Source of the DNA: Nitrososphaerota archaeon
Lineage (GTDB): Archaea > Thermoproteota > Nitrososphaeria > Nitrososphaerales > Gagatemarchaeaceae
Length of the DNA stretch: 64,000 bases
Reading direction: 5' to 3'
Assembly (NCBI GenBank): GCA_029785195.1
Contig: JAFMAD010000006.1
Location: forward strand, 1-64,000
Under the pieces are notes generated by a model, which saw nothing but the letters and a program-made list of their open reading frames with translations, was not told the origin of the DNA and made no database searches. The position numbers and the translations under genes were made by a program. Below, piece after piece: positions 1-64,000 of this stretch (the first letter of the stretch is position 1; each line of letters starts with the position of its first letter).

Positions 1-2
1 AG

Positions 3-404
3 GCCGGCCTCTGGAAGTACAACGTGGAGTACATGAACACCCACGGCTATCCGATGGCGAGCTTTGAGGTCCTCAGGAGGTACCTTCAGACCGTCACCAA
101 CGACCAGATCAACTACGGGATGAAGCACTTCCTTTCGGAAGAGGATGTGGCCGCGATCACGGAGAGGAAGCACCCCGAGTTCAACCAAGCCAGGTTCATG
201 AACCCAGTCATGTGGTACCGCGTGTTAGGGCAGCTGTCCTTGGCAAGGGGCCTAAGGTACACCGTGAAGAAGAGCGCGGCGCTCGTGGAGATCAACCTGG
301 CATATCCATCGACCCCGCAGGGGTTCGAGGAGTGGCAGAGGCGCCTCGGCGGCGAGCTAAGAGAGACCGTCGAGAGGTTCAAGCCTCTCGACATAGCGAA
401 CTAG
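3..404 (+). CDS. C-terminal part of an unrecognised protein
   Basis: The reading frame is open from the left edge of the window to a TAG at 402-404, so this is the 3' end (133 residues visible) of a gene that begins outside. In-frame codons precede the GTG at 24, so that GTG is not needed as a start. The fragment is rich in aromatic and charged residues and has no signal peptide or membrane segment. I do not recognise a family. The PPOX gene follows 27 bp later on the same strand, so the two may be co-transcribed. Confidence 0.6.
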   Translation, partial: AGLWKYNVEYMNTHGYPMASFEVLRRYLQTVTNDQINYGMKHFLSEEDVAAITERKHPEFNQARFMNPVMWYRVLGQLSLARGLRYTVKKSAALVEINLAYPSTPQGFEEWQRRLGGELRETVERFKPLDIAN

Positions 405-431
405 ATATAGCCCGCGGTCGGCGGACGCTCC

Positions 432-830
432 ATGGGTTCACTCACACCTCGGGTCAGGAAGTTCCTCGACGGGGTCCACATCGGCAAGCTTGCCACTATA
501 ATGGGAGACGGTTCTCCCCAAGTCACCCCCATCTGGTACATGAGAGAGGGAGACAGGATCGTGATCAACACCACCACTACAAGGGTGAAATATAGGAACA
601 TGAAGCGTGACGGCAGGGTTTGCTTCCTGGTCGACGATGGCTATCCCTACGTGGTCATCTTCGGGACGGCGAGGGTCGCCAAGGAGAGGGACACCATGAA
701 GGATATCGAGAGGCTGGCCGTCAGATACACAGGCAAAGAGGCTGGGACCAGGGCGGCCAGGACGCGGTTCTGGAAGGAGCCTCGCGTCTCTGTGGAGATA
801 ACCCCGCAGCGGGTGGCTGTAGACCTCTAG
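432..830 (+). CDS. PPOX-class, probably F420-dependent, split-barrel protein
   Basis: This 132-residue protein fits the pyridoxamine-5'-phosphate-oxidase-like FMN/F420-binding split barrel. The N-terminal part (LATIMGDGSPQVTPIWY, about residues 20-36) is the usual strand pair of this family, followed by a second strand with VINTTTTRVKYRN. Members bind flavin or coenzyme F420 and reduce small molecules in the cytoplasm; the substrate cannot be read from the sequence. A paralogue lies at 19502-19885, and an F420 reductase (NpdG) at 29657-30295 supports F420 use here. The gene ends exactly where the convergent TetR gene ends. Confidence 0.85.
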   Translation: MGSLTPRVRKFLDGVHIGKLATIMGDGSPQVTPIWYMREGDRIVINTTTTRVKYRNMKRDGRVCFLVDDGYPYVVIFGTARVAKERDTMKDIERLAVRYTGKEAGTRAARTRFWKEPRVSVEITPQRVAVDL

Positions 831-1415
831 TCACTTCATCGCACGGAAGAAGAAGTCGGTAACGAACCTGCTGTATGCCCCCCTGTCCTGGCTCTTGGCG
901 AAGTGGATATGCTGGAAGATCACCCGGTTGAGCATCCCCAGCAGGCAGTCGACAGCCAGTACCGAGTCAGTCCTGCGGAAGAACCCCCTGGTCATGGCCC
1001 TCTCGATCATCGTGGCAGCGATGCCTTTGATCTTTTCCAGGTCCTCGGACACCCTTTCTGCGCTCTGCTTGTCGAGTGTCGCGGAGTCGCGCATGTAGAG
1101 CCCCATATCGAAGGTGTGCTCCGGGAACGTTGTCAGGTACGTCGATATGAACGACTCCAACCCGTCCCTGGGGTCGGCGGCCTTCGATGCATGCGACAGC
1201 TTCCCGATGAAATCCCGCATGGAGATCTGCCTGCGGACCACCGCATCGAAGAGCCCCTTCTTGCTCCCGTAGTAGTAATAGATCACAGGGGCAGTGGTTT
1301 CGGCGTCCTTGCAGATGTCTCTGACAGAGACGTTGGCGAAACCCCTCGCCGCGAACATCCGCGAGGCGGCCTGGAGTATCTTCTCGGCGGTCGCGGGGCG
1401 CTCCTCGGCCTGCAT
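831..1415 (-). CDS. TetR/AcrR family transcriptional regulator
   Basis: This 194-residue protein has the TetR N-terminal helix-turn-helix at about residues 9-55, including the typical TTAPVIYYYYGSKKGLF recognition-helix region, and a helical ligand-binding C-terminal domain. TetR proteins are dimeric repressors released by small ligands. The obvious neighbour is the convergent PPOX gene; the thermosome gene lies upstream on the same strand. The target is unknown, but an enzyme of reductive detoxification next door is a common arrangement. Confidence 0.9.
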   Translation of the reverse strand: MQAEERPATAEKILQAASRMFAARGFANVSVRDICKDAETTAPVIYYYYGSKKGLFDAVVRRQISMRDFIGKLSHASKAADPRDGLESFISTYLTTFPEHTFDMGLYMRDSATLDKQSAERVSEDLEKIKGIAATMIERAMTRGFFRRTDSVLAVDCLLGMLNRVIFQHIHFAKSQDRGAYSRFVTDFFFRAMK

Positions 1416-1464
1416 CGCCTCCCGAAGAGGCAGGTTCTACTATTAAGGGTTGGCGAGGTCTGGC

Positions 1465-3135
1465 CTAGTCGAAGTCGCCGCCCTCGCCGCCCATCCCTCC
1501 TCCCCCGCCGGGAGGAGTGGCAGGGGCCTTCGACTTACCTGCGGCGATGACGTCGTCTATCCTGAGTATCATCGATGCGGCCTCCGTGGCCGACCTGATG
1601 ATCTGGACCTTGACCGCCAGAGGCTCGAAGACCTGGCGCTGGTACATGTCCTTGATCTTCGCGTCAGCCGCTTCTACGCCGTACCACTTGCCGTTCTCCG
1701 TGGCGTGCCTGGCTCTGAACTCCACCTGGGCGTCGATGGGGTCCATCCCCGCGTTGAGCGCGAGGGCGAGCGGGATTGCCTCAAGGGCTTCAGCGAACTT
1801 CTGCGCGGCCAGTTGCTCCCTACCTGACAGCTTGTCAGCCCACTTCAGAACCTGCGACGCAGCCTCCGCCTCGGCGGCGCCTCCGCCGGCGACGATGGCA
1901 GGCCTTTCGATGACGTCTTTCGTCACCATCAGCGCGTCATGGAGGGACCTTTCCCCTTCATCCACTATGCGCTGGGTCCCACCCCTCACGAGGATGGTCA
2001 CAGCCTTCGGGTTCTTCGCTTCTTCGATGAAGACCCACCTGTCCTCCTCGACCTTCCTTTCTTCGACGTGGCCCGCGTAGCCCAAGTCCGCCGCCGAGAG
2101 GTCTTCGAAATTATTCACAACCCTCCCGCCAGTGGCCTTGGCCAGCTTGGTCATGTCTGATTCCTTCGCCCTCCTCACCGCAAGAATCCCTGCCTTTGCG
2201 AGGTAGTGCTGGGCGATGTCGTCGATGCCCTTCTGGCAGACCACTACGTTGGCGCCTACCGAAGCTATCTTGTCGACCATCCCCTTCAGCATCTTCGTCT
2301 CCTCGTCCAGGAACTTCTTCATCATGGTCGGGTCGTTGATGTTGAGCTTCGCGTCGAACTCCGTCTTCTCTATCTCGAAGGGCGCGCTGATCAGCGCAAT
2401 CTTGGCCTTCTCCACCACTTTCGGCATCCCCGAATGGACTACCTCCTTGTCGAGGACGATCCCCTTAACCAGCCTAGTGTCTTTGAGAGAGCCTCCGGGT
2501 TTCTTCTCTACCTTTATGTTGTCGATGTCGACGCGGTATCCGTTCTCCGTCTTCTCTGCGACCGAGAGAGTGGCGTCCACAACCATCTCGGCAAGGCCCT
2601 GAGCTTCCTTGGAGACCAGCTTGGTCTGCATGCTTGTCCGCGCAACCTTCGTGAGCCACTCCCTGTTGTCCGGCGCGACCTTCTCTGCGACGGCCTCTAG
2701 CGCCTCTATCGCCTTCCGCGACGCCTTCGAGTATCCGTCAACGATCACGGTAGGATGGACGTCCTTGTCCAAGAGCTCCTCCGCCTTCTCGAGGAGGGCC
2801 CCCGCAAGCACGACGGCCGATGTCGTGCCGTCGCCTACTTCGTTGTCGGTGGTCTTCGAGACTTCTACGAGCATCTTGGCCGCCGGGTGCTGCACGTCTA
2901 TCTCCTTCAGCATGGTCGCGCCGTCGTTGGTTATGGTGACGTCGCCCAGCGAATCCACGAGCATCTTGTCCATGCCACGCGGGCCGATGGAAGTCCTTAC
3001 GATCTCCGAGATCAGCTTGGCGGCGGATATGTTGTTCCGCTGCGCGTCTCTTCCTCTGCTCTGGCTAGACCCCTCCTTAAGAATCAGGACGGGCTGCCCC
3101 GACTGGGTAACGGCTGGAATAGCGGTCGTCGACAT
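1465..3135 (-). CDS. ths: Thermosome subunit (group II chaperonin)
   Basis: The 556-residue protein is a complete group II chaperonin. It has the equatorial ATP-binding motif GDGTT at about residues 101-105, the N-terminal NDGATML segment near residues 70-76, and a C-terminal glycine/methionine-rich tail (GGGGGMGG) typical of chaperonin C-termini that point into the ring cavity. It folds cytosolic proteins in a double-ring complex using ATP. A TATA-like element on the minus strand at 3168-3174 lies about 35 bp before the ATG. No second subunit gene is seen in the window, so hetero-oligomer partners, if any, lie elsewhere. Confidence 0.97.
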   Translation of the reverse strand: MSTTAIPAVTQSGQPVLILKEGSSQSRGRDAQRNNISAAKLISEIVRTSIGPRGMDKMLVDSLGDVTITNDGATMLKEIDVQHPAAKMLVEVSKTTDNEVGDGTTSAVVLAGALLEKAEELLDKDVHPTVIVDGYSKASRKAIEALEAVAEKVAPDNREWLTKVARTSMQTKLVSKEAQGLAEMVVDATLSVAEKTENGYRVDIDNIKVEKKPGGSLKDTRLVKGIVLDKEVVHSGMPKVVEKAKIALISAPFEIEKTEFDAKLNINDPTMMKKFLDEETKMLKGMVDKIASVGANVVVCQKGIDDIAQHYLAKAGILAVRRAKESDMTKLAKATGGRVVNNFEDLSAADLGYAGHVEERKVEEDRWVFIEEAKNPKAVTILVRGGTQRIVDEGERSLHDALMVTKDVIERPAIVAGGGAAEAEAASQVLKWADKLSGREQLAAQKFAEALEAIPLALALNAGMDPIDAQVEFRARHATENGKWYGVEAADAKIKDMYQRQVFEPLAVKVQIIRSATEAASMILRIDDVIAAGKSKAPATPPGGGGGMGGEGGDFD

Positions 3136-3167
3136 ATTGAATCTTGGGGGCGGTATACAACCGGTGG

Positions 3168-3174
3168 TATATTA
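3168..3174 (-). promoter_or_regulatory. TATA-like promoter element of the thermosome gene
   Basis: On the minus strand this reads TAATATA, about 35 bp upstream of the thermosome ATG at 3135, which would give a leader of roughly 8-10 nt. Assigned by eye from spacing and composition. Confidence 0.45.
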
Positions 3175-3177
3175 GCG

Positions 3178-3525
3178 TTACTTGGAGCGCTCTTCTCCCG
3201 AGGAGGGGGGTTCTGCCCGCCCGCGCCGCTTCGTCCGCTTGGCGCGGACTGACCTCTCAATCGCTCCTGCCAGCCCGAAGTCCAAAGCGGTGACCCCACC
3301 GGCGGAGTGGGTCTGAAGGGCCAGCGTCACCTTTGTGTACTTCAAGTGGATATCCGGATGGTGTTCCCGCTCCTCGGCCACCCTCGCGACCCCGCGGATG
3401 AGCTCGATCCCGTCCATGAACTCCTCGAACTCGTACGTCTTGGTGATGAAACTCCCATCCCTCTTCCATCCCTCCAGCTTCTTCAGCTTGGCGTCGATTT
3501 CAGCCCGGTCCAGGAGCCTTGGCAC
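3178..3525 (-). CDS. Pterin-4a-carbinolamine dehydratase-like protein (PCD/DCoH)
   Basis: I place the start at the GTG at 3525, which has a purine-rich run (AAGGGGGG) just upstream and lies just downstream of a TATA element at 3551-3560. This gives 115 residues, close to the usual 95-115. The family signature is intact: EHHPDIH at about residues 54-60, His73 in QTHSAGG, and Asp82 in the C-terminal helix. PCD dehydrates 4a-hydroxytetrahydropterins; in organisms without aromatic amino-acid hydroxylases its role is often unclear, and molybdopterin- or folate-linked roles have been proposed. The window also has folP, folK and folB, so pterin metabolism is plausible. The C-terminus has an added basic tail (about 25 residues). 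Confidence 0.9.
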   Translation of the reverse strand: MPRLLDRAEIDAKLKKLEGWKRDGSFITKTYEFEEFMDGIELIRGVARVAEEREHHPDIHLKYTKVTLALQTHSAGGVTALDFGLAGAIERSVRAKRTKRRGRAEPPSSGEERSK

Positions 3526-3550
3526 GCCCCCCTTATCCTCTGGCCTGGTC

Positions 3551-3560
3551 TTTAATTTAG
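3551..3560. promoter_or_regulatory. Shared divergent TATA element
   Basis: TTTAATTTAG is A+T-rich on both strands. It lies about 26-35 bp from the GTG start of the PCD gene (3525, minus) and about 30-35 bp from the GTG start at 3588 (plus), so it could serve both divergent genes, both with very short leaders. Confidence 0.45.
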
Positions 3561-3587
3561 CGAACCAGCAACGCGATTTGACAAAAC

Positions 3588-3944
3588 GTGTTAACGTGCT
3601 CAGCCTCGAATACACGCGGAGCGTTGCAAGACAAGAAGGCGCTGCAAACCGCGGCAGGGTCTCTCGTGCGTGTCGCAGAGGCCAAGTCCGAAGTCGCGAA
3701 GAAGACTGAGGCGTCCAACCTGGCCAGGCATGTGGAAGGACTCACGAAGCCGAAGTCCCCTTCGTCGACGATGAAGAAGGCGGGGATCGCGCTGATTGCC
3801 GCCCCCGACCCTGTGACAGGCGTGGCAGGAGTTGCCCTCCTCGCTTCTTCGTTCGCCTTAAAGAACAAGGAGCCTACGAAGATCGCAGACATCGCAACGG
3901 AAACAAGGAAGATCCTCCGCGAAATCCAGTCGTTTAGGATTTAA
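3588..3944 (+). CDS. Small unrecognised protein with hydrophobic C-terminal segment
   Basis: This is a 118-residue protein with a charged N-terminal half (many Lys, Glu, Ala), then a hydrophobic stretch at about residues 64-90 containing IALIAAPDPVTGVAG, and a charged C-terminal end. The hydrophobic stretch could be a membrane hairpin. The GTG at 3588 sits at leaderless distance from the shared TATA at 3551-3560; TTG at 3624 is an alternative. I do not recognise the family. Confidence 0.55.
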   Translation: MLTCSASNTRGALQDKKALQTAAGSLVRVAEAKSEVAKKTEASNLARHVEGLTKPKSPSSTMKKAGIALIAAPDPVTGVAGVALLASSFALKNKEPTKIADIATETRKILREIQSFRI

Positions 3945-3969
3945 GTAACCGCCGCTCCCCGTGCGACTG

Positions 3970-4263
3970 ATGGAGCAAAAGCCGTCGAAGGGGCTCAAGG
4001 TCTGGGTCAACGCCCAGCGCGAGGCGATATTTGGGGACGAGTCAGTCGACGTCAAGAAGGTCGTGATAGGGAACGGCGCCAGGGCCGGGGTCATGACAGG
4101 CCGCACCCTCGTAGGGTTCTGCGAGGTGGAGATGAAAAAACTCGACGGCCGCAACCACTGGTACCCCATCGAGGACCTCACGGGCGAGAACGGCGAGAAG
4201 ATAGTGGAGGAAGAGATACCGATTGAGCTCGAGGAAGACGGCGGGCCCGAAGAAGAGCCCTAG
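3970..4263 (+). CDS. Small acidic protein of unknown function
   Basis: I chose the ATG at 3970 because GATTTAAG at 3938-3945 is a TATA-like element 25-30 bp upstream; a GTG at 3961 is in frame. The 97-residue product has a compact N-terminal part (KGLKVWVNAQREAIFGDES) and a strongly acidic C-terminus ending in GGPEEEP. The next gene starts inside its last 40 bp, which suggests translational coupling. Function unknown. Confidence 0.6.
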   Translation: MEQKPSKGLKVWVNAQREAIFGDESVDVKKVVIGNGARAGVMTGRTLVGFCEVEMKKLDGRNHWYPIEDLTGENGEKIVEEEIPIELEEDGGPEEEP

Positions 4264-4606
4264 CAGCACACCGGAGCCAAGCGGGGCCGAGGCGGAGCTG
4301 GTCTTCGTCGTCGACGTGTCTTCGTTCACCGAAGACGGCTTCGTGGGCGCTACACGGTACCAGGGGGACCGAGTGAATCTGGAGTTCGACGACAAGGGCG
4401 ACGGGATCTTTCTGACATCTGAGATGGCAGTCCGCCTACGGGTGAACGAAGGCTCTAGGTTGACCCTTGTGCTCGAGGGCGCTTCGAGCCAGGCTGTGGA
4501 GCTGACGGTCGCAGGCGTGGGCAGTAAGTTGAGAGTCTCTGACCCCAAGGTCTACTACGGCGTTGGGAGGGAAGGGGGCGCGGTCCTCCGCCTCAGGAGA
4601 GCCTAA
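4223..4606 (+). CDS. Unknown small beta-rich protein
   Basis: This 127-residue protein overlaps the preceding gene by 41 bp in another frame. A Pro/Ser/Lys-rich N-terminal 22 residues is followed by alternating hydrophobic/polar stretches suggestive of a small beta domain (ELVFVVDVSS, RLTLVLEG, VELTVAGVG). Codon use matches its neighbours. No family is recognised. It converges on the nucleotidyltransferase-like gene at 4608 with a 1-bp gap. Confidence 0.6.
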   Translation: MSSRKTAGPKKSPSSTPEPSGAEAELVFVVDVSSFTEDGFVGATRYQGDRVNLEFDDKGDGIFLTSEMAVRLRVNEGSRLTLVLEGASSQAVELTVAGVGSKLRVSDPKVYYGVGREGGAVLRLRRA

Positions 4607-4607
4607 C

Positions 4608-5372
4608 CTACTTCAGCATCGCGTCGCCGTCGGAGTCAGGGAGGTCATACCACTTGGTCCTCTCGCCTACCCTCGCCCGCATCCTCCACCCGAAACTCTT
4701 CGGAGCGGCTTCCATCATGGCCACGAGCTTCTGAACACGCGAGCGGACCAAGTCGCCATCTTCTCCAGCCAGCTCCGGCGCTCTGGCCATCACCGACTCG
4801 AGGGTCTTCCAGAACGTCGTGTAGATCCCCCAATCCTTGGAGCACAGCTGGGCTATCTCGTCCCCTCGGATGCCATCCGGTCCGGAAGTCACATCGAAGT
4901 CACGGAAAGCGACCACCATGTCCTTGTATTCTTTGTCGGTCTTCTCCACGACCTGGAGCTTGGTCATCAGGAGCTGCGTGATCGGCAGGGTGTATGTGCC
5001 AGCCAGGATGTTCTCCTTGAAGTTGAACTTGTGGCACATGACGAACTCGTCCAGGAAGAGATCCACCCTCCTCTTGTTCGTCATGTCGTAGTAAATCAGC
5101 CTCTGTCCCATGTTCAGCTTGTTGAAGAGCTCTCTGGGCCTGTATCCGAGGTCTTCCAAGACTTTCATTATCGCACGCGAGTCCTCCCGCCTCCCCATGA
5201 GGTCGATGTCCTTGTTCTCCCTGAAGTAGCGCGGGTCTCTGGAACTTACGCAGAGTTTCTTGAACGCAAGGCCGCCGAGGAGCCTGAGGCGGACGCCCTT
5301 GGACTCCGCAGAGTCGATGATCTGCGTCGCAGCTTCCAGGGCGTCATTCGGAAGCAAGACTAGCCTCTCCAT
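4608..5372 (-). CDS. Nucleotidyltransferase-fold protein (AbiEii-like)
   Basis: The 254-residue protein carries the nucleotidyltransferase-fold signature LLGGLAFKKL (about residues 31-40), followed by KDIDLMG (about residues 54-60), whose D-x-D supplies metal-binding carboxylates. A third acidic position may be the RVDLFLDEF region. This arrangement is seen in AbiEii/AbiGii-type toxins and in minor nucleotidyltransferases of unknown function. No antitoxin (AbiEi-like) gene is adjacent, so I do not call it a toxin. The ATG is directly preceded by a tRNA-like string (CCGGTTCGATTC) on the same strand. Confidence 0.7.
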   Translation of the reverse strand: MERLVLLPNDALEAATQIIDSAESKGVRLRLLGGLAFKKLCVSSRDPRYFRENKDIDLMGRREDSRAIMKVLEDLGYRPRELFNKLNMGQRLIYYDMTNKRRVDLFLDEFVMCHKFNFKENILAGTYTLPITQLLMTKLQVVEKTDKEYKDMVVAFRDFDVTSGPDGIRGDEIAQLCSKDWGIYTTFWKTLESVMARAPELAGEDGDLVRSRVQKLVAMMEAAPKSFGWRMRARVGERTKWYDLPDSDGDAMLK

Positions 5373-5536
5373 ACGAGAATCGAACCGGCATCTTTCTGAT
5401 TTAAGATGTCTTTTGCATCAGCGTGTTGAACGAGGCCAGAAATGAGAAACCTCGGCAGGCGGCAATGCCAGGTCAGTCCTCTCGGCGAGTGCTCCGCAGG
5501 GGTCCCGCGCAAGACCGGGCCCGTCTTCCTGGCCCC

Positions 5537-5845
5537 CTAGTCCTTCCTCTTTCGTGCGCCTTCGAGAGTCCAGTGTGGCTTCTCCCAGAGTTCTTCATAT
5601 CCCGCCGAGTCTCTGATGAGCACCCTCTCCCCATCGGAGTCCAGGAGCTCCACCGCTGGGACTTGGGCCCTGAACCTAGCATACTCAGGGTCGGTCATGC
5701 CGACGCTCCGCTTCTTCCCGATGCTCGCGTGCCAGTCAGCGCTCGCGCCATCAAGCGAAAAGAGGACCGAGGTAGGGCCCGCCTGGAAGTATATCCTGGC
5801 GTACCTCAGCCGCCTGGGAAGTTTGTGCTCTAGCATGAACTTCAT
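5537..5845 (-). CDS. Unrecognised small protein
   Basis: The frame is open up to 5953, but a TATA element at 5932-5939 would put a minus-strand transcription start near 5908-5910. The first usable in-frame start below that is the ATG at 5845, giving 102 residues. The sequence is mixed charged/hydrophobic (RRLRYARIYFQ, VLIRDSAGYEELWEK) with no motif I recognise. It diverges from the NurA-like gene. Confidence 0.5.
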   Translation of the reverse strand: MKFMLEHKLPRRLRYARIYFQAGPTSVLFSLDGASADWHASIGKKRSVGMTDPEYARFRAQVPAVELLDSDGERVLIRDSAGYEELWEKPHWTLEGARKRKD

Positions 5846-5931
5846 CCGTGAATCGGCCCCCGTACCCCCAGTAAGGGTTGTCCCATCACTTTCGCCGGCG
5901 TCCCTCCTCTCGCTTTCGGCCCTCCTCCAAA

Positions 5932-5939
5932 GTTTAAAC
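5932..5939. promoter_or_regulatory. Palindromic TATA element between divergent genes
   Basis: GTTTAAAC is a perfect 8-bp palindrome centred about 27 bp upstream of the TTG start of the NurA-like gene (5963), implying a leaderless mRNA. It could also drive the minus-strand gene at 5537-5845. Confidence 0.5.
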
Positions 5940-5962
5940 TCTTTGCCCTTCACGCTGAGTCA

Positions 5963-7783
5963 TTGTCTGGCGCAGACGCCGCGGGTGCAGAGTCCAGGAC
6001 CATCGCTGGGGTGCAGGCCTCCACCCGCTTCCTGCTCAACTCCTTCAAGGCCAAGATGCGCGCGCTGGAGGACTGCGCCCCGGAGATTAAGGCGCTGCTC
6101 AGGTTCGGGGTGGACTTCAAGAGGGCCGCGTCGACTGCCGAGCGTTTCTTCGGAAGCGATACGGTCGGCTACATCGCCATCGACGGGACCAACTCCATGG
6201 ACCAGCAGCTCGACCTCATCGTGTTCTACGTGGGCGCCTTCGCCTACTCAGGGACGGTGACCTTCCGAGAAGGTGGGGTTGAGGTGGGTGCCCCGCGTGC
6301 TACGGACGGTTGCCTTTCAGCTTCTGCGGCGATCCCCCTATCGGAAGAGGACGCGGCACAGGTGTTCGGCCAGAAACGCGAGTCTGGCGTGGAGGTCGAC
6401 CCGGAACGGCTGCCGAACGCCCTGATGCACATGGCCGAATACTACCTCGCCTTCCGGGGCATCTCGGGAGACCAGGCGAGGGAGATAGTCCTGGTAGACA
6501 GGACCATGGCAGGGGACGTCGCCCACTTGGTCTGGAGCACAAGGGATCTCATAGAAGACAGGCGATGTATCCTGGAGGGGCTGGACACACCCTATGGCAA
6601 GGTCACAGCACTCGACCTCGAGCTGGCCCGGATGCTCCTTCCGAACGACCAACTCGCCACCCCCACGCCGAGGAGCCAGCTCCTGAAGTTTGCGGCGGTC
6701 CTCGCGCTCTTTGGCGGCGAAGCGCTCACTCCTAGCGAGCTCGTCACCCGCTTGGGCGCCGATCCCAAATGGACCGAAAGGCTGAACGGGGACCTCCTCG
6801 AGCTCGACGGGCAGTTCGGGGGCTTCGAGCAGACTTCTCCAGCCTTCAAGCTCAAGCCAGGAGCTTCGGACTACTGGGACCGGGTGCTCGCGGCCACCCT
6901 CGCGGTCGCAAGCCACGTGTTCGCCCCAGAAGGAGGGCATCCGCTCCGTGTGAAGAACGGGGGGTCAGAGCGCTGGGTCACCGCTGACGACCTCGACTTC
7001 ATGGTCCTCGTCCTGGTCAGGGCTCTTGTCAGGAAAGCCTGGTCGGACAGAGTCCTCCCGATTGGATTCATCAAGGACACCAACGCCTTCGAGCTGGTCA
7101 AAGCGGTCGTCCCCATCCTATCGCATGCCGGGCTGATCGAATCAGAGAGGTTCCCCAACTTCAACAGCGACAAGATGCTCCTGCAGACGAACAGCGTCGT
7201 CAACGCAGCAACCATCCCGACCCCCTGGTATACCCCCGAGATCGACGCTTCCTTCAGGACCATGGCCCCCAGGGACGACCCCAGTCTGGCCGGCGGAGAG
7301 GCCCGCGTGAACGGCGCCTTCGAGAACGTCATCTACCAGGAGAGGGTCTACCTGAAATCCTACGTCCAGCTGTGGAGCAGCGAGTCGACCCCCAGCGTGA
7401 GGAGCCACGTCTTCACGTACGACAGGCCCGTGTACCCGGGCCACGACCACTGGGACGAGGTCACCTTGTTCAACAAGGACGGCCCCGCCGACGTCAGGAT
7501 CCACCCGGTGCTCCACTTCCAAAGAGGCTCCGACCTCACAAACATGGTGATGGCCATGCTGACTGAGATGGCGGAAGAGGTGATCCCTGAAGCCCTAGGG
7601 CACAACTACCCGCTCTTCCTCGCCGACAAGAAGGCCAAGTCGATCCTGGAAGAGACCCGCCAGGCCTACCTCGGGGCCGTGGCGGTAGAAATGGCGAAGT
7701 CGGACCTGGACCAGCAGGTGCTGTTCTCCCGCAGGTTCAGAGACTACCGCAGCCAAATAGAGGGACGACGGAGGGGGGGCTGA
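5963..7783 (+). CDS. nurA: Long NurA-domain nuclease
   Basis: At 606 residues this is much longer than ordinary archaeal NurA (about 330-450). The N-terminal catalytic strand is present as YIAIDGTNS (Asp74), a second acidic strand is VLVDRTMAGD (Asp179), and a C-terminal motif resembling NurA is GHNYPLFLADKKAK (about residues 546-559), where conserved metal-binding residues normally sit. The middle (about 230-480) has extra sequence I cannot assign, including a possible winged-helix-like stretch. NurA is a 5'-3' exonuclease/endonuclease that works as a dimer on the HerA hexamer in DNA end resection. The HerA-like gene follows 2 bp later, a strong operon signal. No mre11 or rad50 is nearby. 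The start is a TTG at leaderless distance from the TATA element. Confidence 0.8.
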   Translation: MSGADAAGAESRTIAGVQASTRFLLNSFKAKMRALEDCAPEIKALLRFGVDFKRAASTAERFFGSDTVGYIAIDGTNSMDQQLDLIVFYVGAFAYSGTVTFREGGVEVGAPRATDGCLSASAAIPLSEEDAAQVFGQKRESGVEVDPERLPNALMHMAEYYLAFRGISGDQAREIVLVDRTMAGDVAHLVWSTRDLIEDRRCILEGLDTPYGKVTALDLELARMLLPNDQLATPTPRSQLLKFAAVLALFGGEALTPSELVTRLGADPKWTERLNGDLLELDGQFGGFEQTSPAFKLKPGASDYWDRVLAATLAVASHVFAPEGGHPLRVKNGGSERWVTADDLDFMVLVLVRALVRKAWSDRVLPIGFIKDTNAFELVKAVVPILSHAGLIESERFPNFNSDKMLLQTNSVVNAATIPTPWYTPEIDASFRTMAPRDDPSLAGGEARVNGAFENVIYQERVYLKSYVQLWSSESTPSVRSHVFTYDRPVYPGHDHWDEVTLFNKDGPADVRIHPVLHFQRGSDLTNMVMAMLTEMAEEVIPEALGHNYPLFLADKKAKSILEETRQAYLGAVAVEMAKSDLDQQVLFSRRFRDYRSQIEGRRRGG

Positions 7784-7785
7784 CG

Positions 7786-9585
7786 ATGGAGCCATTCGAC
7801 GACCTGGACGGCGAGTTCAAGGCCCGGCTCAGAGAGATTGCGACCACCACCCGCTCCACGGTAGACAACTCGACCGTCACGTTCCGCACCGCAAGGATTG
7901 ACTCCGAATACACCCCCAGCGTAGTCAAGCGACTCGCGATGGGGCAGCTGGTCGCCATCCCCAATGTCCAGGCGCTGGGGGGAAGCAGCTCCTACTCCCT
8001 CTATGAGATCGCTGACGTCTATCCCATGCACTATTCGATGCTCACCCTCGACCGCTCTCAGCCTGCGGCGATCAGAACAGAGTTCATGGACCTCATCCAG
8101 AAAGAATGGGAGAAGGGCTCAAAGAGCACATGGATAGAGATAGTCGCTGCGCCGATAGGGTATGTGATGAAGACGACGGCAGCAGGTGTCTCCTACGAAA
8201 GGGGGGCGTTGGCCCCCCTCACAGGCAGCCAGGTAAGGCTACTTAGCAAGGAGGCGATAGAGGGGCTCATCTGCTTCAAGCCGCAGGGGGGCGATGCGAA
8301 CGACTACTCGCTCGGAAAGCTGCTAGGCTTCACCGACGGCTCCATACCGTTTTCAGTCAACTTGGAGCAGCTGATTCACTACATGAGCGGCACGTTCGCC
8401 TTCACCGGCAGCGGCAAGTCCAATCTCACTGCCACAGTCATACGCAAGGCGCTTCACGCCATCCCAGACCTCAAGGTGGTGATCTTCGACGTATCGGCAG
8501 AATACGGGATCCACATCCTCGACGTCCTCAACCGCCTCCCGAGCCGCGTTCTCTTCACCGACTCGTTCAAGGACAGCAAGAGCCCAGAGGCTGAATACTT
8601 CAAGCGCCACGCCACCCCCGAAGCGCTTGCCGGGAGAGAGAAGGACTTCCACCCCAAGATCGCCCAGCTCTTTGCGGCGGGGAAGGTAGAGTTCCTCCAG
8701 ACCCGGATGGCCGGGGAGGAGGACGCAGCGAGGTTCAGCACCTACGAGGGGCTCGTCGAGGTCCTGACGAACACACTCAACGAGAAGTACGGACCAGTCC
8801 AGCAGAAGATACTCGTCCCCCAGGTGATTGAGCTAATCAAGGGGTTCCTCCGCGAGAACAAGCTCGAGATAGAGGCCAGGTTCAGCGCCAGGACCATGGA
8901 CCTCATCCACAAGATCCAGCCGTTGCTCGCAGACCTCCCGGCGAACAGCGCGCTGAAGAAGGCCTTCGACAGCCTGGCCCGGATCGTGGAGTCCATCCCG
9001 GAGGTAGAAGAGGAGGAGGAAGGTTACAGCTGGAGCAAACTCTCAGAGGAGATACTCTCTACCGACAAGGATTCACCCAGGGTGTTCGTCATCAATCTCC
9101 CAGAGGCTGAAGACGCCAGGCTCGAGACCGCCAACGTCATCAACGAGGTCTTCAGAAAGCGCAAGCGGAGCTTCACCCTCTCCCCCCGGGTGCTGTTCAT
9201 AGTCGACGAGGCGCAGGAGTTCATCCCCCAGAGCACAAGGAAAGAAGACGGCACGGACGCGTCGAGCAGAGCCCTGGAGCGACTCCTCAGGCACGGGAGG
9301 AAATACCATCTCAACTGCTGGATAGGGACCCAGAGGGTCGCCAACCTGAACACCAACGCCCTCCAGCAGCTCCACAGCTACTTCGTGTCGACGATGCCGA
9401 GGCCCTACGACAGGCAGCTAGTCTCGGACACCTTCGCCATTGACGACGCCTTCATGGAACGGACGCTCGCCTTCCAGAACGGAGACTGGCTCCTGACAAG
9501 CTTCAAGGCGACGGCTACTCAGAACATCCCCGTGTTCTTCCACGCCGAGAACAACGAAGAAATCTTGGAAGAGTACCTGAAGTGA
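7786..9585 (+). CDS. herA: HerA-like DNA-translocating ATPase
   Basis: The 599-residue protein has a HerA/FtsK-type P-loop domain. Walker A is AFTGSGKS at about residues 205-212, Walker B is LFIVDEAQEF at about 468-477, and a following GTQRVANLN segment fits the sensor region. An N-terminal beta-rich part of about 150 residues matches the HAS-barrel position of HerA. A long insertion with an acidic run (EVEEEEEGYSW, about 405-415) sits between the Walker motifs. HerA hexamers pump DNA and feed it to NurA. It lies immediately downstream of the long NurA-like gene. It is longer than typical HerA (about 500), so it may be a divergent paralogue rather than the housekeeping copy. Confidence 0.88.
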   Translation: MEPFDDLDGEFKARLREIATTTRSTVDNSTVTFRTARIDSEYTPSVVKRLAMGQLVAIPNVQALGGSSSYSLYEIADVYPMHYSMLTLDRSQPAAIRTEFMDLIQKEWEKGSKSTWIEIVAAPIGYVMKTTAAGVSYERGALAPLTGSQVRLLSKEAIEGLICFKPQGGDANDYSLGKLLGFTDGSIPFSVNLEQLIHYMSGTFAFTGSGKSNLTATVIRKALHAIPDLKVVIFDVSAEYGIHILDVLNRLPSRVLFTDSFKDSKSPEAEYFKRHATPEALAGREKDFHPKIAQLFAAGKVEFLQTRMAGEEDAARFSTYEGLVEVLTNTLNEKYGPVQQKILVPQVIELIKGFLRENKLEIEARFSARTMDLIHKIQPLLADLPANSALKKAFDSLARIVESIPEVEEEEEGYSWSKLSEEILSTDKDSPRVFVINLPEAEDARLETANVINEVFRKRKRSFTLSPRVLFIVDEAQEFIPQSTRKEDGTDASSRALERLLRHGRKYHLNCWIGTQRVANLNTNALQQLHSYFVSTMPRPYDRQLVSDTFAIDDAFMERTLAFQNGDWLLTSFKATATQNIPVFFHAENNEEILEEYLK

Positions 9586-9607
9586 GCCCCGGCCGCCTCA
9601 CCGGCGG

Positions 9608-11095
9608 TCACTCGGGCGGGACGCCACGTTCTGAGTTGTATCCCACCTTCTGTCTCTTCGTCATGTAGGCCGGGACCGCGGCGAACAGGCTGATGAAGCC
9701 CATTATCAAGAATACGCTGTGCAGCGACCCGACGAACCGTTCCAGGACGGCGCAGGGCCCGGCTGGCGGGCAGATCGAAGAGGCGGTCCCGGCGAAGATC
9801 CCCTGGAGGACCGAGGTAGGGACGCTGGTCGCCATCACGGCGAACGCGAGCCCGAGGCTGAGCAGGAAGCCGGTGTTCACCAGGGTCGAGTTCATCCCCG
9901 ACGCTATCCCCCTTCTAGCCGCAGGGGTCGCATTCATCACCGAAGCCACGTTGGGCGCCACGAACATGCCGCCGCCGGCCCCCGCCAGCACCATGGGGAC
10001 CAGTAGCTCAAGATAGTCAGACGAGTTCCCGAAGGGGAAAAGCCCGAACCAGAACAGCGCCACCGAAATGACGAGCAGCCCCCCCGTTGTCAGCCCCCTG
10101 GACCATGCCTTGTCTGAAAGGTAGCCGCTCAAGGGGCCGAGCGTAACGAAGGCGATCGAAAACGGGATGAGCCAGAGACCTGCCGTGAAGGCGTCGAGGA
10201 GGAGCACCCCTTGGAAGTAGAAGACGAGGACCAGTGAAACCCCTCCCCTGGCGATTGAAGCGAGAAGGTTGCTCGCCATCCCCGTGGCGAATGCCTTGAT
10301 CTTGAACAGAGACAGGTCCATCAGTGGGTACCGCACCTTCGTCTCAGTGACCACGAAGCCCGCCACCATGATTACCCCCACCAGCATCACCCCCAGATAG
10401 GCAGGGGCCCAACCGACAAGGGCACCGAGCATCAGACCGACGAGGAATGCCGTCAGACCCCCTGAAAAGAGAACGTTCCCCAGGATGTCCAGCCTCTCGC
10501 CCCGGCGCGGCTCAGAAAGCTCCTTGAGCTTGAAGTAAGCCCAGACGGTGGCGAAAGACCCGAAGGGGATGTTGATCCAGAATATCGACCTCCACCCCAG
10601 GAACGACCCCGCGAGTATCCCGCCGAGCGCCAGGCCGAAGACAGACCCGACGGTCCCGGCGACCTGGTTGAGCCCCAGGGCCCTCCCACGCTCTGTGGCA
10701 GGGAACGCGTCGGTGAGGAGGGCGGCGGCGTTGGAGAAGATGAGCGCCCCGCCGGACCCCTGCACCAGCCTGAACCCAACGAGGGCCAGCCCGGTCGGCG
10801 CGACGCTGCACAGGGCAGAGCCGACGGTGAAGAGGGCGAAGCCGAGGTTGTAGAGCTTCACCCTCCCGAAGATGTCCGAGAGCCTCCCGAACGTCATCAA
10901 GAGGGAAGCGGTCACCAGGATGTACCCCATTATGATCCAGACCGCCTCGAAGGGGGTCGCGTGCAGGTCCTTGGTAATGGTCGGGAGGGCAATGAGCACT
11001 ATGTTTGAGTCGAGGACCGCCATGAATGCGCCTATGGTGGTGTTGATGAGGACCACGTACTTGTACTGGAGACCCAAGTTTGGCGTCCCTCGCAT
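9608..11095 (-). CDS. MFS drug/solute exporter, DHA2 (14-TM) type
   Basis: The 495-residue membrane protein begins with a hydrophobic helix, shows the MFS loop motif GRLSDIFGR near residue 70, and has about 14 hydrophobic segments, which fits the EmrB/QacA-like DHA2 family of proton-driven exporters. Conserved motif C-like glycines are visible (NQVAGTVGSVFGLALGG). The short Cys-containing loop SSICPPAGPCAVLE near the C-terminus lies between two late membrane segments and is probably exposed on the cell surface. Substrate cannot be predicted. It stands alone and converges on the NurA/HerA operon. Confidence 0.9.
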   Translation of the reverse strand: MRGTPNLGLQYKYVVLINTTIGAFMAVLDSNIVLIALPTITKDLHATPFEAVWIIMGYILVTASLLMTFGRLSDIFGRVKLYNLGFALFTVGSALCSVAPTGLALVGFRLVQGSGGALIFSNAAALLTDAFPATERGRALGLNQVAGTVGSVFGLALGGILAGSFLGWRSIFWINIPFGSFATVWAYFKLKELSEPRRGERLDILGNVLFSGGLTAFLVGLMLGALVGWAPAYLGVMLVGVIMVAGFVVTETKVRYPLMDLSLFKIKAFATGMASNLLASIARGGVSLVLVFYFQGVLLLDAFTAGLWLIPFSIAFVTLGPLSGYLSDKAWSRGLTTGGLLVISVALFWFGLFPFGNSSDYLELLVPMVLAGAGGGMFVAPNVASVMNATPAARRGIASGMNSTLVNTGFLLSLGLAFAVMATSVPTSVLQGIFAGTASSICPPAGPCAVLERFVGSLHSVFLIMGFISLFAAVPAYMTKRQKVGYNSERGVPPE

Positions 11096-11648
11096 GAGTT
11101 TCGGATAAGTGTGTCTTATGGGGCGTAGTCTGTCTCTGCTGCCGTGTTTCCAGGGACACAGACCGCCATGGGGCAGATGAACACGGGCTAATCCGCTCCT
11201 GTTTTTTGGCGCTCAGGGTCAATGGGGGGCGCAAAAAGACGAATTGCCCTTGGGCGAGCTCAACCAGACCAGTTCAAGGCTGCTTTCAGGGGCCGTCGAG
11301 ATGTTAAAAGGCGGACGAATGTTCAGCATGTGTCCGGTCCAGGTAAGGTTGCCCTTGCATCTCAGCGGTCGCGCTGAGGACGACGAACGGTCGAAGTCGG
11401 AGCATGCCCGCGACGGGCAGAGGGTCTCGTGCATGTCAAGAAAGAACCCGTCCCAAACTGACCGGCCATCCGTACAGGTATCAGACAGGGCTCTCGCAAG
11501 GACAGGGCAAACCCCTACAGGCAAGAATGCGCGACTAACTCTCCCTGCCCGTCCAGCCCTGCCAAAGCCAGCTGGACGCAGCGGTGCGGGCACCCTCGAA
11601 CGGGAAGCGGCTACCTATCAGTGTTGCATGGAGAGCCGCGCCATTCGG
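11096..11648. other. Intergenic stretch without a supported gene
   Basis: Open frames exist on both strands here (for example 11244-11726 plus, 11219-11593 minus), but they are compositionally random-looking, overlap each other and lack promoters or domain motifs. I see no tRNA, repeat array or clear RNA gene. Confidence 0.5.
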
Positions 11649-12089
11649 TCACTTCCATCCAACCAAGACCCTGTGCTCCACTCGCATGCACCTGTCCATC
11701 ACAAAGTCTATCTTCGCGTCCGATAGGATCCTCTTCGCCTCCTCGTTCTCCAGCCCCAGCTGGCCCCAGAAGACGAAAGGCCGTCCTGTGCTCTTCTTCA
11801 TCTCCGCCACCTGCCTGGCTATCTCGGGGAACTCCTCCGCTGGCCTGAACACGTCGACCACCTCCACCTTCTCTGCCACCTCTCTGGGGATCCCAGCGAG
11901 CGTCGGATACGCCTTGTTCCCGTTCACCACGTCCGCGGTAGGGTTGACGGGGATGATGGTGTAGCCCTGCGCCTGGAGGTACGCGGGGACTGTGAACGCC
12001 TCTTTCTCCGGGTTCTTTGACGCCCCGACAACCGCTATTGTCCTGTACTGCTTCATCACTTCGGCTGGAATGACTGTGAACTTCTCCAT
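11649..12089 (-). CDS. CoA-binding domain protein (Rossmann fold)
   Basis: The 146-residue protein is a stand-alone CoA-binding domain (YccU/CoA_binding_2 type): IAVVGASKNPEKEA at about residues 18-31 is the nucleotide-binding loop, followed by the family strand YTIIPVNPT and VVDVFRPAEEFPEIA. Such proteins bind CoA or related nucleotides in the cytoplasm; their physiological role is not established. The divergent-side neighbour is the HxlR regulator, 117 bp away on the same strand. Confidence 0.92.
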   Translation of the reverse strand: MEKFTVIPAEVMKQYRTIAVVGASKNPEKEAFTVPAYLQAQGYTIIPVNPTADVVNGNKAYPTLAGIPREVAEKVEVVDVFRPAEEFPEIARQVAEMKKSTGRPFVFWGQLGLENEEAKRILSDAKIDFVMDRCMRVEHRVLVGWK

Positions 12090-12206
12090 GGAGGCTTCGC
12101 TCCCTCCCCGGTTAATACGGCTGTCGGGGTTTGCCGCTCCCCGGTGGGAATGTCGAGTCCAAGGCCTCCGTGCCGATCTGGCAGGTCCGGCGGCCTGAGG
12201 ACCTTC

Positions 12207-12590
12207 TCACCTGAGGACCAGGAACTCTTTGCTGTTCGGTTCCTTGCCAGCCCAGCGCTTCGACCACGAAGCCAGCTCCAGTAGAATCTTGTAGATTTCA
12301 TGCCCCTTCACGGTGAGAGAATACTCTATCCTCGGCTTCTCTTCCGCATAGACCTTCCTCTGCACAACGCCGAACTTCTCCAGCTGCGAGAGGCGCTCTG
12401 CAAGCGAGGTGGCGCTTATCCCGACTATGTGCCGTTTCAGCTCGTTGAATCTGGTTGGCTCTATCTGGCCCAACATGTGAATCGTAGGCAGGGTCCAAGT
12501 CCTGGTGATCTCGTTCCATGTCTGATGCACGACCGCACAAGAGTCCAGAGCCTTCCGGTCGAGCTGTTCTGACTTGACTAGACTGACCAT
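12207..12590 (-). CDS. HxlR-type winged-helix regulator
   Basis: I place the start at the ATG at 12590 because a TTTAAA element at 12618-12623 lies about 30 bp upstream, giving 127 residues (family usual 100-130). The HxlR fold is visible: WTLPTIHMLG, FNELKRHIVGISATSLAERLSQLE as the recognition region, and the wing with the usual YSLTVKGHEI. HxlR proteins often sense oxidants or aldehydes through cysteines; here one cysteine (DSCAVVH, about residue 17) lies near the N-terminus at the position commonly used. It diverges from the HtrA-like protease gene. Confidence 0.88.
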   Translation of the reverse strand: MVSLVKSEQLDRKALDSCAVVHQTWNEITRTWTLPTIHMLGQIEPTRFNELKRHIVGISATSLAERLSQLEKFGVVQRKVYAEEKPRIEYSLTVKGHEIYKILLELASWSKRWAGKEPNSKEFLVLR

Positions 12591-12617
12591 GGCCGAACTC
12601 GTGCGGCCCGCGCTTGC

Positions 12618-12623
12618 TTTAAA
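12618..12623. promoter_or_regulatory. TATA element between hxlR-like and htrA-like genes
   Basis: TTTAAA is palindromic. It is about 30 bp from the minus-strand ATG at 12590 and about 75 bp from the plus-strand GTG at 12698, so it best fits the regulator gene; the regulator may bind nearby. Confidence 0.4.
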
Positions 12624-12697
12624 GTGTACCTGGGCCCGTCCCACACAGAGCGCCCGAGGCGGAGGACGCAACGGACACGTTTTCCCTGCGCCAAGGT

Positions 12698-13720
12698 GTG
12701 AGCGACATGTGCGCGAAGCCACTCAACAATAGTGCGGTCTGCGACGGGCTCGCCATGGCGCTTTCAGGATTCGAGTACCAGGTGACCGAAGCGGTGGAGA
12801 AAGTCAGCGGAAGCATCGTCAGCATATCAAGCACGAGGCTGGAACGGCGGTTCTTCGGCTTGGTCCCATTCGAAGGGCAAGGGTCAGGGATCATCCTGGA
12901 CAGGGGCGGGCTCATCGTCACGAACAACCACGTCATCGACGGAGCGAGCCAGGTCCAGGTCAGCCTCAAGGATGGCAGGACCTTCACGGGGGCTGTGGTC
13001 GGCTCCGACGAGGCCACGGACGTAGCCGTCATCAGGGTGGATGAATCGCAGCTCCCGGCGGCAGACCTCGGCGACTCTGAGTCGGTCCGGGTGGGGCAGT
13101 TCGTCCTCGCCATCGGCAATGCATTGGCTCTACCCGGCGGACCTACCATCTCGATGGGCGTGCTAAGTGCGAAGGGGCGGCCTCTCCCGGGGACCGATTT
13201 CATCTTCGAAGGCCTCCTGCAGACCGACGCGGCGGTCAACCCTGGCAACAGCGGAGGGCCCCTGGCAGACCTCGGTGGAAAGATCATAGGGATGACCACC
13301 ATGATGATCCCCTACGCCCAGGGGATGGGGTTCGCCATCCCGATAAACACGGTCAAGAAAATCGCCCAGGAGATACTCGAGAGCGGCAGGGTCAGCCGGC
13401 GGTGGATCGGAATCTCAGGGGTCGATGTGACCCCTCAACTGGCCCGCAGATACAACCTGCAGGCCGACCGAGGGTTTCTCGTGGCCGAGGTTGTCCCCAG
13501 GAGCCCAGCGTACTACTCGGGGCTCCGAAACGGAGACGTCATAGTAGCCGCCGACGGCGCCGAGGTCAAGCAGACCAAGGACCTCCTGCTGGCGGTCTCG
13601 AGGTCCCAGGCAGGCGGCCGCATCAGGCTCGAGGTCAACAGGCTCGGGCGGATCGGGCCGCTTGACGTCAGCCCGACGGACGCGCCTCCTCTCCTGCAGT
13701 CCCAGGGGAGACAGGGCTGA
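12698..13720 (+). CDS. HtrA/Deg-type serine protease with PDZ domain
   Basis: The 340-residue protein carries a complete trypsin-like catalytic triad: His in TNNHVIDG (about residue 78), Asp in EATDVAVIRVD (about 108) and the nucleophile Ser in NPGNSGGPLAD (about 187). A single PDZ domain follows (about 245-330, with RGFLVAEVVPRSPAYYSGL). No signal peptide or membrane anchor is evident, so it looks cytosolic, unlike bacterial periplasmic DegP. HtrA proteins degrade or chaperone misfolded proteins. The GTG at 12698 is the longest start; ATG at 12707 is an alternative. Confidence 0.93.
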   Translation: MSDMCAKPLNNSAVCDGLAMALSGFEYQVTEAVEKVSGSIVSISSTRLERRFFGLVPFEGQGSGIILDRGGLIVTNNHVIDGASQVQVSLKDGRTFTGAVVGSDEATDVAVIRVDESQLPAADLGDSESVRVGQFVLAIGNALALPGGPTISMGVLSAKGRPLPGTDFIFEGLLQTDAAVNPGNSGGPLADLGGKIIGMTTMMIPYAQGMGFAIPINTVKKIAQEILESGRVSRRWIGISGVDVTPQLARRYNLQADRGFLVAEVVPRSPAYYSGLRNGDVIVAADGAEVKQTKDLLLAVSRSQAGGRIRLEVNRLGRIGPLDVSPTDAPPLLQSQGRQG

Positions 13721-13840
13721 CCGACCGTCGACAGGACGAAGCGGCTCGCCGTCCGCTCTTGGCGTTCCACGCTGTCGTCTCAGGCAGCCTCCGCGCCCAG
13801 CCCTGAACCACTTATAGCGAGGGCTGGCCCCCGCCAACCG

Positions 13841-13846
13841 TTTATA
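13841..13846 (+). promoter_or_regulatory. TATA element of the sugar nucleotidyltransferase gene
   Basis: TTTATA lies 23-28 bp upstream of the ATG at 13869, giving an almost leaderless mRNA. Confidence 0.5.
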
Positions 13847-13868
13847 CCGAAAGCCCCGCGGGGGGGCC

Positions 13869-14612
13869 ATGCGCCGTGTCACCCAGGCCGCCATACTATG
13901 CGGCGGGAGGGGGGAACGGCTGAAACCCCTCACAGACTACTTCCAGAAGGTCATGATACCTATCGGGCCAAAGAAGCTCCCCCTCCTGGCCTACACCATA
14001 GCGATCATGAAGCGCCATGGAATCACCAACATCGCCCTGCTTACCGGATACAGGTCTGAGGACATAAGGCGGTACTTCGGCGACGGCTCGCAGCATGGGG
14101 TGAAGCTGTCCTACTCCGAGGACCCGAAGGGGCTGAAGGGGAGCCTGAATGCGGTAGCTCACGCCCTGCGAGACGGCGCCATACGCTGCGACGAGCTCCT
14201 GGTCTACTATGGAGACATCCTGACGGACCTCGACGTCACCCAGCTCCTCGCGACCCACCGCAGGACCAAGGCGGACCTCACTCTCGTCCTCGACAGGGGC
14301 TACTCCCTCCCCGTGGGGGTGGCCGATGTCAACGACGGGCAGGTGACGTCATTCCGGGAGAAGCCGAGGCTCGACCTGACAGTGACCACCGGACCGATGG
14401 TTGTCGGCCCGAGGGGGATGGCCCTGATGGGCAAATTGGCCGGCCGCAAGCGACCAGACCTCATGACAGACTTCGTCCCTGAGATGATCCACAGAGGCGG
14501 GAAGGTGAGCGCCTTCTACACCGAGAAGGAGTGGTTCGACGTCGGCACCGTCTCGACCTTCATGAAGCTCAACGAGGAGCTCGCCAGGCATCCGCTAGCG
14601 TACGTGGGCTGA
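13869..14612 (+). CDS. Sugar-1-phosphate nucleotidyltransferase
   Basis: The 247-residue protein has the nucleotidyltransferase signature CGGRGERLKPLT at about residues 9-20 and the following KVMIPIGPKKLP (usually K-P-M-[IVL]-P-[IV]). The acidic metal-site region LLVYYGDILTDLD at about 112-124 is also conserved. It would join an NTP to a hexose 1-phosphate to make an NDP-sugar for surface glycans. The length matches the catalytic domain only; there is no left-handed beta-helix acetyltransferase domain as in GlmU. The sugar specificity is not visible. Confidence 0.9.
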   Translation: MRRVTQAAILCGGRGERLKPLTDYFQKVMIPIGPKKLPLLAYTIAIMKRHGITNIALLTGYRSEDIRRYFGDGSQHGVKLSYSEDPKGLKGSLNAVAHALRDGAIRCDELLVYYGDILTDLDVTQLLATHRRTKADLTLVLDRGYSLPVGVADVNDGQVTSFREKPRLDLTVTTGPMVVGPRGMALMGKLAGRKRPDLMTDFVPEMIHRGGKVSAFYTEKEWFDVGTVSTFMKLNEELARHPLAYVG

Positions 14613-14625
14613 TGCGAAGAGCCTG

Positions 14626-15753
14626 TCAGTCCTCGCGCCAACGGAAGAACTTCACAGCCAGGGCGAAGACCACCACTGAGATAGCCAGCAGCAGCGCCAT
14701 GTCGGTGTAGGCGGCTTCGAAGTTGCCGTAGATCATCACCTCGTTCAACCCGTCGATCATGTAATAGAGAGGCAGGACGTGGGCGACCGCCTGGAGGTAC
14801 TTGGGCATAGAGCTCACGGGGAAGAACGTCCCAGAGAGGAACATCATAGGGAACGTCACGAGGTTGCCTACGACCGACGCCGCTTCGGGGGTGTTGGAGA
14901 CGGTCCCCACCAACATCCCAAGGGAGACGAAGAAGAACGGCCCAAGCAGAAGGAACATGCCTATCCCCCAGTTCAGCGCTATGTGGGCGCCGAACACGTA
15001 GACCCCGACCGCTGTCATCAGGACGAAGGAGACCACGGTGGTGCAGACGTACCAGATTATCTTCGACAGCAGCCACTCCGTCTTGGTGAGGGGCGTGAGC
15101 GACAGCAGTTTGAACACCTTGTCGCGTCGGTAGGTGGAGCTCATGTTGACCATTGCAAACATGGGGCTGGTAAGGGCGGCGAACCCTATGAGGCCGGGGA
15201 CGAGGAAGTCGATGTACTTGTAGTTGGAAGACACGGCGGTCCGCGACGCTATGCCTACATGATGCACCCCGGTGGCGCCACGCACGTTGAACCCGTTAAC
15301 CACCTCTGCGACTATCCCTGAGACAACAGCACTTGTGGTCGACGAGGGATTGCCGAAGACAGTCACGTTCACATCCTGGCCCGACTCGAAGGCAAGGCTG
15401 AAGTTGGCAGGGATGACTATGCCGTCTGAGGCTGACTTCGAAGAGAGGTACTGCGAGAAGTTAACGTCCGTCGGGGCGAGCCTCAGGCACAGGCCCGCGC
15501 TGCTGCTGTTGCTGCAGTAGTTCGACGTGCTGTTCAGGGCGGAAACGAAGGCCGCCCCCACCGGGCCTATGTCATTGTTCTGCACGTAGACCGTGGACTG
15601 GCTGACCCCTCCCCCGGAGAAGATCGCCCCGAAGAGCAGGATGAGTATGACAGGGAAGACAAGCGTGAAGAAGAAACCCTCCCTGCTCCTGAGGCTCGAC
15701 CTGCCATAGACCTTCAGGTCGGACATCGTCCTGCTCAGGCTGAACCTCATCAC
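14626..15753 (-). CDS. ABC-2 type exporter permease
   Basis: The 375-residue protein has one N-terminal membrane helix (VFPVILILLFGAIF), a large extracytoplasmic domain of about 150 residues with several cysteine and N-x-S/T sites, and a C-terminal block of five hydrophobic helices, which is the ABC-2 (YhfK/DrrB-like) layout. It starts inside the end of the ATPase gene (ATGA overlap, 15750-15753), so the two are translationally coupled and form one exporter. Substrate unknown. Confidence 0.9.
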   Translation of the reverse strand: MMRFSLSRTMSDLKVYGRSSLRSREGFFFTLVFPVILILLFGAIFSGGGVSQSTVYVQNNDIGPVGAAFVSALNSTSNYCSNSSSAGLCLRLAPTDVNFSQYLSSKSASDGIVIPANFSLAFESGQDVNVTVFGNPSSTTSAVVSGIVAEVVNGFNVRGATGVHHVGIASRTAVSSNYKYIDFLVPGLIGFAALTSPMFAMVNMSSTYRRDKVFKLLSLTPLTKTEWLLSKIIWYVCTTVVSFVLMTAVGVYVFGAHIALNWGIGMFLLLGPFFFVSLGMLVGTVSNTPEAASVVGNLVTFPMMFLSGTFFPVSSMPKYLQAVAHVLPLYYMIDGLNEVMIYGNFEAAYTDMALLLAISVVVFALAVKFFRWRED

Positions 15754-16670
15754 TCTCCCCCCTCCCCGACGCCCCCGCTTTCGCCGACCAGCTTGAGGAA
15801 GACGTCTTCCAGGCTATCCCTCCTGACCGTGAGGTCTTCCCAGGCGGCTCCGGACTCCTCGATGGCGCCGAGCGCCGCCATGGCGTCGGCCTTGTCCCTC
15901 AGGAAGATGGTCACTTCGCCCGCGCCGCCTTCCACACGCAGTCTCGTGTTCTCCCTGAGATACTTCAAGAGGTCGTCGCCCCCCTTCACCACCATCCGCT
16001 GCCCCGACCCGAACCTTGACTCTATCTCCTCAGTGGTCCCCATGGCGACGATCTTCCCGTGCTTCATTATCGCGACCCTGTCGGCAAGCTCCTCTGCCTC
16101 CTCGAGGTAGTGGGTGGTCAGCATCACAGTCCTCCCTTCGTCCTTGAGCTTCCTGACCACCTCCCAGACTGCCCTCCGCGCCTGCGGGTCCAGGCCTGTC
16201 GTAGGCTCGTCCAGGAAGATGACATGTGGGTCGTTGACAAGCGAGAGCGCCATGCCCAGCTTCTGCTTCTGCCCTCCCGAAAGGTTCTGGAACCAGACGT
16301 TGGAAGCGTCGTCAAGAATCACCCTCCTCAGAAGCTCGTCTGGGTCCACCTTTTTCCCGAAGAGCGCACCGTAGTAGGAGATGGCCTCCTTGGGGGTAGG
16401 GTAGTCCAGAAACTTGAACCCCTGGGGGATGACGCCGATTCTCTTGTGCAGCTCGTACCCCGACGCCCATGGGTCGAGCCCCAGGACCTTGGCGGTCCCC
16501 GAGTCCTTGTTCCTCAGCCCCTCGAGAATCTCGATGGTGGTAGTCTTCCCCGCCCCGTTGGGCCCCAGCAGGGAGAAGACCTCCCCCTCCTCCACCGAGA
16601 ACGATGTCCCGTCCACGGCCTGGATGTCGCCGTACTTCTTCTTGAGACCGCTCACTTCGATGGCAGGCAC
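15750..16670 (-). CDS. ABC exporter ATP-binding subunit
   Basis: The 306-residue ATPase is complete: Walker A GPNGAGKTTT (about residues 37-46), signature LSGGQKQKLG (about 139-148), Walker B VIFLDEPTTGLD (about 158-170) and the switch His in TTHYLEEAEEL. The C-terminal 80 residues form the accessory domain usual in DrrA/CcmA-like exporter ATPases. It pairs with the overlapping permease gene downstream. Confidence 0.95.
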   Translation of the reverse strand: MPAIEVSGLKKKYGDIQAVDGTSFSVEEGEVFSLLGPNGAGKTTTIEILEGLRNKDSGTAKVLGLDPWASGYELHKRIGVIPQGFKFLDYPTPKEAISYYGALFGKKVDPDELLRRVILDDASNVWFQNLSGGQKQKLGMALSLVNDPHVIFLDEPTTGLDPQARRAVWEVVRKLKDEGRTVMLTTHYLEEAEELADRVAIMKHGKIVAMGTTEEIESRFGSGQRMVVKGGDDLLKYLRENTRLRVEGGAGEVTIFLRDKADAMAALGAIEESGAAWEDLTVRRDSLEDVFLKLVGESGGVGEGGE

Positions 16671-16713
16671 TTCAGGGCCGCGGCTCGCTTTGGCTATAAA
16701 TGGAGTAGGTGAC

Positions 16714-16935
16714 CTATCCGCGTGCCACGTGCATCCAGCCCCGGGCGCCCCCGCCCAAGAGGCGCCTCCCGAACAGGATCATCGCGATTCCCCCCAGCAC
16801 TAGGGCCATGGCTACCAACACCGCGAGGAGCTGCAGGATGACCACGATGATGCTCACCACGAAGCCGGCCAGGAGGACGAGTATGGCCGCCCCGAGGAGG
16901 ATCATCAGCACCCCCGCCACCTGAGACCTGTGCAC
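16714..16935 (-). CDS. Small two-helix membrane protein
   Basis: A 73-residue, very hydrophobic protein with two long membrane segments (about residues 8-30 and 33-54) and a short basic tail. Codon use agrees with the surroundings. A TATA-like stretch on the opposite side (TATTTAT, 16957-16963) may be shared with the divergent arginase gene. Function unknown. Confidence 0.6.
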   Translation of the reverse strand: MHRSQVAGVLMILLGAAILVLLAGFVVSIIVVILQLLAVLVAMALVLGGIAMILFGRRLLGGGARGWMHVARG

Positions 16936-16996
16936 ATGATGGCGAGCATCGGGCGCTATTTATCCTGTGGAGCGTCCCGCCGGACCGATTAATAAC

Positions 16997-17917
16997 ATGG
17001 CGGAGACGGAAGCGGGCGGCTTGAACATAGGCATCATCGGCGCCCCTGTCGACCTCGGGCAGCAGCGGCGGGGGGTAGACATGGGTCCGAGCGCGATAAG
17101 GATAGCAAACCTGGAGGCGCGGCTCGAAGCCCTGGGGCACGTCGTGAAGGATTATGGGAACGTCCCCGTGGCTGACATGGCCACCGCGCGCGTGGGGGAC
17201 CAGAGGGAGCGCTATCTCACCGACGTCCTGAAGCAGTGCGGCACCCTGGCGGACAAGGTTTCGACTTGCCTGAAGCAGGGGTCCCTCCCGCTGGTCCTCG
17301 GGGGGGACCAGAGCGTGTCCGTAGGCACCCTGGCAGGGCTGGCCCGGACGAGCGCAGCGAGGGGGATAGTCTGGCTCGACGCCCACGGCGACTTCAACAC
17401 GCCGAAGACGACGCCCTCGGGGAACATCCACGGGATGGCGCTTGCGGCCATCCTTGGGTATGGGGACCCCCGACTGACGGGGCTGGGCGGTGTCTCCCCG
17501 AAGGCGGTGGAGAAGAACACCGTCCTCGTCGGATGCCGCGACTTCGACCGGGAGGAGGCGAAGGCGATAGCCCGCTCGAAGATGACTGTCTTCACCATGA
17601 AAGAGATCGACGAGCTCGGCATGAGGTCGGTGATGAGGGATGCGATAAGGATAGCCGGGACCGGCGTGGACCAGGTCCACCTCAGCTTCGACGTGGACTC
17701 CGTGGACCCGAGGGAGGCGCCGGGGACAGGGACCCAGGTGAGGGGGGGGCTCACCTACCGCGAGGCGCAGCTCGCGATGGAGATGCTCTTCGAGTCAGGG
17801 CAGGTGACCTCTGCCGAATTCGTAGAGGTGAACCCGATTCTGGACGTTGCCAATCAGACCGCCGAGCTCGTGGTCGAGCTCGCCCTCTCCCTCTTCGGCA
17901 AGAAGATAATCGGATAG
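16997..17917 (+). CDS. Arginase/agmatinase family (ureohydrolase)
   Basis: From the ATG at 16997 the protein has 306 residues, the usual ureohydrolase length. The Mn-binding motifs are present: GGDQSVSVG (about residues 101-109), WLDAHGDFNTP (about 129-139) and SFDVDSVDP (about 229-237). GDQS replaces the usual GGDHS, so the first metal-ligand His is a Gln, which is worth noting. The N-terminus (GAPVDLGQQRRGVDMGPSAIR) resembles arginase (rocF) more than agmatinase. It would hydrolyse a guanidino compound to urea; the exact substrate is uncertain given the changed ligand. Confidence 0.88.
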   Translation: MAETEAGGLNIGIIGAPVDLGQQRRGVDMGPSAIRIANLEARLEALGHVVKDYGNVPVADMATARVGDQRERYLTDVLKQCGTLADKVSTCLKQGSLPLVLGGDQSVSVGTLAGLARTSAARGIVWLDAHGDFNTPKTTPSGNIHGMALAAILGYGDPRLTGLGGVSPKAVEKNTVLVGCRDFDREEAKAIARSKMTVFTMKEIDELGMRSVMRDAIRIAGTGVDQVHLSFDVDSVDPREAPGTGTQVRGGLTYREAQLAMEMLFESGQVTSAEFVEVNPILDVANQTAELVVELALSLFGKKIIG

Positions 17918-17995
17918 TCGTCCCCGGCCACCCCCAGCCAGGAGGGGCGGAAGGTCAAGGCGTTTTATAACGAACCCGAAAAGGGGGTGCGAAAG

Positions 17996-19456
17996 ATGCA
18001 GCCGCAGCCCACCGACGCGCCGCAATCAGGAGCCCTCTCAGGGACCACCTCCCATCAGCTCAGGGCGCTCCTAGCCATGGTCGGGGTGGCGCTGCTTCTG
18101 AACTACGTCGAGACCATGATAATCCCTGGGATTCTCACCATCCAGACTTTCTTCTCTACCACGGAAGGGACCGTGGCCTGGGTGACATCGGCGTTCCTTA
18201 TCGTTGGCTCTGCCGTGTCTCCGCTCTTCGGGAAGTGGGGGGACAGCTACGGCAAGAAGAGGATGTTCCTGATCGCCCTCGTCTTCTACACCGCCGGGGT
18301 GGGGATGGGGGGTTTCTCGCCTTCCATCTACTTTCTCATAGCAGCCAGGGCGGTCCAGGGGATAGGGTTCGCCATAGTCCCGCTGGCACTGGCTATCATA
18401 GCGGAGACCTTCCCCAACGAGCGCATCGCAGCCGCCCAGGGGGTGGTCAGCGCGACCTTCGCCATCGGCGCTGCCGCCGGGCTCATAGGAGGGGCGTACA
18501 TCATCCAGGACTTCGGCTGGCAGTGGGCCTTTCACTCGGCGTTCATCCTGAGCCTCATCCTCTTCGCGGCGGTCGCCAAGTTCCTCCCCCGGGGGAGCCC
18601 TGGGACGGGCCTCAAGGTGGGTTATGGGACGGTGGTCCTGCTCATGGCAGGGGTGTCGCTCGTCCTCCTCTACCTGACCGAGGGGCCCTACGAGGGGTGG
18701 TATTCCACCTACGGCCTGGCGGCCCTGGCGGCGGGGATCGCCCTCACAGCCGGCTTCTTCGTCGCCGAGAGCAGGAGGTCTAACCCGCTGATCCAGCTCA
18801 GCCTCCTCCGCATAAGGAACGTCCTTGTGGCAAACGGCATCGGCATAATCTCGGGGATCGGGCTCTTCATGCTCTTCTTCGCAGTCACCTTCTACGCCGA
18901 GGACCCGAAGCCGCTTGGACTCGGCCTGGACCCCATATCGGCAGGGCTCACCATAGGGCCCGCCGCGGTCCTCATGCTCATAGCAGGCCCACTCATCGGC
19001 AGGCTCGTCACCAAAGCAGGGCCCAAGCCCGCCCTGGTGGCTGGAGGCGCGGTAGCGATAGTGGGCTTCTCGCTCTTCATCTTCAACAGGGCGACGGCCA
19101 CCGACGTGGTCATAGCGACGTCGGTATCGATGGTCGGGGCCGTGGCTGTAATCATCCCCATAGTCAACATGATCAGCGTCTCTCTCCCGCGGGAGACGGT
19201 GGCCACAGGTCTGGGGCTCAACACGATGCTCAGGAACATAGGAGGGGCCATCGGGCCGGTGGTCGCGACTTCCATCATGGCGACCTACACCGCTACCGTC
19301 CCCGTCCTCCACGATGGGCTCCTGATACCTGTCTCCTTCCCCGACTCCACCGCTTTCGACTACGTGTTCTACCTAGGGATAGTTGCGATGTTCGTGGCCA
19401 TCCTCTTCTCTCTGGCTTCCAGGAACTACGTCTTCAGGAAGCAACCGCGGAGCTAG
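17996..19456 (+). CDS. MFS transporter, 14-TM type
   Basis: TTTTATAA at 17962-17969 lies about 26-30 bp upstream of the ATG at 17996, which is why I prefer it to the GTG at 17987. The 486-residue protein has about 14 membrane segments and the MFS motif A loop GKWGDSYGKKRMF (about residues 79-91). It belongs to the DHA2/EmrB-like exporters and is a distant paralogue of the MFS protein at 9608-11095. Substrate unknown. Confidence 0.9.
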   Translation: MQPQPTDAPQSGALSGTTSHQLRALLAMVGVALLLNYVETMIIPGILTIQTFFSTTEGTVAWVTSAFLIVGSAVSPLFGKWGDSYGKKRMFLIALVFYTAGVGMGGFSPSIYFLIAARAVQGIGFAIVPLALAIIAETFPNERIAAAQGVVSATFAIGAAAGLIGGAYIIQDFGWQWAFHSAFILSLILFAAVAKFLPRGSPGTGLKVGYGTVVLLMAGVSLVLLYLTEGPYEGWYSTYGLAALAAGIALTAGFFVAESRRSNPLIQLSLLRIRNVLVANGIGIISGIGLFMLFFAVTFYAEDPKPLGLGLDPISAGLTIGPAAVLMLIAGPLIGRLVTKAGPKPALVAGGAVAIVGFSLFIFNRATATDVVIATSVSMVGAVAVIIPIVNMISVSLPRETVATGLGLNTMLRNIGGAIGPVVATSIMATYTATVPVLHDGLLIPVSFPDSTAFDYVFYLGIVAMFVAILFSLASRNYVFRKQPRS

Positions 19457-19501
19457 CCGGGCAGGCACCTCCGAGCCGCAAGGGACGCCTGTCCGGCGCC
19501 C

Positions 19502-19885
19502 CTAGTGTGTGACGCGATCAGGGACTATCTTGATGATCGTCCTGGGGTCAGCGGGGTTGTGGTCCGGGTACCTCCTGCCATTGTACTTCATCGACAGCTT
19601 GTCGATGTGGTCCTCGGCTCCGTCCCTGGTTATCTCGACGGCCTTGCCGCGTATCAGCACCTTCCTATACGGGTTCGCGAGGTCGAACACCGCGATGGCC
19701 ACCCGGGGGTCCCGCCTGAGGTTCTTGGTCCTCTGTCTCGACTCGGTGGCGTTGAGCACCACCGTGTCCCCGTCCCTCTCGATCCAGACCGGTGCCACCT
19801 GGGGGGAGCCGTCGGGCATGACCGTCGCGACGCACGCGAAGTTCTTCCCGTCTATGAGCTCCTTCGCCTGGCTTGAAAGTCGCAT
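19502..19885 (-). CDS. PPOX-class, probably F420-dependent, enzyme
   Basis: A 127-residue split-barrel protein with the family pattern ACVATVMPDGSPQVAPVWIE (about residues 17-36) and VVLNATESRQRTKNLRRDPR, typical of the F420-dependent Rv1155-like group. Asp and Arg residues in the loop after the third strand (RRDPRVAIAV) match cofactor-phosphate contacts in that group. It is a paralogue of 432-830. The natural substrate cannot be read from the sequence. Confidence 0.9.
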   Translation of the reverse strand: MRLSSQAKELIDGKNFACVATVMPDGSPQVAPVWIERDGDTVVLNATESRQRTKNLRRDPRVAIAVFDLANPYRKVLIRGKAVEITRDGAEDHIDKLSMKYNGRRYPDHNPADPRTIIKIVPDRVTH

Positions 19886-19912
19886 AGGCAGGCGCGGCCG
19901 CAGCCTGCGAGA

Positions 19913-20356
19913 TTAATCTTGCGGAGCGCGCCTGGGGGCCGGCGCCAGCCTCTCGAGTCCGTATCTCTTGGCGATCTCCGACTGGAGCCTCCTCACTTCA
20001 CCGATCCTCCTAGCGAGCCTTCTCTCGAACAAGAGGTCCCTGGCCCCTGCGTAAAACCAGAGGATCGAGACGGCTAGGCTCAGGACCCCAGCCACCACCA
20101 CCCCCGGGTCCACCAGGTCCACGGTCTGGCTCGTGACCCCCAGGCCGTAAGGGACGACGACCAGCTGCGCGAAGTAGCTGGCGGCAAAGTAAGCTCCAGC
20201 GACCGTGGCTACGAGGGCGAGCATCCTGATCTTCCTCCCTCCACGTTCCACGTGCTGGATGAACTCCTCCTGGAGCTCGATGATGGAGACCCCCAGGTCC
20301 TCGTCCTCGGACAACGTCTTGTTCGGGCCCTCGTCTGCCTTATAATCCACGCTCAC
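19913..20356 (-). CDS. Two-helix membrane protein with coiled ends
   Basis: The 147-residue protein has a charged N-terminal helix (about 1-42), two membrane segments (about 44-68 and 83-107) and a basic C-terminal helix (RRLARRIGEVRRLQSEIAKR) that probably lies in the cytoplasm. The winged-helix gene ends 7 bp upstream on the same strand, so they form an operon. A comparable membrane/winged-helix pairing occurs at 61170-62100. Function unknown. Confidence 0.7.
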   Translation of the reverse strand: MSVDYKADEGPNKTLSEDEDLGVSIIELQEEFIQHVERGGRKIRMLALVATVAGAYFAASYFAQLVVVPYGLGVTSQTVDLVDPGVVVAGVLSLAVSILWFYAGARDLLFERRLARRIGEVRRLQSEIAKRYGLERLAPAPRRAPQD

Positions 20357-20363
20357 AACTTGT

Positions 20364-20627
20364 TCACTCCAAGGCGGGGAAGAGCAACCTCAGGCCGGCG
20401 TCGAGGCGGCCGAGCGCCTCCATCCCCTTCGGCGTAAGCGAATACCTCTCGTGGCCCTCCGAAGGTTCGACCTTTACCAATGCACCCGCAGTGAGAAAAT
20501 CCAGGTATTGACCGAGCCTATCGTATGGTATGTTGGTCGTACGGGCCAGCCTGGTGGGGAGCTGCGGGCCGGGGGCCATGGCCCTGAGGAGCTCCCAGTA
20601 GATCACGGTCGTGTCCCGGTTCCTCAA
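20364..20627 (-). CDS. Small winged-helix protein
   Basis: The 87-residue protein is a single winged helix: LARTTNIPYDRLGQYLDFL is the recognition region and ERYSLTPKGMEALGRL is the wing and last helix. This is the compact archaeal wHTH often found alone or beside membrane proteins. It is transcribed away from the pseudo-ATPase operon that begins at 20733, so it could regulate both sides; that is inference. It resembles the winged-helix protein at 61807-62100. Confidence 0.8.
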   Translation of the reverse strand: MRNRDTTVIYWELLRAMAPGPQLPTRLARTTNIPYDRLGQYLDFLTAGALVKVEPSEGHERYSLTPKGMEALGRLDAGLRLLFPALE

Positions 20628-20732
20628 CCGCCCTGAAGACCGACCCTGCCTGATATGAACAAGTTGTGCTCCCGAATCGTGCTCCCTACTCGTGCGTCAG
20701 CGCCTTAAGCGAACCATGCACGCAGCTCCCCG

Positions 20733-21959
20733 TTGAGCGCGCAAGGAGCAGCAGGCTGGGTCGGGTACTCCCTTGACAGGGCCAGGGGCCACGTCGGGAT
20801 ACGGGAGCTCGGCGACCGCGTCCTCCTCCTGGGCAGGCAGGCGGGGGCAATGGCGACCCTCTTCGCCTACGCAGCCGCAGAGGCGGGGTCGAGGCTCGTG
20901 GTCCTCGACGTCGACGGGTCCGTGTCCCCGGAGGTCCACGGCCGCTTCAGCTGCTTCGACTACCGGTCGCTCCTCTACGAAGCGTTCCACCTCGAGGGGG
21001 AGGACGCTATGCACGGCCAGCTCGTCGCCTCCGCCTATGCCGCTGCCCTCGACCTCACCTCCGAGGAGGAGGCCGTCCTCTCCGCTGCCCTCCAGAGGCT
21101 GTCCGAGCAGAACGACCTGGCCACCCCCGCCGCCCTCTACGACGCCCTTGGTGCAGTAGAAGGGTTCAGGGGCTTCTACGTCGACAAGCTGAGGGGGAGG
21201 GTCGGGGCCCTCCGCCTCCTCGACGCCGCCAGGGGGGAGGGCTTCGACGCCCTGACCGCAGGCGGGGCCATGGTGAGCTTCTCCTCCGCTCCCTACCCTC
21301 AGGCCGCAGACCTCGCCGCAGGGCTCTACGTCGCCAAGCTCCTCCACCTCCTCTCTAGCCCCGGCCCGTCCCCGGACGCCCTCCTCATAACCGGGGCCCA
21401 CCGCCTCTTCAGGGCCCTCACCCGCTTCCATCACTCGGGGAGGCTCCTGGCGCGGCTCCTAGAGTCCCAGGTCCCCCTGGTCCTCGCCACCCCTCTCCCC
21501 GCCTTCCTGAGCGAACAGCTGATCGAGTCGGTGCCGGTCAGGGTCTACTCCAGCGAAGCGTGGAACGCCCGGAGGAACTGGAGGCAGGCGGCCGCCCTCG
21601 TATGCTCCTACGTCGTCTGCGACGACCGCTCCGGTGCATCCCTGGGGTTCGTCCCCAGGTTCATCAGGCCGAAGCGCGCCCCAGGCGCCCTGCCGCCAGG
21701 CCCGGCCAGGAGAGCACTCCCGGAGCTCACTAGGACGATCCTCGAGGAGGTCTCACGTTTCGACTCTGCCAACAGGCAGTCCATAGTCTCTTATCTTTCA
21801 CCGCAGTTCCTCCCGGCGGACGTCGCGGCCGAGATAGACAGGCTCCACTCTGAAGGGTACATCATCTTGGAGCCCAAGCAGAGCGGGTCCGGCCCCAAGA
21901 TGCTCGCCTACACTGTGACGGAGCCGGGGAGGCGGCTCCTGCAGGGGCTGAGCAGGTGA
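20733..21959 (+). CDS. Degenerate P-loop protein with C-terminal winged helix
   Basis: The 408-residue protein starts like a HerA/VirD4-type ATPase: DRVLLLGRQAGAMATLFAYAAA (about residues 28-48) sits where a P-loop is expected, followed by a strand ending in LVVLDVDGS. The lysine and Ser/Thr of GK[ST] are replaced (A-M-A), and the Walker B region reads ALLITGAHRLF rather than LLIDEAH, so ATP hydrolysis is unlikely. The C-terminal 80 residues form a winged helix (RQSIVSYLSPQFLPADVAAEIDRL and a wing ending in YTVTEPGRRLL). It overlaps the RecA-like gene by 4 bp (ATGA-type), so the two proteins are probably made together. No named family is recognised. Confidence 0.7.
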   Translation: MSAQGAAGWVGYSLDRARGHVGIRELGDRVLLLGRQAGAMATLFAYAAAEAGSRLVVLDVDGSVSPEVHGRFSCFDYRSLLYEAFHLEGEDAMHGQLVASAYAAALDLTSEEEAVLSAALQRLSEQNDLATPAALYDALGAVEGFRGFYVDKLRGRVGALRLLDAARGEGFDALTAGGAMVSFSSAPYPQAADLAAGLYVAKLLHLLSSPGPSPDALLITGAHRLFRALTRFHHSGRLLARLLESQVPLVLATPLPAFLSEQLIESVPVRVYSSEAWNARRNWRQAAALVCSYVVCDDRSGASLGFVPRFIRPKRAPGALPPGPARRALPELTRTILEEVSRFDSANRQSIVSYLSPQFLPADVAAEIDRLHSEGYIILEPKQSGSGPKMLAYTVTEPGRRLLQGLSR

Positions 21960-22966
21960 TGGAGCACCTCGCCACCGGCTGCTCCGCCGTGGACGCCCTG
22001 ACGGACGGAGGCCTGGCCACGGGGACGGTCACCCAGATATTCGGGGAGAAGGCCCTGGGGAAGAGCATCATCTCCTTCCAGGCCGCGTGCTCGGTGGCCG
22101 CCGCGGGAGCCAGCGCGGTGATCCTCGACACCGAGCAGTCGTACTCGAGCTACCTCGTCCCCTACTGGCGGGACAGGATGTCCAAGAGGTTTGAGAGGGA
22201 GCTCAGCGTCGCGGAGGTGAAGCTCGAGAGGGCGCCCAAAGTCTCGCCGAAGCGGAAGCCCGTCACCAGGGGTCAGCTCATCAACGCCGTCGGCGGAGCC
22301 CTCAGCCACCTGGGGGTCTCCTACACCGACGCCCATCTCAGCGCAGTCGCTGACATCTTCTCCCCTGACTTCCGCGTCGAGCTCCCCCCCAAGGGGCCCT
22401 CCGTCCTGGTCTTCCAGACCCCCGAGGTCGTCGACCTCCTGAACCTCCACGGCGTCGACGCCGCCAAGGAGGTCTCCAGCGGCGGCCGGGTCGAGCTGAG
22501 GCTGAGGCAGACCCCCACCTACCAGTCCGCCCTCCACCATATCATCCACGAGAGCGGGGCGAGGCTGCTCGTCTACGACTCGATCTCCGCCCCCTTCAAG
22601 TCATCCTTCCCCAGCACGCAGGACCTCCCCGCCCGGAGCGCCGGGCTCGCCATGCTCCTCGCCCACGCCCAGCGCCTCTGCGTCGAGTTCGGCATCGCGG
22701 TCCTCGTCACCAGCCACGTCTCCATCGACCCCATCAACCCCTGGGACAGGATCCCATACGGCGGTGTCATCCTCGGCCACGACGCGAAGTTCTCCCTCGA
22801 GCTGACGAAGTCCACCGCGTCGAGGAACAAGGACAGGAGCCCGGAGGCCCTCAACCCCGGCGAGAAGGAGGTGAGCACCAAGGCCTTCTGGGCCGCAAGG
22901 CACCCCGCCCTCGAGGAGTACACCAGGTTCGCCTACGCCCGGCAGGATGGGGAGGGGTTCCACTGA
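21956..22966 (+). CDS. RecA/RadB-like ATPase with a large insertion
   Basis: The 336-residue protein has a RecA-fold core: Walker A GEKALGKS at about residues 30-37, a following helix and strand SAVILDTEQSYSS typical of RadA/RadB/KaiC, and Walker B LLVYDSISAPF at about 203-213. Between about 65 and 160 there is an insertion rich in basic residues not found in standard RadB. The later VLVTSHVSIDPIN and PYGGVILGHDAKFSLEL fit the conserved C-terminal strands. There is no N-terminal HhH domain as in RadA. It is coupled to both neighbours (4-bp and 1-bp overlaps). A role in recombination or in an ATP-driven membrane complex is possible. Confidence 0.8.
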   Translation: MMEHLATGCSAVDALTDGGLATGTVTQIFGEKALGKSIISFQAACSVAAAGASAVILDTEQSYSSYLVPYWRDRMSKRFERELSVAEVKLERAPKVSPKRKPVTRGQLINAVGGALSHLGVSYTDAHLSAVADIFSPDFRVELPPKGPSVLVFQTPEVVDLLNLHGVDAAKEVSSGGRVELRLRQTPTYQSALHHIIHESGARLLVYDSISAPFKSSFPSTQDLPARSAGLAMLLAHAQRLCVEFGIAVLVTSHVSIDPINPWDRIPYGGVILGHDAKFSLELTKSTASRNKDRSPEALNPGEKEVSTKAFWAARHPALEEYTRFAYARQDGEGFH

Positions 22967-24006
22967 TGGGGTGGGGGGCGCGGCTGCTCGTGGTCCTGGC
23001 CGGGCTCGTCGCCCTGGCCCTCGGCGCATGGCCCATCGTCCTCCTCGGGCTGATCTACCTGGCCTACTCCTTCCGCAAGCCACGGGCCCAGCGCGCGGTC
23101 ATAGTCAAGCAGCAGGTCCTGGCCAGGCCCGGGCGCCCCTGGGGGAGATATGCGCTCGGGGGCGCGCTCCTCCTGCTGGCGCTCGCCGCCGTGGCGGCAG
23201 GGGGGACGCTTTCGCCTGTCGCCTTCTCCGCGGGCGGGCTTGCGGTCTTCCTCTGGCCCCTCGCGCGCAGGCACGGGGTGGGGGACGGGGTGGTCCCCAT
23301 GACCGACTCGATACTCCTCAGGAGCAGGCTCTTCCCGTTGCGCTGGCATGCCCTCGCCGAGGTCAAGCTCGAAGCGCAGGATCAGACGAGGGGAGTCGCC
23401 GCCCTGGACGGCCGGCTCCTGGTCTTCGCGGGCAGGTCTCCCTCGGCGTTCCAGGTCGTGAGCGTCAACGCCCTCGGCTACAGGACTGCCGAGGAGAAGG
23501 TCCTCAGGGCCCTGCGGCGGGAGACGCGGATGCTCTCGCAGAGGGGGGCCCACCTCCTCCCCCTGGACAGCCGCGACGCAGCCAAGAGGCTCTCCATGAC
23601 CCTCGACCGCCTCGACGTCGGGAGCGAAGACCTGGAGGCCGTGTCGTCCCTCCCATTCGACGTCTTCGCCGTAAGGACCAAGGAGGGGTTGGTCGTCTCC
23701 CACAGGGCGTTCAGGCTCTCCGAGCCTGTGGGTACCCCCTCCATACCCACTTCCGACCTCACCCCTGCCAGGCAGCCTCTCTTCGCCGAAGTCGTCGAGA
23801 AGATCCAGGAAAGGCACGGCTGGCCCGGGCCCGACGCGTTCTCCCCTTTCCTCGCCGCGCTGGACGCCTCCAGGGCGGAGCCGTTCTCCGACAGGGTCAT
23901 GGCCAGGGGCGAAGCGGAAGGAAAGGTGTCCGTCGAGACCCCGGGCTGCGCCGAAGTGAAGCTCACCAGGGCGCAGCTGAGTGCTGTGGCGAGGATCTAT
24001 GGGTGA
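22966..24006 (+). CDS. Membrane protein of the RecA-like operon
   Basis: The 346-residue protein has two closely spaced hydrophobic hairpins in its first 105 residues (about 5-35 and 60-98), then a soluble domain of about 240 residues, probably cytoplasmic. The soluble part contains the stretch SLPFDVFAVRTKEGLVVSHR; I recognise no family. The ATG overlaps the stop of the RecA-like gene (TGATGG), the tightest possible coupling. The likely meaning is a membrane anchor or platform for the two P-loop-type partners. Confidence 0.7.
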   Translation: MGWGARLLVVLAGLVALALGAWPIVLLGLIYLAYSFRKPRAQRAVIVKQQVLARPGRPWGRYALGGALLLLALAAVAAGGTLSPVAFSAGGLAVFLWPLARRHGVGDGVVPMTDSILLRSRLFPLRWHALAEVKLEAQDQTRGVAALDGRLLVFAGRSPSAFQVVSVNALGYRTAEEKVLRALRRETRMLSQRGAHLLPLDSRDAAKRLSMTLDRLDVGSEDLEAVSSLPFDVFAVRTKEGLVVSHRAFRLSEPVGTPSIPTSDLTPARQPLFAEVVEKIQERHGWPGPDAFSPFLAALDASRAEPFSDRVMARGEAEGKVSVETPGCAEVKLTRAQLSAVARIYG

Positions 24007-24383
24007 TTCGGGAGTCAGCTCTGTGCTTGGGTTCGGGAGGGCGTTCAGAATCCTCGAGGTCCTTGTTCGAGCAGACTTCATGGAAACGACGTGCAATGCA
24101 ATGGTGGCTGTCTTCAGTCCCTCGCTCGAGTTCAAACTGGCGCAGGTCTTGGCTGGGGCAACCAGTCTGCTGCAGCTCTCCGAGATCACGGTACGGACCG
24201 GCTCGCCACGCCAGGGCGGAACTTTTCCGCGGTCACCTCGACCGTCGCTTCACCCTCCCTCGCGAGCAGTGTCATCAGCAGCTGCTGCTTAATCTTGTTC
24301 TCTTGATTTGGGTCTAAACACCAAGGCCCACGGAAAGCTTCATATCCCAATTCCAAAGAGTCGTTTCAAAGGTCGTCAGGGAT
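24007..24383 (+). other. Intergenic stretch upstream of aEF-2
   Basis: Short open frames run through here but show no domain or coding signal. The last 50 bp has a weak TATA-like TTCATAT (24339-24345) about 40 bp before the EF-2 ATG. Nothing else is recognised. Confidence 0.4.
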
Positions 24384-26576
24384 ATGCCGAAATTCAAGAC
24401 TACTGCAGAGGCTCTTAAGATCGTCCACAACAAGGAGCAGATACGGAACATCGGGATCATCGCTCATGTGGACCACGGGAAGACTACTACGAGCGACAGC
24501 CTCCTGGCAGCCACGGGAATGTTGTCGCCTTCGGTGGCAGGGCAAGCGTTAGCTCTCGACTACATGGAGCTAGAGCAGCAGAGGCAAATGACGATCAAGG
24601 CCGCCAACGTCACGCTCTACTACGAATCGGCTGGCAAGCCCTACGTCATCAACCTCATTGACACCCCGGGGCACATAGATTTCACTGGTAAAGTTACACG
24701 CAGTTTGCGAGCTGTCGATGGGGCGATTGTTGTCGTAGATGCAGTTGAGGGCATTATGACGCAGACCGACACGGTCACCCGCCAGGCCCTTGAAGAGCGC
24801 GTCCGCCCCGTCGTCTACATCAACAAAATCGACCGGCTGATCAAGGAGCTCCGCCTCTCCCCTGAGAAGATGCAGGAGTGGCTCTTCGGCATCGTGAGGG
24901 ACTTCAACCGCCTCGTCGAGACATACGCCGAACCGGAGTACAAGCAGAAGTGGAAGGTCTCGGTCCAGGACGCCCAGGTCGCGTTCGGGTCATCGAAGGA
25001 CAAGTGGGGATTCAACTTCGACATGGCGAAGGCCGCGGGGATGTCGTTCAAGGACATCATCAACGCGTATCAGAGTTCGACTCCGGAGGAGCTCGGCAAG
25101 AAGCTCCCGCTCCACGAGGCCCTCCTCGGCATGGTCGTCAGGCACCACCCGCCCCCTCATGTCGCCCAGGCATACCGCATCCCCAAGATCTGGCCGCAGG
25201 GGGACCTGACCAGCGACGTAGGCAAGGCACTCCTCGCCTGCGACGAGAACGGCCCCACGGTGATGATGGTCACCAACGTGGTGGTGGACCCGGCGGCGGG
25301 GCTGGTGGCCACGGGGAGGCTCTTCTCGGGGAGCGTAAGCAACGGCGACCAGGTCTATCTCCTCAACTCGAAGAGGGAGGGGAAGATACAGTCGGTGCAG
25401 ATATTCATGGGATTCCAGAGGGAGATAGTCGACTCGCTCCCGGCGGGGAACATCCCGGCCCTTCTCGGCCTGGACATCAGGTCGGGGGAGACCATCTCGA
25501 ACCAGAAGGGGGTCGCCACGTTTGAGTCCATCCACTATGTCAGCGAGCCCGTCGTCACTGTGGCGGTGGAGGCGAAGCACCCGAGGGACCTCCCCAAGCT
25601 CGTCGAGGTGATGCGGAGGCTCAACATCGAGGACCCGAACCTCGTCATAACGATCAACCAGGAATCAGGGGAGACCCTCATGGCAGGGATGGGGGTCCTC
25701 CACCTCGAGATAGCCACCACGCAGATCCAGCAGGCCGGGCTAGAGATCATCACCTCACCTCCGATAATCAACTACAGGGAGACCATCCGCGCGCGCGCCG
25801 GCCCCATCATGGCCAGGTCCCCTAACAGGCACAACAAGATCTTTATCGAGGTCGAGCCCCTTGAGCCCGACGTCGTCGAGCTCATCCGCAACGGGACCAT
25901 AAGCGAGAACGTGGAGACGAAGGGGGTGATCAAGACCCTCCGCGACCACGGATGGGACCCCGACCAGGCCCGCAACTTCCAGGCCGTCGACGAGAGGGGC
26001 AACATCCTGACCGAGGTCACCAAGGGGGTCCAGTTCCTGCAGGAGTCCATGGACTCCATCAGGGCGGGCTTCGACGACATCATGAAGAACGGGCCGCTCG
26101 CCTACGAGTTCACCCGAGGGGTCAAGGTGGCGCTCACCAACTTCGTCCCCCACGAGGACCCCGCCCACCGTACCTACGCCCAGCTCATGCCCGCTTCACG
26201 GAGGGCCATACTCGGGGCCATGCTGTCAGCCAACCCCACTCTCCTGGAGCCCATACTGGGGATAGAAGTGAAGGGACCCTCAGACCTCATAGGCGCGGTG
26301 ACCGGGGTCATCAGCGCGAAGAGGGGGAAGCTTGTCAGGATAGACCAGAAGGAGGTCATGACGGTGGTGGAGGGGGAGATCCCTGCGGCCGAGACGTTCG
26401 ACCTGAGCGAGAAGATGAGAGGGGCGACGGCCGGCAAGGCAGTCTGGAACACACACTTCAAGACCTGGCAGGCCGTCCCTCAGAACATGCTCTGGGGGCT
26501 TGTCACGGAGATCAGGAAGCGCAAGGGGCTCCCGCCTGATCCGCCGAAGGCCGAAGAGTTCATCGACAAGGAGTAG
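24384..26576 (+). CDS. fusA: Translation elongation factor 2 (aEF-2)
   Basis: The 730-residue GTPase is full length. G1 is AHVDHGKT (about residues 27-34), G3 is DTPGHIDF, G4 is NKIDR, and domains II-V follow. It translocates the ribosome after peptide bond formation. The loop that carries diphthamide in other archaea and eukaryotes has His595, but the motif reads HRTYAQ where most have HRG[PG][AG]Q, so the first conserved Gly is a Thr. Whether this His is modified cannot be told from the window; no dph gene is present here. The gene is monocistronic, with the aminopeptidase gene 64 bp downstream. Confidence 0.97.
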   Translation: MPKFKTTAEALKIVHNKEQIRNIGIIAHVDHGKTTTSDSLLAATGMLSPSVAGQALALDYMELEQQRQMTIKAANVTLYYESAGKPYVINLIDTPGHIDFTGKVTRSLRAVDGAIVVVDAVEGIMTQTDTVTRQALEERVRPVVYINKIDRLIKELRLSPEKMQEWLFGIVRDFNRLVETYAEPEYKQKWKVSVQDAQVAFGSSKDKWGFNFDMAKAAGMSFKDIINAYQSSTPEELGKKLPLHEALLGMVVRHHPPPHVAQAYRIPKIWPQGDLTSDVGKALLACDENGPTVMMVTNVVVDPAAGLVATGRLFSGSVSNGDQVYLLNSKREGKIQSVQIFMGFQREIVDSLPAGNIPALLGLDIRSGETISNQKGVATFESIHYVSEPVVTVAVEAKHPRDLPKLVEVMRRLNIEDPNLVITINQESGETLMAGMGVLHLEIATTQIQQAGLEIITSPPIINYRETIRARAGPIMARSPNRHNKIFIEVEPLEPDVVELIRNGTISENVETKGVIKTLRDHGWDPDQARNFQAVDERGNILTEVTKGVQFLQESMDSIRAGFDDIMKNGPLAYEFTRGVKVALTNFVPHEDPAHRTYAQLMPASRRAILGAMLSANPTLLEPILGIEVKGPSDLIGAVTGVISAKRGKLVRIDQKEVMTVVEGEIPAAETFDLSEKMRGATAGKAVWNTHFKTWQAVPQNMLWGLVTEIRKRKGLPPDPPKAEEFIDKE

Positions 26577-26640
26577 GGCGTCAGGCAGCCTTTAAGGGGG
26601 CTCCCGCAGGCCCAGCGGCCGGTGGTCAGGAACGGAGATA

Positions 26641-29046
26641 TTGTCCTACGACCTCAGGCTCGACGTCGACTTCCGGAAGGCCCACGTGAAAGGAGAGGAG
26701 ACCCTGGCGGTGAGGGGAGCTCCGGTCCCGCTGTCGCTGGACTGCTCGGCGCTCGAGGTGGCGTCGGTCAGTGTCGGCGGGAAGGCGGCGAGGTTCCGGC
26801 ACGACAAGAAGAGGTCCAAGCTGGTCATCCAGGGGGTCCCCAAGAGACTGTCGAAGGTGGAAATATCCTACAGCAAGCAGGTGGGCGACGACGTCATGTT
26901 CGGGCTCTACAAGTCGAAGTACGGCAAGGACTACATCCTCGCTACCGACCTGGAGCCGGCAGAGGCCAGGACCGTCTTCCCATGCGTCGACGAGCCTTCG
27001 TACAAGGCCGCTTTCAGGTTGGAGATAACCACAGAGTCTGGGCTGAAGGTGATCGCCAACGCCCAGGAGGCCCGTACGGAGGAGGTCGGAGGCGGGAGGA
27101 CGAGGCACGTGTTCGAAGAGACCCCCAGGATGTCCACCTACCTCTTCTTCTTCGCCATCGGCGAAATGGAGGAGACCCGGACCCGTTCAGGTGAGGTGGA
27201 GGTCATCACCGCCACCCGGCCTGGCCAGGCCAAGAACTCCGAGCTTGCGCTCAAGGTGGCTGCCGGCTCCGTCCATGACTTCGCAGAGTACTACGGAGTC
27301 CCCTACCCGCTGAAGAAGCTCCACATCGTCGCGCTCCCCGAATACCACACCGGGGCCATGGAGAACTGGGGCGCGATCTCCTCCAGGGAGAGCTATGCCC
27401 TGGTGACAGAGGACGCCGCCTTCCGCCAGAAGAACAGGGGGGCGATGTCTATCGTCCATGAGGTGGCGCACCAGTGGTTCGGCGACCTCGTGACCATGAA
27501 GTGGTGGGACGACCTCTGGCTGAACGAGAGTTTCGCCACATTCATGGGATACAAGATGCTGGACAGGCTCAGGCCGGAATGGGACACCATGAGCATCTTC
27601 CTCGTGGACGAGACGCTCCTGGCGCTCAACCTCGACGCGGTCAAGAACACGCACCCGGTCCAGGCTCACGTCAGGCGGGTCGAGGATGCCATGCACATAT
27701 TCGACCAGGTGAGCTACAACAAAGGAGGGAGCATACTGAGGATGCTCGAGTCGTACGTGGGGGAGGACGCCTTCAGGAGGGGGGTGTCTGACTATCTCAG
27801 GAAGTTCAGCTTCTCCAACGCCTCGGGCAAGGACCTCTGGTCCTCGCTAGGCAGGGCCTCCAGCCTTCCGGTGACGAAGGTCGCCAAGGCGTGGCTCACG
27901 CGGCCCGGCTTCCCTGTGGTGGAGGTCAGCTCTGCAGGAAAGAAGGTCAAGCTCACCCAGAGGCGGTTCATGATCACCGGGAGCGTCTCCGCCCCTCCAT
28001 GGCCGATCACGACCGCGGTCAGAGCAGGTGGGAGGGAGACCAAGATACTCTTCGACAAGAAGACCATGACCTTCGACGTCGGGGGGGATGATGTCCTCCT
28101 CAACCCGGGGAGGGGGAGCTTCCACGTCACCCGATACGACAGGGAGGGGTATGAAAGGCTGGCAACCGGGTTCGCCCGCCTGAGCCCCTACGACAGGGCC
28201 GGCCTTATCAACGACCTGTACCTCTTCCTGCAGGCGGGCGAGGTCGACCCGGACGAATACTTCAGGTTCATAGCCCTATGCGGCGGGACCCCTGACAACG
28301 TCACGATACAAGTGGCTGCCGAACAGCTCCAGCATCTCAGCGCCATCGCCTGGGACTCCCCGGGGCTCCGCTCCGTCTATCCGAGGTTCTACAGGCCTCT
28401 CATAGAGAGCATAGGGGAGGACCCGAAGCCTGGCGAACCCGAGTATCTAGGCGCCGCGAGGGAGGCGCTCACCTCCCAGTACGTCGACGTCGACGACGCC
28501 TACGCCGCCAAGCTCGCCCAGAGATTCGGCCACTACCACGACCTGGACCCGAACCTCAGGGGGGCCGTCGCCTCGGCCTATGCCATAACCTGCGGGGAGA
28601 AGGCCATGGGGCCTTTGGTGGAGATGGTGAAGACGATGCAGGGGGAGGTGGACAGGGCCAAGATCTACGGCGCCCTCTGCTCGTTCAAGGAGCCCGAGCT
28701 GGTCGAGAAGACCCTGGACCTGGGGTTGAGCGGGGAGGTCAGCCGCTCTGACTCAGCCTATCCGATGGCCTTCGGTGCCTTCAACACCAACGCCCGGGAC
28801 ATCTATTGGAAGTGGCTCACCAAGCACTACGACGCCATCTATGCCATGTACGGCGGATCGCAGCAGTTCTACCTCTACATGATGCGCATACTCCCGGTCT
28901 GCGGGGTGGGGAGGGAGTCAGAAGTGAAGAGGTTCCTCGCAGGGAGGAGGATGAAGCTGGGCGGGTCAAGCCTCACCAGGGCCCTCGAACGTCTGGAGAT
29001 CAACTCCGGCGTCCGCAAGCGCCTCCTGACGAGACCGCGAAGGTAG
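26641..29046 (+). CDS. M1-family zinc aminopeptidase (tricorn-factor F2/F3-like)
   Basis: The 801-residue protein has the M1 exopeptidase motif GAMENWG (about residue 238) and the zinc site HEVAHQWFGD (about 273) with the second Glu in WLNESFATFMG about 19 residues later. The N-terminal beta saddle and C-terminal helical repeats are of normal length for the tricorn-interacting factors F2/F3, which trim peptides released by the proteasome or tricorn. The start is TTG at 26641 after a weak purine-rich stretch (AACGGAG). A cytosolic role in peptide turnover is the natural reading. Confidence 0.93.
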   Translation: MSYDLRLDVDFRKAHVKGEETLAVRGAPVPLSLDCSALEVASVSVGGKAARFRHDKKRSKLVIQGVPKRLSKVEISYSKQVGDDVMFGLYKSKYGKDYILATDLEPAEARTVFPCVDEPSYKAAFRLEITTESGLKVIANAQEARTEEVGGGRTRHVFEETPRMSTYLFFFAIGEMEETRTRSGEVEVITATRPGQAKNSELALKVAAGSVHDFAEYYGVPYPLKKLHIVALPEYHTGAMENWGAISSRESYALVTEDAAFRQKNRGAMSIVHEVAHQWFGDLVTMKWWDDLWLNESFATFMGYKMLDRLRPEWDTMSIFLVDETLLALNLDAVKNTHPVQAHVRRVEDAMHIFDQVSYNKGGSILRMLESYVGEDAFRRGVSDYLRKFSFSNASGKDLWSSLGRASSLPVTKVAKAWLTRPGFPVVEVSSAGKKVKLTQRRFMITGSVSAPPWPITTAVRAGGRETKILFDKKTMTFDVGGDDVLLNPGRGSFHVTRYDREGYERLATGFARLSPYDRAGLINDLYLFLQAGEVDPDEYFRFIALCGGTPDNVTIQVAAEQLQHLSAIAWDSPGLRSVYPRFYRPLIESIGEDPKPGEPEYLGAAREALTSQYVDVDDAYAAKLAQRFGHYHDLDPNLRGAVASAYAITCGEKAMGPLVEMVKTMQGEVDRAKIYGALCSFKEPELVEKTLDLGLSGEVSRSDSAYPMAFGAFNTNARDIYWKWLTKHYDAIYAMYGGSQQFYLYMMRILPVCGVGRESEVKRFLAGRRMKLGGSSLTRALERLEINSGVRKRLLTRPRR

Positions 29047-29111
29047 CCCCGCGGGCCCAGCAGCCGGCGGCCGCGCCCCCCTTAACTAACAGAGGAGCCC
29101 GTGCCCGGCCC

Positions 29112-29639
29112 ATGGATGTGCCTCCCTCCATGATCCATCGCCTCTTCTACCCGCAGGTCCCTCTTGTGATGGCCGCGAAGGCGGGGTTGAGGGTGTCCGC
29201 CATGCCCGTGGTGTCCTACCTGTCCGTCTCCGAGGACCCCCCCATGGTAGCAGTGGCGTGCGCCCCTCGGGGCTTCACCTGCAGGCTCGCCAGGAGAGCG
29301 CGTTGCTTCTCGCTCTCCGTCGTTGGAAGAGAGAACGCCTCCGTCCTGTCGAAGCTGGCCACCGCCAGCGGTGCGAGAGTGAAGGACAAACTCGCCGAGG
29401 CAGGCCTGCGGCACTCTGAAGGAAAGAGGCTGGGCGTCCCGGTCCTCGAGGCGGCGCTGGCGACCCTGGAATGCAGGTTGCTGGCGGCCCGCCGCATCGG
29501 CGACCACCAACTCCTGGTCGCACGCGTCGAAGCCGCCCGCGCGACAGACGCCTTCAGTGGGTTCTGGGACTACCACAGGTATAGCCCGGTCCTCTATGCA
29601 GGATGGCAGGACAGACTGGCCGAGTACCCCGGGTACTAG
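29112..29639 (+). CDS. Flavin reductase-like FMN-binding split-barrel protein
   Basis: From the ATG at 29112 the protein has 175 residues and fits the flavin reductase/FMN-binding domain (DIM6/NTAB-like): MPVVSYLSVSEDPPMVAVAC (about residues 30-50) is the FMN-binding strand-loop-strand, and RLLAARRIGDHQLLVARVEAA is the family's later strand pair. Such enzymes reduce FMN with NAD(P)H or use bound flavin themselves. An upstream start in the long open frame is possible, but CTTAACTAAC at about 29080-29090 looks like a promoter element at the right distance for this ATG. Confidence 0.85.
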   Translation: MDVPPSMIHRLFYPQVPLVMAAKAGLRVSAMPVVSYLSVSEDPPMVAVACAPRGFTCRLARRARCFSLSVVGRENASVLSKLATASGARVKDKLAEAGLRHSEGKRLGVPVLEAALATLECRLLAARRIGDHQLLVARVEAARATDAFSGFWDYHRYSPVLYAGWQDRLAEYPGY

Positions 29640-29656
29640 GCGCAGGCCCCGAATGC

Positions 29657-30295
29657 CTAGGCCTGACCCTTGTCCCTTACGGAGACAAACTTCGTCGTCA
29701 GGCTCCCCGTGTTGTTGAGCTTTGAGAGGCTGAGCACCAGGGGCGTCATCCTTTCGATGACCCTGGCCTGGGAAAGGGGCCCCGCGTAGAGCGGCCTTAG
29801 GTTCGGGATGGACTTCACCAGCCTCCCGACCACCTCGAACGTCTCTCTGGCCTCCGCAGCCACGAGTATGTCCATGGCTACCGGTTCGTCCTTCTCGAAG
29901 AAGAGGGAAGATACATGATTGAACGCCGTAGCCACCCTGCTCCCCGGGAGCATCCCGGCCAGCTCTTCAGCCGCCGACCCCTCTTCCAGCCCATACTGCA
30001 GCCGTCCGGCCTCCAGCCTCAGGGGGTTGACAGCGGAGACCACAACCTTCCCAGTGAGAGCCGCGGCGAGCTCCGCAGCCCCACCAAGGGCCTTGTAGGG
30101 GACCACGAAGACAGCTATCTCCGCGGCCTCGGACGCCCCGAGGTAGCTAGCTCCTGCCGCCCCATGGATCAGCCTGGCCGCCTCTGAGGCCCTCGCCGGG
30201 TCCCGTGACCCGATCACGACCTCGTTGTCCCGGGAAAGCTGTCTGGCGATGGCCCTGCCCATCCTCCCCGTCCCTCCTAGGAGCGCGACCTTCAT
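29657..30295 (-). CDS. npdG: NADPH:F420 reductase (NpdG)
   Basis: The 212-residue protein begins with the NADP-binding loop LLGGTGRMGRAIARQL (about residues 5-20) and continues as a short F420:NADP oxidoreductase, with the EVVIGSRDPARA segment that reads the 2'-phosphate. It transfers hydride between NADPH and F420, feeding the F420-dependent PPOX enzymes present in the window. The last gene of the riboflavin-transport operon: it overlaps the XPF gene upstream by 4 bp. F420 is made from a flavin-pathway intermediate, so its place here is metabolically sensible. Confidence 0.9.
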   Translation of the reverse strand: MKVALLGGTGRMGRAIARQLSRDNEVVIGSRDPARASEAARLIHGAAGASYLGASEAAEIAVFVVPYKALGGAAELAAALTGKVVVSAVNPLRLEAGRLQYGLEEGSAAEELAGMLPGSRVATAFNHVSSLFFEKDEPVAMDILVAAEARETFEVVGRLVKSIPNLRPLYAGPLSQARVIERMTPLVLSLSKLNNTGSLTTKFVSVRDKGQA

Positions 30296-30978
30296 CCTTC
30301 CAACCTCGACTGCGGGGACGATTCTACGTACCTCGAGTACTTCGAATCCAGCACCTCCTTGACCTTCTCCGCCCTCTTCCAGCCTATCCCCCCTGTCATC
30401 GCCAGCTCCCCTGGAGTGAGGGACATGACACGCCTTGGGGTGCCGTACTTCGACAGGAGCCTCTCGGCCAGCCTCCTCCCGACCCCCGGGAGGGACGACA
30501 CCAGGTAGACCTGCTGCAGGGGGGTGCTCTTCGCCTTGCGGGGGACCTCGGGGGGCACCCTTGAGAGGGGCTTCGCCCTGGCATGGACCAGGAGCTCGGA
30601 GATCGCCAGGGCTGTCTCCCTCGGGTTCGCCGTGTAGAGCACCCTCAGCCCGTAGGCGATGGACACGTTCGCGATGGCCCCGTAGTACGACTTCAGGTTC
30701 CGTGCCAGGTTGCCCACCTCCTTGGAGTCACCTTCGACCAGCAGGAACGGCTTCGCATAGGCGGCAGAGATCCTAGCCGCTTGGTCGAACAGGCGCGAGT
30801 CGTAGACCGATGAGACCAGGTCCGTCACCGACTTCCTCTCTATGGCGATCTCAGGGTTGAGGACGTAGTCTGCCACCGGGAGCCTGCTGAAGTACACCCT
30901 GACGTTGAGCTTGGTAAGCTCGTCTGGGACGCCGCTCGCCTTCTCCCTCTCGTCGACCACGACGCGGGCGGGGATCAC
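30292..30978 (-). CDS. xpf: XPF/ERCC4-type structure-specific nuclease
   Basis: The gene starts at the GTG at 30978, which overlaps the stop of ecfT (GTGA), and codes for 228 residues. The ERCC4 catalytic motif is complete: VVVDEREKASG (about 5-15) and IAIERKSVTDLV (about 46-57), i.e. D-x-R-E...ERKxxxD. A tandem HhH domain follows (about 150-215, SSLPGVGRRLAERLL and AMTGGIGWKRAEKV). This is the short helicase-less XPF of Thermoproteota, which cuts flaps and forks together with PCNA. Its place inside an ECF transporter operon is unexpected; it may just be operon packing. Confidence 0.93.
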   Translation of the reverse strand: MIPARVVVDEREKASGVPDELTKLNVRVYFSRLPVADYVLNPEIAIERKSVTDLVSSVYDSRLFDQAARISAAYAKPFLLVEGDSKEVGNLARNLKSYYGAIANVSIAYGLRVLYTANPRETALAISELLVHARAKPLSRVPPEVPRKAKSTPLQQVYLVSSLPGVGRRLAERLLSKYGTPRRVMSLTPGELAMTGGIGWKRAEKVKEVLDSKYSRYVESSPQSRLEG

Positions 30979-31721
30979 GGGAAACGCACCGGGACGACGA
31001 AATAAAAGGAGTAGGCGGCTATCGCGAAGAGCACGACTGCGGCGCACACGACCCCGACGTCCGCACGCCTCGCCCTGTAGACCAGGAGGGACGTGGGCCT
31101 CGGGACAGCGCCGTATGCCCTCGCCTCCATGGCCTCGGCCAGCTCTCCGCTTCTCACCACCGAGTTGACCACCAGGGGGATAAGTATGGGAATCATGTTT
31201 CTGACCCTGCGGATGAGGTTCCCCTTTTCGAGCTCCAGCCCTCTTGACTTCTGGGCGTCCATGATCTGGATGGTGTCGAGCATCATGACGGGTATGAACC
31301 TGACCGCGGTGACGAAGGCGAAGACGACGTCTCTGGGGAGCCTGAACATCTTCATGACCTGCTCGAGCTCGTCCGGCGAAGTAGTGATGAAGAAGATGCT
31401 GGTCGACACCACTATGGCGATGAACCGTATGGCGTAGAGGACGGACGTCTCCAGGTCCCTGGTGAACAGCACGTTCACGACGAAGATGAACCCAGAGAAG
31501 AGCGCCGTGAAAGCCATGGTCCTGGCCACCCGCTTCAGGACGGTGGCCGCCGCCGAAAGCCCGACCATGAACACGATCACCAGGACCATCTCGAAGATGG
31601 ACCTCGCGAGGAGCGTCGTCACGAACATCAGCACAGAGTTCAGGAGCTTCGCCCGTGGGTCCAGCCTGTGGTAGAACGAGTCCCCTCTCCTGAAGATGAA
31701 GCCCCCGCTCAGCCACATCAT
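30975..31721 (-). CDS. ecfT: ECF transporter T component (EcfT)
   Basis: The ATG at 31721 overlaps the stop of the upstream ATPase gene (ATGATG). The 248-residue protein has several membrane helices in two blocks and a cytoplasmic coupling region with Ala-Arg-Gly-type motifs: MDAQKSRGLEL and ELAEAMEARAYGAVPRP (about 145-225), which contact the two ATPases. It is the transmembrane coupling subunit of an ECF vitamin importer. Neighbours are both ATPases and an S component, so the transporter is complete. Confidence 0.95.
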   Translation of the reverse strand: MMWLSGGFIFRRGDSFYHRLDPRAKLLNSVLMFVTTLLARSIFEMVLVIVFMVGLSAAATVLKRVARTMAFTALFSGFIFVVNVLFTRDLETSVLYAIRFIAIVVSTSIFFITTSPDELEQVMKMFRLPRDVVFAFVTAVRFIPVMMLDTIQIMDAQKSRGLELEKGNLIRRVRNMIPILIPLVVNSVVRSGELAEAMEARAYGAVPRPTSLLVYRARRADVGVVCAAVVLFAIAAYSFYFVVPVRFP

Positions 31722-32530
31722 GGTCGCATTGCCTCCTCGGCCCATCGAGCGGCGTCGAGAGGGTGGACGAACGGGGTCCCCGGCCTGCGGTGGAGCTCCT
31801 GGTAGAACTCCACCAGCTGCGGCTGGGCGACCCGCGCCGACCCGAGCAGGTCCCTGTCCTGCATGATGGCCGTCGCAGGGCCGTCCCCTACGACCCTCCC
31901 GCCCTTCATCACCACCACCCTGGGCTGTATCGGCCAGAGGAACTCGATGTCGTGGGAGACCACCACCACGGTCTTCCCGGCCGACTTCAGCATCTGTATC
32001 GTCCCAGCCAGCTTCTCCTTCTGGATGGCATCCTGTCCCACCGTGGGCTCGTCGAGCATCACCACCTGCGGGTCCCACGCCAGGATGCACGCCAGGGTCA
32101 GCCTCTTCTTCTCCCCCCCGCTGAGGATCAGCGGAGACGACCTCCTGTACTCCCCCAGGCCGAAGAGCTCCAGCCCCCAGGAGACACGGTCCCTCACCAA
32201 CTCCGGTGGGAACCCGAAGTTCCGGAGCGCGAACGACATCTCCTCCTCCACGGTCTCTGAGAAGAGCTGGTGGTCGGGGTTCTGGAATGCGACTCCGACC
32301 TTCCGGGACAGCTGAGCCGTGCTCGCCTCCCGGGTGTCGACGCCGTCGACGAGGACGCTCCCGGACACAGGTTTCAGAAGCCCCGTCACGTGCTTGACGA
32401 GGGTCGTCTTCCCTGCGCCGTTCTCCCCCACCAGGGCGACGAACTCGCCCGCCTCCACCCTGAGGCTGACCCCATCCAAGGCCCTGACGCCGTTCTGGTG
32501 GACGAAGGAGACGTCCCTGAACTCTATCAT
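31718..32530 (-). CDS. ecfA2: ECF transporter ATPase (second of two)
   Basis: The 270-residue ATPase has Walker A GENGAGKTT (about residues 36-44), a Q-loop FQNPDHQLF typical of ECF ATPases, signature LSGGEKKRLTL and Walker B VVMLDEPTVGQD, and a switch His (VVSHDIEF). The C-terminus is the short ECF extension. It overlaps both neighbouring genes by about 4 bp. Confidence 0.96.
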   Translation of the reverse strand: MIEFRDVSFVHQNGVRALDGVSLRVEAGEFVALVGENGAGKTTLVKHVTGLLKPVSGSVLVDGVDTREASTAQLSRKVGVAFQNPDHQLFSETVEEEMSFALRNFGFPPELVRDRVSWGLELFGLGEYRRSSPLILSGGEKKRLTLACILAWDPQVVMLDEPTVGQDAIQKEKLAGTIQMLKSAGKTVVVVSHDIEFLWPIQPRVVVMKGGRVVGDGPATAIMQDRDLLGSARVAQPQLVEFYQELHRRPGTPFVHPLDAARWAEEAMRP

Positions 32531-33378
32531 GCTTGCCTCCCCTCCACGGCTGAGGCCAGCCCGGACGGGGTCAGCAGCCTCCCTGCGGCCGCCCTCCCCG
32601 CATCCCTCCCTGCGAGCAGCTTCTGCACCTTGGTGACCGCGGGGACGGCCACCCCGTGGGCCTCGGCCTCGTCGCGGAAGAGCACGTCCCTGGGGGTCCC
32701 TTCGAGCACCTTCCTCCCCCCGTCCATCACGACGAGCCTGTCTGCCACCCCAACGAGGAGGTCCAAGCGGTGCTCGACTACGACGAAGGTGGTCCCTAGC
32801 TCTTTCCTGAGCCTCGCCACCAGTGCGACAAGTTCGGAAGCCGTCTTGGGGTCGAGCAGGGATGTAGGCTCGTCGAGTATCACCAGCTTCGGCCGCATCG
32901 CGAGGACCCCCGCCAGCGCCACCCGCTGCTTCTGCCCGTCAGAAAGCTCGTGGGGGGCCCGCTGCGCCAGGTCGCCTATCCGCAGGAGCCGGAGAGCCTC
33001 GTCCACCCTGGCCCTCATCTCCTCCCGGGGGACCCCGAGGTTCTCCAGTCCGAAGGCGACGTCCCTCTCGACGCTGAACATGAATATCTGGTTCTCCGGG
33101 TTCTGGAAGAGGAATCCGACCGTCTGGGCCAGGTCGCGCATGCTCGACCTCTTGACGCTCGACCCTGCCACGAGGACGTCTCCGGAGTACTCCCCGCCAT
33201 ACATGTGGGGGATCAGCCCGTTCACTGTCCTGAGCAACGTGGATTTGCCACACCCCGACGGGCCGGCGAGCACCACTATCTCGCCTTCGGGTATCGACAG
33301 CTCGAAGTCGGAGACCGCGTTCTTCGGCGAGTCCGGATACCTGAAGCTCAACCCCTCGACTTTGAGTATGTCCGCCAT
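32527..33378 (-). CDS. ecfA1: ECF transporter ATPase (first of two)
   Basis: The 283-residue ATPase has Walker A GPSGCGKST (about residues 39-47), Q-loop FQNPENQIF, signature LSDGQKQRVAL (S-D in place of S-G) and Walker B LVILDEPTSLLD. The extended C-terminus (about 235-283) is the heterodimer contact arm. With the other ATPase, EcfT and the S component it forms a group I/II-like ECF importer. Confidence 0.95.
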   Translation of the reverse strand: MADILKVEGLSFRYPDSPKNAVSDFELSIPEGEIVVLAGPSGCGKSTLLRTVNGLIPHMYGGEYSGDVLVAGSSVKRSSMRDLAQTVGFLFQNPENQIFMFSVERDVAFGLENLGVPREEMRARVDEALRLLRIGDLAQRAPHELSDGQKQRVALAGVLAMRPKLVILDEPTSLLDPKTASELVALVARLRKELGTTFVVVEHRLDLLVGVADRLVVMDGGRKVLEGTPRDVLFRDEAEAHGVAVPAVTKVQKLLAGRDAGRAAAGRLLTPSGLASAVEGRQA

Positions 33379-33400
33379 GGCTGCCGCTACCTGGGCGGGC

Positions 33401-34099
33401 TCAGGGCCTTTGCCTTGGGACTGTCACGCCGGGCGGCTGTACGACGTCGGCGAACCACGGGGTCCTCCCTCCGACCCTCAGCCTGGGGACCGACGGGACT
33501 CTCAGGACAAGGGACGAGACCCCCATCACGACCACAAGCTGAATGACGTTGAACACGGCCGTAAACGCGAGGATCACAAGCAGGGCGTTGGATGAGGTCA
33601 GCCCGATCCCGACGGCAGCGAATGGGGCCCTGACGAAGCCTTCGATGGCCGCTAGGCCATAGATGTAGACGACAAGGTAGAAGTTGGGGACTGTCATCGC
33701 CACGGCCCGGACCGCGCTCCCTAGCACGGTGGTCCACCCGGCGAGCCTGAGGAAGCTGGTCCTGCCACTGCGCGCGGCGATCCTCGTACCTGCCCAGAGA
33801 CCTGCTACCGTGGACACCAGTGCTATCAGCTTCAGAACAGGACCGATGGGTATATTCTGACCGAAGACCATCAGACCGCCGAACTCCACGAAGGAGGCTA
33901 CGAGCGCTGGGGCGGGCCCGAAGATGAAGAAGGCGAGTATGATGGCGACCTCCCCCAGGTCGAACTGCAGGTATGGCACCAGAGGGAAGTTCAGGCCCAT
34001 CGCCTGGGAGCCGGCTGCGAGGATGATCGCGAGGGCGCTGAATATGGCGCTCCCTGCGATGGAGGCTGTGTCAAGGCGGCCCCTCGAGACGGTACCCAT
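33401..34099 (-). CDS. ribU: ECF S component, probable riboflavin transporter (RibU-like)
   Basis: The 232-residue protein has about six membrane helices. The N-terminal segment contains LQFDLGEVAIILAFFIFGP (about 43-61), which matches the RibU/S-component fingerprint of an acidic helix start followed by a glycine-rich turn. The riboflavin assignment rests mainly on context: it diverges from rbkR, whose product binds riboflavin-pathway ligands and represses riboflavin genes, and shares its operator region. It starts the operon ribU-ecfA1-ecfA2-ecfT-xpf-npdG. Another vitamin is possible but less likely. Confidence 0.75.
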   Translation of the reverse strand: MGTVSRGRLDTASIAGSAIFSALAIILAAGSQAMGLNFPLVPYLQFDLGEVAIILAFFIFGPAPALVASFVEFGGLMVFGQNIPIGPVLKLIALVSTVAGLWAGTRIAARSGRTSFLRLAGWTTVLGSAVRAVAMTVPNFYLVVYIYGLAAIEGFVRAPFAAVGIGLTSSNALLVILAFTAVFNVIQLVVVMGVSSLVLRVPSVPRLRVGGRTPWFADVVQPPGVTVPRQRP

Positions 34100-34121
34100 G
34101 CTCGGCGCCGACCCCGTTATT

Positions 34122-34155
34122 CTTATAACTGTTTAGTAGTTACAAGCATTCTTGT
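34122..34155. promoter_or_regulatory. Candidate RbkR operator and divergent promoter
   Basis: Between ribU (minus, ATG 34099) and rbkR (plus, ATG 34158) lies an inverted repeat: CTTATAACT (34122-34130) and AGTTACAAG (34138-34146), 8 of 9 pairs matching, followed by a second one, ACAAG/CTTGT (34142-34146 and 34151-34155). The first arm contains a TATA sequence readable on both strands, about 25 bp from ribU and 30 bp from rbkR, so a bound repressor would block both promoters. Confidence 0.65.
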
Positions 34156-34157
34156 AG

Positions 34158-34871
34158 ATGTCAGGAAAGGGCGCCGACGCGAGCGCGGAACAGCTCACCA
34201 CCCTCCTCCACTTGGTGAGGCTGGGGGCAGTCAACTCCTTCGTCAACGTCACCACGAGGATGCTGGGGGAATCGATGGGGCTCAGCCAGCAGGCGGCTTC
34301 GCTGAGGCTCTCAGACCTCCAGAGGGCGGGCCTTGCCGAGAGGGCCCACTCAGGGCGTGGGCTCGCGGTCAGGCTGTCGGAGGAGGGCCTCGACGCCGTG
34401 GAGACCTTTCTGGCCGACGTGGGTGCAAACCTGGAGAGGGGGAGGGACACAATGCAGTTCCGCGGAGCCGTGTTCACAGGGCTGAAGGAGGGGGCTTACT
34501 ACCTCTCGCTGAAAGGGTACGCCGGCGGCTTCGCCAGGGCCCTCGGTTTCGAGCCATACCCTGGGACTCTCAACCTCCGCCTTACCAGCGAGGCGATGGT
34601 AGGGCAGCGCCGGCGCCTCGAGCTGCTGAAGGGTATTGAGATCCCCGGCTTCACCGACGGGACGAGGTCCTATGGAGGCGTGAAGTGCTTCAGGGCCAAG
34701 GTGGCAGGGAGACATCCAGGGGCTGTCCTCGCCATAGAAAGGACGCACCATGACAGTTCCGTCCTTGAGGTGATCTCTCCGATCAACCTCAGGCGGTCTC
34801 TCGGCCTGGAGGACGGGGACGAGTGCGCCGTCATGGTCTACCTTGGGGACGGCTGGGCACGTCGACGCTGA
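34158..34871 (+). CDS. rbkR: RbkR: winged-helix regulator fused to CTP-dependent riboflavin kinase
   Basis: The 237-residue fusion has an N-terminal winged helix (about 8-85, with GESMGLSQQAASLRLSDLQ as recognition region) and a C-terminal riboflavin kinase domain (about 97-237: GAVFTGLKEGAYYLSLKGY, LGFEPYPGTLNLRL and the late VISPINLRRSLGL). RbkR proteins phosphorylate riboflavin to FMN with CTP and repress riboflavin biosynthesis and uptake genes in many archaea. The divergent ribU operon is its expected target. Its last 41 bp overlap the 3' end of the convergent ribK gene. Confidence 0.93.
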   Translation: MSGKGADASAEQLTTLLHLVRLGAVNSFVNVTTRMLGESMGLSQQAASLRLSDLQRAGLAERAHSGRGLAVRLSEEGLDAVETFLADVGANLERGRDTMQFRGAVFTGLKEGAYYLSLKGYAGGFARALGFEPYPGTLNLRLTSEAMVGQRRRLELLKGIEIPGFTDGTRSYGGVKCFRAKVAGRHPGAVLAIERTHHDSSVLEVISPINLRRSLGLEDGDECAVMVYLGDGWARRR

Positions 34872-35253
34872 AGGTAACCGGGTCGCCGTCCTTCAGACCG
34901 AGCTTGCCCCGGAGGTAGGTCGGGGAGATGAGCTCGGCAACCGTCTCGTTATAGTAGGTGACGTCGATGAAGAGAAGGGTGACCTTCTCCCCCCTCAGTT
35001 CCCCTTCGAAGCTTGTCAGCGAACTGAACGCCTCGCCGCCCATGGTGAACCCCTCTATCTTCAACCCGTCAGCGGACCTGACCTCCCCGAGCCTCCGTAT
35101 CACTTCTCTGTCGTCGAGCTTCACGTTGAGGGTGCCGGGGTAGGGGAGGTACCCCAGCCGCTCCCTGAATCGCCTCTGGTACTCGGGGTGGCCCACGTAG
35201 TACTTCCCCTTCCCCATCCCGCTGAACACGGTGCCTGCCACCGAGAGGCGCAT
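34831..35253 (-). CDS. ribK: Stand-alone CTP-dependent riboflavin kinase
   Basis: The 140-residue protein is the archaeal RibK fold: GTVFSGMGKGKYYVGHPEY (about residues 7-25), LGYLPYPGTLNVKL (about 33-46) and the late motif ELISPTYLRGKLGLKDGD. It makes FMN from riboflavin and CTP. It is paralogous to the kinase half of RbkR next door and converges on it, so FMN synthesis is encoded twice side by side. If this copy does catalysis, RbkR may serve mainly as a regulator. Confidence 0.93.
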   Translation of the reverse strand: MRLSVAGTVFSGMGKGKYYVGHPEYQRRFRERLGYLPYPGTLNVKLDDREVIRRLGEVRSADGLKIEGFTMGGEAFSSLTSFEGELRGEKVTLLFIDVTYYNETVAELISPTYLRGKLGLKDGDPVTFSVDVPSRPQGRP

Positions 35254-35274
35254 GAGCGGCCCCCGATGCCGCCG

Positions 35275-35283
35275 AGATAAAAA
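35275..35283. promoter_or_regulatory. Divergent TATA element between ribK and idi-like gene
   Basis: GATAAAAAG lies about 25 bp from the ribK ATG on the minus strand. On the plus strand it predicts a start of transcription near 35304, which makes the GTG at 35323 a better start for the NUDIX gene than upstream codons. Confidence 0.5.
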
Positions 35284-35322
35284 GTCCGATTGGCTTATCT
35301 AGAAACCGCCAGCCCACGGGAG

Positions 35323-35859
35323 GTGTTGGGCAAGCAAGAGATACTCATACTCGTGGACGATAACGACAGGGAGATAGGGACGGACACTCGCGAAAACTGT
35401 CACGCAGGAAAAGGGAAGCGCCACAGGGCCTACACCGCCCTCATCTTCCATGGAGGCAAGATGCTGCTCCAGCAGCGCAGCCGGAAGAAGCTGCTCTGGC
35501 CGGGCGCCTGGGACGTCTCCTTCACGAGCCATGTCTACCCCGGGGAGACCTACCAGCAGGCCGCCGCGCGCAGGGCGAATGAAGAGCTTGGCGCAAAGGT
35601 AGGAGAGCTTGAGGACGTCTACTCCTTCGTCTACTTCGCACCGCAGGGGGAGAACGCAGAGAACGAGTTCTGCCGGGTACTTGTCGGAGACTTCGACGGG
35701 GCGATCACCCCAAACAGCGACGAGATGTCCTCGATAAGATGGGCGAGCGTGGCCGAAGTGGCGAAGGATCTGGCGGCGAACCCGGGCTCATACACGCCGT
35801 GGTTCAAGCTCTCTTTCGAGGGCTTCCTGAAGAGCGTGGCCTCATCGAGGTACACCTAG
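35323..35859 (+). CDS. NUDIX protein related to type 1 IPP isomerase
   Basis: The protein has about 178 residues. It resembles IPP:DMAPP isomerase type 1: KRHRAYTALIF near the N-terminus, LLWPGAWDVSFTSHVYPGE in the centre, the NUDIX-like helix AAARRANEELGAKVGE and the acidic ENEFCRVLVGD. However, the position of the catalytic Cys of classic Idi1 (usually N-x-x-C-x-H-P) reads SFTSHVYP, without Cys. It may be an isomerase variant or a NUDIX hydrolase acting on a diphosphate. The frame extends to 35290; GTG 35323 is chosen from the promoter position. Confidence 0.75.
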   Translation: MLGKQEILILVDDNDREIGTDTRENCHAGKGKRHRAYTALIFHGGKMLLQQRSRKKLLWPGAWDVSFTSHVYPGETYQQAAARRANEELGAKVGELEDVYSFVYFAPQGENAENEFCRVLVGDFDGAITPNSDEMSSIRWASVAEVAKDLAANPGSYTPWFKLSFEGFLKSVASSRYT

Positions 35860-36860
35860 TCCAGCTTCTTCAGCTCTCCGATGAGCTCTCCGAACAGCTT
35901 CATAGTCGCCTGCACCGTCTCCTCTTCCCCTGCGGGGGCGGAGAAAGAAGCTGCGGTGGCGTGCCCACCGCCGTGGCCACCGAGCCTCCTCGCCATCTCC
36001 TCTGCGACCTGAGACCCAAGCTTCACCATGGTAGACTCCTGGAACCTCTGGGTTGACCTGAGGCTGACCCTCGTCTCCCCGTCCGTCTCACCGCTCACCA
36101 TGGCCAGGTCTGCCCCGAGGTAGACCATGGACCTCGCGACGTGGGCCTGGAACGAGCCGATGTGGCTGGTCGCTACCACCCACTCCCCTGCCTTGAATAT
36201 CGAGAGTCTCTGGGCCCCCTTCAGCTTCGCAATGACCTCGCCGTAGTCCGGCTCGCTGCGGAGCTCCCGCCGGGCCTGGGCGATGTCAGCCCCTGCGTCC
36301 ATCAGCCTGACCGCCGCCTGGAGGCCGGAGCGTCCCGCGATCGCGAGGTGGGAAGAGTCGAAGAGGATAGCATCGAGGAGTGCCTGAGCCGTCTGAGGGT
36401 CCGGGGTAGCATTCAGGCGCTCAAAGATCCCGTAGACCACCTCGGCAGCCGAAGTCGCGCCCTCATTGACCACAGAGTGGTCGTACAGGCCTCCATCCCT
36501 TCGCGGGTGGTGGTCCACCAAGACCTTCACCCCCTTGCTCTCCATCAGCTTCCCCCTCCACTCGTTGAGGAGTTCCTCGTCCCCCACGTCCACCGCCACA
36601 TATAGGTCGTACCCTCCCACACTCTCGTCGGCGATGTCATGAGGGAATCGAGAGCTCAGCCTCTGTGTGAGCGTCGTCATCCCTCCCGGCGTTGCAATGG
36701 AGACGTGGCACCTGGGGGCCAGGGACTCGATGAGTCTGGAGAGGGCGTAGGCGGAGAGGTAAGCGTCGGCGTCAGCGTTCCTGTGGCACACGACGACGGC
36801 TCTCCTGAGGGCAGAGGGCTCTATGAAAGGGAATTCCTCTGGTTTCGATTCAAGGGCCAA
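35856..36860 (-). CDS. DHH-family phosphoesterase
   Basis: The 334-residue protein is a DHH/DHHA1 phosphoesterase: VVVCHRNADADAYLSAYAL (about 18-36) holds the first metal ligands, VAVDVGDEEL the second acidic strand and VLVDHHPRRDGG (about 134-145) the DHH motif; the C-terminal DHHA1 domain ends in GGHGGGHATAASF. Such enzymes cleave short RNA, nanoRNA or cyclic dinucleotides. It converges on the NUDIX gene with a 4-bp overlap and lies just downstream of the prefoldin gene on the same strand, so it may be the last gene of that cluster. Confidence 0.93.
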   Translation of the reverse strand: MALESKPEEFPFIEPSALRRAVVVCHRNADADAYLSAYALSRLIESLAPRCHVSIATPGGMTTLTQRLSSRFPHDIADESVGGYDLYVAVDVGDEELLNEWRGKLMESKGVKVLVDHHPRRDGGLYDHSVVNEGATSAAEVVYGIFERLNATPDPQTAQALLDAILFDSSHLAIAGRSGLQAAVRLMDAGADIAQARRELRSEPDYGEVIAKLKGAQRLSIFKAGEWVVATSHIGSFQAHVARSMVYLGADLAMVSGETDGETRVSLRSTQRFQESTMVKLGSQVAEEMARRLGGHGGGHATAASFSAPAGEEETVQATMKLFGELIGELKKLD

Positions 36861-36873
36861 GGGTCGCCACGGT

Positions 36874-37257
36874 CTATGCGTCCCCAGGGGGCTGCTGCGT
36901 CTGCGACGGCCTCGTCTTCATGGACTCGTCTATCTTGACCTGGAGGTCTTTGAGGCTCTCCCTGAACCTCGACTCTTGCTTCGCGAGGACCATCTTCCTG
37001 GTGTTGGCCAACTCCTTCTTCTCTATGAGCTCCTTCGTCACGTCTTCCTTTTTGGTCTTGATCAGCAGGTTCCCGGCGAATTTGTACACCGGTTCCGAGT
37101 CTGTTGCCTTTCCGAGCTCCTCCAGCGCCTTGTCCGTCTCGCTGAGCTCGAGCTCCACCTGCTGCTTCTGGGCTAGCACCGCCTGCAGATTCTGCTGCGC
37201 CTGGTCGTACCTCGCGAGCTGCTCTCTGAGGAGAGGTGGAAGTTCTGGTTGACTCAA
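36874..37257 (-). CDS. pfdB: Prefoldin subunit beta
   Basis: The 127-residue protein is a coiled-coil hairpin: a long N-terminal helix (about 8-55), a beta-hairpin turn with VYKFAGNLLIKTKKEDV (about 63-79) and a long C-terminal helix. This is the beta-class prefoldin layout; two alpha and four beta chains form the jellyfish-shaped co-chaperone that delivers unfolded proteins to the thermosome, also encoded in this window. A C-terminal Pro/Gln-rich tail is extra. Confidence 0.95.
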   Translation of the reverse strand: MSQPELPPLLREQLARYDQAQQNLQAVLAQKQQVELELSETDKALEELGKATDSEPVYKFAGNLLIKTKKEDVTKELIEKKELANTRKMVLAKQESRFRESLKDLQVKIDESMKTRPSQTQQPPGDA

Positions 37258-37281
37258 CTTTCGGAACAGCGGGTCCGGTCT

Positions 37282-37521
37282 CTACTTAAATCCTTTCAAG
37301 CCTGACTCGACGGACCTCACTTGCTCCAGCAACGCCTTCGCCTTCTCGGCAATCTCTCCAGGGCTGTTCCCTTCGATGCTCATGACGCACCTCCCCCCAC
37401 GTACCACGGCGGATGGGAGCTTCTCGGCTATCTTCGCGGCCGTCTGTCTGTCCGCACGGAACGTGACTGTGAGTCTGACGGATTCGATGGGGCTATCTTG
37501 ACTTCGCCTGGGCGAGGTCAA
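37282..37521 (-). CDS. pcc1: KEOPS subunit Pcc1-like protein
   Basis: About 79 residues if the TTG at 37521 (preceded by GGAGGGG) is used; the frame is open to an ATG at 37548. VRLTVTFRADRQTAAKIAEKL followed by a second strand with RCVMSIEGNSPGEIAEKAKALL is the Pcc1/CTAG dimerisation fold. Pcc1 is the small dimeric subunit of the KEOPS complex that makes t6A on tRNA. It lies between eL43 and prefoldin beta, its usual archaeal place. The 5' end overlaps the eL43 gene by about 29 bp. Confidence 0.75.
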   Translation of the reverse strand: MTSPRRSQDSPIESVRLTVTFRADRQTAAKIAEKLPSAVVRGGRCVMSIEGNSPGEIAEKAKALLEQVRSVESGLKGFK

Positions 37522-37717
37522 AGGCCCCTCCGGCAACGGTGTAGCCACAGGACTTGCACTTCCAGATGCCTGAAGAAGTACGGCTGAGCTTTTTGCTAGC
37601 GCAAGACGGGCACGACCTGGTCTGCTTCAATGTCCTGAAGACCCTGGCGTACCTCTTCCTGAGGGTGCCGCCGTATTTCGCTCCGAGCCCCCTGATGTTC
37701 TCCTTCGCCTTCGGCAC
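37493..37717 (-). CDS. rpl37ae: Ribosomal protein eL43 (L37Ae)
   Basis: The 74-residue protein shows the zinc ribbon CPSCASKKL...WKCKSCGYT (two C-x2-C pairs, about residues 36-39 and 54-57) and the conserved N-terminal GLGAKYGGTLRKR. It binds the large ribosomal subunit. It starts one base after the rrp42 stop region, so it is co-transcribed with the exosome genes. Confidence 0.96.
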   Translation of the reverse strand: MPKAKENIRGLGAKYGGTLRKRYARVFRTLKQTRSCPSCASKKLSRTSSGIWKCKSCGYTVAGGAFDLAQAKSR

Positions 37718-38532
37718 TAACTCGTCGCCTCGAGTATCTTCGCCCTTATGGCCTTGCCTACGCTGATGGAGGTGTCCGCGGCCTGCAGCACCTGTTCCGC
37801 GCTGATGGTGCTCGCCTCCCCCTTCTGACTCGCGCAGATGTTCCCGTCGTCGTCCGTGGTGATGGTAATCCTCATGTCCATCGACGCTTCCTCTTCCGAG
37901 TTGGGGTCGACCACGAGCTTGTCGCCTATCCTGGCTATGGTGACAGACACCGGTGTCCTCTCGACCGGGACGGGGATTAGCTCGTCGGTGGCTACAGCCT
38001 TGTCGTCCTTGACCACGTATCTGTTCATCTTGGCGGTCCTGAGGGCGGACACAACGGCGTAGCTGGTGGCGTCGAACAGGTTGCCGTCTACGTTCATGAT
38101 GTTGCAGTCCACGAACACGGCGATGACCGACTTCCCCGGGATGAGGCCCAGCTTGGTCATGTCGACCATCTCGGACTCGCGTATCCCCCTGTCAGTCACC
38201 CTTGCCAGCTCGATGGCATCTTCGCTAGGCGGCCCCGCCTCGGCGTAGGGGGAGGACATCGGGAGTATCTCGGCGTTTACCATCAATATCCCCTTGTCAG
38301 GCGTGTCAGGGAATGGGATACCCGTGGCTATCTTCACCCCTGCCAGCACCAGGGTGTTCCCGAGGGTAACCCTGGCCGAGCCGTTGGCCTTCGGGATGAC
38401 CCCGGTCTCGATATTCAGGTTCCTGGGCTGGTCGAGGGCCCTCCCATCGAGGCGCTTCCCGCTCGCCAGCAGCTGAACCATCCGTTCCTTCGTGATGGAC
38501 TCTACCACATGGTTCTTCTTCATCATCGACAT
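37717..38532 (-). CDS. rrp42: Archaeal exosome subunit Rrp42
   Basis: The 271-residue RNase PH-fold protein lacks the catalytic signature of Rrp41 but keeps KRLDGRALDQPRNLNIETG near the N-terminus and GNTLVLAGVKIATGIPFPD. Rrp42 pairs with Rrp41 into the hexameric ring of the archaeal exosome that degrades or tails RNA. Start at ATG 38532, directly adjoining the rrp41 stop. Confidence 0.96.
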   Translation of the reverse strand: MSMMKKNHVVESITKERMVQLLASGKRLDGRALDQPRNLNIETGVIPKANGSARVTLGNTLVLAGVKIATGIPFPDTPDKGILMVNAEILPMSSPYAEAGPPSEDAIELARVTDRGIRESEMVDMTKLGLIPGKSVIAVFVDCNIMNVDGNLFDATSYAVVSALRTAKMNRYVVKDDKAVATDELIPVPVERTPVSVTIARIGDKLVVDPNSEEEASMDMRITITTDDDGNICASQKGEASTISAEQVLQAADTSISVGKAIRAKILEATS

Positions 38533-39285
38533 TTACTCGGCCGCCTCCTCAACTTCAGTCGACTGCGCTTCGCCCCCGAAGAACCTGGTCGTCAGGGCCT
38601 CCCTCTGCATCTGATAGATCTGCTTCCCCTTTTCGATGGCCAGCTCGAACGCCTTCTGGAAGTTCTCCCGGGTGTACACCCCGTCCACCTGGAGGAGGGA
38701 CACGAGCCCTAAGTTAGGCATGATGGCCACAGGCATGTCTCCGTTCCCCTCCTTGTCCTCGGTGTCGTCCAGGTCTGAAACCACCTGCTCCCCGATTAGG
38801 CCGCAGGAGCAACCGACGACGAGGTCCCTCATGTTGATCCCTGCATCGGCCAGGGCCAACGATGCCGCCGTGATGCCGGCGACCCTCGAGCCCCCGTCAG
38901 ACTGGAGTACCTCGACCCAGACTTCTATGGCCGTCCTTGGATAGTCTTCCACAATCACCGCCGAGACCAGCGCCTCCCTGATCACCTTCGAGATCTCAAT
39001 CTCCCTCCTGGACGGTGCCGGGTTCTTCCTCTCGTCTACGGAGAACGGCGCCATGTGATATCTGCACCTGAGCAGGGCCCTGTCCGGCAGCACCTGATGC
39101 TTGGGGTGGACCTCCTTCGGCCCGTAAACCGCTGCCATAATCTTGTTCTTGCCCCATTCGATGTAGGCGGACCCGTCGGCGTTCTTCATGACGCCCACCT
39201 GCAGCTTTATCGGCCTGAGCTCGTTCCACTTCCTGCCGTCGAGCCTGATGCCGTTCTCGTCTATGAGCTTCTTAGTTCCCGCCAA
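38533..39285 (-). CDS. rrp41: Archaeal exosome catalytic subunit Rrp41
   Basis: The 250-residue RNase PH-fold protein has the conserved [18 protein letters not shown] (about 14-31), phosphate-site arginines, the acidic [19 protein letters not shown] segment (about 170-188), which bears the catalytic Asp, and [20 protein letters not shown]. It is the phosphorolytic subunit of the exosome. It overlaps rrp4 by 14 bp. Confidence 0.97.
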
Positions 39286-39958
39286 CGACGCCCCCTCCCA
39301 GAGCTGCCTCTACCTTGGACATCAAGTCCGGCGCGTGTGTCTCCGCTTCTACGAGCCGGATGGCCTTGATAGCCTCCACGATCCCATCAGGGCTCCCGTC
39401 CACGACAATAACTCCGTTCTGGCCCACCCTGATGTCGCATCCAGTCTTTTCGCTGATTAGGTTGATCATCGTACCTCTTCTCCCTATTACTCTGGGGACC
39501 TTCGTTGGCGATATCTTAACGATTTCCCCAGACGAAATCTTCCCGTACCCTTCGCCCCTGATGCTAAGCTGCGGGTCCCTGGACCTCTCGTAGGACTCTA
39601 TCCTGGCCCCCAAGATGTCCCCCACCCTGAACTTGCTCGAAAGGTCGTGGGTGGCAGGGGAAAAGTCCCTCCCAAAGACGAACGAGGCCGGGAGGAAGCC
39701 GTCGAAGCACGAGTTGATGTCTATGACCCAGCCGAAGCCGTTGATGTCTACCACCTTCCCAATCACCTCGTCGTCTGTGCGGGGGAGATAAGGCCCGGTG
39801 AATGGGTTGAGCTTGATCCCGTCTCTCCCAACCTCGGCTAACCCCACCCGGAGGGCCACGTACTCTTCTCCGCGCTTCTCGATGTAGCTCCCGTAGCGGT
39901 AGTTCCCCTTGGCTACGACGTCTCCCGGGATTACCTGTTTCCTCTGTATCATTGGCAT
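39272..39958 (-). CDS. rrp4: Archaeal exosome cap subunit Rrp4
   Basis: The 228-residue protein has an N-terminal domain, a central S1 domain (about 65-140) and a C-terminal KH domain with [12 protein letters not shown] (about 157-168). Rrp4 caps the exosome ring and guides substrate RNA into the pore. Order rrp4-rrp41-rrp42 downstream of the SBDS and proteasome genes is the standard archaeal arrangement. Confidence 0.97.
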
Positions 39959-39960
39959 CT

Positions 39961-40701
39961 CTATTTCACCACTGTGACCTGCGCGGCCCCCTTCGTGGTC
40001 GAGCCGAGGCGGTCTAGCAGGCCGGGCTGTCCGCCAGCTGGTATTTCTACTATTGCAGAGAGCGTCCCGTCGGCCAGCCAGTCCTCTTTGACTATCTCGC
40101 CGAAGGTCTTCAGGGTCCCTATGGCCTGACCGGTGTACTGGGCTGCCACTTTCACCTGCAGCCTGACCTTCTCCGACTTCAGCGGGAGTATCGCCCTAAG
40201 AGCGTCGACCACTGCCTTCATCTGTTCGTTCGGGTCCTGAAACGGGTCCACCGAGACCCTGACCTCTAGCATGGCCTGGTCTATCCTCATCGGCGGGTGG
40301 GGGAGGAGCGTCTTCGGATCGACGAAGTTCTTCGAAATCGCAGCTATGATCGCACGCCTCTTTTCTTCAGTCAGCCTCTTCCTCTGCTCCTGGGTGAGGT
40401 TCAGTTCGCCTCGTTTCAGTACCTCAAGGGCAGCCTTGGCGGGGTCGTCGGTCCCGAAGTGGAGCTTCATCTTCTCGCCGCCGGCCCTCAGCCCCTTCCG
40501 CGAGTCCGAATAGACCTCGTCTACGGCGATGACTGCGGAAGGCTCGACGTTCCTCCCTTGCTTGTAGGATAGGGCCGAGTCAGGGTTGACCAGTATCTCA
40601 TAGTGTTCCCCAGCTATGGTCAGCCTGACCGTGGTGAACTTAGACGATTCGTGAGTCCTCGGCTTGAAGCCCCCGCCGCCTCGCCCGAAGTTCCCGCTCA
40701 T
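39961..40701 (-). CDS. sdo1: Ribosome maturation protein SBDS (Sdo1)
   Basis: The 246-residue protein carries the three SBDS domains: an N-terminal FYSH domain (about 20-100, with FTTVRLTIAGEHYEILVNPD), a helical middle domain and a C-terminal ferredoxin-like domain. Sdo1 releases the anti-association factor aIF6 from new large subunits together with an EF-2-like GTPase. An unusual Gly-rich N-terminal stretch (MSGNFGRGGGGF) precedes the FYSH domain. Confidence 0.96.
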   Translation of the reverse strand: MSGNFGRGGGGFKPRTHESSKFTTVRLTIAGEHYEILVNPDSALSYKQGRNVEPSAVIAVDEVYSDSRKGLRAGGEKMKLHFGTDDPAKAALEVLKRGELNLTQEQRKRLTEEKRRAIIAAISKNFVDPKTLLPHPPMRIDQAMLEVRVSVDPFQDPNEQMKAVVDALRAILPLKSEKVRLQVKVAAQYTGQAIGTLKTFGEIVKEDWLADGTLSAIVEIPAGGQPGLLDRLGSTTKGAAQVTVVK

Positions 40702-40716
40702 CTGAGCCGACGCTTC

Positions 40717-41463
40717 TCAGGAGCTCTTGGCCGGCGGCTTGTCTGACCTGGTCTTGGCCCCTGCCGCGCTCTTGCTTACCTCCGCTTCGGCTAGGCGCCT
40801 CCACTTCTTGCTCTCCGCGTCCACCACGGCGACCTTGATGTGCGAAGTCCCGCTCTTGTCCTCGCTGACTAGATAGATGCATTCTATGGCCAGGGTCACG
40901 GCTTCGTCGAGTACCAGGTCTGAGGAATAGTTCTTCTCCAGATAGTCGTTGACCTGGTCGCTCCCCTGCCCTATCGCTATGGCGTGGAACCCGGAGTAAG
41001 TCCCCGTAGGGTCGGCGAGGTATACCACCGGCCCGGCTCCATCGACACCGGCTATGATGAGAGAGACCCCAAATGGCCTGACTCCTGCATACTGCGTATA
41101 TTGCTGGTTCATGTCGGCGATACGCTTGGCTATGGCTTCGATGTCAACCGGCTCGTCATAGATCAGCCTGTTGCTCTGCGCCAGGACGCGCGCGTTGTCC
41201 ACCTGTATCCGAGCGTCCGGGATGTAGCCGGCTCCGACAGCTCCGACGTGGTCGTCGATCTGGAACATCTTGATGACCGACTCGGCACTCTGGAGCTTCC
41301 TCTGCTTCTCTTCTACGGCCAGCACCACACCCTGCCTCGTCTGGACGCCTACAGCCAGGTTGCCCCTCCTGACCGTTTCGAGGGCGTACTCCACTTGGTA
41401 CAGCCTGCCGTCGGGCGAAAAAATCGTGATCGCCCTGTCATATCCTGCCGAAGGTGCAAACAT
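40717..41463 (-). CDS. psmA: Proteasome subunit alpha
   Basis: I use the ATG at 41463 (248 residues), which has an AAAGGAGC stretch upstream and lies about 45 bp after a TTTAAAT element at 41504-41512; a TTG at 41490 is in frame but lies too close to that element. The protein begins MFAPSAGYDRAITIFSPDG and continues QVEYALETVRRGNLAVGV, the alpha-subunit signature. Alpha subunits form the outer gating rings of the 20S core. No beta subunit gene is in the window. Confidence 0.96.
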   Translation of the reverse strand: MFAPSAGYDRAITIFSPDGRLYQVEYALETVRRGNLAVGVQTRQGVVLAVEEKQRKLQSAESVIKMFQIDDHVGAVGAGYIPDARIQVDNARVLAQSNRLIYDEPVDIEAIAKRIADMNQQYTQYAGVRPFGVSLIIAGVDGAGPVVYLADPTGTYSGFHAIAIGQGSDQVNDYLEKNYSSDLVLDEAVTLAIECIYLVSEDKSGTSHIKVAVVDAESKKWRRLAEAEVSKSAAGAKTRSDKPPAKSS

Positions 41464-41573
41464 TTTCTTGCCTTGCTCCTTTTTGCCCAACTAATTCCTT
41501 GGCCATTTAAACTGTTCTGCGGTTCTTATTTTTCCATGAAAGTTATTATCGTAAGACAGGGCCCTGACCTGGG

Positions 41574-42161
41574 TTGACCAAGGTCCTGGTAGTGAGTAAC
41601 TATCCGACGGAAGGGCGCGCCGGGGTTCTGGAGAAGTGCTTCCAGACGAACGGCGCAACTGTGACCACCATCGAGTGGCGCGAGTCCTCCGCCGCCAAGT
41701 TCGACTCGTTCGACGGGGTGGTCCTCAGCGGCTCCCCGGAGATGATGACTGACACCGGGACCAGGGCCAAGTACAGGGTCGAGGCCCAGGCCATCTTGGA
41801 TTCACGCGCCCCTATACTAGGCATCTGCTTCGGGCACCAGCTCATGGCCCACGCCTACGGCGCTGAGGTTGTCAAGGACAAGAAGCATGTCCTCGAGATG
41901 GTGAACACCGCCGTCATGCGAGACGACCCGCTCTTCGGGGGCCTCTCCAGGTCGCTCAAGCTCTTCGAGTCCAGGTACGAGGTGGTCAAGGAGGTCCCGG
42001 AGGGGTTCATCCTCTTGGCCAGGAGCGACACCAGTGCCGTCGCCGCCATGAAGCACAAGGCCCGCACCCTCTACGGGGTGCAGTTCCATCCGGAGCGGTT
42101 CACCCCTGCCAATCCCGATGGGGACAGGGTTGTGGCCAACTTCATAGGGCTCCTGAAGTAG
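41574..42161 (+). CDS. Class I glutamine amidotransferase-like protein (GuaA_N type)
   Basis: The 195-residue protein has the class I amidotransferase nucleophile GICFGHQLMAHAYG (Cys about residue 84), the flanking VVLSGSPEMM, and His-Glu in GVQFHPER (about 169-176). It is close to the glutaminase subunit of archaeal two-subunit GMP synthase, but the length and missing partner mean it could be another amidotransferase or hydrolase. It starts at a TTG at leaderless distance from an A+T-rich element near 41540. The JAMM gene follows after 9 bp. Confidence 0.85.
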   Translation: MTKVLVVSNYPTEGRAGVLEKCFQTNGATVTTIEWRESSAAKFDSFDGVVLSGSPEMMTDTGTRAKYRVEAQAILDSRAPILGICFGHQLMAHAYGAEVVKDKKHVLEMVNTAVMRDDPLFGGLSRSLKLFESRYEVVKEVPEGFILLARSDTSAVAAMKHKARTLYGVQFHPERFTPANPDGDRVVANFIGLLK

Positions 42162-42170
42162 GCGGAAGGG

Positions 42171-42554
42171 ATGGTCGTAGAGAAGGTCGTCTTTCACAAA
42201 CAGGTCATAGACAGCCTCTTCAGCTACTCTGCCATGGCATACCCCAACGAAGGGATCCTCCTCCTCAGGGGGAAGTCGAAGGAGGGGGTGGTGGAGGTGA
42301 CGGGGGTCGTAATCCCTCCCCTCGCCAGCCACGGGGCTGCGTTCTCTTCATTCAGCTGGTGGATGCTCCCGGTCGACTTCTCTTATCTAGGCGTCGCACA
42401 CTCTCACCCATCCGGGAACTACAACCCCTCCCACCAGGACCTGCTGCATGCCAGCGGCAAGCTCATGGTGATAATGGGGTACCCCTTCGCCACTGTCGAC
42501 AACCTCGGTGTCTATGACCACAACGGGAACAGGATCCCATTCGAGGTGAAGTAA
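42171..42554 (+). CDS. JAMM/MPN+ metalloprotease
   Basis: The 127-residue protein has a full JAMM zinc site: Glu in YPNEGILLL (about residue 27), then HSHPSGNYNPSHQD (about 81-94), i.e. H-x-H-x7-S-x2-D. Archaeal JAMM proteins remove ubiquitin-like SAMP modifiers or related tags. Its place beside the GATase and near psmA is consistent with protein turnover but does not prove it. Confidence 0.92.
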   Translation: MVVEKVVFHKQVIDSLFSYSAMAYPNEGILLLRGKSKEGVVEVTGVVIPPLASHGAAFSSFSWWMLPVDFSYLGVAHSHPSGNYNPSHQDLLHASGKLMVIMGYPFATVDNLGVYDHNGNRIPFEVK

Positions 42555-42659
42555 AGGTCTGCCGGAGCCTGCTCCTACGGGATGATGTCGCAACAGACGG
42601 GGCGGGACACGCTAAAAATGATGTTAAGCCTTATATGGTCTGGGCCGCGGGTACTTTCT

Positions 42660-42839
42660 ATGTCTCAGTATACTAAAGGTCAGAGCTGGGGCGCCTTGAA
42701 GAAGGCCTGGCGCGGGTACAAGGTCGCCAAAGTTCAGAAAAACACGGAAGACATGAAGAAGTATGCCGAGCGCATCAGGACTCTCCAGGGCGAGCTTGGT
42801 CTCGTCAAGGCGAAGTTCCCTGAGCTAGGCCTCAGCTAG
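42660..42839 (+). CDS. Small basic helical protein
   Basis: A TATA element TTATATG at 42631-42637 lies 23-29 bp before this ATG, so the mRNA is leaderless and the start is well supported; the longer upstream frame is not used. The 59-residue product is Lys-rich with a helical, coiled-coil-like middle (KKAWRGYKVAKVQKNTEDM). Function unknown. Confidence 0.65.
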   Translation: MSQYTKGQSWGALKKAWRGYKVAKVQKNTEDMKKYAERIRTLQGELGLVKAKFPELGLS

Positions 42840-42862
42840 GCCGTAGACTCTCTCGGCTGTCT

Positions 42863-43240
42863 TTATCTCGCCAGCTCGGCGTGGTTCGTTGTTATCTGGT
42901 TTCGTAAATCCTGCGCCTGTTGCAGGGTGAAATCAGGCTCCGCTGAGACCAGGACGAGCTTTTCTCCGAGATAGAATGTCATGATGTTCAACCTCTCCCT
43001 CTTGTTGAAGGTGTACTGGTTCTTTCCGAAGTAGCGGTCCCATGTCCGGTCGGTGTTGATCTGGATTGTGATCCCCGCGATGAGCCTGATGTCCTCGCTC
43101 TGTGGCTCCAGGGAGGGAATCCCCTTCCTCATGCCTCCGGCGATCTGCCTGCCGCTTTGGTCGAGTATTTGGGCAGACCTTATCCTGCGGTCAAACTTGT
43201 AGATTTCCGTGATAATCTTGTCCCACTGAATCTGCAGCAT
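42863..43240 (-). CDS. DUF6659-like small protein
   Basis: The 125-residue protein starts MLQIQWDKIITEIYKFDRRI and contains ILDQSGRQIAGGMRKG and TFYLGEKLVLVSAEP. This layout resembles a family of small Nitrososphaeria proteins of unknown function with a profilin/roadblock-like look. A TTATATC element on the minus strand at 43265-43273 gives a leaderless start. I assign the family name from memory of the pattern and hold it loosely. Confidence 0.7.
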   Translation of the reverse strand: MLQIQWDKIITEIYKFDRRIRSAQILDQSGRQIAGGMRKGIPSLEPQSEDIRLIAGITIQINTDRTWDRYFGKNQYTFNKRERLNIMTFYLGEKLVLVSAEPDFTLQQAQDLRNQITTNHAELAR

Positions 43241-43496
43241 CGCGCCTCAAGTAACACGCGCTGAGATATAAGTGAAACCCCGGCAATCGCGTTCGGGGAA
43301 GGGCGCCAATCACCTCCCGGGTCTGATTCACCCTGCATATCCTATCGAAGACGAACTCCGTCGCGCACCTGCAAGCCTCGGCCGACCGGTCTGACATCGC
43401 GTCCTCTACGGATACTGCTGGAAACCGCACCCCTTCTCCCGAGAGGCTGTATCAGTTAAGTTCTTTAACCAGGTCTGAACGACTTACCAAGTCTCG

Positions 43497-43910
43497 ATGT
43501 CCGCTCTAATCAATCCGGGTTATGTGTCGCTCCTGCTCAGGGTAACTGTGGGTGCCGCCCTGATAGCACATGGAGTGCCGAAGGTGAAAGGGGGGTGGGG
43601 GAAGCAGTCGGGGGCGTGGGTGGCCACCATGGGAGTCCCTCCAGTTGCGGCGAGGCTCGTCACCGTTCTGGAGTTCTTCGGCGGAATCCTGCTCATAGTG
43701 GGGTTTCTTGTCCCTCTGGTCGCTGCTTTCTTCGTCATACAGTTCGCCGCAATCATACTCATGAAGAGCAGCAAGATGAAGGCGGGGTTCATGGCGGCCG
43801 GGGAGAAGCCGGGGTTCGAACTCGACTACGTCTATCTGATACTCTCCCTAGGAATCCTCCTGCTGGGGTCCGGGGCGTTGTCACTGGATGCGCTGCTGGG
43901 CATACTCTAG
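43497..43910 (+). CDS. DoxX-family membrane protein
   Basis: The 137-residue protein has four membrane helices and the DoxX pattern LLRVTVGAALIAHGVPKVKG (about 12-31) with VVTVLEFFGGILLIVGFL-like helix 2 (about 57-75). DoxX proteins are small integral membrane proteins, some tied to quinone or thiosulfate oxidation, most of unknown role. Confidence 0.88.
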   Translation: MSALINPGYVSLLLRVTVGAALIAHGVPKVKGGWGKQSGAWVATMGVPPVAARLVTVLEFFGGILLIVGFLVPLVAAFFVIQFAAIILMKSSKMKAGFMAAGEKPGFELDYVYLILSLGILLLGSGALSLDALLGIL

Positions 43911-43988
43911 ACGCTCCCTGACGTGTTGATTTGGTCGAATCAACATAACGGAGTTGTTGATACAGTTTGACTCAGGCGGTGAAGTGCC

Positions 43989-44408
43989 GTGATAGGGCGT
44001 ATCATCAGCATGGTCCCAGAAATAGCAGCCATCTTGCTTGGTACCTGCGTGGGCGCGGTAGCCGTTGTCTACGCGGGGTCTAAGGGCTATCTCGGACACC
44101 GGAAGACAAGGACAGCGCCGTCATCAGCCACAACCACGAGCACTTTCACCACGGCGACGGAGCAGGCCAAGGAGGTCCCAGCTGCGGAGACGCCAGCCGC
44201 GGCAGAGCCTGCGCCTTCTCCAGCTCCAGCGCGCTATGAGACTGTCCAGCCAGCGCCAACGCCGATAACCTACTCCGCGCCGTCTTCGACATCATTCGCG
44301 GCGCCTTCGTTCGCGAAGAAGCCGACCCGAACCTACAGACGCAGGACAGCCCCCGTGAGGGGTGCCACCGGTGTCAAGAAGACGCTAGCCAAGCCCAAGA
44401 AGCACTAG
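43989..44408 (+). CDS. Membrane-anchored low-complexity protein
   Basis: The 139-residue protein has one N-terminal hydrophobic helix (about 9-31), followed by a Pro/Ala/Thr-rich linker of about 80 residues and a very basic C-terminus (RTYRRRTAPVRG...KKTLAKPKKH). The pattern suggests a membrane anchor with a flexible, nucleic-acid- or lipid-binding tail. Not assigned to a family. Confidence 0.6.
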   Translation: MIGRIISMVPEIAAILLGTCVGAVAVVYAGSKGYLGHRKTRTAPSSATTTSTFTTATEQAKEVPAAETPAAAEPAPSPAPARYETVQPAPTPITYSAPSSTSFAAPSFAKKPTRTYRRRTAPVRGATGVKKTLAKPKKH

Positions 44409-44430
44409 ACCGAGAGAACAAAACGTGAGC

Positions 44431-44448
44431 GTGGGTTCATAAACCCAC
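44431..44448 (+). terminator. Hairpin after the low-complexity membrane protein gene
   Basis: GTGGGTT CATA AACCCAC is a perfect 7-bp inverted repeat with a 4-nt loop, 22 bp after the stop codon, followed by a pyrimidine-rich CTCTCCCTCTTTT. It could end transcription of the upstream gene. The inner TTCATAAA may also act as the promoter element of the endonuclease IV gene. Confidence 0.45.
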
Positions 44449-44485
44449 ACTCTCCCTCTTTTGAGGCATATTGACTTCAGGGTCA

Positions 44486-45322
44486 ATGCTCGGGGTGCAC
44501 GTCTCAACAGCAGGCTCCATTGACCTCGCCTTCGACCGCGCAAGTGAGATTGGTGCCACCACGTTCCAGATTTTCACCAGGAACCCGAACCAGTGGAAGT
44601 TCAAGCCTATTCCAGACGAGACGATCGCGGCATTCCGCGAGAAGAGGAAGGAGTCAGGGTTCAAGAGGGTCATAGACCACATGCCATACCTCCCCAACTT
44701 GGCATCCCCGGAGACGTCTACCATGAAGATCAGCCGGTACTCCATCAACGAGGAGGTCAAGCGCTGCGACGCCCTCGGGATAGACTACCTGGTCATCCAC
44801 CTGGGGAGTCATATGGGTAAGGGGATTGCGGTAGGGGTCGCCAACGTCGCCGAGGCATGCAACGAAGCCATAGCCGGGAGCAAAGGGGAAACGACGATAC
44901 TCCTCGAGAACATGGCGGGGCAGAAGAACAGCGTCGGGGCGAGGTTCGAAGAGCTCGAGATGATACTCGCCAAGGTCAGGGATGATGGGAGAATGGGAAT
45001 CTGCCTCGACACCTGCCATATGTATGCGTCAGGGTTCGACCTCGCTACCAAGGACGCGGTGGAGCGCTCGATGGGTCTCTTTGACGAAATCGTGGGGCTA
45101 GACAGGCTGAAGGCTGTCCACCTCAACGACTCGAAGGGGGCCTTAGGGAGCAGGCTTGACAGGCACGAGAACATAGGGGAAGGAAAGATAGGGCGTCGGG
45201 GGATTAAGGAATTCCTGCGCTGCCCTGGGATAACCGAAAGACCGATTATAATGGAGACTCCTTACAAGGACGTAGCAGCCGAGAGAAAGACCATGAAAGT
45301 GGTCCGGAGCTTGCTGGCTTAG
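44486..45322 (+). CDS. nfo: Endonuclease IV (AP endonuclease)
   Basis: The protein has 278 residues from the ATG at 44486 and is a complete TIM-barrel endonuclease IV: GVHVSTAGSIDLAF (about 3-16), FTRNPNQWK, ENMAGQKNSVGARFEELEMI (about 136-155), CLDTCHMYASGFDL (about 172-185) and HLNDSKGALGSRLDRHENIG (about 210-229), which carry the three-zinc site. It cuts 5' of abasic sites in base excision repair. The glycosylase Tag at 59451 supplies such sites. Confidence 0.96.
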   Translation: MLGVHVSTAGSIDLAFDRASEIGATTFQIFTRNPNQWKFKPIPDETIAAFREKRKESGFKRVIDHMPYLPNLASPETSTMKISRYSINEEVKRCDALGIDYLVIHLGSHMGKGIAVGVANVAEACNEAIAGSKGETTILLENMAGQKNSVGARFEELEMILAKVRDDGRMGICLDTCHMYASGFDLATKDAVERSMGLFDEIVGLDRLKAVHLNDSKGALGSRLDRHENIGEGKIGRRGIKEFLRCPGITERPIIMETPYKDVAAERKTMKVVRSLLA

Positions 45323-45365
45323 GCTGCTCACAGTAAAATACAGGACGCAAGGCGACGGGTGGCGC

Positions 45366-45474
45366 GGGCCCGTAGCTTAGTTCCACAACTGGAGAGAACT
45401 CAGGTAGAGCATCGGGCTTTTAACCCGAGGGTCAGCCGACGCCCCTAAACGGGTTCGATTCCCGTCGGGCCCGC
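45366..45474 (+). tRNA. tRNA-Lys (anticodon TTT) with two non-standard introns
   Basis: The acceptor strands GGGCCCG (45366-45372) and CGGGCCC (45467-45473) pair fully, with discriminator G at 45474. The D-stem is GCTT/GAGC, the anticodon stem TCGGG/CCCGA, and the T-arm ACGGG-TTCGATT-CCCGT. Two insertions are required: about 18 nt in the D-loop (bounded by AGTTC 45379-45383 and GAACT 45396-45400, which pair) and about 15 nt between the variable loop and T-stem (about 45435-45449). The anticodon loop reads C, five T, two A, i.e. eight nucleotides instead of seven. Anticodon TTT gives lysine. Confidence 0.85.
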
Positions 45475-45520
45475 TCAGAATCGAATCCCCTCGCGTTCGA
45501 TTCCAGACAGGTCGTTTCAT
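45457..45520 (+). repeat. attL-like direct repeat starting in the tRNA-Lys T-loop
   Basis: These 64 bp match 49101-49164 at 56 positions by direct comparison. The copy begins in the T-loop of tRNA-Lys, the usual crossover place for tyrosine integrases. Inside it GAATCGAA and TTCGATTC form an 8-bp inverted repeat with a 10-nt spacer, kept in both copies. Confidence 0.8.
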
Positions 45521-45660
45521 GGGACGATGTTCAGATATCTTGTGGCGGTAATTCATGGCCATGGGAGTTGCACATTGACGGTTATCCCGTCTACCTCTCG
45601 CCCCGGACGCACCGGAAGTCCACCGAAATGTCCAACTGCCACTATTCTACAAAGTAAGAG

Positions 45661-46414
45661 ATGGCACTGTATGATAGTATTGGATCCTCCTGCTCGAAGA
45701 CCCGCCGAACCGACCAACGAATCTTCGTAAGAATAAGTGCGGCTCTTGAAGGCTGTGAATGGGTTTTGAACGTGGGATCCGGGACAGGCTCTTACGAGCC
45801 AAAGGGTCACCGAGTCACTTCAGTAGAACCCTCATCATTGATGATGAGTCAGAGATCGGAACCGTTCGAGGGATTGAGAGCCGTAGCCGAGTTCCTTTCG
45901 TTCCCAGATGGGTCCTTCGACGCTGCAATGGCAGTTGCCACGGTTCATCATTGGACAGATAAGGCCCAAGGACTCCGAAATGCGACGGGTGGTAAGGGAC
46001 CGCGTAGTCGTGTTCACGTGGGATTCAACGAAGATTTCAAGGTCATGGCTCCTTTGCGATTATTTTCCTGCCGCCGAGGAATTCGCCCTGAGGAACTCAC
46101 TTCCTTTGGACACCTACAAAGACGTTCTTGGCGAGCCTATTCACGTCATTCCAATCCCTGTACCCTGGGACTGCATGGATGGGTTCCCGGAAGCTTACTG
46201 GCGGAGACCAAGTGAGATACTGAGAGAAAGCGTGTGGCGGAATATATCGATCCTCGCTCTTATCCCTCCCGAAAAATGCGCCAAGGGATTGCAACGACTG
46301 GAGTTAGAGATGCGGGATGGAACATGGGTTCGCAAGTATGGACATCTGTTGAAACTGAACGAGTTCGATTTGGGATTATCGTTGGTGGTCTGGCGAAAGG
46401 AAACGAATAGTTAG
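45661..46414 (+). pseudogene. Frameshifted class I SAM-dependent methyltransferase
   Basis: The first frame (from ATG 45661) starts YDSIGSSCSKTRRTDQRI, has motif I VLNVGSGTGSYEP (about residues 35-47) and a motif with FPDGSFDAAMAVATVHHW. Homology then continues in another frame from about 45977: EMRRVVRDRVVVFTWD, DYFPAAEEFALRNSLPL, and VVWRKETNS at the end (stop 46414). The break lies near 45975-45985. Joined, the pieces give a normal-length methyltransferase of the UbiE/ArsM-like class. A sequencing error is possible. Confidence 0.75.
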
Positions 46415-46601
46415 GTATCTCCTCCCATTCTCTACGATTACAGTGGCACCATCCGACTCTGTTCGACTGTATGCGTATACTGTCAAATGATGCGACTGGA
46501 GAAGTTGGTCGGACTCCCAGACATCAGTTTCGCGCAGCCCTCCTGACCAAAGCAAGCGTTCGAGCAGAGGCTTATGTAGGGAACCATCTACGAGGGTCAC
46601 C

Positions 46602-47303
46602 TTGGCTAGATTCGTTCTGATCCCAGGCGCATGGCTGGGGGCGTGGGCCTGGAAAGATGTCACTCCCATCCTAGAGAAGGAAGGTCATTCCACCTATCCT
46701 GTCACATTGACTGGAATGGGCGACAGGGTGCATCTCGCAACAAGAGATGTCGGCATGGAGACCGCCATACAGGATGTCCTGAATGTAATCAAGTACAACG
46801 ACCTCGACGACTTCGTACTGGTGGGGCACAGCTTCGCCGGCAAAGTAGCGGCTTTGGTGGCGGACCACGCGCACGATAAGGTACAGAAGATCGTCTACGT
46901 TGATGCGTTCCGGCCAGAAATCGTGATGGAACCTCAGGGTGGATTCGACCCAACCCGCGAGTTTGGCCCTCCGCCGCAAGGCGGCAATGCAATCCCCCTC
47001 ACCGAAGAGATTATCGACCGCATCGGAAAAGACGTCGTAGGTCCGAACCGGAAGTGGATGATGTCCATGGCGACACCCTGGCCAATCCAACTTGCGAAAG
47101 ACCCGATTACACTGTCAAAGAACTACGACGAGACGAAGGAAACGTATGTTTTTTGCAGTCTCAGTGGGGACCCAGTTGACGAGATTATCGCTGGGAAGTG
47201 GGGGAAGCTGAACGGTCCCTACAAGGTCATAGAGACGGGCCATTGGCCGATGATTACGAAACCTGAAGAGTTGGCCAAGGACCTGGTATTCCTGACCAAG
47301 TGA
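46602..47303 (+). CDS. Alpha/beta hydrolase (salicylate-esterase-like)
   Basis: The 233-residue protein starts at a TTG and has FVLIPGAWLGAWAWKDV (oxyanion region, about 4-20), nucleophile Ser in LVGHSFAGKV (about residue 77-86), an acidic residue in the CSLSGDP strand, and the His in ETGHWPMI (about residue 215). The fold pattern is that of plant methyl-esterase/hydroxynitrile-lyase-like hydrolases, common in soil bacteria. It lies inside the tRNA-Lys island. Confidence 0.9.
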   Translation: MARFVLIPGAWLGAWAWKDVTPILEKEGHSTYPVTLTGMGDRVHLATRDVGMETAIQDVLNVIKYNDLDDFVLVGHSFAGKVAALVADHAHDKVQKIVYVDAFRPEIVMEPQGGFDPTREFGPPPQGGNAIPLTEEIIDRIGKDVVGPNRKWMMSMATPWPIQLAKDPITLSKNYDETKETYVFCSLSGDPVDEIIAGKWGKLNGPYKVIETGHWPMITKPEELAKDLVFLTK

Positions 47304-47387
47304 CGTGCGGTCGAAGCGGGCCTCCGAGAAGGCTATCGACAACGGGAGAGTCCTCCGGGTCAGCACCAGCCGCTGAGTTCAGTTCGC

Positions 47388-47999
47388 TTACTGTCGGGAC
47401 CGCGCCGGGAGAATCCTTCGGGCTACGACCCACCGACGCATCGCAATCTTGCGCGTCTTACGGAACCCCATCTTCTCGAACATGCCCAAGGTCCCGCTGC
47501 ACAGGAAAGAGGAGGAGACCTTCTCATTCGTGTAGTCCTCGGGGTATGCCTCGACGACCCCGCCACCGAGATGAGCGATGTATCGAAGCGCCTCACGGAG
47601 GGCGAGGGTGGCGATACCCTGCCCCCGGCGTTCTCGGTCGATGAAGAAGCAGGTGATTCGCCAGTCTGGAAGCTTGCGCAGTCCCTCTTCGTAGGTCTTC
47701 TTGCTCCGTATGTTCGGGAGTTCCACAGTAGGGCCAAACTGACACCACCCGACCGCGTTCGGGCCATCGAAGACGAGCGCGGCGTGCGCCCGCCCTATCC
47801 GCACTCGCTCCTCTTTCATTGCTCGGTATGCCGCCGCACCGTGTCTCCCTTCCCCGGGCTCGAGATGAAAGGAGATGCACCAACACCCGCCGAAGATCCC
47901 GTTGTGTTTCTCCACCAAGCGAGCGAACGCAGGCCAGGTCTCGGGCGTAAGCTGCTTCGACGTGAGAGGCACGTCCTGCCAACCGCATTGGTTGTACAT
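47388..47999 (-). CDS. GNAT-family acetyltransferase
   Basis: The 203-residue protein contains the acetyl-CoA loop RERRGQGIATLAL (about 121-133, R-x-x-G-x-G/A) preceded by the strand WRITCFFID. The C-terminal strand MFEKMGFRKTRK is the usual GNAT end. Several Cys and Trp residues in the first 60 residues (GGCWCISFHLEPGEG) are unusual. The ATG at 47999 is close to leaderless. Acceptor unknown. Confidence 0.88.
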   Translation of the reverse strand: MYNQCGWQDVPLTSKQLTPETWPAFARLVEKHNGIFGGCWCISFHLEPGEGRHGAAAYRAMKEERVRIGRAHAALVFDGPNAVGWCQFGPTVELPNIRSKKTYEEGLRKLPDWRITCFFIDRERRGQGIATLALREALRYIAHLGGGVVEAYPEDYTNEKVSSSFLCSGTLGMFEKMGFRKTRKIAMRRWVVARRILPARSRQ

Positions 48000-48326
48000 A
48001 AGTTGTAAGCGCCGTTCGACACATGCCTATAGTGTCAAATGTGCTCCCTCAACATTGGTGAAGTGAATCGTAAGGCGACAGCGCCTGTAGGTGACTGAGT
48101 TCAAACTTGGCATCAAATCTGATTCGGATTCAAACGTTTACGCCCTGACGGGTTTGAGCCCATGGAAGAACGAACTCGTGATACCACTTCTAGGACCGCT
48201 TTCGGTCCGGGTCCCTTCGGGCCCGCAAATTCGCTCAGTTTCACCAACCTATCTTTGTAGAACAAGTGGAACCCGTTGAGAAATGGTTATATTCCTATCT
48301 GATAAATAGGAATCCTAGTACGGACC
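48000..48326. other. Intergenic stretch with a degenerate att-associated sequence
   Basis: No gene is supported. The 14-mer GATACCACTTCTAG at 48180-48193 recurs exactly at 49073-49086, and a GGGCCCGC...CTCAG stretch at 48219-48237 resembles the att repeat. A G+C hairpin GGACCG/CGGTCC lies between. The segment ends with the promoter and operator of the VapB-like gene. Confidence 0.5.
48291..48313. promoter_or_regulatory. Operator-like palindrome before the AbrB/PIN pair
   Basis: ATTCCTAT (48291-48298) and ATAGGAAT (48306-48313) form a perfect 8-bp inverted repeat with a 7-nt spacer, 13 bp before the antitoxin ATG and just after a TTATAT promoter element. This fits autoregulation by the AbrB-type antitoxin, usual in VapBC pairs. 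Confidence 0.6.
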
Positions 48327-48581
48327 ATGAAAGCTAAGGTGGCCAGACGATACCAGATCACAATTCCCGAGGAAGTCAGGGAAGAGGTAGGAATCAACGT
48401 CGGCGACGTGGTCGACGTCAGCAGTCAAGAGGGAAAGGTGGTGATTGAAAAAGTAGGTAGAAGCTGGGAGGCGGTGATGAAGGAGACAAGGGGAACTTGG
48501 AAGTCGCATCCGGCCTTCATCGGCGGGAAGGATTCCATTGAAATGGTTCGCTGGCTCAGAAACAAAGGGCCGAAGAGATGA
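48327..48581 (+). CDS. vapB: AbrB/SpoVT-type antitoxin
   Basis: The 84-residue protein begins with the swapped-hairpin AbrB fold KAKVARRYQITIPEEVREE and VGDVVDVSSQEGKVVIEKV, then a C-terminal tail (WKSHPAFIGGKDSIEMVRWLR) that would wrap the toxin. It overlaps the PIN gene by 4 bp. It should neutralise the toxin and repress the operon. Confidence 0.9.
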   Translation: MKAKVARRYQITIPEEVREEVGINVGDVVDVSSQEGKVVIEKVGRSWEAVMKETRGTWKSHPAFIGGKDSIEMVRWLRNKGPKR

Positions 48582-49015
48582 CGACGCTTGCCCTGGACAC
48601 CAGCATACTAATTAGCCATCTCAGCGGAGACAGGTTCGCCGAAGAGACCGACAACTTCCTTCGTCGAGCCATTGAGAACAAGAGTCAACTTGTCATTCCC
48701 GATGTCGTATACTCAGAACTCTACACAGGGATATTTCTAGCGCCAGATCCGAAGGTCGAGGAAGCAAGGGTCCAAAGCCTCCTCAAGGTCAATGGCGTAG
48801 AGGTCAGGACATCTAGATCGCTGAAGGTTGCCAGAAGGGCCGGTGAGCTTTACTCGAGAGGGATAAGAGGGAAAGCTGCCTTTGAGAGGATACTTCCCGA
48901 CTTCCTGATAGCGGCCCAAGCGGAAGCGACCTCAGACGAGTTCGTCACTTGGAATGACGCTGATTACGCGGACATGGGACTGAGGGTTCCTGTCCTGCGC
49001 CCAAGTAAGGCCTGA
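48578..49015 (+). CDS. vapC: PIN-domain toxin (VapC-like)
   Basis: The 145-residue PIN protein has its catalytic acids in place: Asp in LALDTSILI (about residue 7), Glu in DVVYSELYTG (about 48), Asp in RILPDFLIAAQA (about 109) and Asp in FVTWNDADY (about 127-129). VapC toxins cut RNA, often tRNA or rRNA. Located near the right end of the tRNA-Lys island, where it could stabilise the island. Confidence 0.93.
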   Translation: MTTLALDTSILISHLSGDRFAEETDNFLRRAIENKSQLVIPDVVYSELYTGIFLAPDPKVEEARVQSLLKVNGVEVRTSRSLKVARRAGELYSRGIRGKAAFERILPDFLIAAQAEATSDEFVTWNDADYADMGLRVPVLRPSKA

Positions 49016-49100
49016 CTTCCAACAGGCCAGGAACGCATCCGATACCATCATAACATGAACCCGTTCCGTTTCGATACCACTTCTAGCTGCGAAAATGCAC

Positions 49101-49164
49101 CGATTCCCGTTGGGCCCGCTCAGAATCGAACCCCCTTGGGTTCGATTCTACACATTTCGTTTCA
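49101..49164 (+). repeat. attR-like direct repeat
   Basis: Copy of 45457-45520 with 56 of 64 positions identical. It includes a truncated tRNA-Lys 3' end (CGATTCCCGT, then GGGCCCG) but no tRNA body. About 16 bp upstream begins the sequence AGCTGCGAAAATGCA (49085-49099), which recurs exactly at 55241-55255. The 344-bp gap 49016-49356 holds no other gene. Confidence 0.8.
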
Positions 49165-49356
49165 ATGACTATCCTCGGGAATCGTGTGATTGCCACTCAT
49201 CTTCTGCGCCTGGTGTCAATCGGCGAGGACGGAAAAATCAAAGAGCTCCCTCACCCTTGAATCCTTGCAGATTCCGGCACTTTCAGTACTGGCCGGCCGT
49301 GGGGATTCATTTCAGACAGGGCAGGATAGATACCGCGACCCTCTTTCCCTCCCTCG

Positions 49357-49566
49357 ATGGAGGCAAGGAACTATCACGTGTCACTCAAGCGTGAGCGGGG
49401 GGAGGGGTTCGTGGCCAAGTGTGTCGAGCTCCCGGGATGCATGAGCTAGGGAAAGACAGAAGCCGAGGCGATCAAGAACGTCCAGGATGCGATTAAGCTC
49501 TATCTTGAGGACGTGCACGCCCAGGCGAGAGAGCAGAAGGCCAGGCTGATCCAGGTAACCGTTTAG
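49357..49566 (+). pseudogene. hicB: HicB antitoxin interrupted by an in-frame TAG
   Basis: Reading from ATG 49357 gives NYHVSLKRERGEGFVAKCVELPGCMS, then TAG at 49447-49449, then GKTEAEAIKNVQDAIKLYLED in the same frame. This is the HicB fold; the stop replaces the residue that is usually Gln or Glu in this family (CMSQGKT-like), a one-base change from CAG. The remainder runs to TAG 49564-49566. The antitoxin is therefore dead unless the TAG is read through. Confidence 0.8.
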
Positions 49567-49806
49567 CTGCCGGGGCCGCAGAAGCTCCCGAGCCTGTCCT
49601 GGAGACAGGTCCTGAAGGTCCTTAGGAGGTTCGGGTTCGTCCCGGTCAGGCAGCCTTCGAGCCACATCCTCCTCCGCAACCAAGAAGGCGTCCGCATAGT
49701 TGCTCCCAGGCACGACCCCGTCGGCAACGGGCTTCTGATGGACATCCTCGCCGAAGCGGCGCTAACCAAAGAAGGGTTCTTGGAAGCGCTCCAGCTGGGA
49801 GCCTGA
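49567..49806 (+). pseudogene. hicA: HicA toxin without a standard start codon
   Basis: Directly after hicB the frame gives LSWRQVLKVLRRFGFVPVRQ and SSHILLRNQEG, the HicA dsRBD-like mRNA interferase with its catalytic His in S-S-H. The frame has no ATG/GTG/TTG before the conserved part; the expected start position is CTG at 49567. Either CTG is used weakly or the start was lost. With hicB also broken, decay of the pair is the simplest reading. About 79 residues, normal for HicA. Confidence 0.75.
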
Positions 49807-49825
49807 TCGCGTCACGGTCCTAGGG

Positions 49826-51062
49826 TTGGAAGGGCCAAGGCATCGTGAAAGGGGAAGGTTCAAGATCCTCGGAATGTTCGCGCTTCTGATTCCCCTAGGT
49901 ACTTCGCTCAGGGTTTTATTACCTGCGCGAGCTCAGACTAATCCCTCACCTCCTCCGTATAATGCTCACGGAGTTGGACCGGGTTATCCTGGTGACATCA
50001 ACTTGACTGGGTGGGGCAATGCGCTAGTTCCATTAATCGAGGGTTCATTGCGATTCAAAGCTCTCGCAGGGACTCTCGTACCACATCAATCCATATATGA
50101 GCTTCGGATACATGTGGGGTCCTTCGACGCCATCAATCGAAACAGTGATTTTGTTTTCTTCAGATAACACTGCTTACGTCGTTGTCAATGTCTTCCACGA
50201 CAACAGTACAATCCAGAGCATGTATTTCGTCAACGAGACCAAGTACGATGCTTCTCTGACCAATGGACAGCTTAGTCAGAACTATGGTGGGTATTCCGCC
50301 CAATACTGCACTAAGGAGAGAGCCGGCTATTGCTATGGCACGGCATACATATCAGAAGCGTATGGAAGCAAACAGGTCCCTAACACCATTTCCACGTCTT
50401 TGGGCAGCAGCGAAGATGGTTCTTGCCGTGAGTTCGCAGAATGGACTGGTGTAGCCAACAACAATAACAGTAACCCTACGGCATTTTTGACGCGGGGGAG
50501 GCATCCAATGGTGGGGGGACATCAAACTCCTCCTTCCACGGCCAACAGCTACAATGTCTCTTTAGTATTTGAAGCAATTGGGGCGTCAGGGGGTGGGATC
50601 GAATATGGCGTATCTCCTCCGAGCTGGATAACTGGTCCTGGCCAAACAATTACGATGTCGACACTGATAACAGGGAACTGCCTTCCTTACGGCGACCAGT
50701 GGTCAGAAGAATGGAGCATTGGCTCGAACTACAAAACACAATACATCGCATGTCGAACAGTTGGCACATTAAAGTACGGTTGGTATATCTTCGAGTCTCC
50801 GCAAGACAACACTGATTGCACCGCCGGATACTACTACAAACCGAAGTACTTATGCCAGATACCCAAATTCTCCCAAAATGGCAACGCTGTAGATTTCACG
50901 GGCAACATCTGTGACGTTACGGCAACATGCGAGAACATAAACATTAATTCAAATCCAATTCAGGCGTACTACATAGACCAAAGCACGCAGAACACGAATA
51001 CCGGAACTATAGCCGCGAGTGGCAATTCCTGGACTGAAGGTTGGGTCAGCAGCGTCCAGTAA
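49826..51062 (+). pseudogene. Secreted Asn/Ser/Thr-rich surface protein with a frameshift
   Basis: The first frame (49826-50096) has a signal peptide (ILGMFALLIPLGTSLRVLL) and the mature start QTNPSPPPYNAHGVGP, up to VPHQSIY. Coding then continues in another frame as MSFGYMWGPSTPSIETVIL and runs to the TAA at 51060-51062. The break coincides with an ATATAT run at about 50093-50098; one more AT would join the frames. The product would have about 410 residues, many N-x-S/T sites and several Cys. A beta-sandwich secreted enzyme (G1 peptidase-like) is possible but not shown. Confidence 0.65.
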
Positions 51063-51472
51063 TGTGGTTACGGAAAAGCGATAATACTTGTCCTACCGCT
51101 GAAAAATCTGCGTTGAGGCTCGCCAAATTTCGAATTGCGATGGCATCCGCTCTCACATTACTCTTGGCCTCACTTTTCGTTCCTGCAATCCCATTCCAAA
51201 TGACCTTCAACTGCGGAGGTAATGGAGTTCAGATTGGGTGTCCTCCCTTTACACAGATCGAAGGTTTCAACTCTGTAGCGTACACCTTCTTTCACGTGGG
51301 CGCATCATTCAGTATTCAATTCGGCTACGTCCCCAACTTGATTTTTGTTGGCGCCAATGCGATTCAGGGGGTTGCAATTTTCTTCATACTTCCAGCAGTC
51401 ATCGCTATCTTCCTGCTTTTGGCTTCAGAGGTTTCCCAGGGGATTTCAGTGCTCTTGAAGAGGCTTTCTTGA
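51062..51472 (+). CDS. Small membrane protein downstream of the secreted protein
   Basis: The ATG at 51062 overlaps the stop of the previous gene (TAATG), so the two are coupled. The 136-residue protein has a hydrophobic segment near the N-terminus (about 25-45), a Cys-containing exposed loop (FNCGGNGVQIGCPPF) and a second strong membrane helix near the C-terminus (about 100-125). It may anchor the secreted partner. Low G+C like its neighbour. No family recognised. Confidence 0.6.
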   Translation: MWLRKSDNTCPTAEKSALRLAKFRIAMASALTLLLASLFVPAIPFQMTFNCGGNGVQIGCPPFTQIEGFNSVAYTFFHVGASFSIQFGYVPNLIFVGANAIQGVAIFFILPAVIAIFLLLASEVSQGISVLLKRLS

Positions 51473-51697
51473 CATTTCAACGCCCAACTCAGCAACGGCG
51501 AAGTGAACGAGATCTTAGCATGACTTGTTGATTCTCTCCTTTTCCAAGCGGGCCGAAGCGCGCGTCCTCACTCTAGACTCTCCTGGCGTTTAATCAGTTT
51601 GGGAGTTACGAGATTGGCGGGAGTGGTTCCGCTTATAGATTCGCATAAATAATCAACTGCATCCACTAGGGCCCGCACCCTTTCTGGATTGAGATTT

Positions 51698-51744
51698 TTG
51701 CGGTCCTAATCGACCGCAAGGCGATAGGAGGAATGCGGTCGATT
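51698..51744 (+). promoter_or_regulatory. Competing hairpins in the folP leader
   Basis: TTGCGGTC (51698-51705) pairs perfectly with GACCGCAA (51712-51719). Alternatively AATCGACCGC (51708-51717) pairs with GCGGTCGATT (51735-51744), a perfect 10-bp stem that holds the GGAGG ribosome-binding site in its loop and ends at the folP start. The two structures share 51712-51717 and exclude each other, the layout of an attenuator or riboswitch-like control. Confidence 0.55.
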
Positions 51745-51745
51745 G

Positions 51746-52696
51746 ATGAACCACAGGCGACCAATACCTTTACAGCATGAACAGACTGTAATCGCGACGT
51801 TGAAAAGCATAGCCAAGTTAGGTTCCGTGAAGGTCGGTTCGGACTTTCCGGTTCGGATAATGGCAGCAATCAACGTGAGTCCAGAGTCATTCTACAGAGG
51901 TTCCGTGGCGAACACTCCTGAGAAGATTTCAACGATGGCCTCGAAAGTCTCAACAGAAGGGGCGGATATAATAGATATCGGGGCAATGTCAACGGCACCG
52001 TACCTGAAGAATGAAATCTCCCAAGAGGTGGAGTTAATTCGTATAAGGACTGCTATGCGAACGATTATGGAAATAGGCTACGTTACGGTATCGGTCGACA
52101 CACTTCGGGCATCCGTCGCCGATGTCGCTCTAAAGAACGGTGCTTCAATAATTAACGATGTGTCCGGTCTGAAAAACGATGCCGGAATGGCACGTGTGAT
52201 CAAGGATTACGACGCTTCGCTCTTGGCGATGGCGCATTCTTCAAGAATCTCGAAAATGGCGCCAATCGTACAGGTTCGCCAAGCGTTAAGTGAGACGATG
52301 CGAACAGCGGAGAGAGCAGGCATAGACGAACAGTCCATAGTGCTGGACCCAGGCATCGGCTTCTTCAGAGAGGAGGGAGCTGGGAGAGCGTACTCTCCCC
52401 AGAAGCTAATGCCTTGGTATGAATGGGACTGCCACGTCCTAGCAAATCTTCGTAAGCTGGAAACGCTTCGCAGGCCATTGTGCGTGGGTCTATCGCGGAA
52501 GTCATTCCTGGGAAAGATTCTGAATCTTGAGAATCCCGAGGAAAGGCTGCCGGCATCGCTGGCCGCCACCGCGGTTACGGTGATGAACGGCGCCCATATG
52601 GTGAGGACTCACGACGTGAGAGAGACGGTACAAGCAGTCAGAATCGTCGAAGCGATGACTAGGAGACGAGGTCCACGTGCAGGCCCGATCTCTTGA
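51746..52696 (+). CDS. folP: Dihydropteroate synthase
   Basis: The 316-residue protein has the DHPS signatures: IMAAINVSPESFYRG (about 37-51), GADIIDIGAMSTAP (about 73-86), IINDVSGL, VLDPGIGFF and VGLSRKSFLGK (about 248-258). It joins a pterin diphosphate to p-aminobenzoate. The second signature has AMSTAP where GGESTRP is usual. The ATG at 51746 follows GGAGG at 51727-51731; TTG at 51743 is the alternative. It converges on folK with about 38 bp of overlap, and folB follows, so three folate steps are clustered. Confidence 0.92.
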   Translation: MNHRRPIPLQHEQTVIATLKSIAKLGSVKVGSDFPVRIMAAINVSPESFYRGSVANTPEKISTMASKVSTEGADIIDIGAMSTAPYLKNEISQEVELIRIRTAMRTIMEIGYVTVSVDTLRASVADVALKNGASIINDVSGLKNDAGMARVIKDYDASLLAMAHSSRISKMAPIVQVRQALSETMRTAERAGIDEQSIVLDPGIGFFREEGAGRAYSPQKLMPWYEWDCHVLANLRKLETLRRPLCVGLSRKSFLGKILNLENPEERLPASLAATAVTVMNGAHMVRTHDVRETVQAVRIVEAMTRRRGPRAGPIS

Positions 52697-53165
52697 TAAC
52701 CTGCTCCGCGCCAAACTTCAGATTGCCAACTAGTTCGGACGTCCTTCTCCCAAGAACAGGATGGAACAGGTCTGGTCTTATCTCGTTCAAGGGGACCAGC
52801 ACGAAGGGTCTCTCTGCGATTTTGGGGTGCGGTATCTCAAGCCCAGGTTCAGATATGACCTCGTTGCCGTAGAACAGAATGTCTAGGTCGATAACCCGTG
52901 GACCGTATCTCACAGTGCGCTTCCTTCCCAATTTCATCTCCATGGCCTGCAACTCTCGGAGGAGCCCATGCGGCCTCAAATCGGTCTCGACGGCCACCAC
53001 GCAATTGAGAAACCAATCTTGATCTTTGTAGTACATCGGCTCCGTTTCGTAGACGGATGACGCCTTGACCAGGCTCATCTTCCGGCCGATCATCTCAATC
53101 GCTCTCCGGAGATTACCCACCCTGTCCCCTAGATTGGTACCGAGTGCTATGATCGATTCGACCAT
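52659..53165 (-). CDS. folK: 6-hydroxymethyl-dihydropterin pyrophosphokinase (HPPK)
   Basis: The 168-residue protein is complete: IALGTNLGDRVGNLRRAI (about 5-22), the catalytic loop RTVRYGPRVIDLDILFYG (about 82-99) with the Asp pair that binds Mg, and IPHPKIAERPFVLVPL (about 110-125). It makes the diphosphate substrate of FolP. Overlaps folP at their 3' ends and is followed upstream by folB on the same strand. HPPK is rare in archaea. Confidence 0.94.
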   Translation of the reverse strand: MVESIIALGTNLGDRVGNLRRAIEMIGRKMSLVKASSVYETEPMYYKDQDWFLNCVVAVETDLRPHGLLRELQAMEMKLGRKRTVRYGPRVIDLDILFYGNEVISEPGLEIPHPKIAERPFVLVPLNEIRPDLFHPVLGRRTSELVGNLKFGAEQVIKRSGLHVDLVS

Positions 53166-53171
53166 GGCTAA

Positions 53172-53528
53172 CTATCTGCTCCTCTCGATTTCGATGCCAA
53201 TTGAGGGTTCGTTCGAGTACCTTGCCTTGCGCACCTGTACTGTCACCCTCTCCACACCAGCGTTTTTTAGTGCAATGGCAGCGATTCCTTCTGCGAGACT
53301 CTCCAGGAGCTTAAATTCCCCGCCCGCCACAAACTGCGATATTCGCTCCGTCGTATCCCTGTAATCTATCGTGTCGGGTAGATTGTCGCTTGCACCTGCT
53401 CGCCCAAGCCCAACGGTCAGACTGATGTTTACCAGAATATCCTGCAACACGCTCCTTTCCTCGTCTGTGGTGCCTACCCTGCACTTGAGTCGCAGGTTGT
53501 CGATGAAAATTCTGTCGACCATACACAT
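53172..53528 (-). CDS. folB: Dihydroneopterin aldolase family protein
   Basis: The 118-residue protein begins RIFIDNLRLKCRVGTTDEERSV and ends YSNEPSIGIEIERSR, the FolB fold with its conserved acidic and basic residues. It cleaves dihydroneopterin to 6-hydroxymethyl-dihydropterin, the substrate of FolK encoded 6 bp downstream. With folK it forms a two-gene operon facing folP. Confidence 0.9.
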   Translation of the reverse strand: MCMVDRIFIDNLRLKCRVGTTDEERSVLQDILVNISLTVGLGRAGASDNLPDTIDYRDTTERISQFVAGGEFKLLESLAEGIAAIALKNAGVERVTVQVRKARYSNEPSIGIEIERSR

Positions 53529-54525
53529 AACAGCTCTCTCTATGCAAAAAGGGTCAGCGCAGCGGAAACTGCTCCGATTTTGTAGGTCAACTCGTCATCG
53601 GACCCGCAGATGATAACTGCGTCCCCACCCCTGGAGTCGAGTTCATCTCTTGGCCTTCCCCACGCGCCACTGGGGAAGTCATTCTCACACTCCTTGGACT
53701 GGCGGCGGTCTGAAACTTGGCTCCCTTGACAACGTAGGTGGTGGCACCGGTGGTTCCTGCCCTCGTCGCAGCATCTCGTTGCTCGATTCCGCACAAGCGT
53801 CGGGCCAACAGGTATGGGACCAGGATAAAAAGAAAAGACGACGCCCAAAGTCGTCAGTACGCCCATTACGGCTAGCTTCGATGTCCTCAACTTTTGCCGG
53901 CTGATCTGCGCAACAGTTTCGCTATCCTATAGACCGCTACATAAGTGACTTGTGGGACACATGCGATCGGCCAGAAAGGAGCTTTGCATCACAGGTGCCA
54001 TTTTCTCCTTCCTCATTCAAGTCCCCTTCCTGTTGCCGAAGAGCAGAACCTGCAGATGTGGAGTGAATCTAAAGCCGCGCTGCTAGCAGACATATACGAG
54101 CGATTTGCCGTGCTCGTCTCGAATGGACTAGACAGCGTTTACGATGCTTTCGTCCTTCGTTCAAAATTCGAGAAACATACCTGGAAAAGCGGGAGTCCAG
54201 GTGAGCGTCGCTAGGACGCTGTCACTTGAAACGTTAAGCCTTGACCCATCAGGCGAATCGTGTAGCTCAGTCCGGCGACTGGCGCCGGGGCTATGGACGG
54301 CGAAACCGGGGCGTGTCCGCCCGCAAGGCTGGACACCTGGACGCCGATGACACCGCTTAAGCTCAGCGTGACGCTCGGCCTGCGGCTACGGTGATTGAGG
54401 AGACCTTGCCTATCGCCTGCTGCCCCCGCGAAGCCGAGGAGGGGTTGCATGGCGGGCCCCCTTGGCCCTTTCTGCAGACTCGATGGCCGATAGGCTTAAC
54501 TATCCATAGGCTATAGTTCATAGCA
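53529..54525. other. Long stretch of apparently decayed sequence
   Basis: Only short overlapping frames are found. Weak signs of former coding: a minus-strand frame 53540-53890 opens with a signal-like segment (LAVMGVLTTLGVVFSFYPG), then the sense seems to switch frames; 54211-54450 on the minus strand has a surface-protein-like composition. None is supported as a gene. The segment ends with the promoter of a second VapBC-type pair. Confidence 0.45.
54498..54518. promoter_or_regulatory. Inverted repeat before the second VapBC-type pair
   Basis: AACTAT (54498-54503) and ATAGTT (54513-54518) are perfect arms with CCATAGGCT between, 7 bp before the antitoxin ATG at 54526. The A+T-rich arms may also be the TATA region. 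Consistent with autoregulation. Confidence 0.5.
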
Positions 54526-54726
54526 ATGTCTACGACGGTCGAGGTCAAGAGGAATACGGCAAGGGTGTTAGAGGAACTGAAGAGGAAGTATGGGGTGAAG
54601 AGCATCGATGCGACGGTAAGGCGTCTCATTAGCAAGGCGGAGAACATCCCGGACTCCAAGTTCGGTTCCCATCCCGAAATGACCGCGTTCAGGCGGGAGG
54701 ACGAGGCCAAACTCCATGAGCTTTGA
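54526..54726 (+). CDS. vapB: RHH-like antitoxin
   Basis: The 66-residue protein begins with a short strand and helix (TTVEVKRNTARVLEELKRKYG, RHH-like) and ends in a charged toxin-wrapping tail (FRREDEAKLHEL). It overlaps the PIN gene by 11 bp. Unlike the AbrB-type antitoxin at 48327, so the two TA pairs are not recent duplicates. Confidence 0.82.
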   Translation: MSTTVEVKRNTARVLEELKRKYGVKSIDATVRRLISKAENIPDSKFGSHPEMTAFRREDEAKLHEL

Positions 54727-55102
54727 GTACGTCATAGATTCTTACGCCTGGATCGAATACTTCAAGGGAACTCGGTCGGGGACGGTCGTCCGCCCGTATG
54801 TGGAGGGTGACCGTGCCGCCACTTCGACCGTATCCCTTGCCGAGCTCAAAGAGAAGTACCTAACGGAGAGATGGCCGTCGTTTGAGGAGGACCTGGAGTT
54901 CATGTCTGCGCGAACATTTGTTGCCCCCGTAGATAGCGCGATAGCGCTTCTCGCTGGTGAGTTGAACCATACGCGCAAGAAGACCATCAAGGATTGGGGA
55001 ATGGCCGATTCAGTCATCTTGGCGACTGCCAGAAGCGCGTCGGCTAAGGTCGTGACCGGAGACAGGCACTTTGAAGGTCTGCCAGACGCGATCATGGTCT
55101 GA
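54716..55102 (+). CDS. vapC: PIN-domain toxin (VapC-like)
   Basis: The 128-residue PIN protein has Asp in YVIDSYAWIEY (about residue 8), Glu in VSLAELKEKY (about 43), Asp in WGMADSVILATA (about 101) and Asp in VVTGDRHFEG (about 119). It is a ribonuclease toxin whose neutraliser is the gene before it. Only distantly similar to the PIN protein at 48578. Confidence 0.92.
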   Translation: MSFEYVIDSYAWIEYFKGTRSGTVVRPYVEGDRAATSTVSLAELKEKYLTERWPSFEEDLEFMSARTFVAPVDSAIALLAGELNHTRKKTIKDWGMADSVILATARSASAKVVTGDRHFEGLPDAIMV

Positions 55103-55225
55103 CCCCGTCCGGCACAGGGAAACTCCGACATTCAGTCGGGGTCAAGAGTGCGTGTCCCGGCCCGCCCTGCTCGCTCCGAGATGCGCCGAACAGGTTAGAA
55201 CCCTTGGCGTAACGAACCCGAGGTA

Positions 55226-55305
55226 TTTCATACCATTTTCAGCTGCGAAAATGCATCCTAGTTCCGGTCAGGCCCACTTCAAATTTGTAACTAAACTTGG
55301 TATCA
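55226..55305 (+). repeat. Degenerate third copy of the att-flanking sequence
   Basis: AGCTGCGAAAATGCA at 55241-55255 is identical to 49085-49099, preceded by ATACCA in both copies and followed here by a diverged GGCCCACTTCA resembling GGGCCCGCTCA of the att repeat. AAACTTGGTATCAAA nearby (from about 55293) resembles AAACTTGGCATCAAA near 48104. This suggests the right boundary of a second, older insertion. Confidence 0.55.
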
Positions 55306-55320
55306 AAAGGCGGGGGTCAA

Positions 55321-55512
55321 ATGTCCAGGCCTACCTATCACGTGATGGCCGGCCGGATAGGGAAAGATCGTTCAGTCGAGGGGGAGTCGACGAAGGTCTT
55401 CTTAGAGGCCATCCGGAGCAGGTACACCCGCGAGCAGTGCTAGAGGAGGCTGATACAGTTCTTCGGGTCCGTGGGCAACTGCCTCTACCAAGAGTACGCC
55501 GCCTCCAATTGA
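55321..55512 (+). pseudogene. Remnant of a tyrosine-recombinase N-terminal domain
   Basis: Reading from ATG 55321 gives TKVFLEAIRSRYTREQC, a TAG at 55441-55443, then RRLIQFFGSVGNCLYQEYA, ending TGA at 55510-55512. The pattern FL..I.S.YTR....RL..FF is the SAM-like core-binding domain of archaeal XerA/integrase-type recombinases. No catalytic domain follows. The 55103-55896 interval holds no other supported gene. Confidence 0.55.
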
Positions 55513-55896
55513 ATGCTGACGTTGCTAGAAGATTTCACAATTTGTTCTATTCCAGTCGAGAGATTTGGGTCATTCGACGCTGTTACAGTGAGAACGAGCC
55601 CGGTGGGCGCATCTCGACAGCCTTTGTGAATCCCATCCAGCGTTGGGTGGCTCTTTGGCCGTGGCCTCCACACTGCCGGCGATGGGCTCTATGACAAATA
55701 GTGAGATTCCTTGTGTTCCCGGAGCCCAAATCCCTAATCCGCAATCTCTAGAATGTTACGGGCCTTCGTGGCCTCCGTTCCAGTCTACGCACATGGTAGT
55801 ACGTGCCTTCCTCCTCGGGCAGATGCCTCTGAATTGTGATGCGCGGCGCTCTCAAGAGACCAGGGACTTCGTTCGTGCTGTCATCTTGGTCGGCCA

Positions 55897-56727
55897 CTAC
55901 TTGAGGAAGCTCAGCAGTTCAGGGTTCAATTCGTCTGCATGGGTCCAGTTGATGCCGTGAGGCCCTCCGGCCACCACCAACAGTCGGCTGCCTCTGACGG
56001 CCTTGTTCGTACGGATTCCAGTGGCGGAAATGGGGAGAATCCGGTCGGCATCACCCTGAACGACGAGCGTAGGCACGCTGATTTTCCGGAGGTCCTTCCG
56101 GAAGTCGGTCCCCCAGGCTGAGACGCAGTCGAGAGAGCCCTTGGCTGAGGCGCCAGCGGCCACGTTCCAACTGTTCTGGATTGCCTGGTCGCTTATGCGC
56201 GTGCCGCCCAGGACGTCGACGTTGTAGAAATCCTTGAAGAAGGCGGAGAGGAATGCCGGCCTGTCCGCGACGATGGCCTTCCTAATCCCAGCAAAGACGC
56301 TCTCGTCCAACCCTTCCGGGTTGTCGCCGGTCTTCAGCAGGAATGGCGGGACCGAAGATATGAACACGGCCTTGGCGACGCGCTCTGATCCATAGGAACC
56401 CAGGTAGCGGGCGACTTCACCGCCGCCCATTGAGAACCCGACCAGCGCCAGGTCTCTCAGCTCGAGCGTTGTCACGAGCTTGTGAAGGTCAGCGGCGAAT
56501 GTATCGTAGTCGTAGCCAGATGCCGGTTTGCTCGAGTAGCCGAATCCCCTGCGATCGTAGGTGATCACCCGGTGACCCGCATTGAGCAAGACATCGACCT
56601 GCTTCTCCCAAGAGGCGCCGCTCAGGGGCCACCCGTGAATCAATATGACGGGTTTGCCCTTCCCGTGGTCCTCGTAATAGAGGTCGATGTCGCTCGAGTT
56701 TTCCTTGCCGACCGTTATGAAGCCCAT
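55897..56727 (-). CDS. Alpha/beta hydrolase (chloroperoxidase/esterase type)
   Basis: The 276-residue protein is a non-haem haloperoxidase-like hydrolase: VILIHGWPLSGASWEKQ (about 29-45), YDRRGFGYSSKP, nucleophile Ser in LVGFSMGGGEVARYLG (about 94-109), Asp in VVQGDADRILP (about 226) and His in AGGPHGINWTH (about 255). The family usually shows esterase or perhydrolase activity. It stands alone at the right part of the accessory region and looks bacterial in origin, as this type is abundant in soil bacteria. Confidence 0.92.
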   Translation of the reverse strand: MGFITVGKENSSDIDLYYEDHGKGKPVILIHGWPLSGASWEKQVDVLLNAGHRVITYDRRGFGYSSKPASGYDYDTFAADLHKLVTTLELRDLALVGFSMGGGEVARYLGSYGSERVAKAVFISSVPPFLLKTGDNPEGLDESVFAGIRKAIVADRPAFLSAFFKDFYNVDVLGGTRISDQAIQNSWNVAAGASAKGSLDCVSAWGTDFRKDLRKISVPTLVVQGDADRILPISATGIRTNKAVRGSRLLVVAGGPHGINWTHADELNPELLSFLK

Positions 56728-56841
56728 CAGAATTCGCCTCTCTCAGTATTTTCGCTGGCCCCCAGCATGTTCTTCATTGCTGGAGTGCCCCCCAGTGATC
56801 AGACAGGAAATGAGCGAAGAGATGGATCCGCAGGGCCGCAC

Positions 56842-57333
56842 TCAATTCAGCATTCCTGAGGTGTGCCATGGCCCTTGCCCTTTTGTGACCCGCTGTCTGC
56901 TCTCCATCGCCTGGTCTTTAATGCTGAATTCGTCCTTAAGCTGCTCTGGTAGAGGACGTCTTGTTCTCACTGGGTTCTCCCTCACGATGCCGGAGGCTTT
57001 CTCAGCATCGGAATTGGGCAGGTCTCCCAACGAGAACGGCTCTCCCTCAAGCCTCATGATGCACTTCAGGGGAGAGCGCGTGATCTCTCTTTTCGATTCG
57101 ACGTTTGCGACATCCCTGTAGTTATAGTAGTCCTTCTTCAGTCTGAGGGCATGCGGCTGCCTGAGGGTTATCCTTGTGTTGGTAAACGCCATCGAGTCGA
57201 CATTGATCAAAGGGTGGTAGAGCTTCTCTCTCATGTAATCCTGGACCTGTTCGTCCTTTCCAAGAATCTTCTTCAGGTAGTCGGATGGCATATCCATCTT
57301 AGATGTTGATGTCATCTTGTAGCAGTATTCCAT
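56842..57333 (-). CDS. PH-domain-like protein
   Basis: I use the ATG at 57333 (163 residues); the frame is open further, but the upstream part contains the tandem repeat at 57394-57429 and has no coding look. The first 100 residues fit a bacterial PH-like fold (YLKKILGKDEQVQDYMREK, FTNTRITLRQPHALRLKKDYYNYRDVANV split over two strands). The last 60 residues are charged and unassigned. Function unknown; such domains often bind membranes or proteins. Confidence 0.65.
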   Translation of the reverse strand: MEYCYKMTSTSKMDMPSDYLKKILGKDEQVQDYMREKLYHPLINVDSMAFTNTRITLRQPHALRLKKDYYNYRDVANVESKREITRSPLKCIMRLEGEPFSLGDLPNSDAEKASGIVRENPVRTRRPLPEQLKDEFSIKDQAMESRQRVTKGQGPWHTSGMLN

Positions 57334-57393
57334 GCCGATTACAACTTCATACGATGAGAGGTTCTTTGTTAGGAAAGTGAGCACCACACTAGC

Positions 57394-57429
57394 TCCGGCA
57401 CAAGAACGGAGTCCGGCACAAGAACGGAG
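57394..57429 (+). repeat. Tandem duplication of 18 bp
   Basis: TCCGGCACAAGAACGGAG occurs twice in direct succession (57394-57411 and 57412-57429) in the 354-bp gap between the PH-like gene and the membrane protein at 57688. No further copies, so it is not a CRISPR array. Nothing else is recognised in this gap except the TATA element at 57654. Confidence 0.9.
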
Positions 57430-57653
57430 CAGACCACAGGGGCGGGCCAAGTCTCGTCAGAACACGCGATGGCTGGTCTACCCTAGAACTAGTCGTTCGC
57501 TCGTGCAAATGTGAACTGGCGAATTCGTCCCTGAGGAAGAGGGCGCGAGAGAGTACAACGTGTCGGGTCACAAGACGCAACCGAGCAGACCGGCTACCGC
57601 ATGCCGCCGATAAAAGGCAAGTCCACACTCGACTGCTGTGTGGTGTTTCAATC

Positions 57654-57660
57654 TTTATAA
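57654..57660 (+). promoter_or_regulatory. TATA element of the four-helix membrane protein gene
   Basis: TTTATAA is 28-34 bp upstream of the TTG start at 57688, implying a leaderless or nearly leaderless mRNA. Confidence 0.55.
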
Positions 57661-57687
57661 GACGAGAAGGCCTGGAACAGGAAAGCG

Positions 57688-58119
57688 TTGAGCAGCCTAG
57701 TCCTTCCCGGCCTAGGAAGCCTGACCTTGACGGGCCTGCTTGTGACCATCATCGGCCTTGTCATCCTGTGGATAGTCATCTCGATACCGGCGTGGCTGGC
57801 GGGCAAGGCGGTAACTGCGGGGAAGTCCACCTTTGGTGACGCTATGGTCGCCACCCTGGTCGGCCCAATAGTCTACTTTGTGGTCTTGATCGTGGTGGAT
57901 TTCTTCCTGGGAACGGTGATCGGTCCGGGGGCGTACGTCATCGCGTTGATCTTGGCCTTCATAGCCTGGATTTGGGTGTACAAATCAAGCTTCGGAACAG
58001 GCTGGCTGGGCGGACTCGGGATAGCCATACTCTCGATAATCATCTTTGCTATCATCAGCGTGATTCTCGGAGTTCTCTTCGGTTTGACCGTTCCTTCTTC
58101 ATTTTTCCCCCATCTCTAG
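57688..58119 (+). CDS. Small membrane protein with about four to five helices
   Basis: The 143-residue protein has hydrophobic segments at about 13-36, 55-75, 78-100 and 110-135. The start is TTG at leaderless distance from TTTATAA. Conserved-looking small-residue stretches (GKAVTAGKSTFGDAM) separate helices 1 and 2. Codon use resembles the core. No family is recognised. Confidence 0.75.
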   Translation: MSSLVLPGLGSLTLTGLLVTIIGLVILWIVISIPAWLAGKAVTAGKSTFGDAMVATLVGPIVYFVVLIVVDFFLGTVIGPGAYVIALILAFIAWIWVYKSSFGTGWLGGLGIAILSIIIFAIISVILGVLFGLTVPSSFFPHL

Positions 58120-58652
58120 GCAACAACTGCAAGCACCCGGCGAGGTCGCGTCGAGTTTCATGGTACAGGGCAGCACCGTGACACGCGGGACGAACGCCGG
58201 CGGAGGACTACCAGTTTGATACTCAAGGCCATTGGGGCGTTCTTCGCAACTGAAGGCGCGGCAATCTTGGCCCAATTGGCGAAAGGAACCAGGGATCAGA
58301 AGGAGCTCCGCTGCTTGGGGCTCTCCGCTACGAGCTTCCTTCTTCCAGGTATTTTTCGAGAAACTCCTCCTGTCTCTTACTTGAGTTCCTGGATATTACG
58401 ATGCTGACCGCGACGAACTCAAGGAGTGCCACCGAGACAGCATGTCGGGCCATCGACTGGGGGAGGACCTGGATGGCCTGGAGATGGGGTGCGGTAGCAG
58501 GAAAGGGCTGCGAAGGCCGCTTGCAGAACGGCCGCCCTCTTGCGCCAATTGCAGCGCGGTTGGCGGAACACTGTAATAGCAGTGAAACAACACCACAAAG
58601 AATAAGGAATCCCGCCGTCCGCACAGCGACTCTAGGTACTAGGCGACATTTG
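58120..58652. other. Stretch without a supported gene
   Basis: Open frames on both strands overlap and lack motifs. I see no RNA gene or repeat. The protein-coding signal resumes at the zinc-site protein at 58653. Confidence 0.4.
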
Positions 58653-58898
58653 ATGGAGGACCTAAGAAGACGGATTGTGTCTTCGACCGGGGGTGTGGAG
58701 TTCGTATGCACACTATGCGAAGATGAGGGGAGGCCACATGTCATTGCGGGGTGGGAGTATGTTGTCGTCTCGACCTTGACGCGAAACGAGATCAGAGTAA
58801 CGGTATGTCCTGACCACGCAGACCAGCTTGACAGGGGGACGTTGGCCTACAACGTCGTGAAACGGAGGAAAGGGCCCGATTGGGCTCATCCTCTTTGA
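58653..58898 (+). CDS. Small protein with a Cys/His metal site
   Basis: From the ATG at 58653 the 81-residue product shows EFVCTLCEDEGRPHVIAGWEY and VTVCPDHADQL, giving C-x2-C and C-x2-H pairs that could bind one zinc. The frame is open far upstream, but only this part has coding character. Function unknown. Confidence 0.5.
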   Translation: MEDLRRRIVSSTGGVEFVCTLCEDEGRPHVIAGWEYVVVSTLTRNEIRVTVCPDHADQLDRGTLAYNVVKRRKGPDWAHPL

Positions 58899-59088
58899 CC
58901 CTGGGACAGAAGCCTTGCAGGGCCAGGGTAACTCTCGTCCGAATCTGCGGACGCTGGACACGGATATCTGTGCCGGGTACAGCTCCACCTTCTATGCGTA
59001 TCCGTGGATGTCGTAGCCCCATTTCCCGCTCATGAGGGAAAGGAGGCTCTCGCCTTTTAACGGTGGAGGATCGAAGTCGAAACGTAGG

Positions 59089-59196
59089 CGCCCTGGCCGG
59101 GACTTTCGTCTCAGCGATTTCGAACCCGGGTCGCTGCCGCTCTGTCGGCTCGCAGCCGATGACAGGGCAGCATACTGACCTCTATACGACCAGGGC
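59089..59196 (-). tRNA. tRNA-Asp (anticodon GTC) with introns in the anticodon loop and T-loop
   Basis: On the minus strand GCCCTGG (59196-59190) pairs with CCAGGGC (59096-59090), with discriminator G at 59089. The anticodon stem is CTGCC/GGCAG with loop C-TGTCA-C, interrupted after A37 by 20 nt (59140-59159) that contains a TCGGCT-GCG-AGCCGA hairpin: the canonical 37/38 intron. The T-stem CCGGG/CCCGG encloses TTCGAA...T with a second, 16-nt insertion (59103-59118) in the T-loop. Removing both leaves a normal tRNA-Asp(GUC). Confidence 0.88.
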
Positions 59197-59234
59197 ACCT
59201 GAAAAAGGGCTGGCTCACAGGGTGGTTTTAAGCT

Positions 59235-59369
59235 TCATACCCGCTCGAGGAAGTTGTCCCCCGACGCGAGTGGCGCCGTGTGGTGCTTGTGAGTCGAACC
59301 GCACCGTTCCAAGTGCCTCTTGAACTTCTTGGCGCTGATCAACTTCCCGCACTTTGGGCAGACCGGCAC
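59235..59369 (-). CDS. Very small zinc-finger protein
   Basis: The 44-residue product starts at the GTG at 59369 (GGAGGGG a few bases upstream) and reads PVCPKCGKLISAKKFKRHLERCG, a C-x2-C-x12-H-x4-C finger, then a short tail with CGSTHKHHTAP. Such mini zinc fingers are common in archaea and bind nucleic acid or proteins. It diverges from the tag gene, whose start is 81 bp away. Confidence 0.75.
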   Translation of the reverse strand: MPVCPKCGKLISAKKFKRHLERCGSTHKHHTAPLASGDNFLERV

Positions 59370-59450
59370 ACCCGCAGCCCCTCCACGGCGACGTATACGT
59401 CTTCCTTCAGACCAGAAGGGTTGAATCCGGGCAAGGGAGGGTCTGGCGGC

Positions 59451-60032
59451 GTGAAGCCTGTGAAGAGGTGCGGCTGGTCTTCGTTGGACATGCCGCTCCT
59501 CCAGGAGTATCACGACAAGGAGTGGGGAGTCCCCCTCCACGACGACCGCCTGCTGTTCGAGTTCCTTGTGCTTGAGGGGGCCCAGGCTGGCCTTAACTGG
59601 TACACGATACTGAGGAAGCGGGAGAACTATAGGCGGGCCTTCGAAGGGTTCGACCCGAAGCGGGTGGCGAACTACGACCAACAGAAGGTCCGGAGTCTGC
59701 TGGCGGACCCGGGGATCGTCAGGAACCGCCTCAAGGTGAACTCTGCGGTGCAGAACGCGAAGGCGTTCGTCAATGTCCAGGAGGGGTTCGGGTCGTTCGA
59801 CGAGTACATCTGGAGGTTCGTAGGAGGGAGGCCGAAGACGAACAAGTGGCGGACACTCAATGACATCCCCGTGGCGACCCTGGAAGCGCGGGCCATGAGC
59901 AGGGATCTGATTGCCAGGGGATTCAGTTTCGTAGGACCCACAATATGCTACGCCCACATGCAGGCCACCGGGATGGTGAACGACCACATCATGGGCTGTT
60001 TCAGGCACAAGGAGATCACGCGGCTCTCTTAG
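59451..60032 (+). CDS. tag: DNA-3-methyladenine glycosylase I
   Basis: The protein has about 193 residues from the GTG at 59451 (GTG 59460 also possible). It is a TagI-type glycosylase: RCGWSSLDMPLLQEYHDKEWG near the N-terminus (split over a Cys zinc ligand), YDQQKVRSLLADPGIVRNR, and the C-terminal zinc pair GPTICYAHMQATGMVNDH and CFRHKE. It removes 3-methyladenine from DNA and starts base excision repair. TagI is more usual in bacteria than archaea. It converges on the aldolase gene with 4 bp overlap. Confidence 0.95.
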   Translation: MKPVKRCGWSSLDMPLLQEYHDKEWGVPLHDDRLLFEFLVLEGAQAGLNWYTILRKRENYRRAFEGFDPKRVANYDQQKVRSLLADPGIVRNRLKVNSAVQNAKAFVNVQEGFGSFDEYIWRFVGGRPKTNKWRTLNDIPVATLEARAMSRDLIARGFSFVGPTICYAHMQATGMVNDHIMGCFRHKEITRLS

Positions 60033-60970
60033 AGGAGGCCCAGGGCTTTCATTCCGTCGATGATCCTCTTCGTCTCGCCCCTGTCCAGAGGGAGCAGCGG
60101 CCTCCTTGGGGACCCGCAGTCCATCCCACGCTCTCTCAGTATCTCATAGTATGCCGAGATCTGGTTCTGTCTCACCAGCCCCTTGAACGCTCGGACATGG
60201 TTCTGCTCAGCCAGGGCCGCGGCGTGGTCCCCCCTCCGCACCGCGGTGAGCATCGATTTGAAGAGCTCAGGGATGGCGCTGGCCCCTCCGGAGACCAGGC
60301 CGGAGGCGCCCGAGTAAATTGCGAAGAGCCCGTACTCCTCGGTCCCGTTCATCACCGGGAAGTCGCCGGGGACCGAGTCTACGAGCTCCATGAGGTGTAG
60401 GAAGTCCCTTGAAGAGTCCTTGAGTCCGGAGATGATGCCTCTCTTCGCTAACTCGGCGACCGTCTTAGCCTGGAGGTTGTTCCCGGTGAACTGCGGTATG
60501 TTGTAGGCTAAGACTGGTATCTCCACAGCTTCGGAGAGTGCTTCGAAGTGCTTCGCCACGGCCCTGTCCCCGGGCCTGTAGTAGTATGGTGTGAGGCTTG
60601 CCACGGCGTACGCCCCGGCGTCCTCGGCGTGCCTCGCCAGGTCGACCGCGGAAGTGGTGTCGGCTGCCCCGACCTGGACCACGACCGGGACCCTCTTACG
60701 TGAGGCTTCTAGGACCGCCCCGGCCACCGACTTCCTCTCCTCGACCGTGAGCATCGGGCCGAGCCCTGTGCTCCCGCATGGGAAGATACCGTCGGCCCCC
60801 TTCGACGCCTGGAAGCGGACAAGCTTCGCTATGCGGTCAGTGTCCACCCGCCCTCCGTCGTCGAAGGCGGTCAGGAGCGCGGTGTAAAGCCCTTTGACCT
60901 TAGAGGCGAGCCTGGCCAACTGGACCGGGGGCGCCTCAGGGTGAGACTTATCCTTGGCGCTCGCCCCCAT
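60029..60970 (-). CDS. DapA/KDG-aldolase family protein
   Basis: The 313-residue TIM barrel has the family motif GADGIFPCGSTGLGPMLTVEER (split: GSTG where DapA has GTTGE), the Tyr in LTPYYYRPGD, LAYNIPQFTGN and the Schiff-base Lys in SGLKDSSRD (about residue 172). GSTG and the lack of the DapA GTTGE suggest a 2-keto-3-deoxygluconate-type or N-acetylneuraminate-lyase-type aldolase rather than lysine biosynthesis. The ATG at 60970 gives a 20-residue N-terminal extension before the barrel. Confidence 0.9.
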   Translation of the reverse strand: MGASAKDKSHPEAPPVQLARLASKVKGLYTALLTAFDDGGRVDTDRIAKLVRFQASKGADGIFPCGSTGLGPMLTVEERKSVAGAVLEASRKRVPVVVQVGAADTTSAVDLARHAEDAGAYAVASLTPYYYRPGDRAVAKHFEALSEAVEIPVLAYNIPQFTGNNLQAKTVAELAKRGIISGLKDSSRDFLHLMELVDSVPGDFPVMNGTEEYGLFAIYSGASGLVSGGASAIPELFKSMLTAVRRGDHAAALAEQNHVRAFKGLVRQNQISAYYEILRERGMDCGSPRRPLLPLDRGETKRIIDGMKALGLL

Positions 60971-61169
60971 CGACTCCCCGCCTCACCCCCCCGATACGTC
61001 CATCCCCCTACCGTGCCATGACCGGGAGAAAGTTAGGCGGACGCTCGTGGCCATTAAAAATCCCTATATCACCGCTCAACAAAACTATGGCAAGGCGCTC
61101 CTTGAAAACAGGGCTAACATACACGCATCCTATCCGCCGGTCCGTGCTGTAGCCAGGTGGTCGTAGAAA

Positions 61170-61829
61170 GTGGTCCACCCGTACTTCATCGAGAACTCCT
61201 TCCTGAGCCTCATCAGCGGGTTGGTGGCCCTCGCAGTGAGCTACTACGCCTTCAGGTACAGGAAGGTGACCGGTTCTAGCTTCCTCAGGCTCCTCAGCGT
61301 GGGGTTCATGCTGCTTGGAGTGGGCCTGCTGGTGCAGGGCTCGATATACCTCCTGGCCGAGTTCAACGTCGGGAGGTTCGCAGACAGGGAGGCGCTGGTC
61401 TACGGCGCCACAGGCGTCTACCTCGTCCTGCAGTCCGCTGCCTACCTTCTTATCGGGACCGGGTACACCATCAGGGTCCAGAGGGGGGTGCCCTCTGAGG
61501 GGATGGAGACGCCCGCAGCGTTCCTCGCATTGCAGGCGACGCCGCTCCTCTTCGGTACCCTCGTCCTCGACGCCGGGGAACTCGTGATTCTAGTGCTCGT
61601 CTCATTCGTTGTGTTCCAGGGGGCAATGGCGTACTCGGAGTCGAGGAACCGGCTGTCGCTCTACGTGCTGCTAGGCTTCGCGCTCATCGCGCTCTCCCAC
61701 CTGGGCGAGCTGCTCGGGAGCCTGCTGGCGTCAGGGGACCTGTACCTCCTTGGCGGGACGGCCAACCTTGCGGGGTTCTGTCTTCTCCTCCTGTTCGTTA
61801 TCCGGAGTGGAAGAGTTGGCTCAGTCTGA
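61170..61829 (+). CDS. Seven-helix membrane protein paired with a winged helix
   Basis: The 219-residue protein has about seven hydrophobic segments (first at about 11-28, last at about 195-213) and short loops, with no enzymatic motif. The winged-helix gene begins inside its last 23 bp. This membrane-plus-wHTH arrangement is frequent in archaea and is thought to report a membrane or redox signal to the regulator; that is inference here. Confidence 0.8.
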   Translation: MVHPYFIENSFLSLISGLVALAVSYYAFRYRKVTGSSFLRLLSVGFMLLGVGLLVQGSIYLLAEFNVGRFADREALVYGATGVYLVLQSAAYLLIGTGYTIRVQRGVPSEGMETPAAFLALQATPLLFGTLVLDAGELVILVLVSFVVFQGAMAYSESRNRLSLYVLLGFALIALSHLGELLGSLLASGDLYLLGGTANLAGFCLLLLFVIRSGRVGSV

Positions 61830-62100
61830 AAAGCAGAGAAGCACAATCAGGATCTATCTCGACATCCTGAACGCTGCCGACGAAGAAGGCAACGCGAAGA
61901 CGACCAGGCTTATCCAGAGGGCGAACCTCCCGCACGACAGGCTCATGAAGCATCTTGGCGAACTCCAGAAGAGAGGGCTCCTTGTAGAGGTCAGCAACGG
62001 TGGAAACCGATACTACACCATAACCCCCAAAGGCCGGGAATTCGTCAGCGAAGTCAGGAAGGCACAAAGCTTTCTTTCAGCCTTCGGCGTGTCGATCTGA
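61807..62100 (+). CDS. Winged-helix regulator coupled to the membrane protein
   Basis: From the GTG at 61807 (TTG at 61816 alternative) the product has about 97 residues. Helices KTTRLIQRANLPHDRLMKHL and a wing RYYTITPKGREFVSEV match the compact archaeal wHTH that also occurs at 20364-20627. It overlaps the membrane protein gene by 23 bp, so their synthesis is coupled. Confidence 0.85.
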   Translation: MEELAQSEKQRSTIRIYLDILNAADEEGNAKTTRLIQRANLPHDRLMKHLGELQKRGLLVEVSNGGNRYYTITPKGREFVSEVRKAQSFLSAFGVSI

Positions 62101-62212
62101 AGCCGGCAGGCGCCCCTGAACGGTGCGTTCACACGCAGCGTTCTCTGCGGATATATAGGCCGCTAGAGAGGTTCTTCAAGTTGACGGGGGTCCAGGCGAA
62201 ACGGCGGAGCCG

Positions 62213-63490
62213 ATGAGGGACACAGTCATAATATTCGGGGGGGACGGCTACATAGGGTGGCCGCTTGCCCTGAACCTGGCCTGGCGCACCGACGACAACG
62301 TCGTGGTGGTCGACAACCTTGTCACACGGCGCTTGGTCGAGTCGGTGGGGTCCGATTCGCTGGTTCCAATCGGGAGCCCCTCGTCCAGGGTGCAAGCCTA
62401 TCGCCGCGCTTCGGGGAAGGACAACCTGACTTTCGTCCGGGCAGACGCCAGAGACCCGAAAGAAGTAGACTGGGTAATCTCGAAGTACCAGCCTCAGAAG
62501 GTCGTCCACCTCGCACAGCAGAGGAGCGCGCCGTTCAGCATGATAGACCAGGAGCACGCACTCTATACCGAGCTGAACAACGTAGCCACGAACTTGAACA
62601 TAGTCTTCTCTATGACAAGGCACGTCCCTGGAGCGCATCTCCTTAAGATGGGGACCATGGGAGAGTACGGGACACCGAACATAGAGATCACTGAAGGCCC
62701 GGTGGAGATACGGAGGAACGGCCGGCGACACATGGCTATGTTCCCCAGGGCCGCGCAGAGCTGGTATCATCTGAGTAAGATTTTCGACACCTTCAACGTG
62801 ATGCTAGCCAACAAGGTCCACGGCCTCCGGGCGACCGACGTGATGCAGGGGGTAGTCTATGGGAGCCAGACCGGGGAGATAGCCGACGAAGCGCTCTCCA
62901 CGAGGTTCGACCTCGACGCCATCTGGGGGACGGTTATCAACAAGTACGTGGCCCAGGCGGTGGTCTACAACAAGCTCCTCATCTACGGCAAAGGTAGGCA
63001 GACGAGGGGTTACCTCTCCCTCTACGACAGCATAAAATGCCTGAGCCTGCTCCTCGACAACCCCCCCACCGAAGGTGAGTACAGGGTCGTCAACCAGATA
63101 GACGAGACGTTCGACACGGTACAACTGGCTGAAAAGGTGAAGGACATCGCGGAAGAGTTCGGATACAGGGTGGGATTCGAGAAGGTGAGGAACCCGCGGG
63201 TCGAGAGCGAGGCGCACTACTACAAAGTGCAGCACAAGATCTTACCCTCGCTGGGCTTCTCAAGGACGAAGCAGATCGACGAGGTCATCAGGGAGATGTT
63301 CCAGACGGTGACGAAATACAAGCCTAGGGCCATGAAGATGAAGGCTCTGCTGGCCCCTTCGGTCACCTGGGCCGGCCGCAAGAAGATCGCCTCGGACGCG
63401 TTCCAGCTGCCGAGGGACCTCACGGGCTGGCCGGCGTCGCAGGAGCTGATAGAACTGGCTAAAGACCAGGCGGCCAAGGTCCCATCATAG
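62213..63490 (+). CDS. agl3: UDP-sulfoquinovose synthase (Agl3/Sqd1 type)
   Basis: The 425-residue short-chain dehydrogenase has the NAD loop IIFGGDGYIGWPLAL (about 6-20), the Thr of the catalytic region in LLKMGTMGEYGTPN (about 143-156) and the Y-x-x-x-K pair in SWYHLSKIFD (about 184-193). Length, MGTMGEYGTPN and the PRAAQSWYHLSK context match Sqd1/Agl3, which makes UDP-sulfoquinovose from UDP-glucose and sulfite. In Sulfolobus Agl3 supplies the sulfoquinovose of N-glycans. A glycosyltransferase follows after 4 bp, so this is a glycan or glycolipid operon. Confidence 0.93.
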   Translation: MRDTVIIFGGDGYIGWPLALNLAWRTDDNVVVVDNLVTRRLVESVGSDSLVPIGSPSSRVQAYRRASGKDNLTFVRADARDPKEVDWVISKYQPQKVVHLAQQRSAPFSMIDQEHALYTELNNVATNLNIVFSMTRHVPGAHLLKMGTMGEYGTPNIEITEGPVEIRRNGRRHMAMFPRAAQSWYHLSKIFDTFNVMLANKVHGLRATDVMQGVVYGSQTGEIADEALSTRFDLDAIWGTVINKYVAQAVVYNKLLIYGKGRQTRGYLSLYDSIKCLSLLLDNPPTEGEYRVVNQIDETFDTVQLAEKVKDIAEEFGYRVGFEKVRNPRVESEAHYYKVQHKILPSLGFSRTKQIDEVIREMFQTVTKYKPRAMKMKALLAPSVTWAGRKKIASDAFQLPRDLTGWPASQELIELAKDQAAKVPS

Positions 63491-63494
63491 GCGC

Positions 63495-64000
63495 TTGGAA
63501 GACACACACGAAGAGGCCGCCGACGGGCAGACGGCAAGGACGTCCCGCAGCCTGAACTGCCTCCTCGTCGCCCCCACGGACCCTCTCACGGGCGGGCTCA
63601 GGACAGGTGCGCTCAGAAGGCTCATGAACCCCCCCGCCGGGGTGAGATACAGGCTCACGACCGACCGGCTGAAATATCCGAAGCGGGCGGCCAGCTACGA
63701 GTTCAATCCTGCGAATGTCGCCCTGGGGGCGGCTCGCTTCGCTCTGGAGCACCTCATCCCGATCGACCAGAAGGGGGCGGCCATCATCCACTCATTCTTC
63801 TGGGACGTCAGGAAGTACGGCTGCCGTTGGATCCACGAGAGTGACCAATCCTTCGGTCAGTTCATGCTGAGGTACAACAACATCGGCGGGAGGGTGCGCC
63901 GCCTAGCCAACGAAGGGTTCTCGTCTTATCTGAACTCAAACTGGTGCGCCGGCGCGGTCACCTGGTCCGAGTGGGCGAAGAGTGGCTTCGTCGAGGACGG
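63495..64000 (+). CDS. Glycosyltransferase, N-terminal part (runs off the window)
   Basis: A TTG at 63495, 4 bp after the agl3 stop, opens a frame with no stop to the window end (168 residues). It reads LLVAPTDPLTGGLRTGALRR near the start and IIHSFFWDVRKYGCRWIHE and AGAVTWSEWAKSGFVEDG further on, the acceptor-domain and hinge-strand pattern of GT4-like glycosyltransferases. It probably transfers a sugar, perhaps sulfoquinovose, to a lipid or glycan; that is inference from the neighbour. Confidence 0.75.
   Translation, partial: MEDTHEEAADGQTARTSRSLNCLLVAPTDPLTGGLRTGALRRLMNPPAGVRYRLTTDRLKYPKRAASYEFNPANVALGAARFALEHLIPIDQKGAAIIHSFFWDVRKYGCRWIHESDQSFGQFMLRYNNIGGRVRRLANEGFSSYLNSNWCAGAVTWSEWAKSGFVED

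Follow-up and report, generated by a model that had tools for sequence, protein, structure and literature searches.

HerA bears an N-terminal HAS-barrel and has NurA as its partner, and it is active in the HerA-Sir2 and HerA-DUF4297 defence pairs, in which it is combined with an effector. Its core recurs in VirB4 and VirD4/TrwB, and RadA, RadB, Rad51, and the Rad51 paralogs share a core with ATP motifs and a GGxxxxH region. Among archaea, the Ced and Ted sets are chromosomal and combine a HerA/VirB4-type ATPase with two-transmembrane (two-TM) proteins, as described in PMC9905601.

Here, these systems were compared with three genes of the window (the whole stretch of DNA that was analyzed, 64,000 nucleotides in length).

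P1: 20733-21959, + strand, TTG start, 408 aa; HerA-family core that lacks the P-loop and the Walker B acids, followed by a C-terminal winged helix
P2: 21956-22966, + strand, GTG start, 336 aa; RadA/Rad51-like ATPase with an insertion of ~80 residues
P3: 22966-24006, + strand, ATG start, 346 aa; membrane protein with four helices, then a soluble domain

P1 and P2 overlap by 4 bp and P2 and P3 by 1 bp, in agreement with the overlaps of 1 to 4 bp given in a preliminary description of the locus. By its make-up, a HerA-type protein plus a two-TM protein, the locus is like Ced/Ted, from which it differs in that a multi-TM channel protein was not recognized, P1 appears dead, and P2 is without a Ced counterpart in the make-up described in PMC9905601. 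The partner of P1 is a RadA-like ATPase, unlike that of HerA, and NurA was not found in the operon, where P2 is Rad51-like and P3 belongs to no Pfam family. The literature covered on HerA and on RadA/RadB paralogs, mainly open-access papers, contained no description of this set. RadA, HerA, and DNA repair occur 0 times in the accessible part of PMC10640624, and the set is not described in the corresponding parts of PMC4158269 and PMC6393860.

A HerA-like core and a RadA-type ATPase

Residues 15 to 282 of P1 aligned to HerA at 96.8% (E 2.3e-10; hhalign, profile-profile), and reversed controls gave 0.1 to 0.2%. The best match of the AlphaFold model of P1 was HerA 9x1m (Foldseek, E 3.5e-8), with a Foldseek probability of 1.00 to HerA, VirB4, and TrwB, and anti-phage HerA complexes were among the PDB matches of the model. 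The core is thus common to P1, HerA of the HerA-NurA pair, VirB4, and VirD4/TrwB by profile and by model, and the earlier assignment to a HerA/VirD4-type protein was borne out. Pfam DUF87 was not matched by P1 in 19 of 19 members (E 0.1).

In P1, GRQAGAMAT stands at the position of HerA GMTGSGKST, and LLITGAHRLF at that of HerA TLVEEARNIA; the replacement of GK[ST] by A-M-A and the loss of Walker B, both described previously, were therefore confirmed. GxxxxGK[ST] was found in 0 of 51 P1 sequences (34 from Gagatemarchaeaceae, 4 from family f18, 3 from f20, and 10 from f19), compared with 23 of 23 HerAs with the motif. The acidic pair of Walker B is missing throughout the P1 family alignment (ITGA in the window), and some members keep a single acid there. 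A known family with a P-loop elsewhere was rejected, since none occurs among the 51 sequences. The HAS-barrel is absent from P1, which has no room for it because the HerA match begins at residue 15. Past residue 329, the model has the helix/strand order of a winged helix, and weak Pfam matches were obtained to PadR (7 of 19 members; best E 0.0012) and HTH_34 (3 of 19; best E 0.0012), in line with the winged helix proposed earlier. Taken together, profiles and model support P1 as a HerA/VirB4/VirD4-type core that has no P-loop and carries a winged helix. They show descent from a HerA core and the loss of its ATP-site motifs; unlike HerA, P1 is without P-loop and Walker B acids, begins at the core, and bears the predicted winged helix. 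P1 as a pseudogene was rejected: dN/dS was 0.16 to 0.28 (10 pairs), and the reading frame is open in all family copies but G023:C66, which is interrupted by stops.

P2 matched Pfam Rad51 at 9.2e-18 and carries a Walker A (GEKALGKS) and a Walker B (LLVYDS) motif, so that its reading as an intact RecA-fold ATPase held. GxxxxGK[ST] is kept in 34 of 35 Gagatemarchaeaceae rows, with a degraded copy as the sole exception, and Walker A in 10 of 10 f19 rows. P2 has the same core and ATP motifs as RadA, RadB, Rad51, and the Rad51 paralogs, and its C-terminal GGxxxxH region is present as in RadA/Rad51 proteins. Unlike RadA and RadB, it contains ~80 additional residues, lacks an N-terminal domain, and shares its operon with an apparently dead HerA and a membrane protein; its scores are far under the NCBIfam cut-offs (69 bits versus 259 for RadA and 60 versus 172 for RadB). 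Residues 48 and 200 of P2 correspond to residues 50 and 124 of RadA (231-aa constructs 5jee and 5lb4). An insertion of about 95 residues, basic in character, had been described; the insertion is present, but its size is nearer 80 by the RadA alignment and it is only mildly basic (14 K+R versus 9 D+E in residues 67 to 150). The sequence places P2 among the RadA-type proteins, and its ATP motifs are intact.

Conservation of the gene set and the membrane protein

The same-strand order P1 to P2 was found in 39 of 40 Gagatemarchaeaceae loci, which include near-identical strains and one degraded extra copy (L023), and P3 came next in 37 of 40; at L017, L020, and L030, P3 is missing because contig ends cut the loci. 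P1-P2 pairs also occur in f18, f19, and f20, four families of the class with Gagatemarchaeaceae (f1), and P1 was not seen adjoining P2 in the one locus of f24. Co-occurrence in relatives was thereby substantiated, and chance neighborhood of P1, P2, and P3 was rejected, as gene order is conserved across loci and families. The set is found in some soil and groundwater archaea and recurs in several archaeal families.

The operon is chromosomal, mostly in single copy, and has the same chromosomal neighbors in several strains. P1 and a strong P2 were absent from three genomes, G003, G041, and G042 (96, 96, and 90% complete). No relative was found in the viral contigs searched, and a viral origin was rejected on this ground. 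Purifying selection acts on P1, P2, and P3, and P2 is strongly constrained. In the comparison of the window with L050, dS was lower in P3 than in P1 and P2; P3 appears, from sequence, to be exchanged among strains.

Outside Gagatemarchaeaceae, P1 of f18 and f20 reached only 0.1% and 0.5% against HerA directly and is linked to HerA only through P1. The P1 HMM recovered one of 10 f19 proteins (L194, E 1.2e-5); the other nine were assigned by position before P2 and by the profile-profile match of the f19 set, and f19 P1 against f20 P1 alone gave 1.1%. For the membrane protein, P3 against its f18 counterpart gave 17% in a first comparison and 81.2% in a second, and against that of f20 0.8% and 1.7% in two profile comparisons, by which homology is not supported. 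In f19, P2 is followed by a TM plus soluble pair.

P3 has two hydropathy peaks, and its model (pLDDT 80.6) places four helices ahead of residue 103 and a soluble part behind them, as expected of the membrane protein with a large soluble domain that had been described. The soluble domain was unmatched in the PDB at E 0.001; a NurA or VirB4 identity, considered for this domain, was rejected on the strength of that general PDB search.

Divergent genes, palindromes, and a second operon

In addition to the three genes described previously, a divergent pair of a putative regulator and a two-TM protein, palindromes, and a linked second operon were observed.

C4: 20364-20627, - strand; small winged-helix protein, Pfam HTH_45 4.5e-10
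C3: 19913-20356, - strand; two-TM protein with two hydropathy peaks, Pfam unmatched
Divergent promoter region C4/P1: 20628-20732, no strand; holds palindrome ACAAGTTGT at 20659, conserved in an 8-locus alignment
Second palindrome: 20354-20364, no strand; between C3 and C4

C4 and C3 accompany P1-P2 in all 26 Gagatemarchaeaceae loci examined, and the sequence of C4 makes it a probable regulator. The C4/P1 promoter region of the window has a single palindrome, whereas 13 P1 promoters of relatives carry the paired form. The paired palindrome was found at 17 places in 46 genomes: these 13 promoters, 3 sites upstream of the second operon, and 1 contig end. Half-sites at the C3/C4 palindrome position are also present in L118 and L119. 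One-mismatch palindromes were not commoner in the window than in shuffles (15 of 100 shuffles reach 6).

The second operon (operon B) encodes D0, a membrane HerA ATPase with an intact P-loop, and D1, a nuclease-like protein. It is present in 12 of the 46 genomes (three partial) and is thus not a required part; only 3 have the palindrome pair. In L035, D0 lies directly downstream of P3. Residues 1 to 163 of P3 matched the N terminus of D0 at 95.6% (E 1.3e-8, profile-profile), with 0.4 to 1.5% for reversed controls and 0.9 to 2.4% for two unrelated membrane families; P1 against D0 itself gave 24.5%. In some genomes, the palindrome and the homologous membrane domain are common to both operons. 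D1 is variable in length and sequence. A nuclease reading can be based on the PD-(D/E)XK motif, which was read by eye in D1 because Pfam and the PDB gave no useful match; it is incomplete in 2 of 10 D1 rows, and D1 is accordingly a candidate nuclease.

Proposed role and alternatives

The role of the set probably has to do with DNA at the membrane of the cell. From sequences and models, we tentatively favor, with somewhat less than even confidence, a chromosomal membrane-linked DNA-handling machine in which P1 would be the scaffold, P2 the ATPase, and P3 the membrane tie; the membrane-linked DNA machine suggested in the preliminary description is thus partly supported. P1, with the HerA shape and a winged helix, may be a scaffold or DNA-binding subunit that would not act as a motor, and P2, seated on P1, would provide ATP-dependent DNA binding or remodeling. 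P3 and C3 would anchor the P1-P2 pair at the membrane, the HerA pump of operon B, where present, may use the same membrane site, and C4 could govern both operons via the palindrome. The most likely use would be a coupling of RadA-type strand handling to the moving of DNA at the membrane, either for uptake or to rescue DNA that is broken or foreign. In a bolder form, possible but rather unlikely, HerA would have changed from a motor into an ATP-free ring or scaffold on which a RadA-family ATPase of its own sits at a membrane port; a HerA pump and a nuclease, controlled by the same operator, could be added as optional modules, and the whole would be an undescribed apparatus by which Nitrososphaeria lineages take up or rescue DNA. 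The absence of the P-loop in 51 of 51 P1 sequences, with an intact RadA-like ATPase alongside in four families, would mean that the HerA fold is able to act as a lasting scaffold and that archaeal RadA-type proteins are linked to the membrane. The set supplies specific proteins that may act in DNA uptake or in repair at the membrane, in lineages mostly known from metagenomes, and the small regulon (two operons, one palindrome) can be used for testing the proposed role.

An unlikely alternative is a defence system, in which P1-P2 senses foreign DNA and acts via P3, with the patchy operon B as a companion effector, as in HerA-Sir2 or HerA-DUF4297. Operon B (membrane HerA plus D1) is closer to HerA-Sir2 and HerA-DUF4297 than P1-P2-P3 is, and its patchiness, the variability of D1, the apparent exchange of P3, and the anti-phage HerA complexes matched by the P1 model are consistent with defence. 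However, P1, P2, and P3 were unmatched by PADLOC models at E 1, the P1-P2 pair is retained in four families with a strongly constrained P2, and the lack of viral relatives and the shared chromosomal neighbors also argue against it.

In a regulatory or signaling complex, P1 would be a repressor via its winged helix, P2 a KaiC-type ATP-dependent switch, and P3 the relay of a membrane signal. This is improbable: two winged helices (P1 and C4) and the weak similarity of P2 to KaiC and ArlH models point to it, but P2 is far nearer RadA/Rad51 (best E 3.7e-19, versus 3.4e-6 for KaiC-type and 0.0036 for ArlH) and the core of P1 is almost wholly HerA-like, a fold that to our knowledge is not a repressor fold. 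We equally doubt a chromosome membrane tether (e.g., for segregation or division), in which P1-P2 would bind DNA that is kept at the membrane by P3 and C3 without transport. The anatomy would be the same, and the operon is chromosomal and mostly single copy, but its absence from the three near-complete genomes is unusual for a core function and its presumed palindrome-based control is shared with the HerA pump operon.

Beside the three genes, weak PADLOC matches were seen for C3 to JetB (0.042) and for C4 to LmuC (0.00019) and MkoB (0.034).

The core operon and the HerA likeness of P1

The core operon in the window comprises three overlapping genes, with two further genes divergent from it:

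20733-21959, plus strand: P1, HerA-family core without a P-loop, with a winged helix; overlaps P2 by 4 bp
21956-22966, plus strand: P2, RadA/Rad51-like ATPase with an insertion; overlaps P1 by 4 bp and P3 by 1 bp
22966-24006, plus strand: P3, membrane protein; overlaps P2 by 1 bp
20364-20627, minus strand: C4, small winged-helix gene
19913-20356, minus strand: C3, two-TM gene

In Pfam and NCBIfam searches, no family was assigned to P3, and none to P1 except for a weak C-terminal PadR match (E 0.033). P2 matched Pfam Rad51 (E 9.2e-18) and scored 69 bits against NCBIfam RadA (cut-off 259) and 60 against RadB (cut-off 172).

Judged from its profile and predicted structure, P1 is a HerA without the ATP site. 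When 19 P1s were aligned with 23 HerA cores using hhalign, a match of 96.8% was obtained over P1 residues 15-282, with an E-value of 2.3e-10 that, like those of all single pairs, is not database-calibrated. Control values were 0.1-0.2% with reversed profiles and 0.1-1.7% with profiles of seven other families (P2 and six unrelated ones). The AlphaFold model of P1 (pLDDT 86.1, pTM 0.85) best matched the HerA of HerA-NurA 9x1m (E 3.5e-8, probability 1.00, TM-score 0.49 by query length), followed by further HerAs, VirB4, and TrwB. The motif GxxxxGK[ST] was found in 0 of 51 P1 sequences, against 23/23 HerAs and 34 of the 35 P2 rows of the window's family, the single P2 row lacking it being a degraded copy (L023).

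Over 10 pairs per gene, dN/dS was 0.16-0.28 for P1, 0.05-0.19 for P2, and 0.15-0.33 for P3. Between the window and locus L050, dS was lower for P3 (0.23) than for P1 (0.59) and P2 (0.54), an apparent sign of exchange of P3 (22966-24006) among strains.

A fourth small frame (23981-24292) overlaps the end of P3. It resembles helix-turn-helix-like proteins of 132-149 aa encoded 3' of P3 in L118, L119, and L028; at 103 aa, the window's frame is the shorter one and is possibly degraded.

Occurrence in the family and class

P1 was present in 39 of 101 genomes, all among the 46 of the window's family, Gagatemarchaeaceae, and P2 (E < 1e-90) in 37 of these 46. In two genomes (G014 and G031), P1 occurred without P2, right where a contig begins. 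At the 40 family loci, P1 was followed by P2 in 39 and then by P3 in 37. Most genomes surveyed are incomplete MAGs. The set was not found in three near-complete family genomes (G003, G041, and G042) and is therefore not essential in the family. For 37 loci, the nearest named records were MAGs labelled archaeon, Thaumarchaeota, Nitrososphaerota, or Nitrososphaerales, and one labelled bacterium. They include SubAcS15-57, SubAcS15-15, AcS1-13, AcS1-27, and palsa-1368, all assigned to Gagatemarchaeaceae (Group I.1c) in PMC10640624; the placement of the window in this family was made on that basis.

Relatives were also detected in other families of the class. With a broader P2 profile, matches were obtained in 38 of 310 genomes of the class, confined to the window's family and f18, f19, f20, and f24; in a phylum sample of 300, its sole match was the window's own genome. 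The P1 profile gave weak C-terminal matches in f18 and f20, to proteins of ~370-425 aa directly 5' of the P2 relative. In profile-profile comparison, the f18 and f20 sets matched P1 at 97.9% and 98.9%, versus 0.1% and 0.5% for HerA directly. At all 10 f19 loci fetched, P2 retains both ATP motifs and is preceded by a gene for a protein of 398-426 aa. This set matched P1 over its full length (97.6%, E 4.5e-12; reversed 0.1%) and HerA at 88.9%, while a plain HMM search detected only one of the ten (E 1.2e-5). The membrane protein 3' of P2 in f18 matched P3 at 17% initially and at 81.2% (E 1.2e-5) with more P3 rows; that of f20 did not match P3 (0.8%, 1.7%). At the f24 locus, the gene after P2 encodes a membrane protein, and no P1 was seen. 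A gene convergent to that membrane protein (L110:8171-8569) encodes a helix-turn-helix-like protein, similar by eye to the fourth gene.

Flanking genes and shared palindromes

Twenty-six family loci with flanks were examined, drawn from the 40 and from re-fetched stretches. C4 (HTH_45, 4.5e-10) and C3 lie near P1-P2 at every one of the 26 loci, and at 25 both genes run opposite to P1-P2; at L039, the exception, automatic frame picking chose a C4 frame from the other strand. At 21 loci C4 is immediately upstream; at the other five (L024, L025, L028, L029, and L033) it is 2-5 kb more distant. The automatic picker left P1 unlabelled at four loci (L115, L120, L121, and L029), yet it is present in the matching loci of the 40-locus set. 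At L118:4801-5973 and L119:11056-12243, the operon is faced by a convergent gene for a short HerA of 390-395 aa (Pfam DUF87) with its P-loop intact.

Alignment of eight loci revealed conserved palindromes in the C4-P1 gap. The paired form, ACAASTTGTN{3,20}CAASTTGT, occurs in 14/46 family genomes (reversed control, none), at 17 distinct places. Judged by their coordinates, these are 13 P1 promoters, one contig end (G018:C87), and three sites (G013, G015, and G018:C298) ~70-80 bp upstream of where D0, the membrane HerA ATPase of a second operon (operon B), probably starts. The window has single palindromes only (20354-20364 and 20658-20668), in a number not above chance.

Operon B and a possible DNA machine

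D0 (~896-990 aa) combines an N-terminal membrane part with a HerA core whose P-loop is intact. The N-terminus of D1 (430-792 aa) is disordered; most rows also show a C-terminal G-x-D...E-x-K pattern, which looks nuclease-like by eye. D3 is ~185-215 aa, with no Pfam match in the two proteins tested. Full-length D0 was found in nine of the 46 family genomes and split or partial D0 in G027, G029, and the window's own; P1 is present in 11 of these 12, the exception (G013) being 48% complete. D0 and D1 directly follow P3 in L035 and in L039, where D0 is in three frames. A C3-type gene is divergent from D0 in L177, L178, L179, and L180, as is a C4-type gene (HTH_45, 1.3e-12) in L177. P3 residues 1-163 matched the D0 N-terminus (95.6%, E 1.3e-8; reversed 0.4-1.5%, MFS family 2.4%, ABC permease family 0.9%).

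We tentatively favor a DNA machine as the role of the P1-P2-P3 set, a reading we hold at somewhat less than even confidence. What the sequences establish is homology, absent and intact motifs, gene linkage, and palindromes in common; the roles proposed here go beyond this. P1 would serve as a HerA-shaped scaffold and P2 as the ATPase; P3 together with C3 would anchor the set in the membrane, and C4 would be the regulator. Operon B would supply a pump and a nuclease at that site as an optional addition. As described in PMC9905601, Ced and Ted are chromosomally encoded systems by which archaea import DNA, and they comprise two-TM proteins and an ATPase of the VirB4/HerA type. A defence system is an unlikely alternative; a role in regulation or in tethering is each slightly less probable again.

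Two arrangements of operon B genes differ from the above. At G029:C157:3192-4286, a D0-type frame keeps both ends without the ATPase part between them; it could reflect a deletion, faulty assembly, or a variant that has no ATPase. In the window's own genome (G000:C22; L183:4285-8352), D1- and D3-type genes adjoin a different HerA ATPase, encoded on the opposite strand in a frame of 496 aa. The D1-D3 pair may therefore also accompany other HerA proteins.
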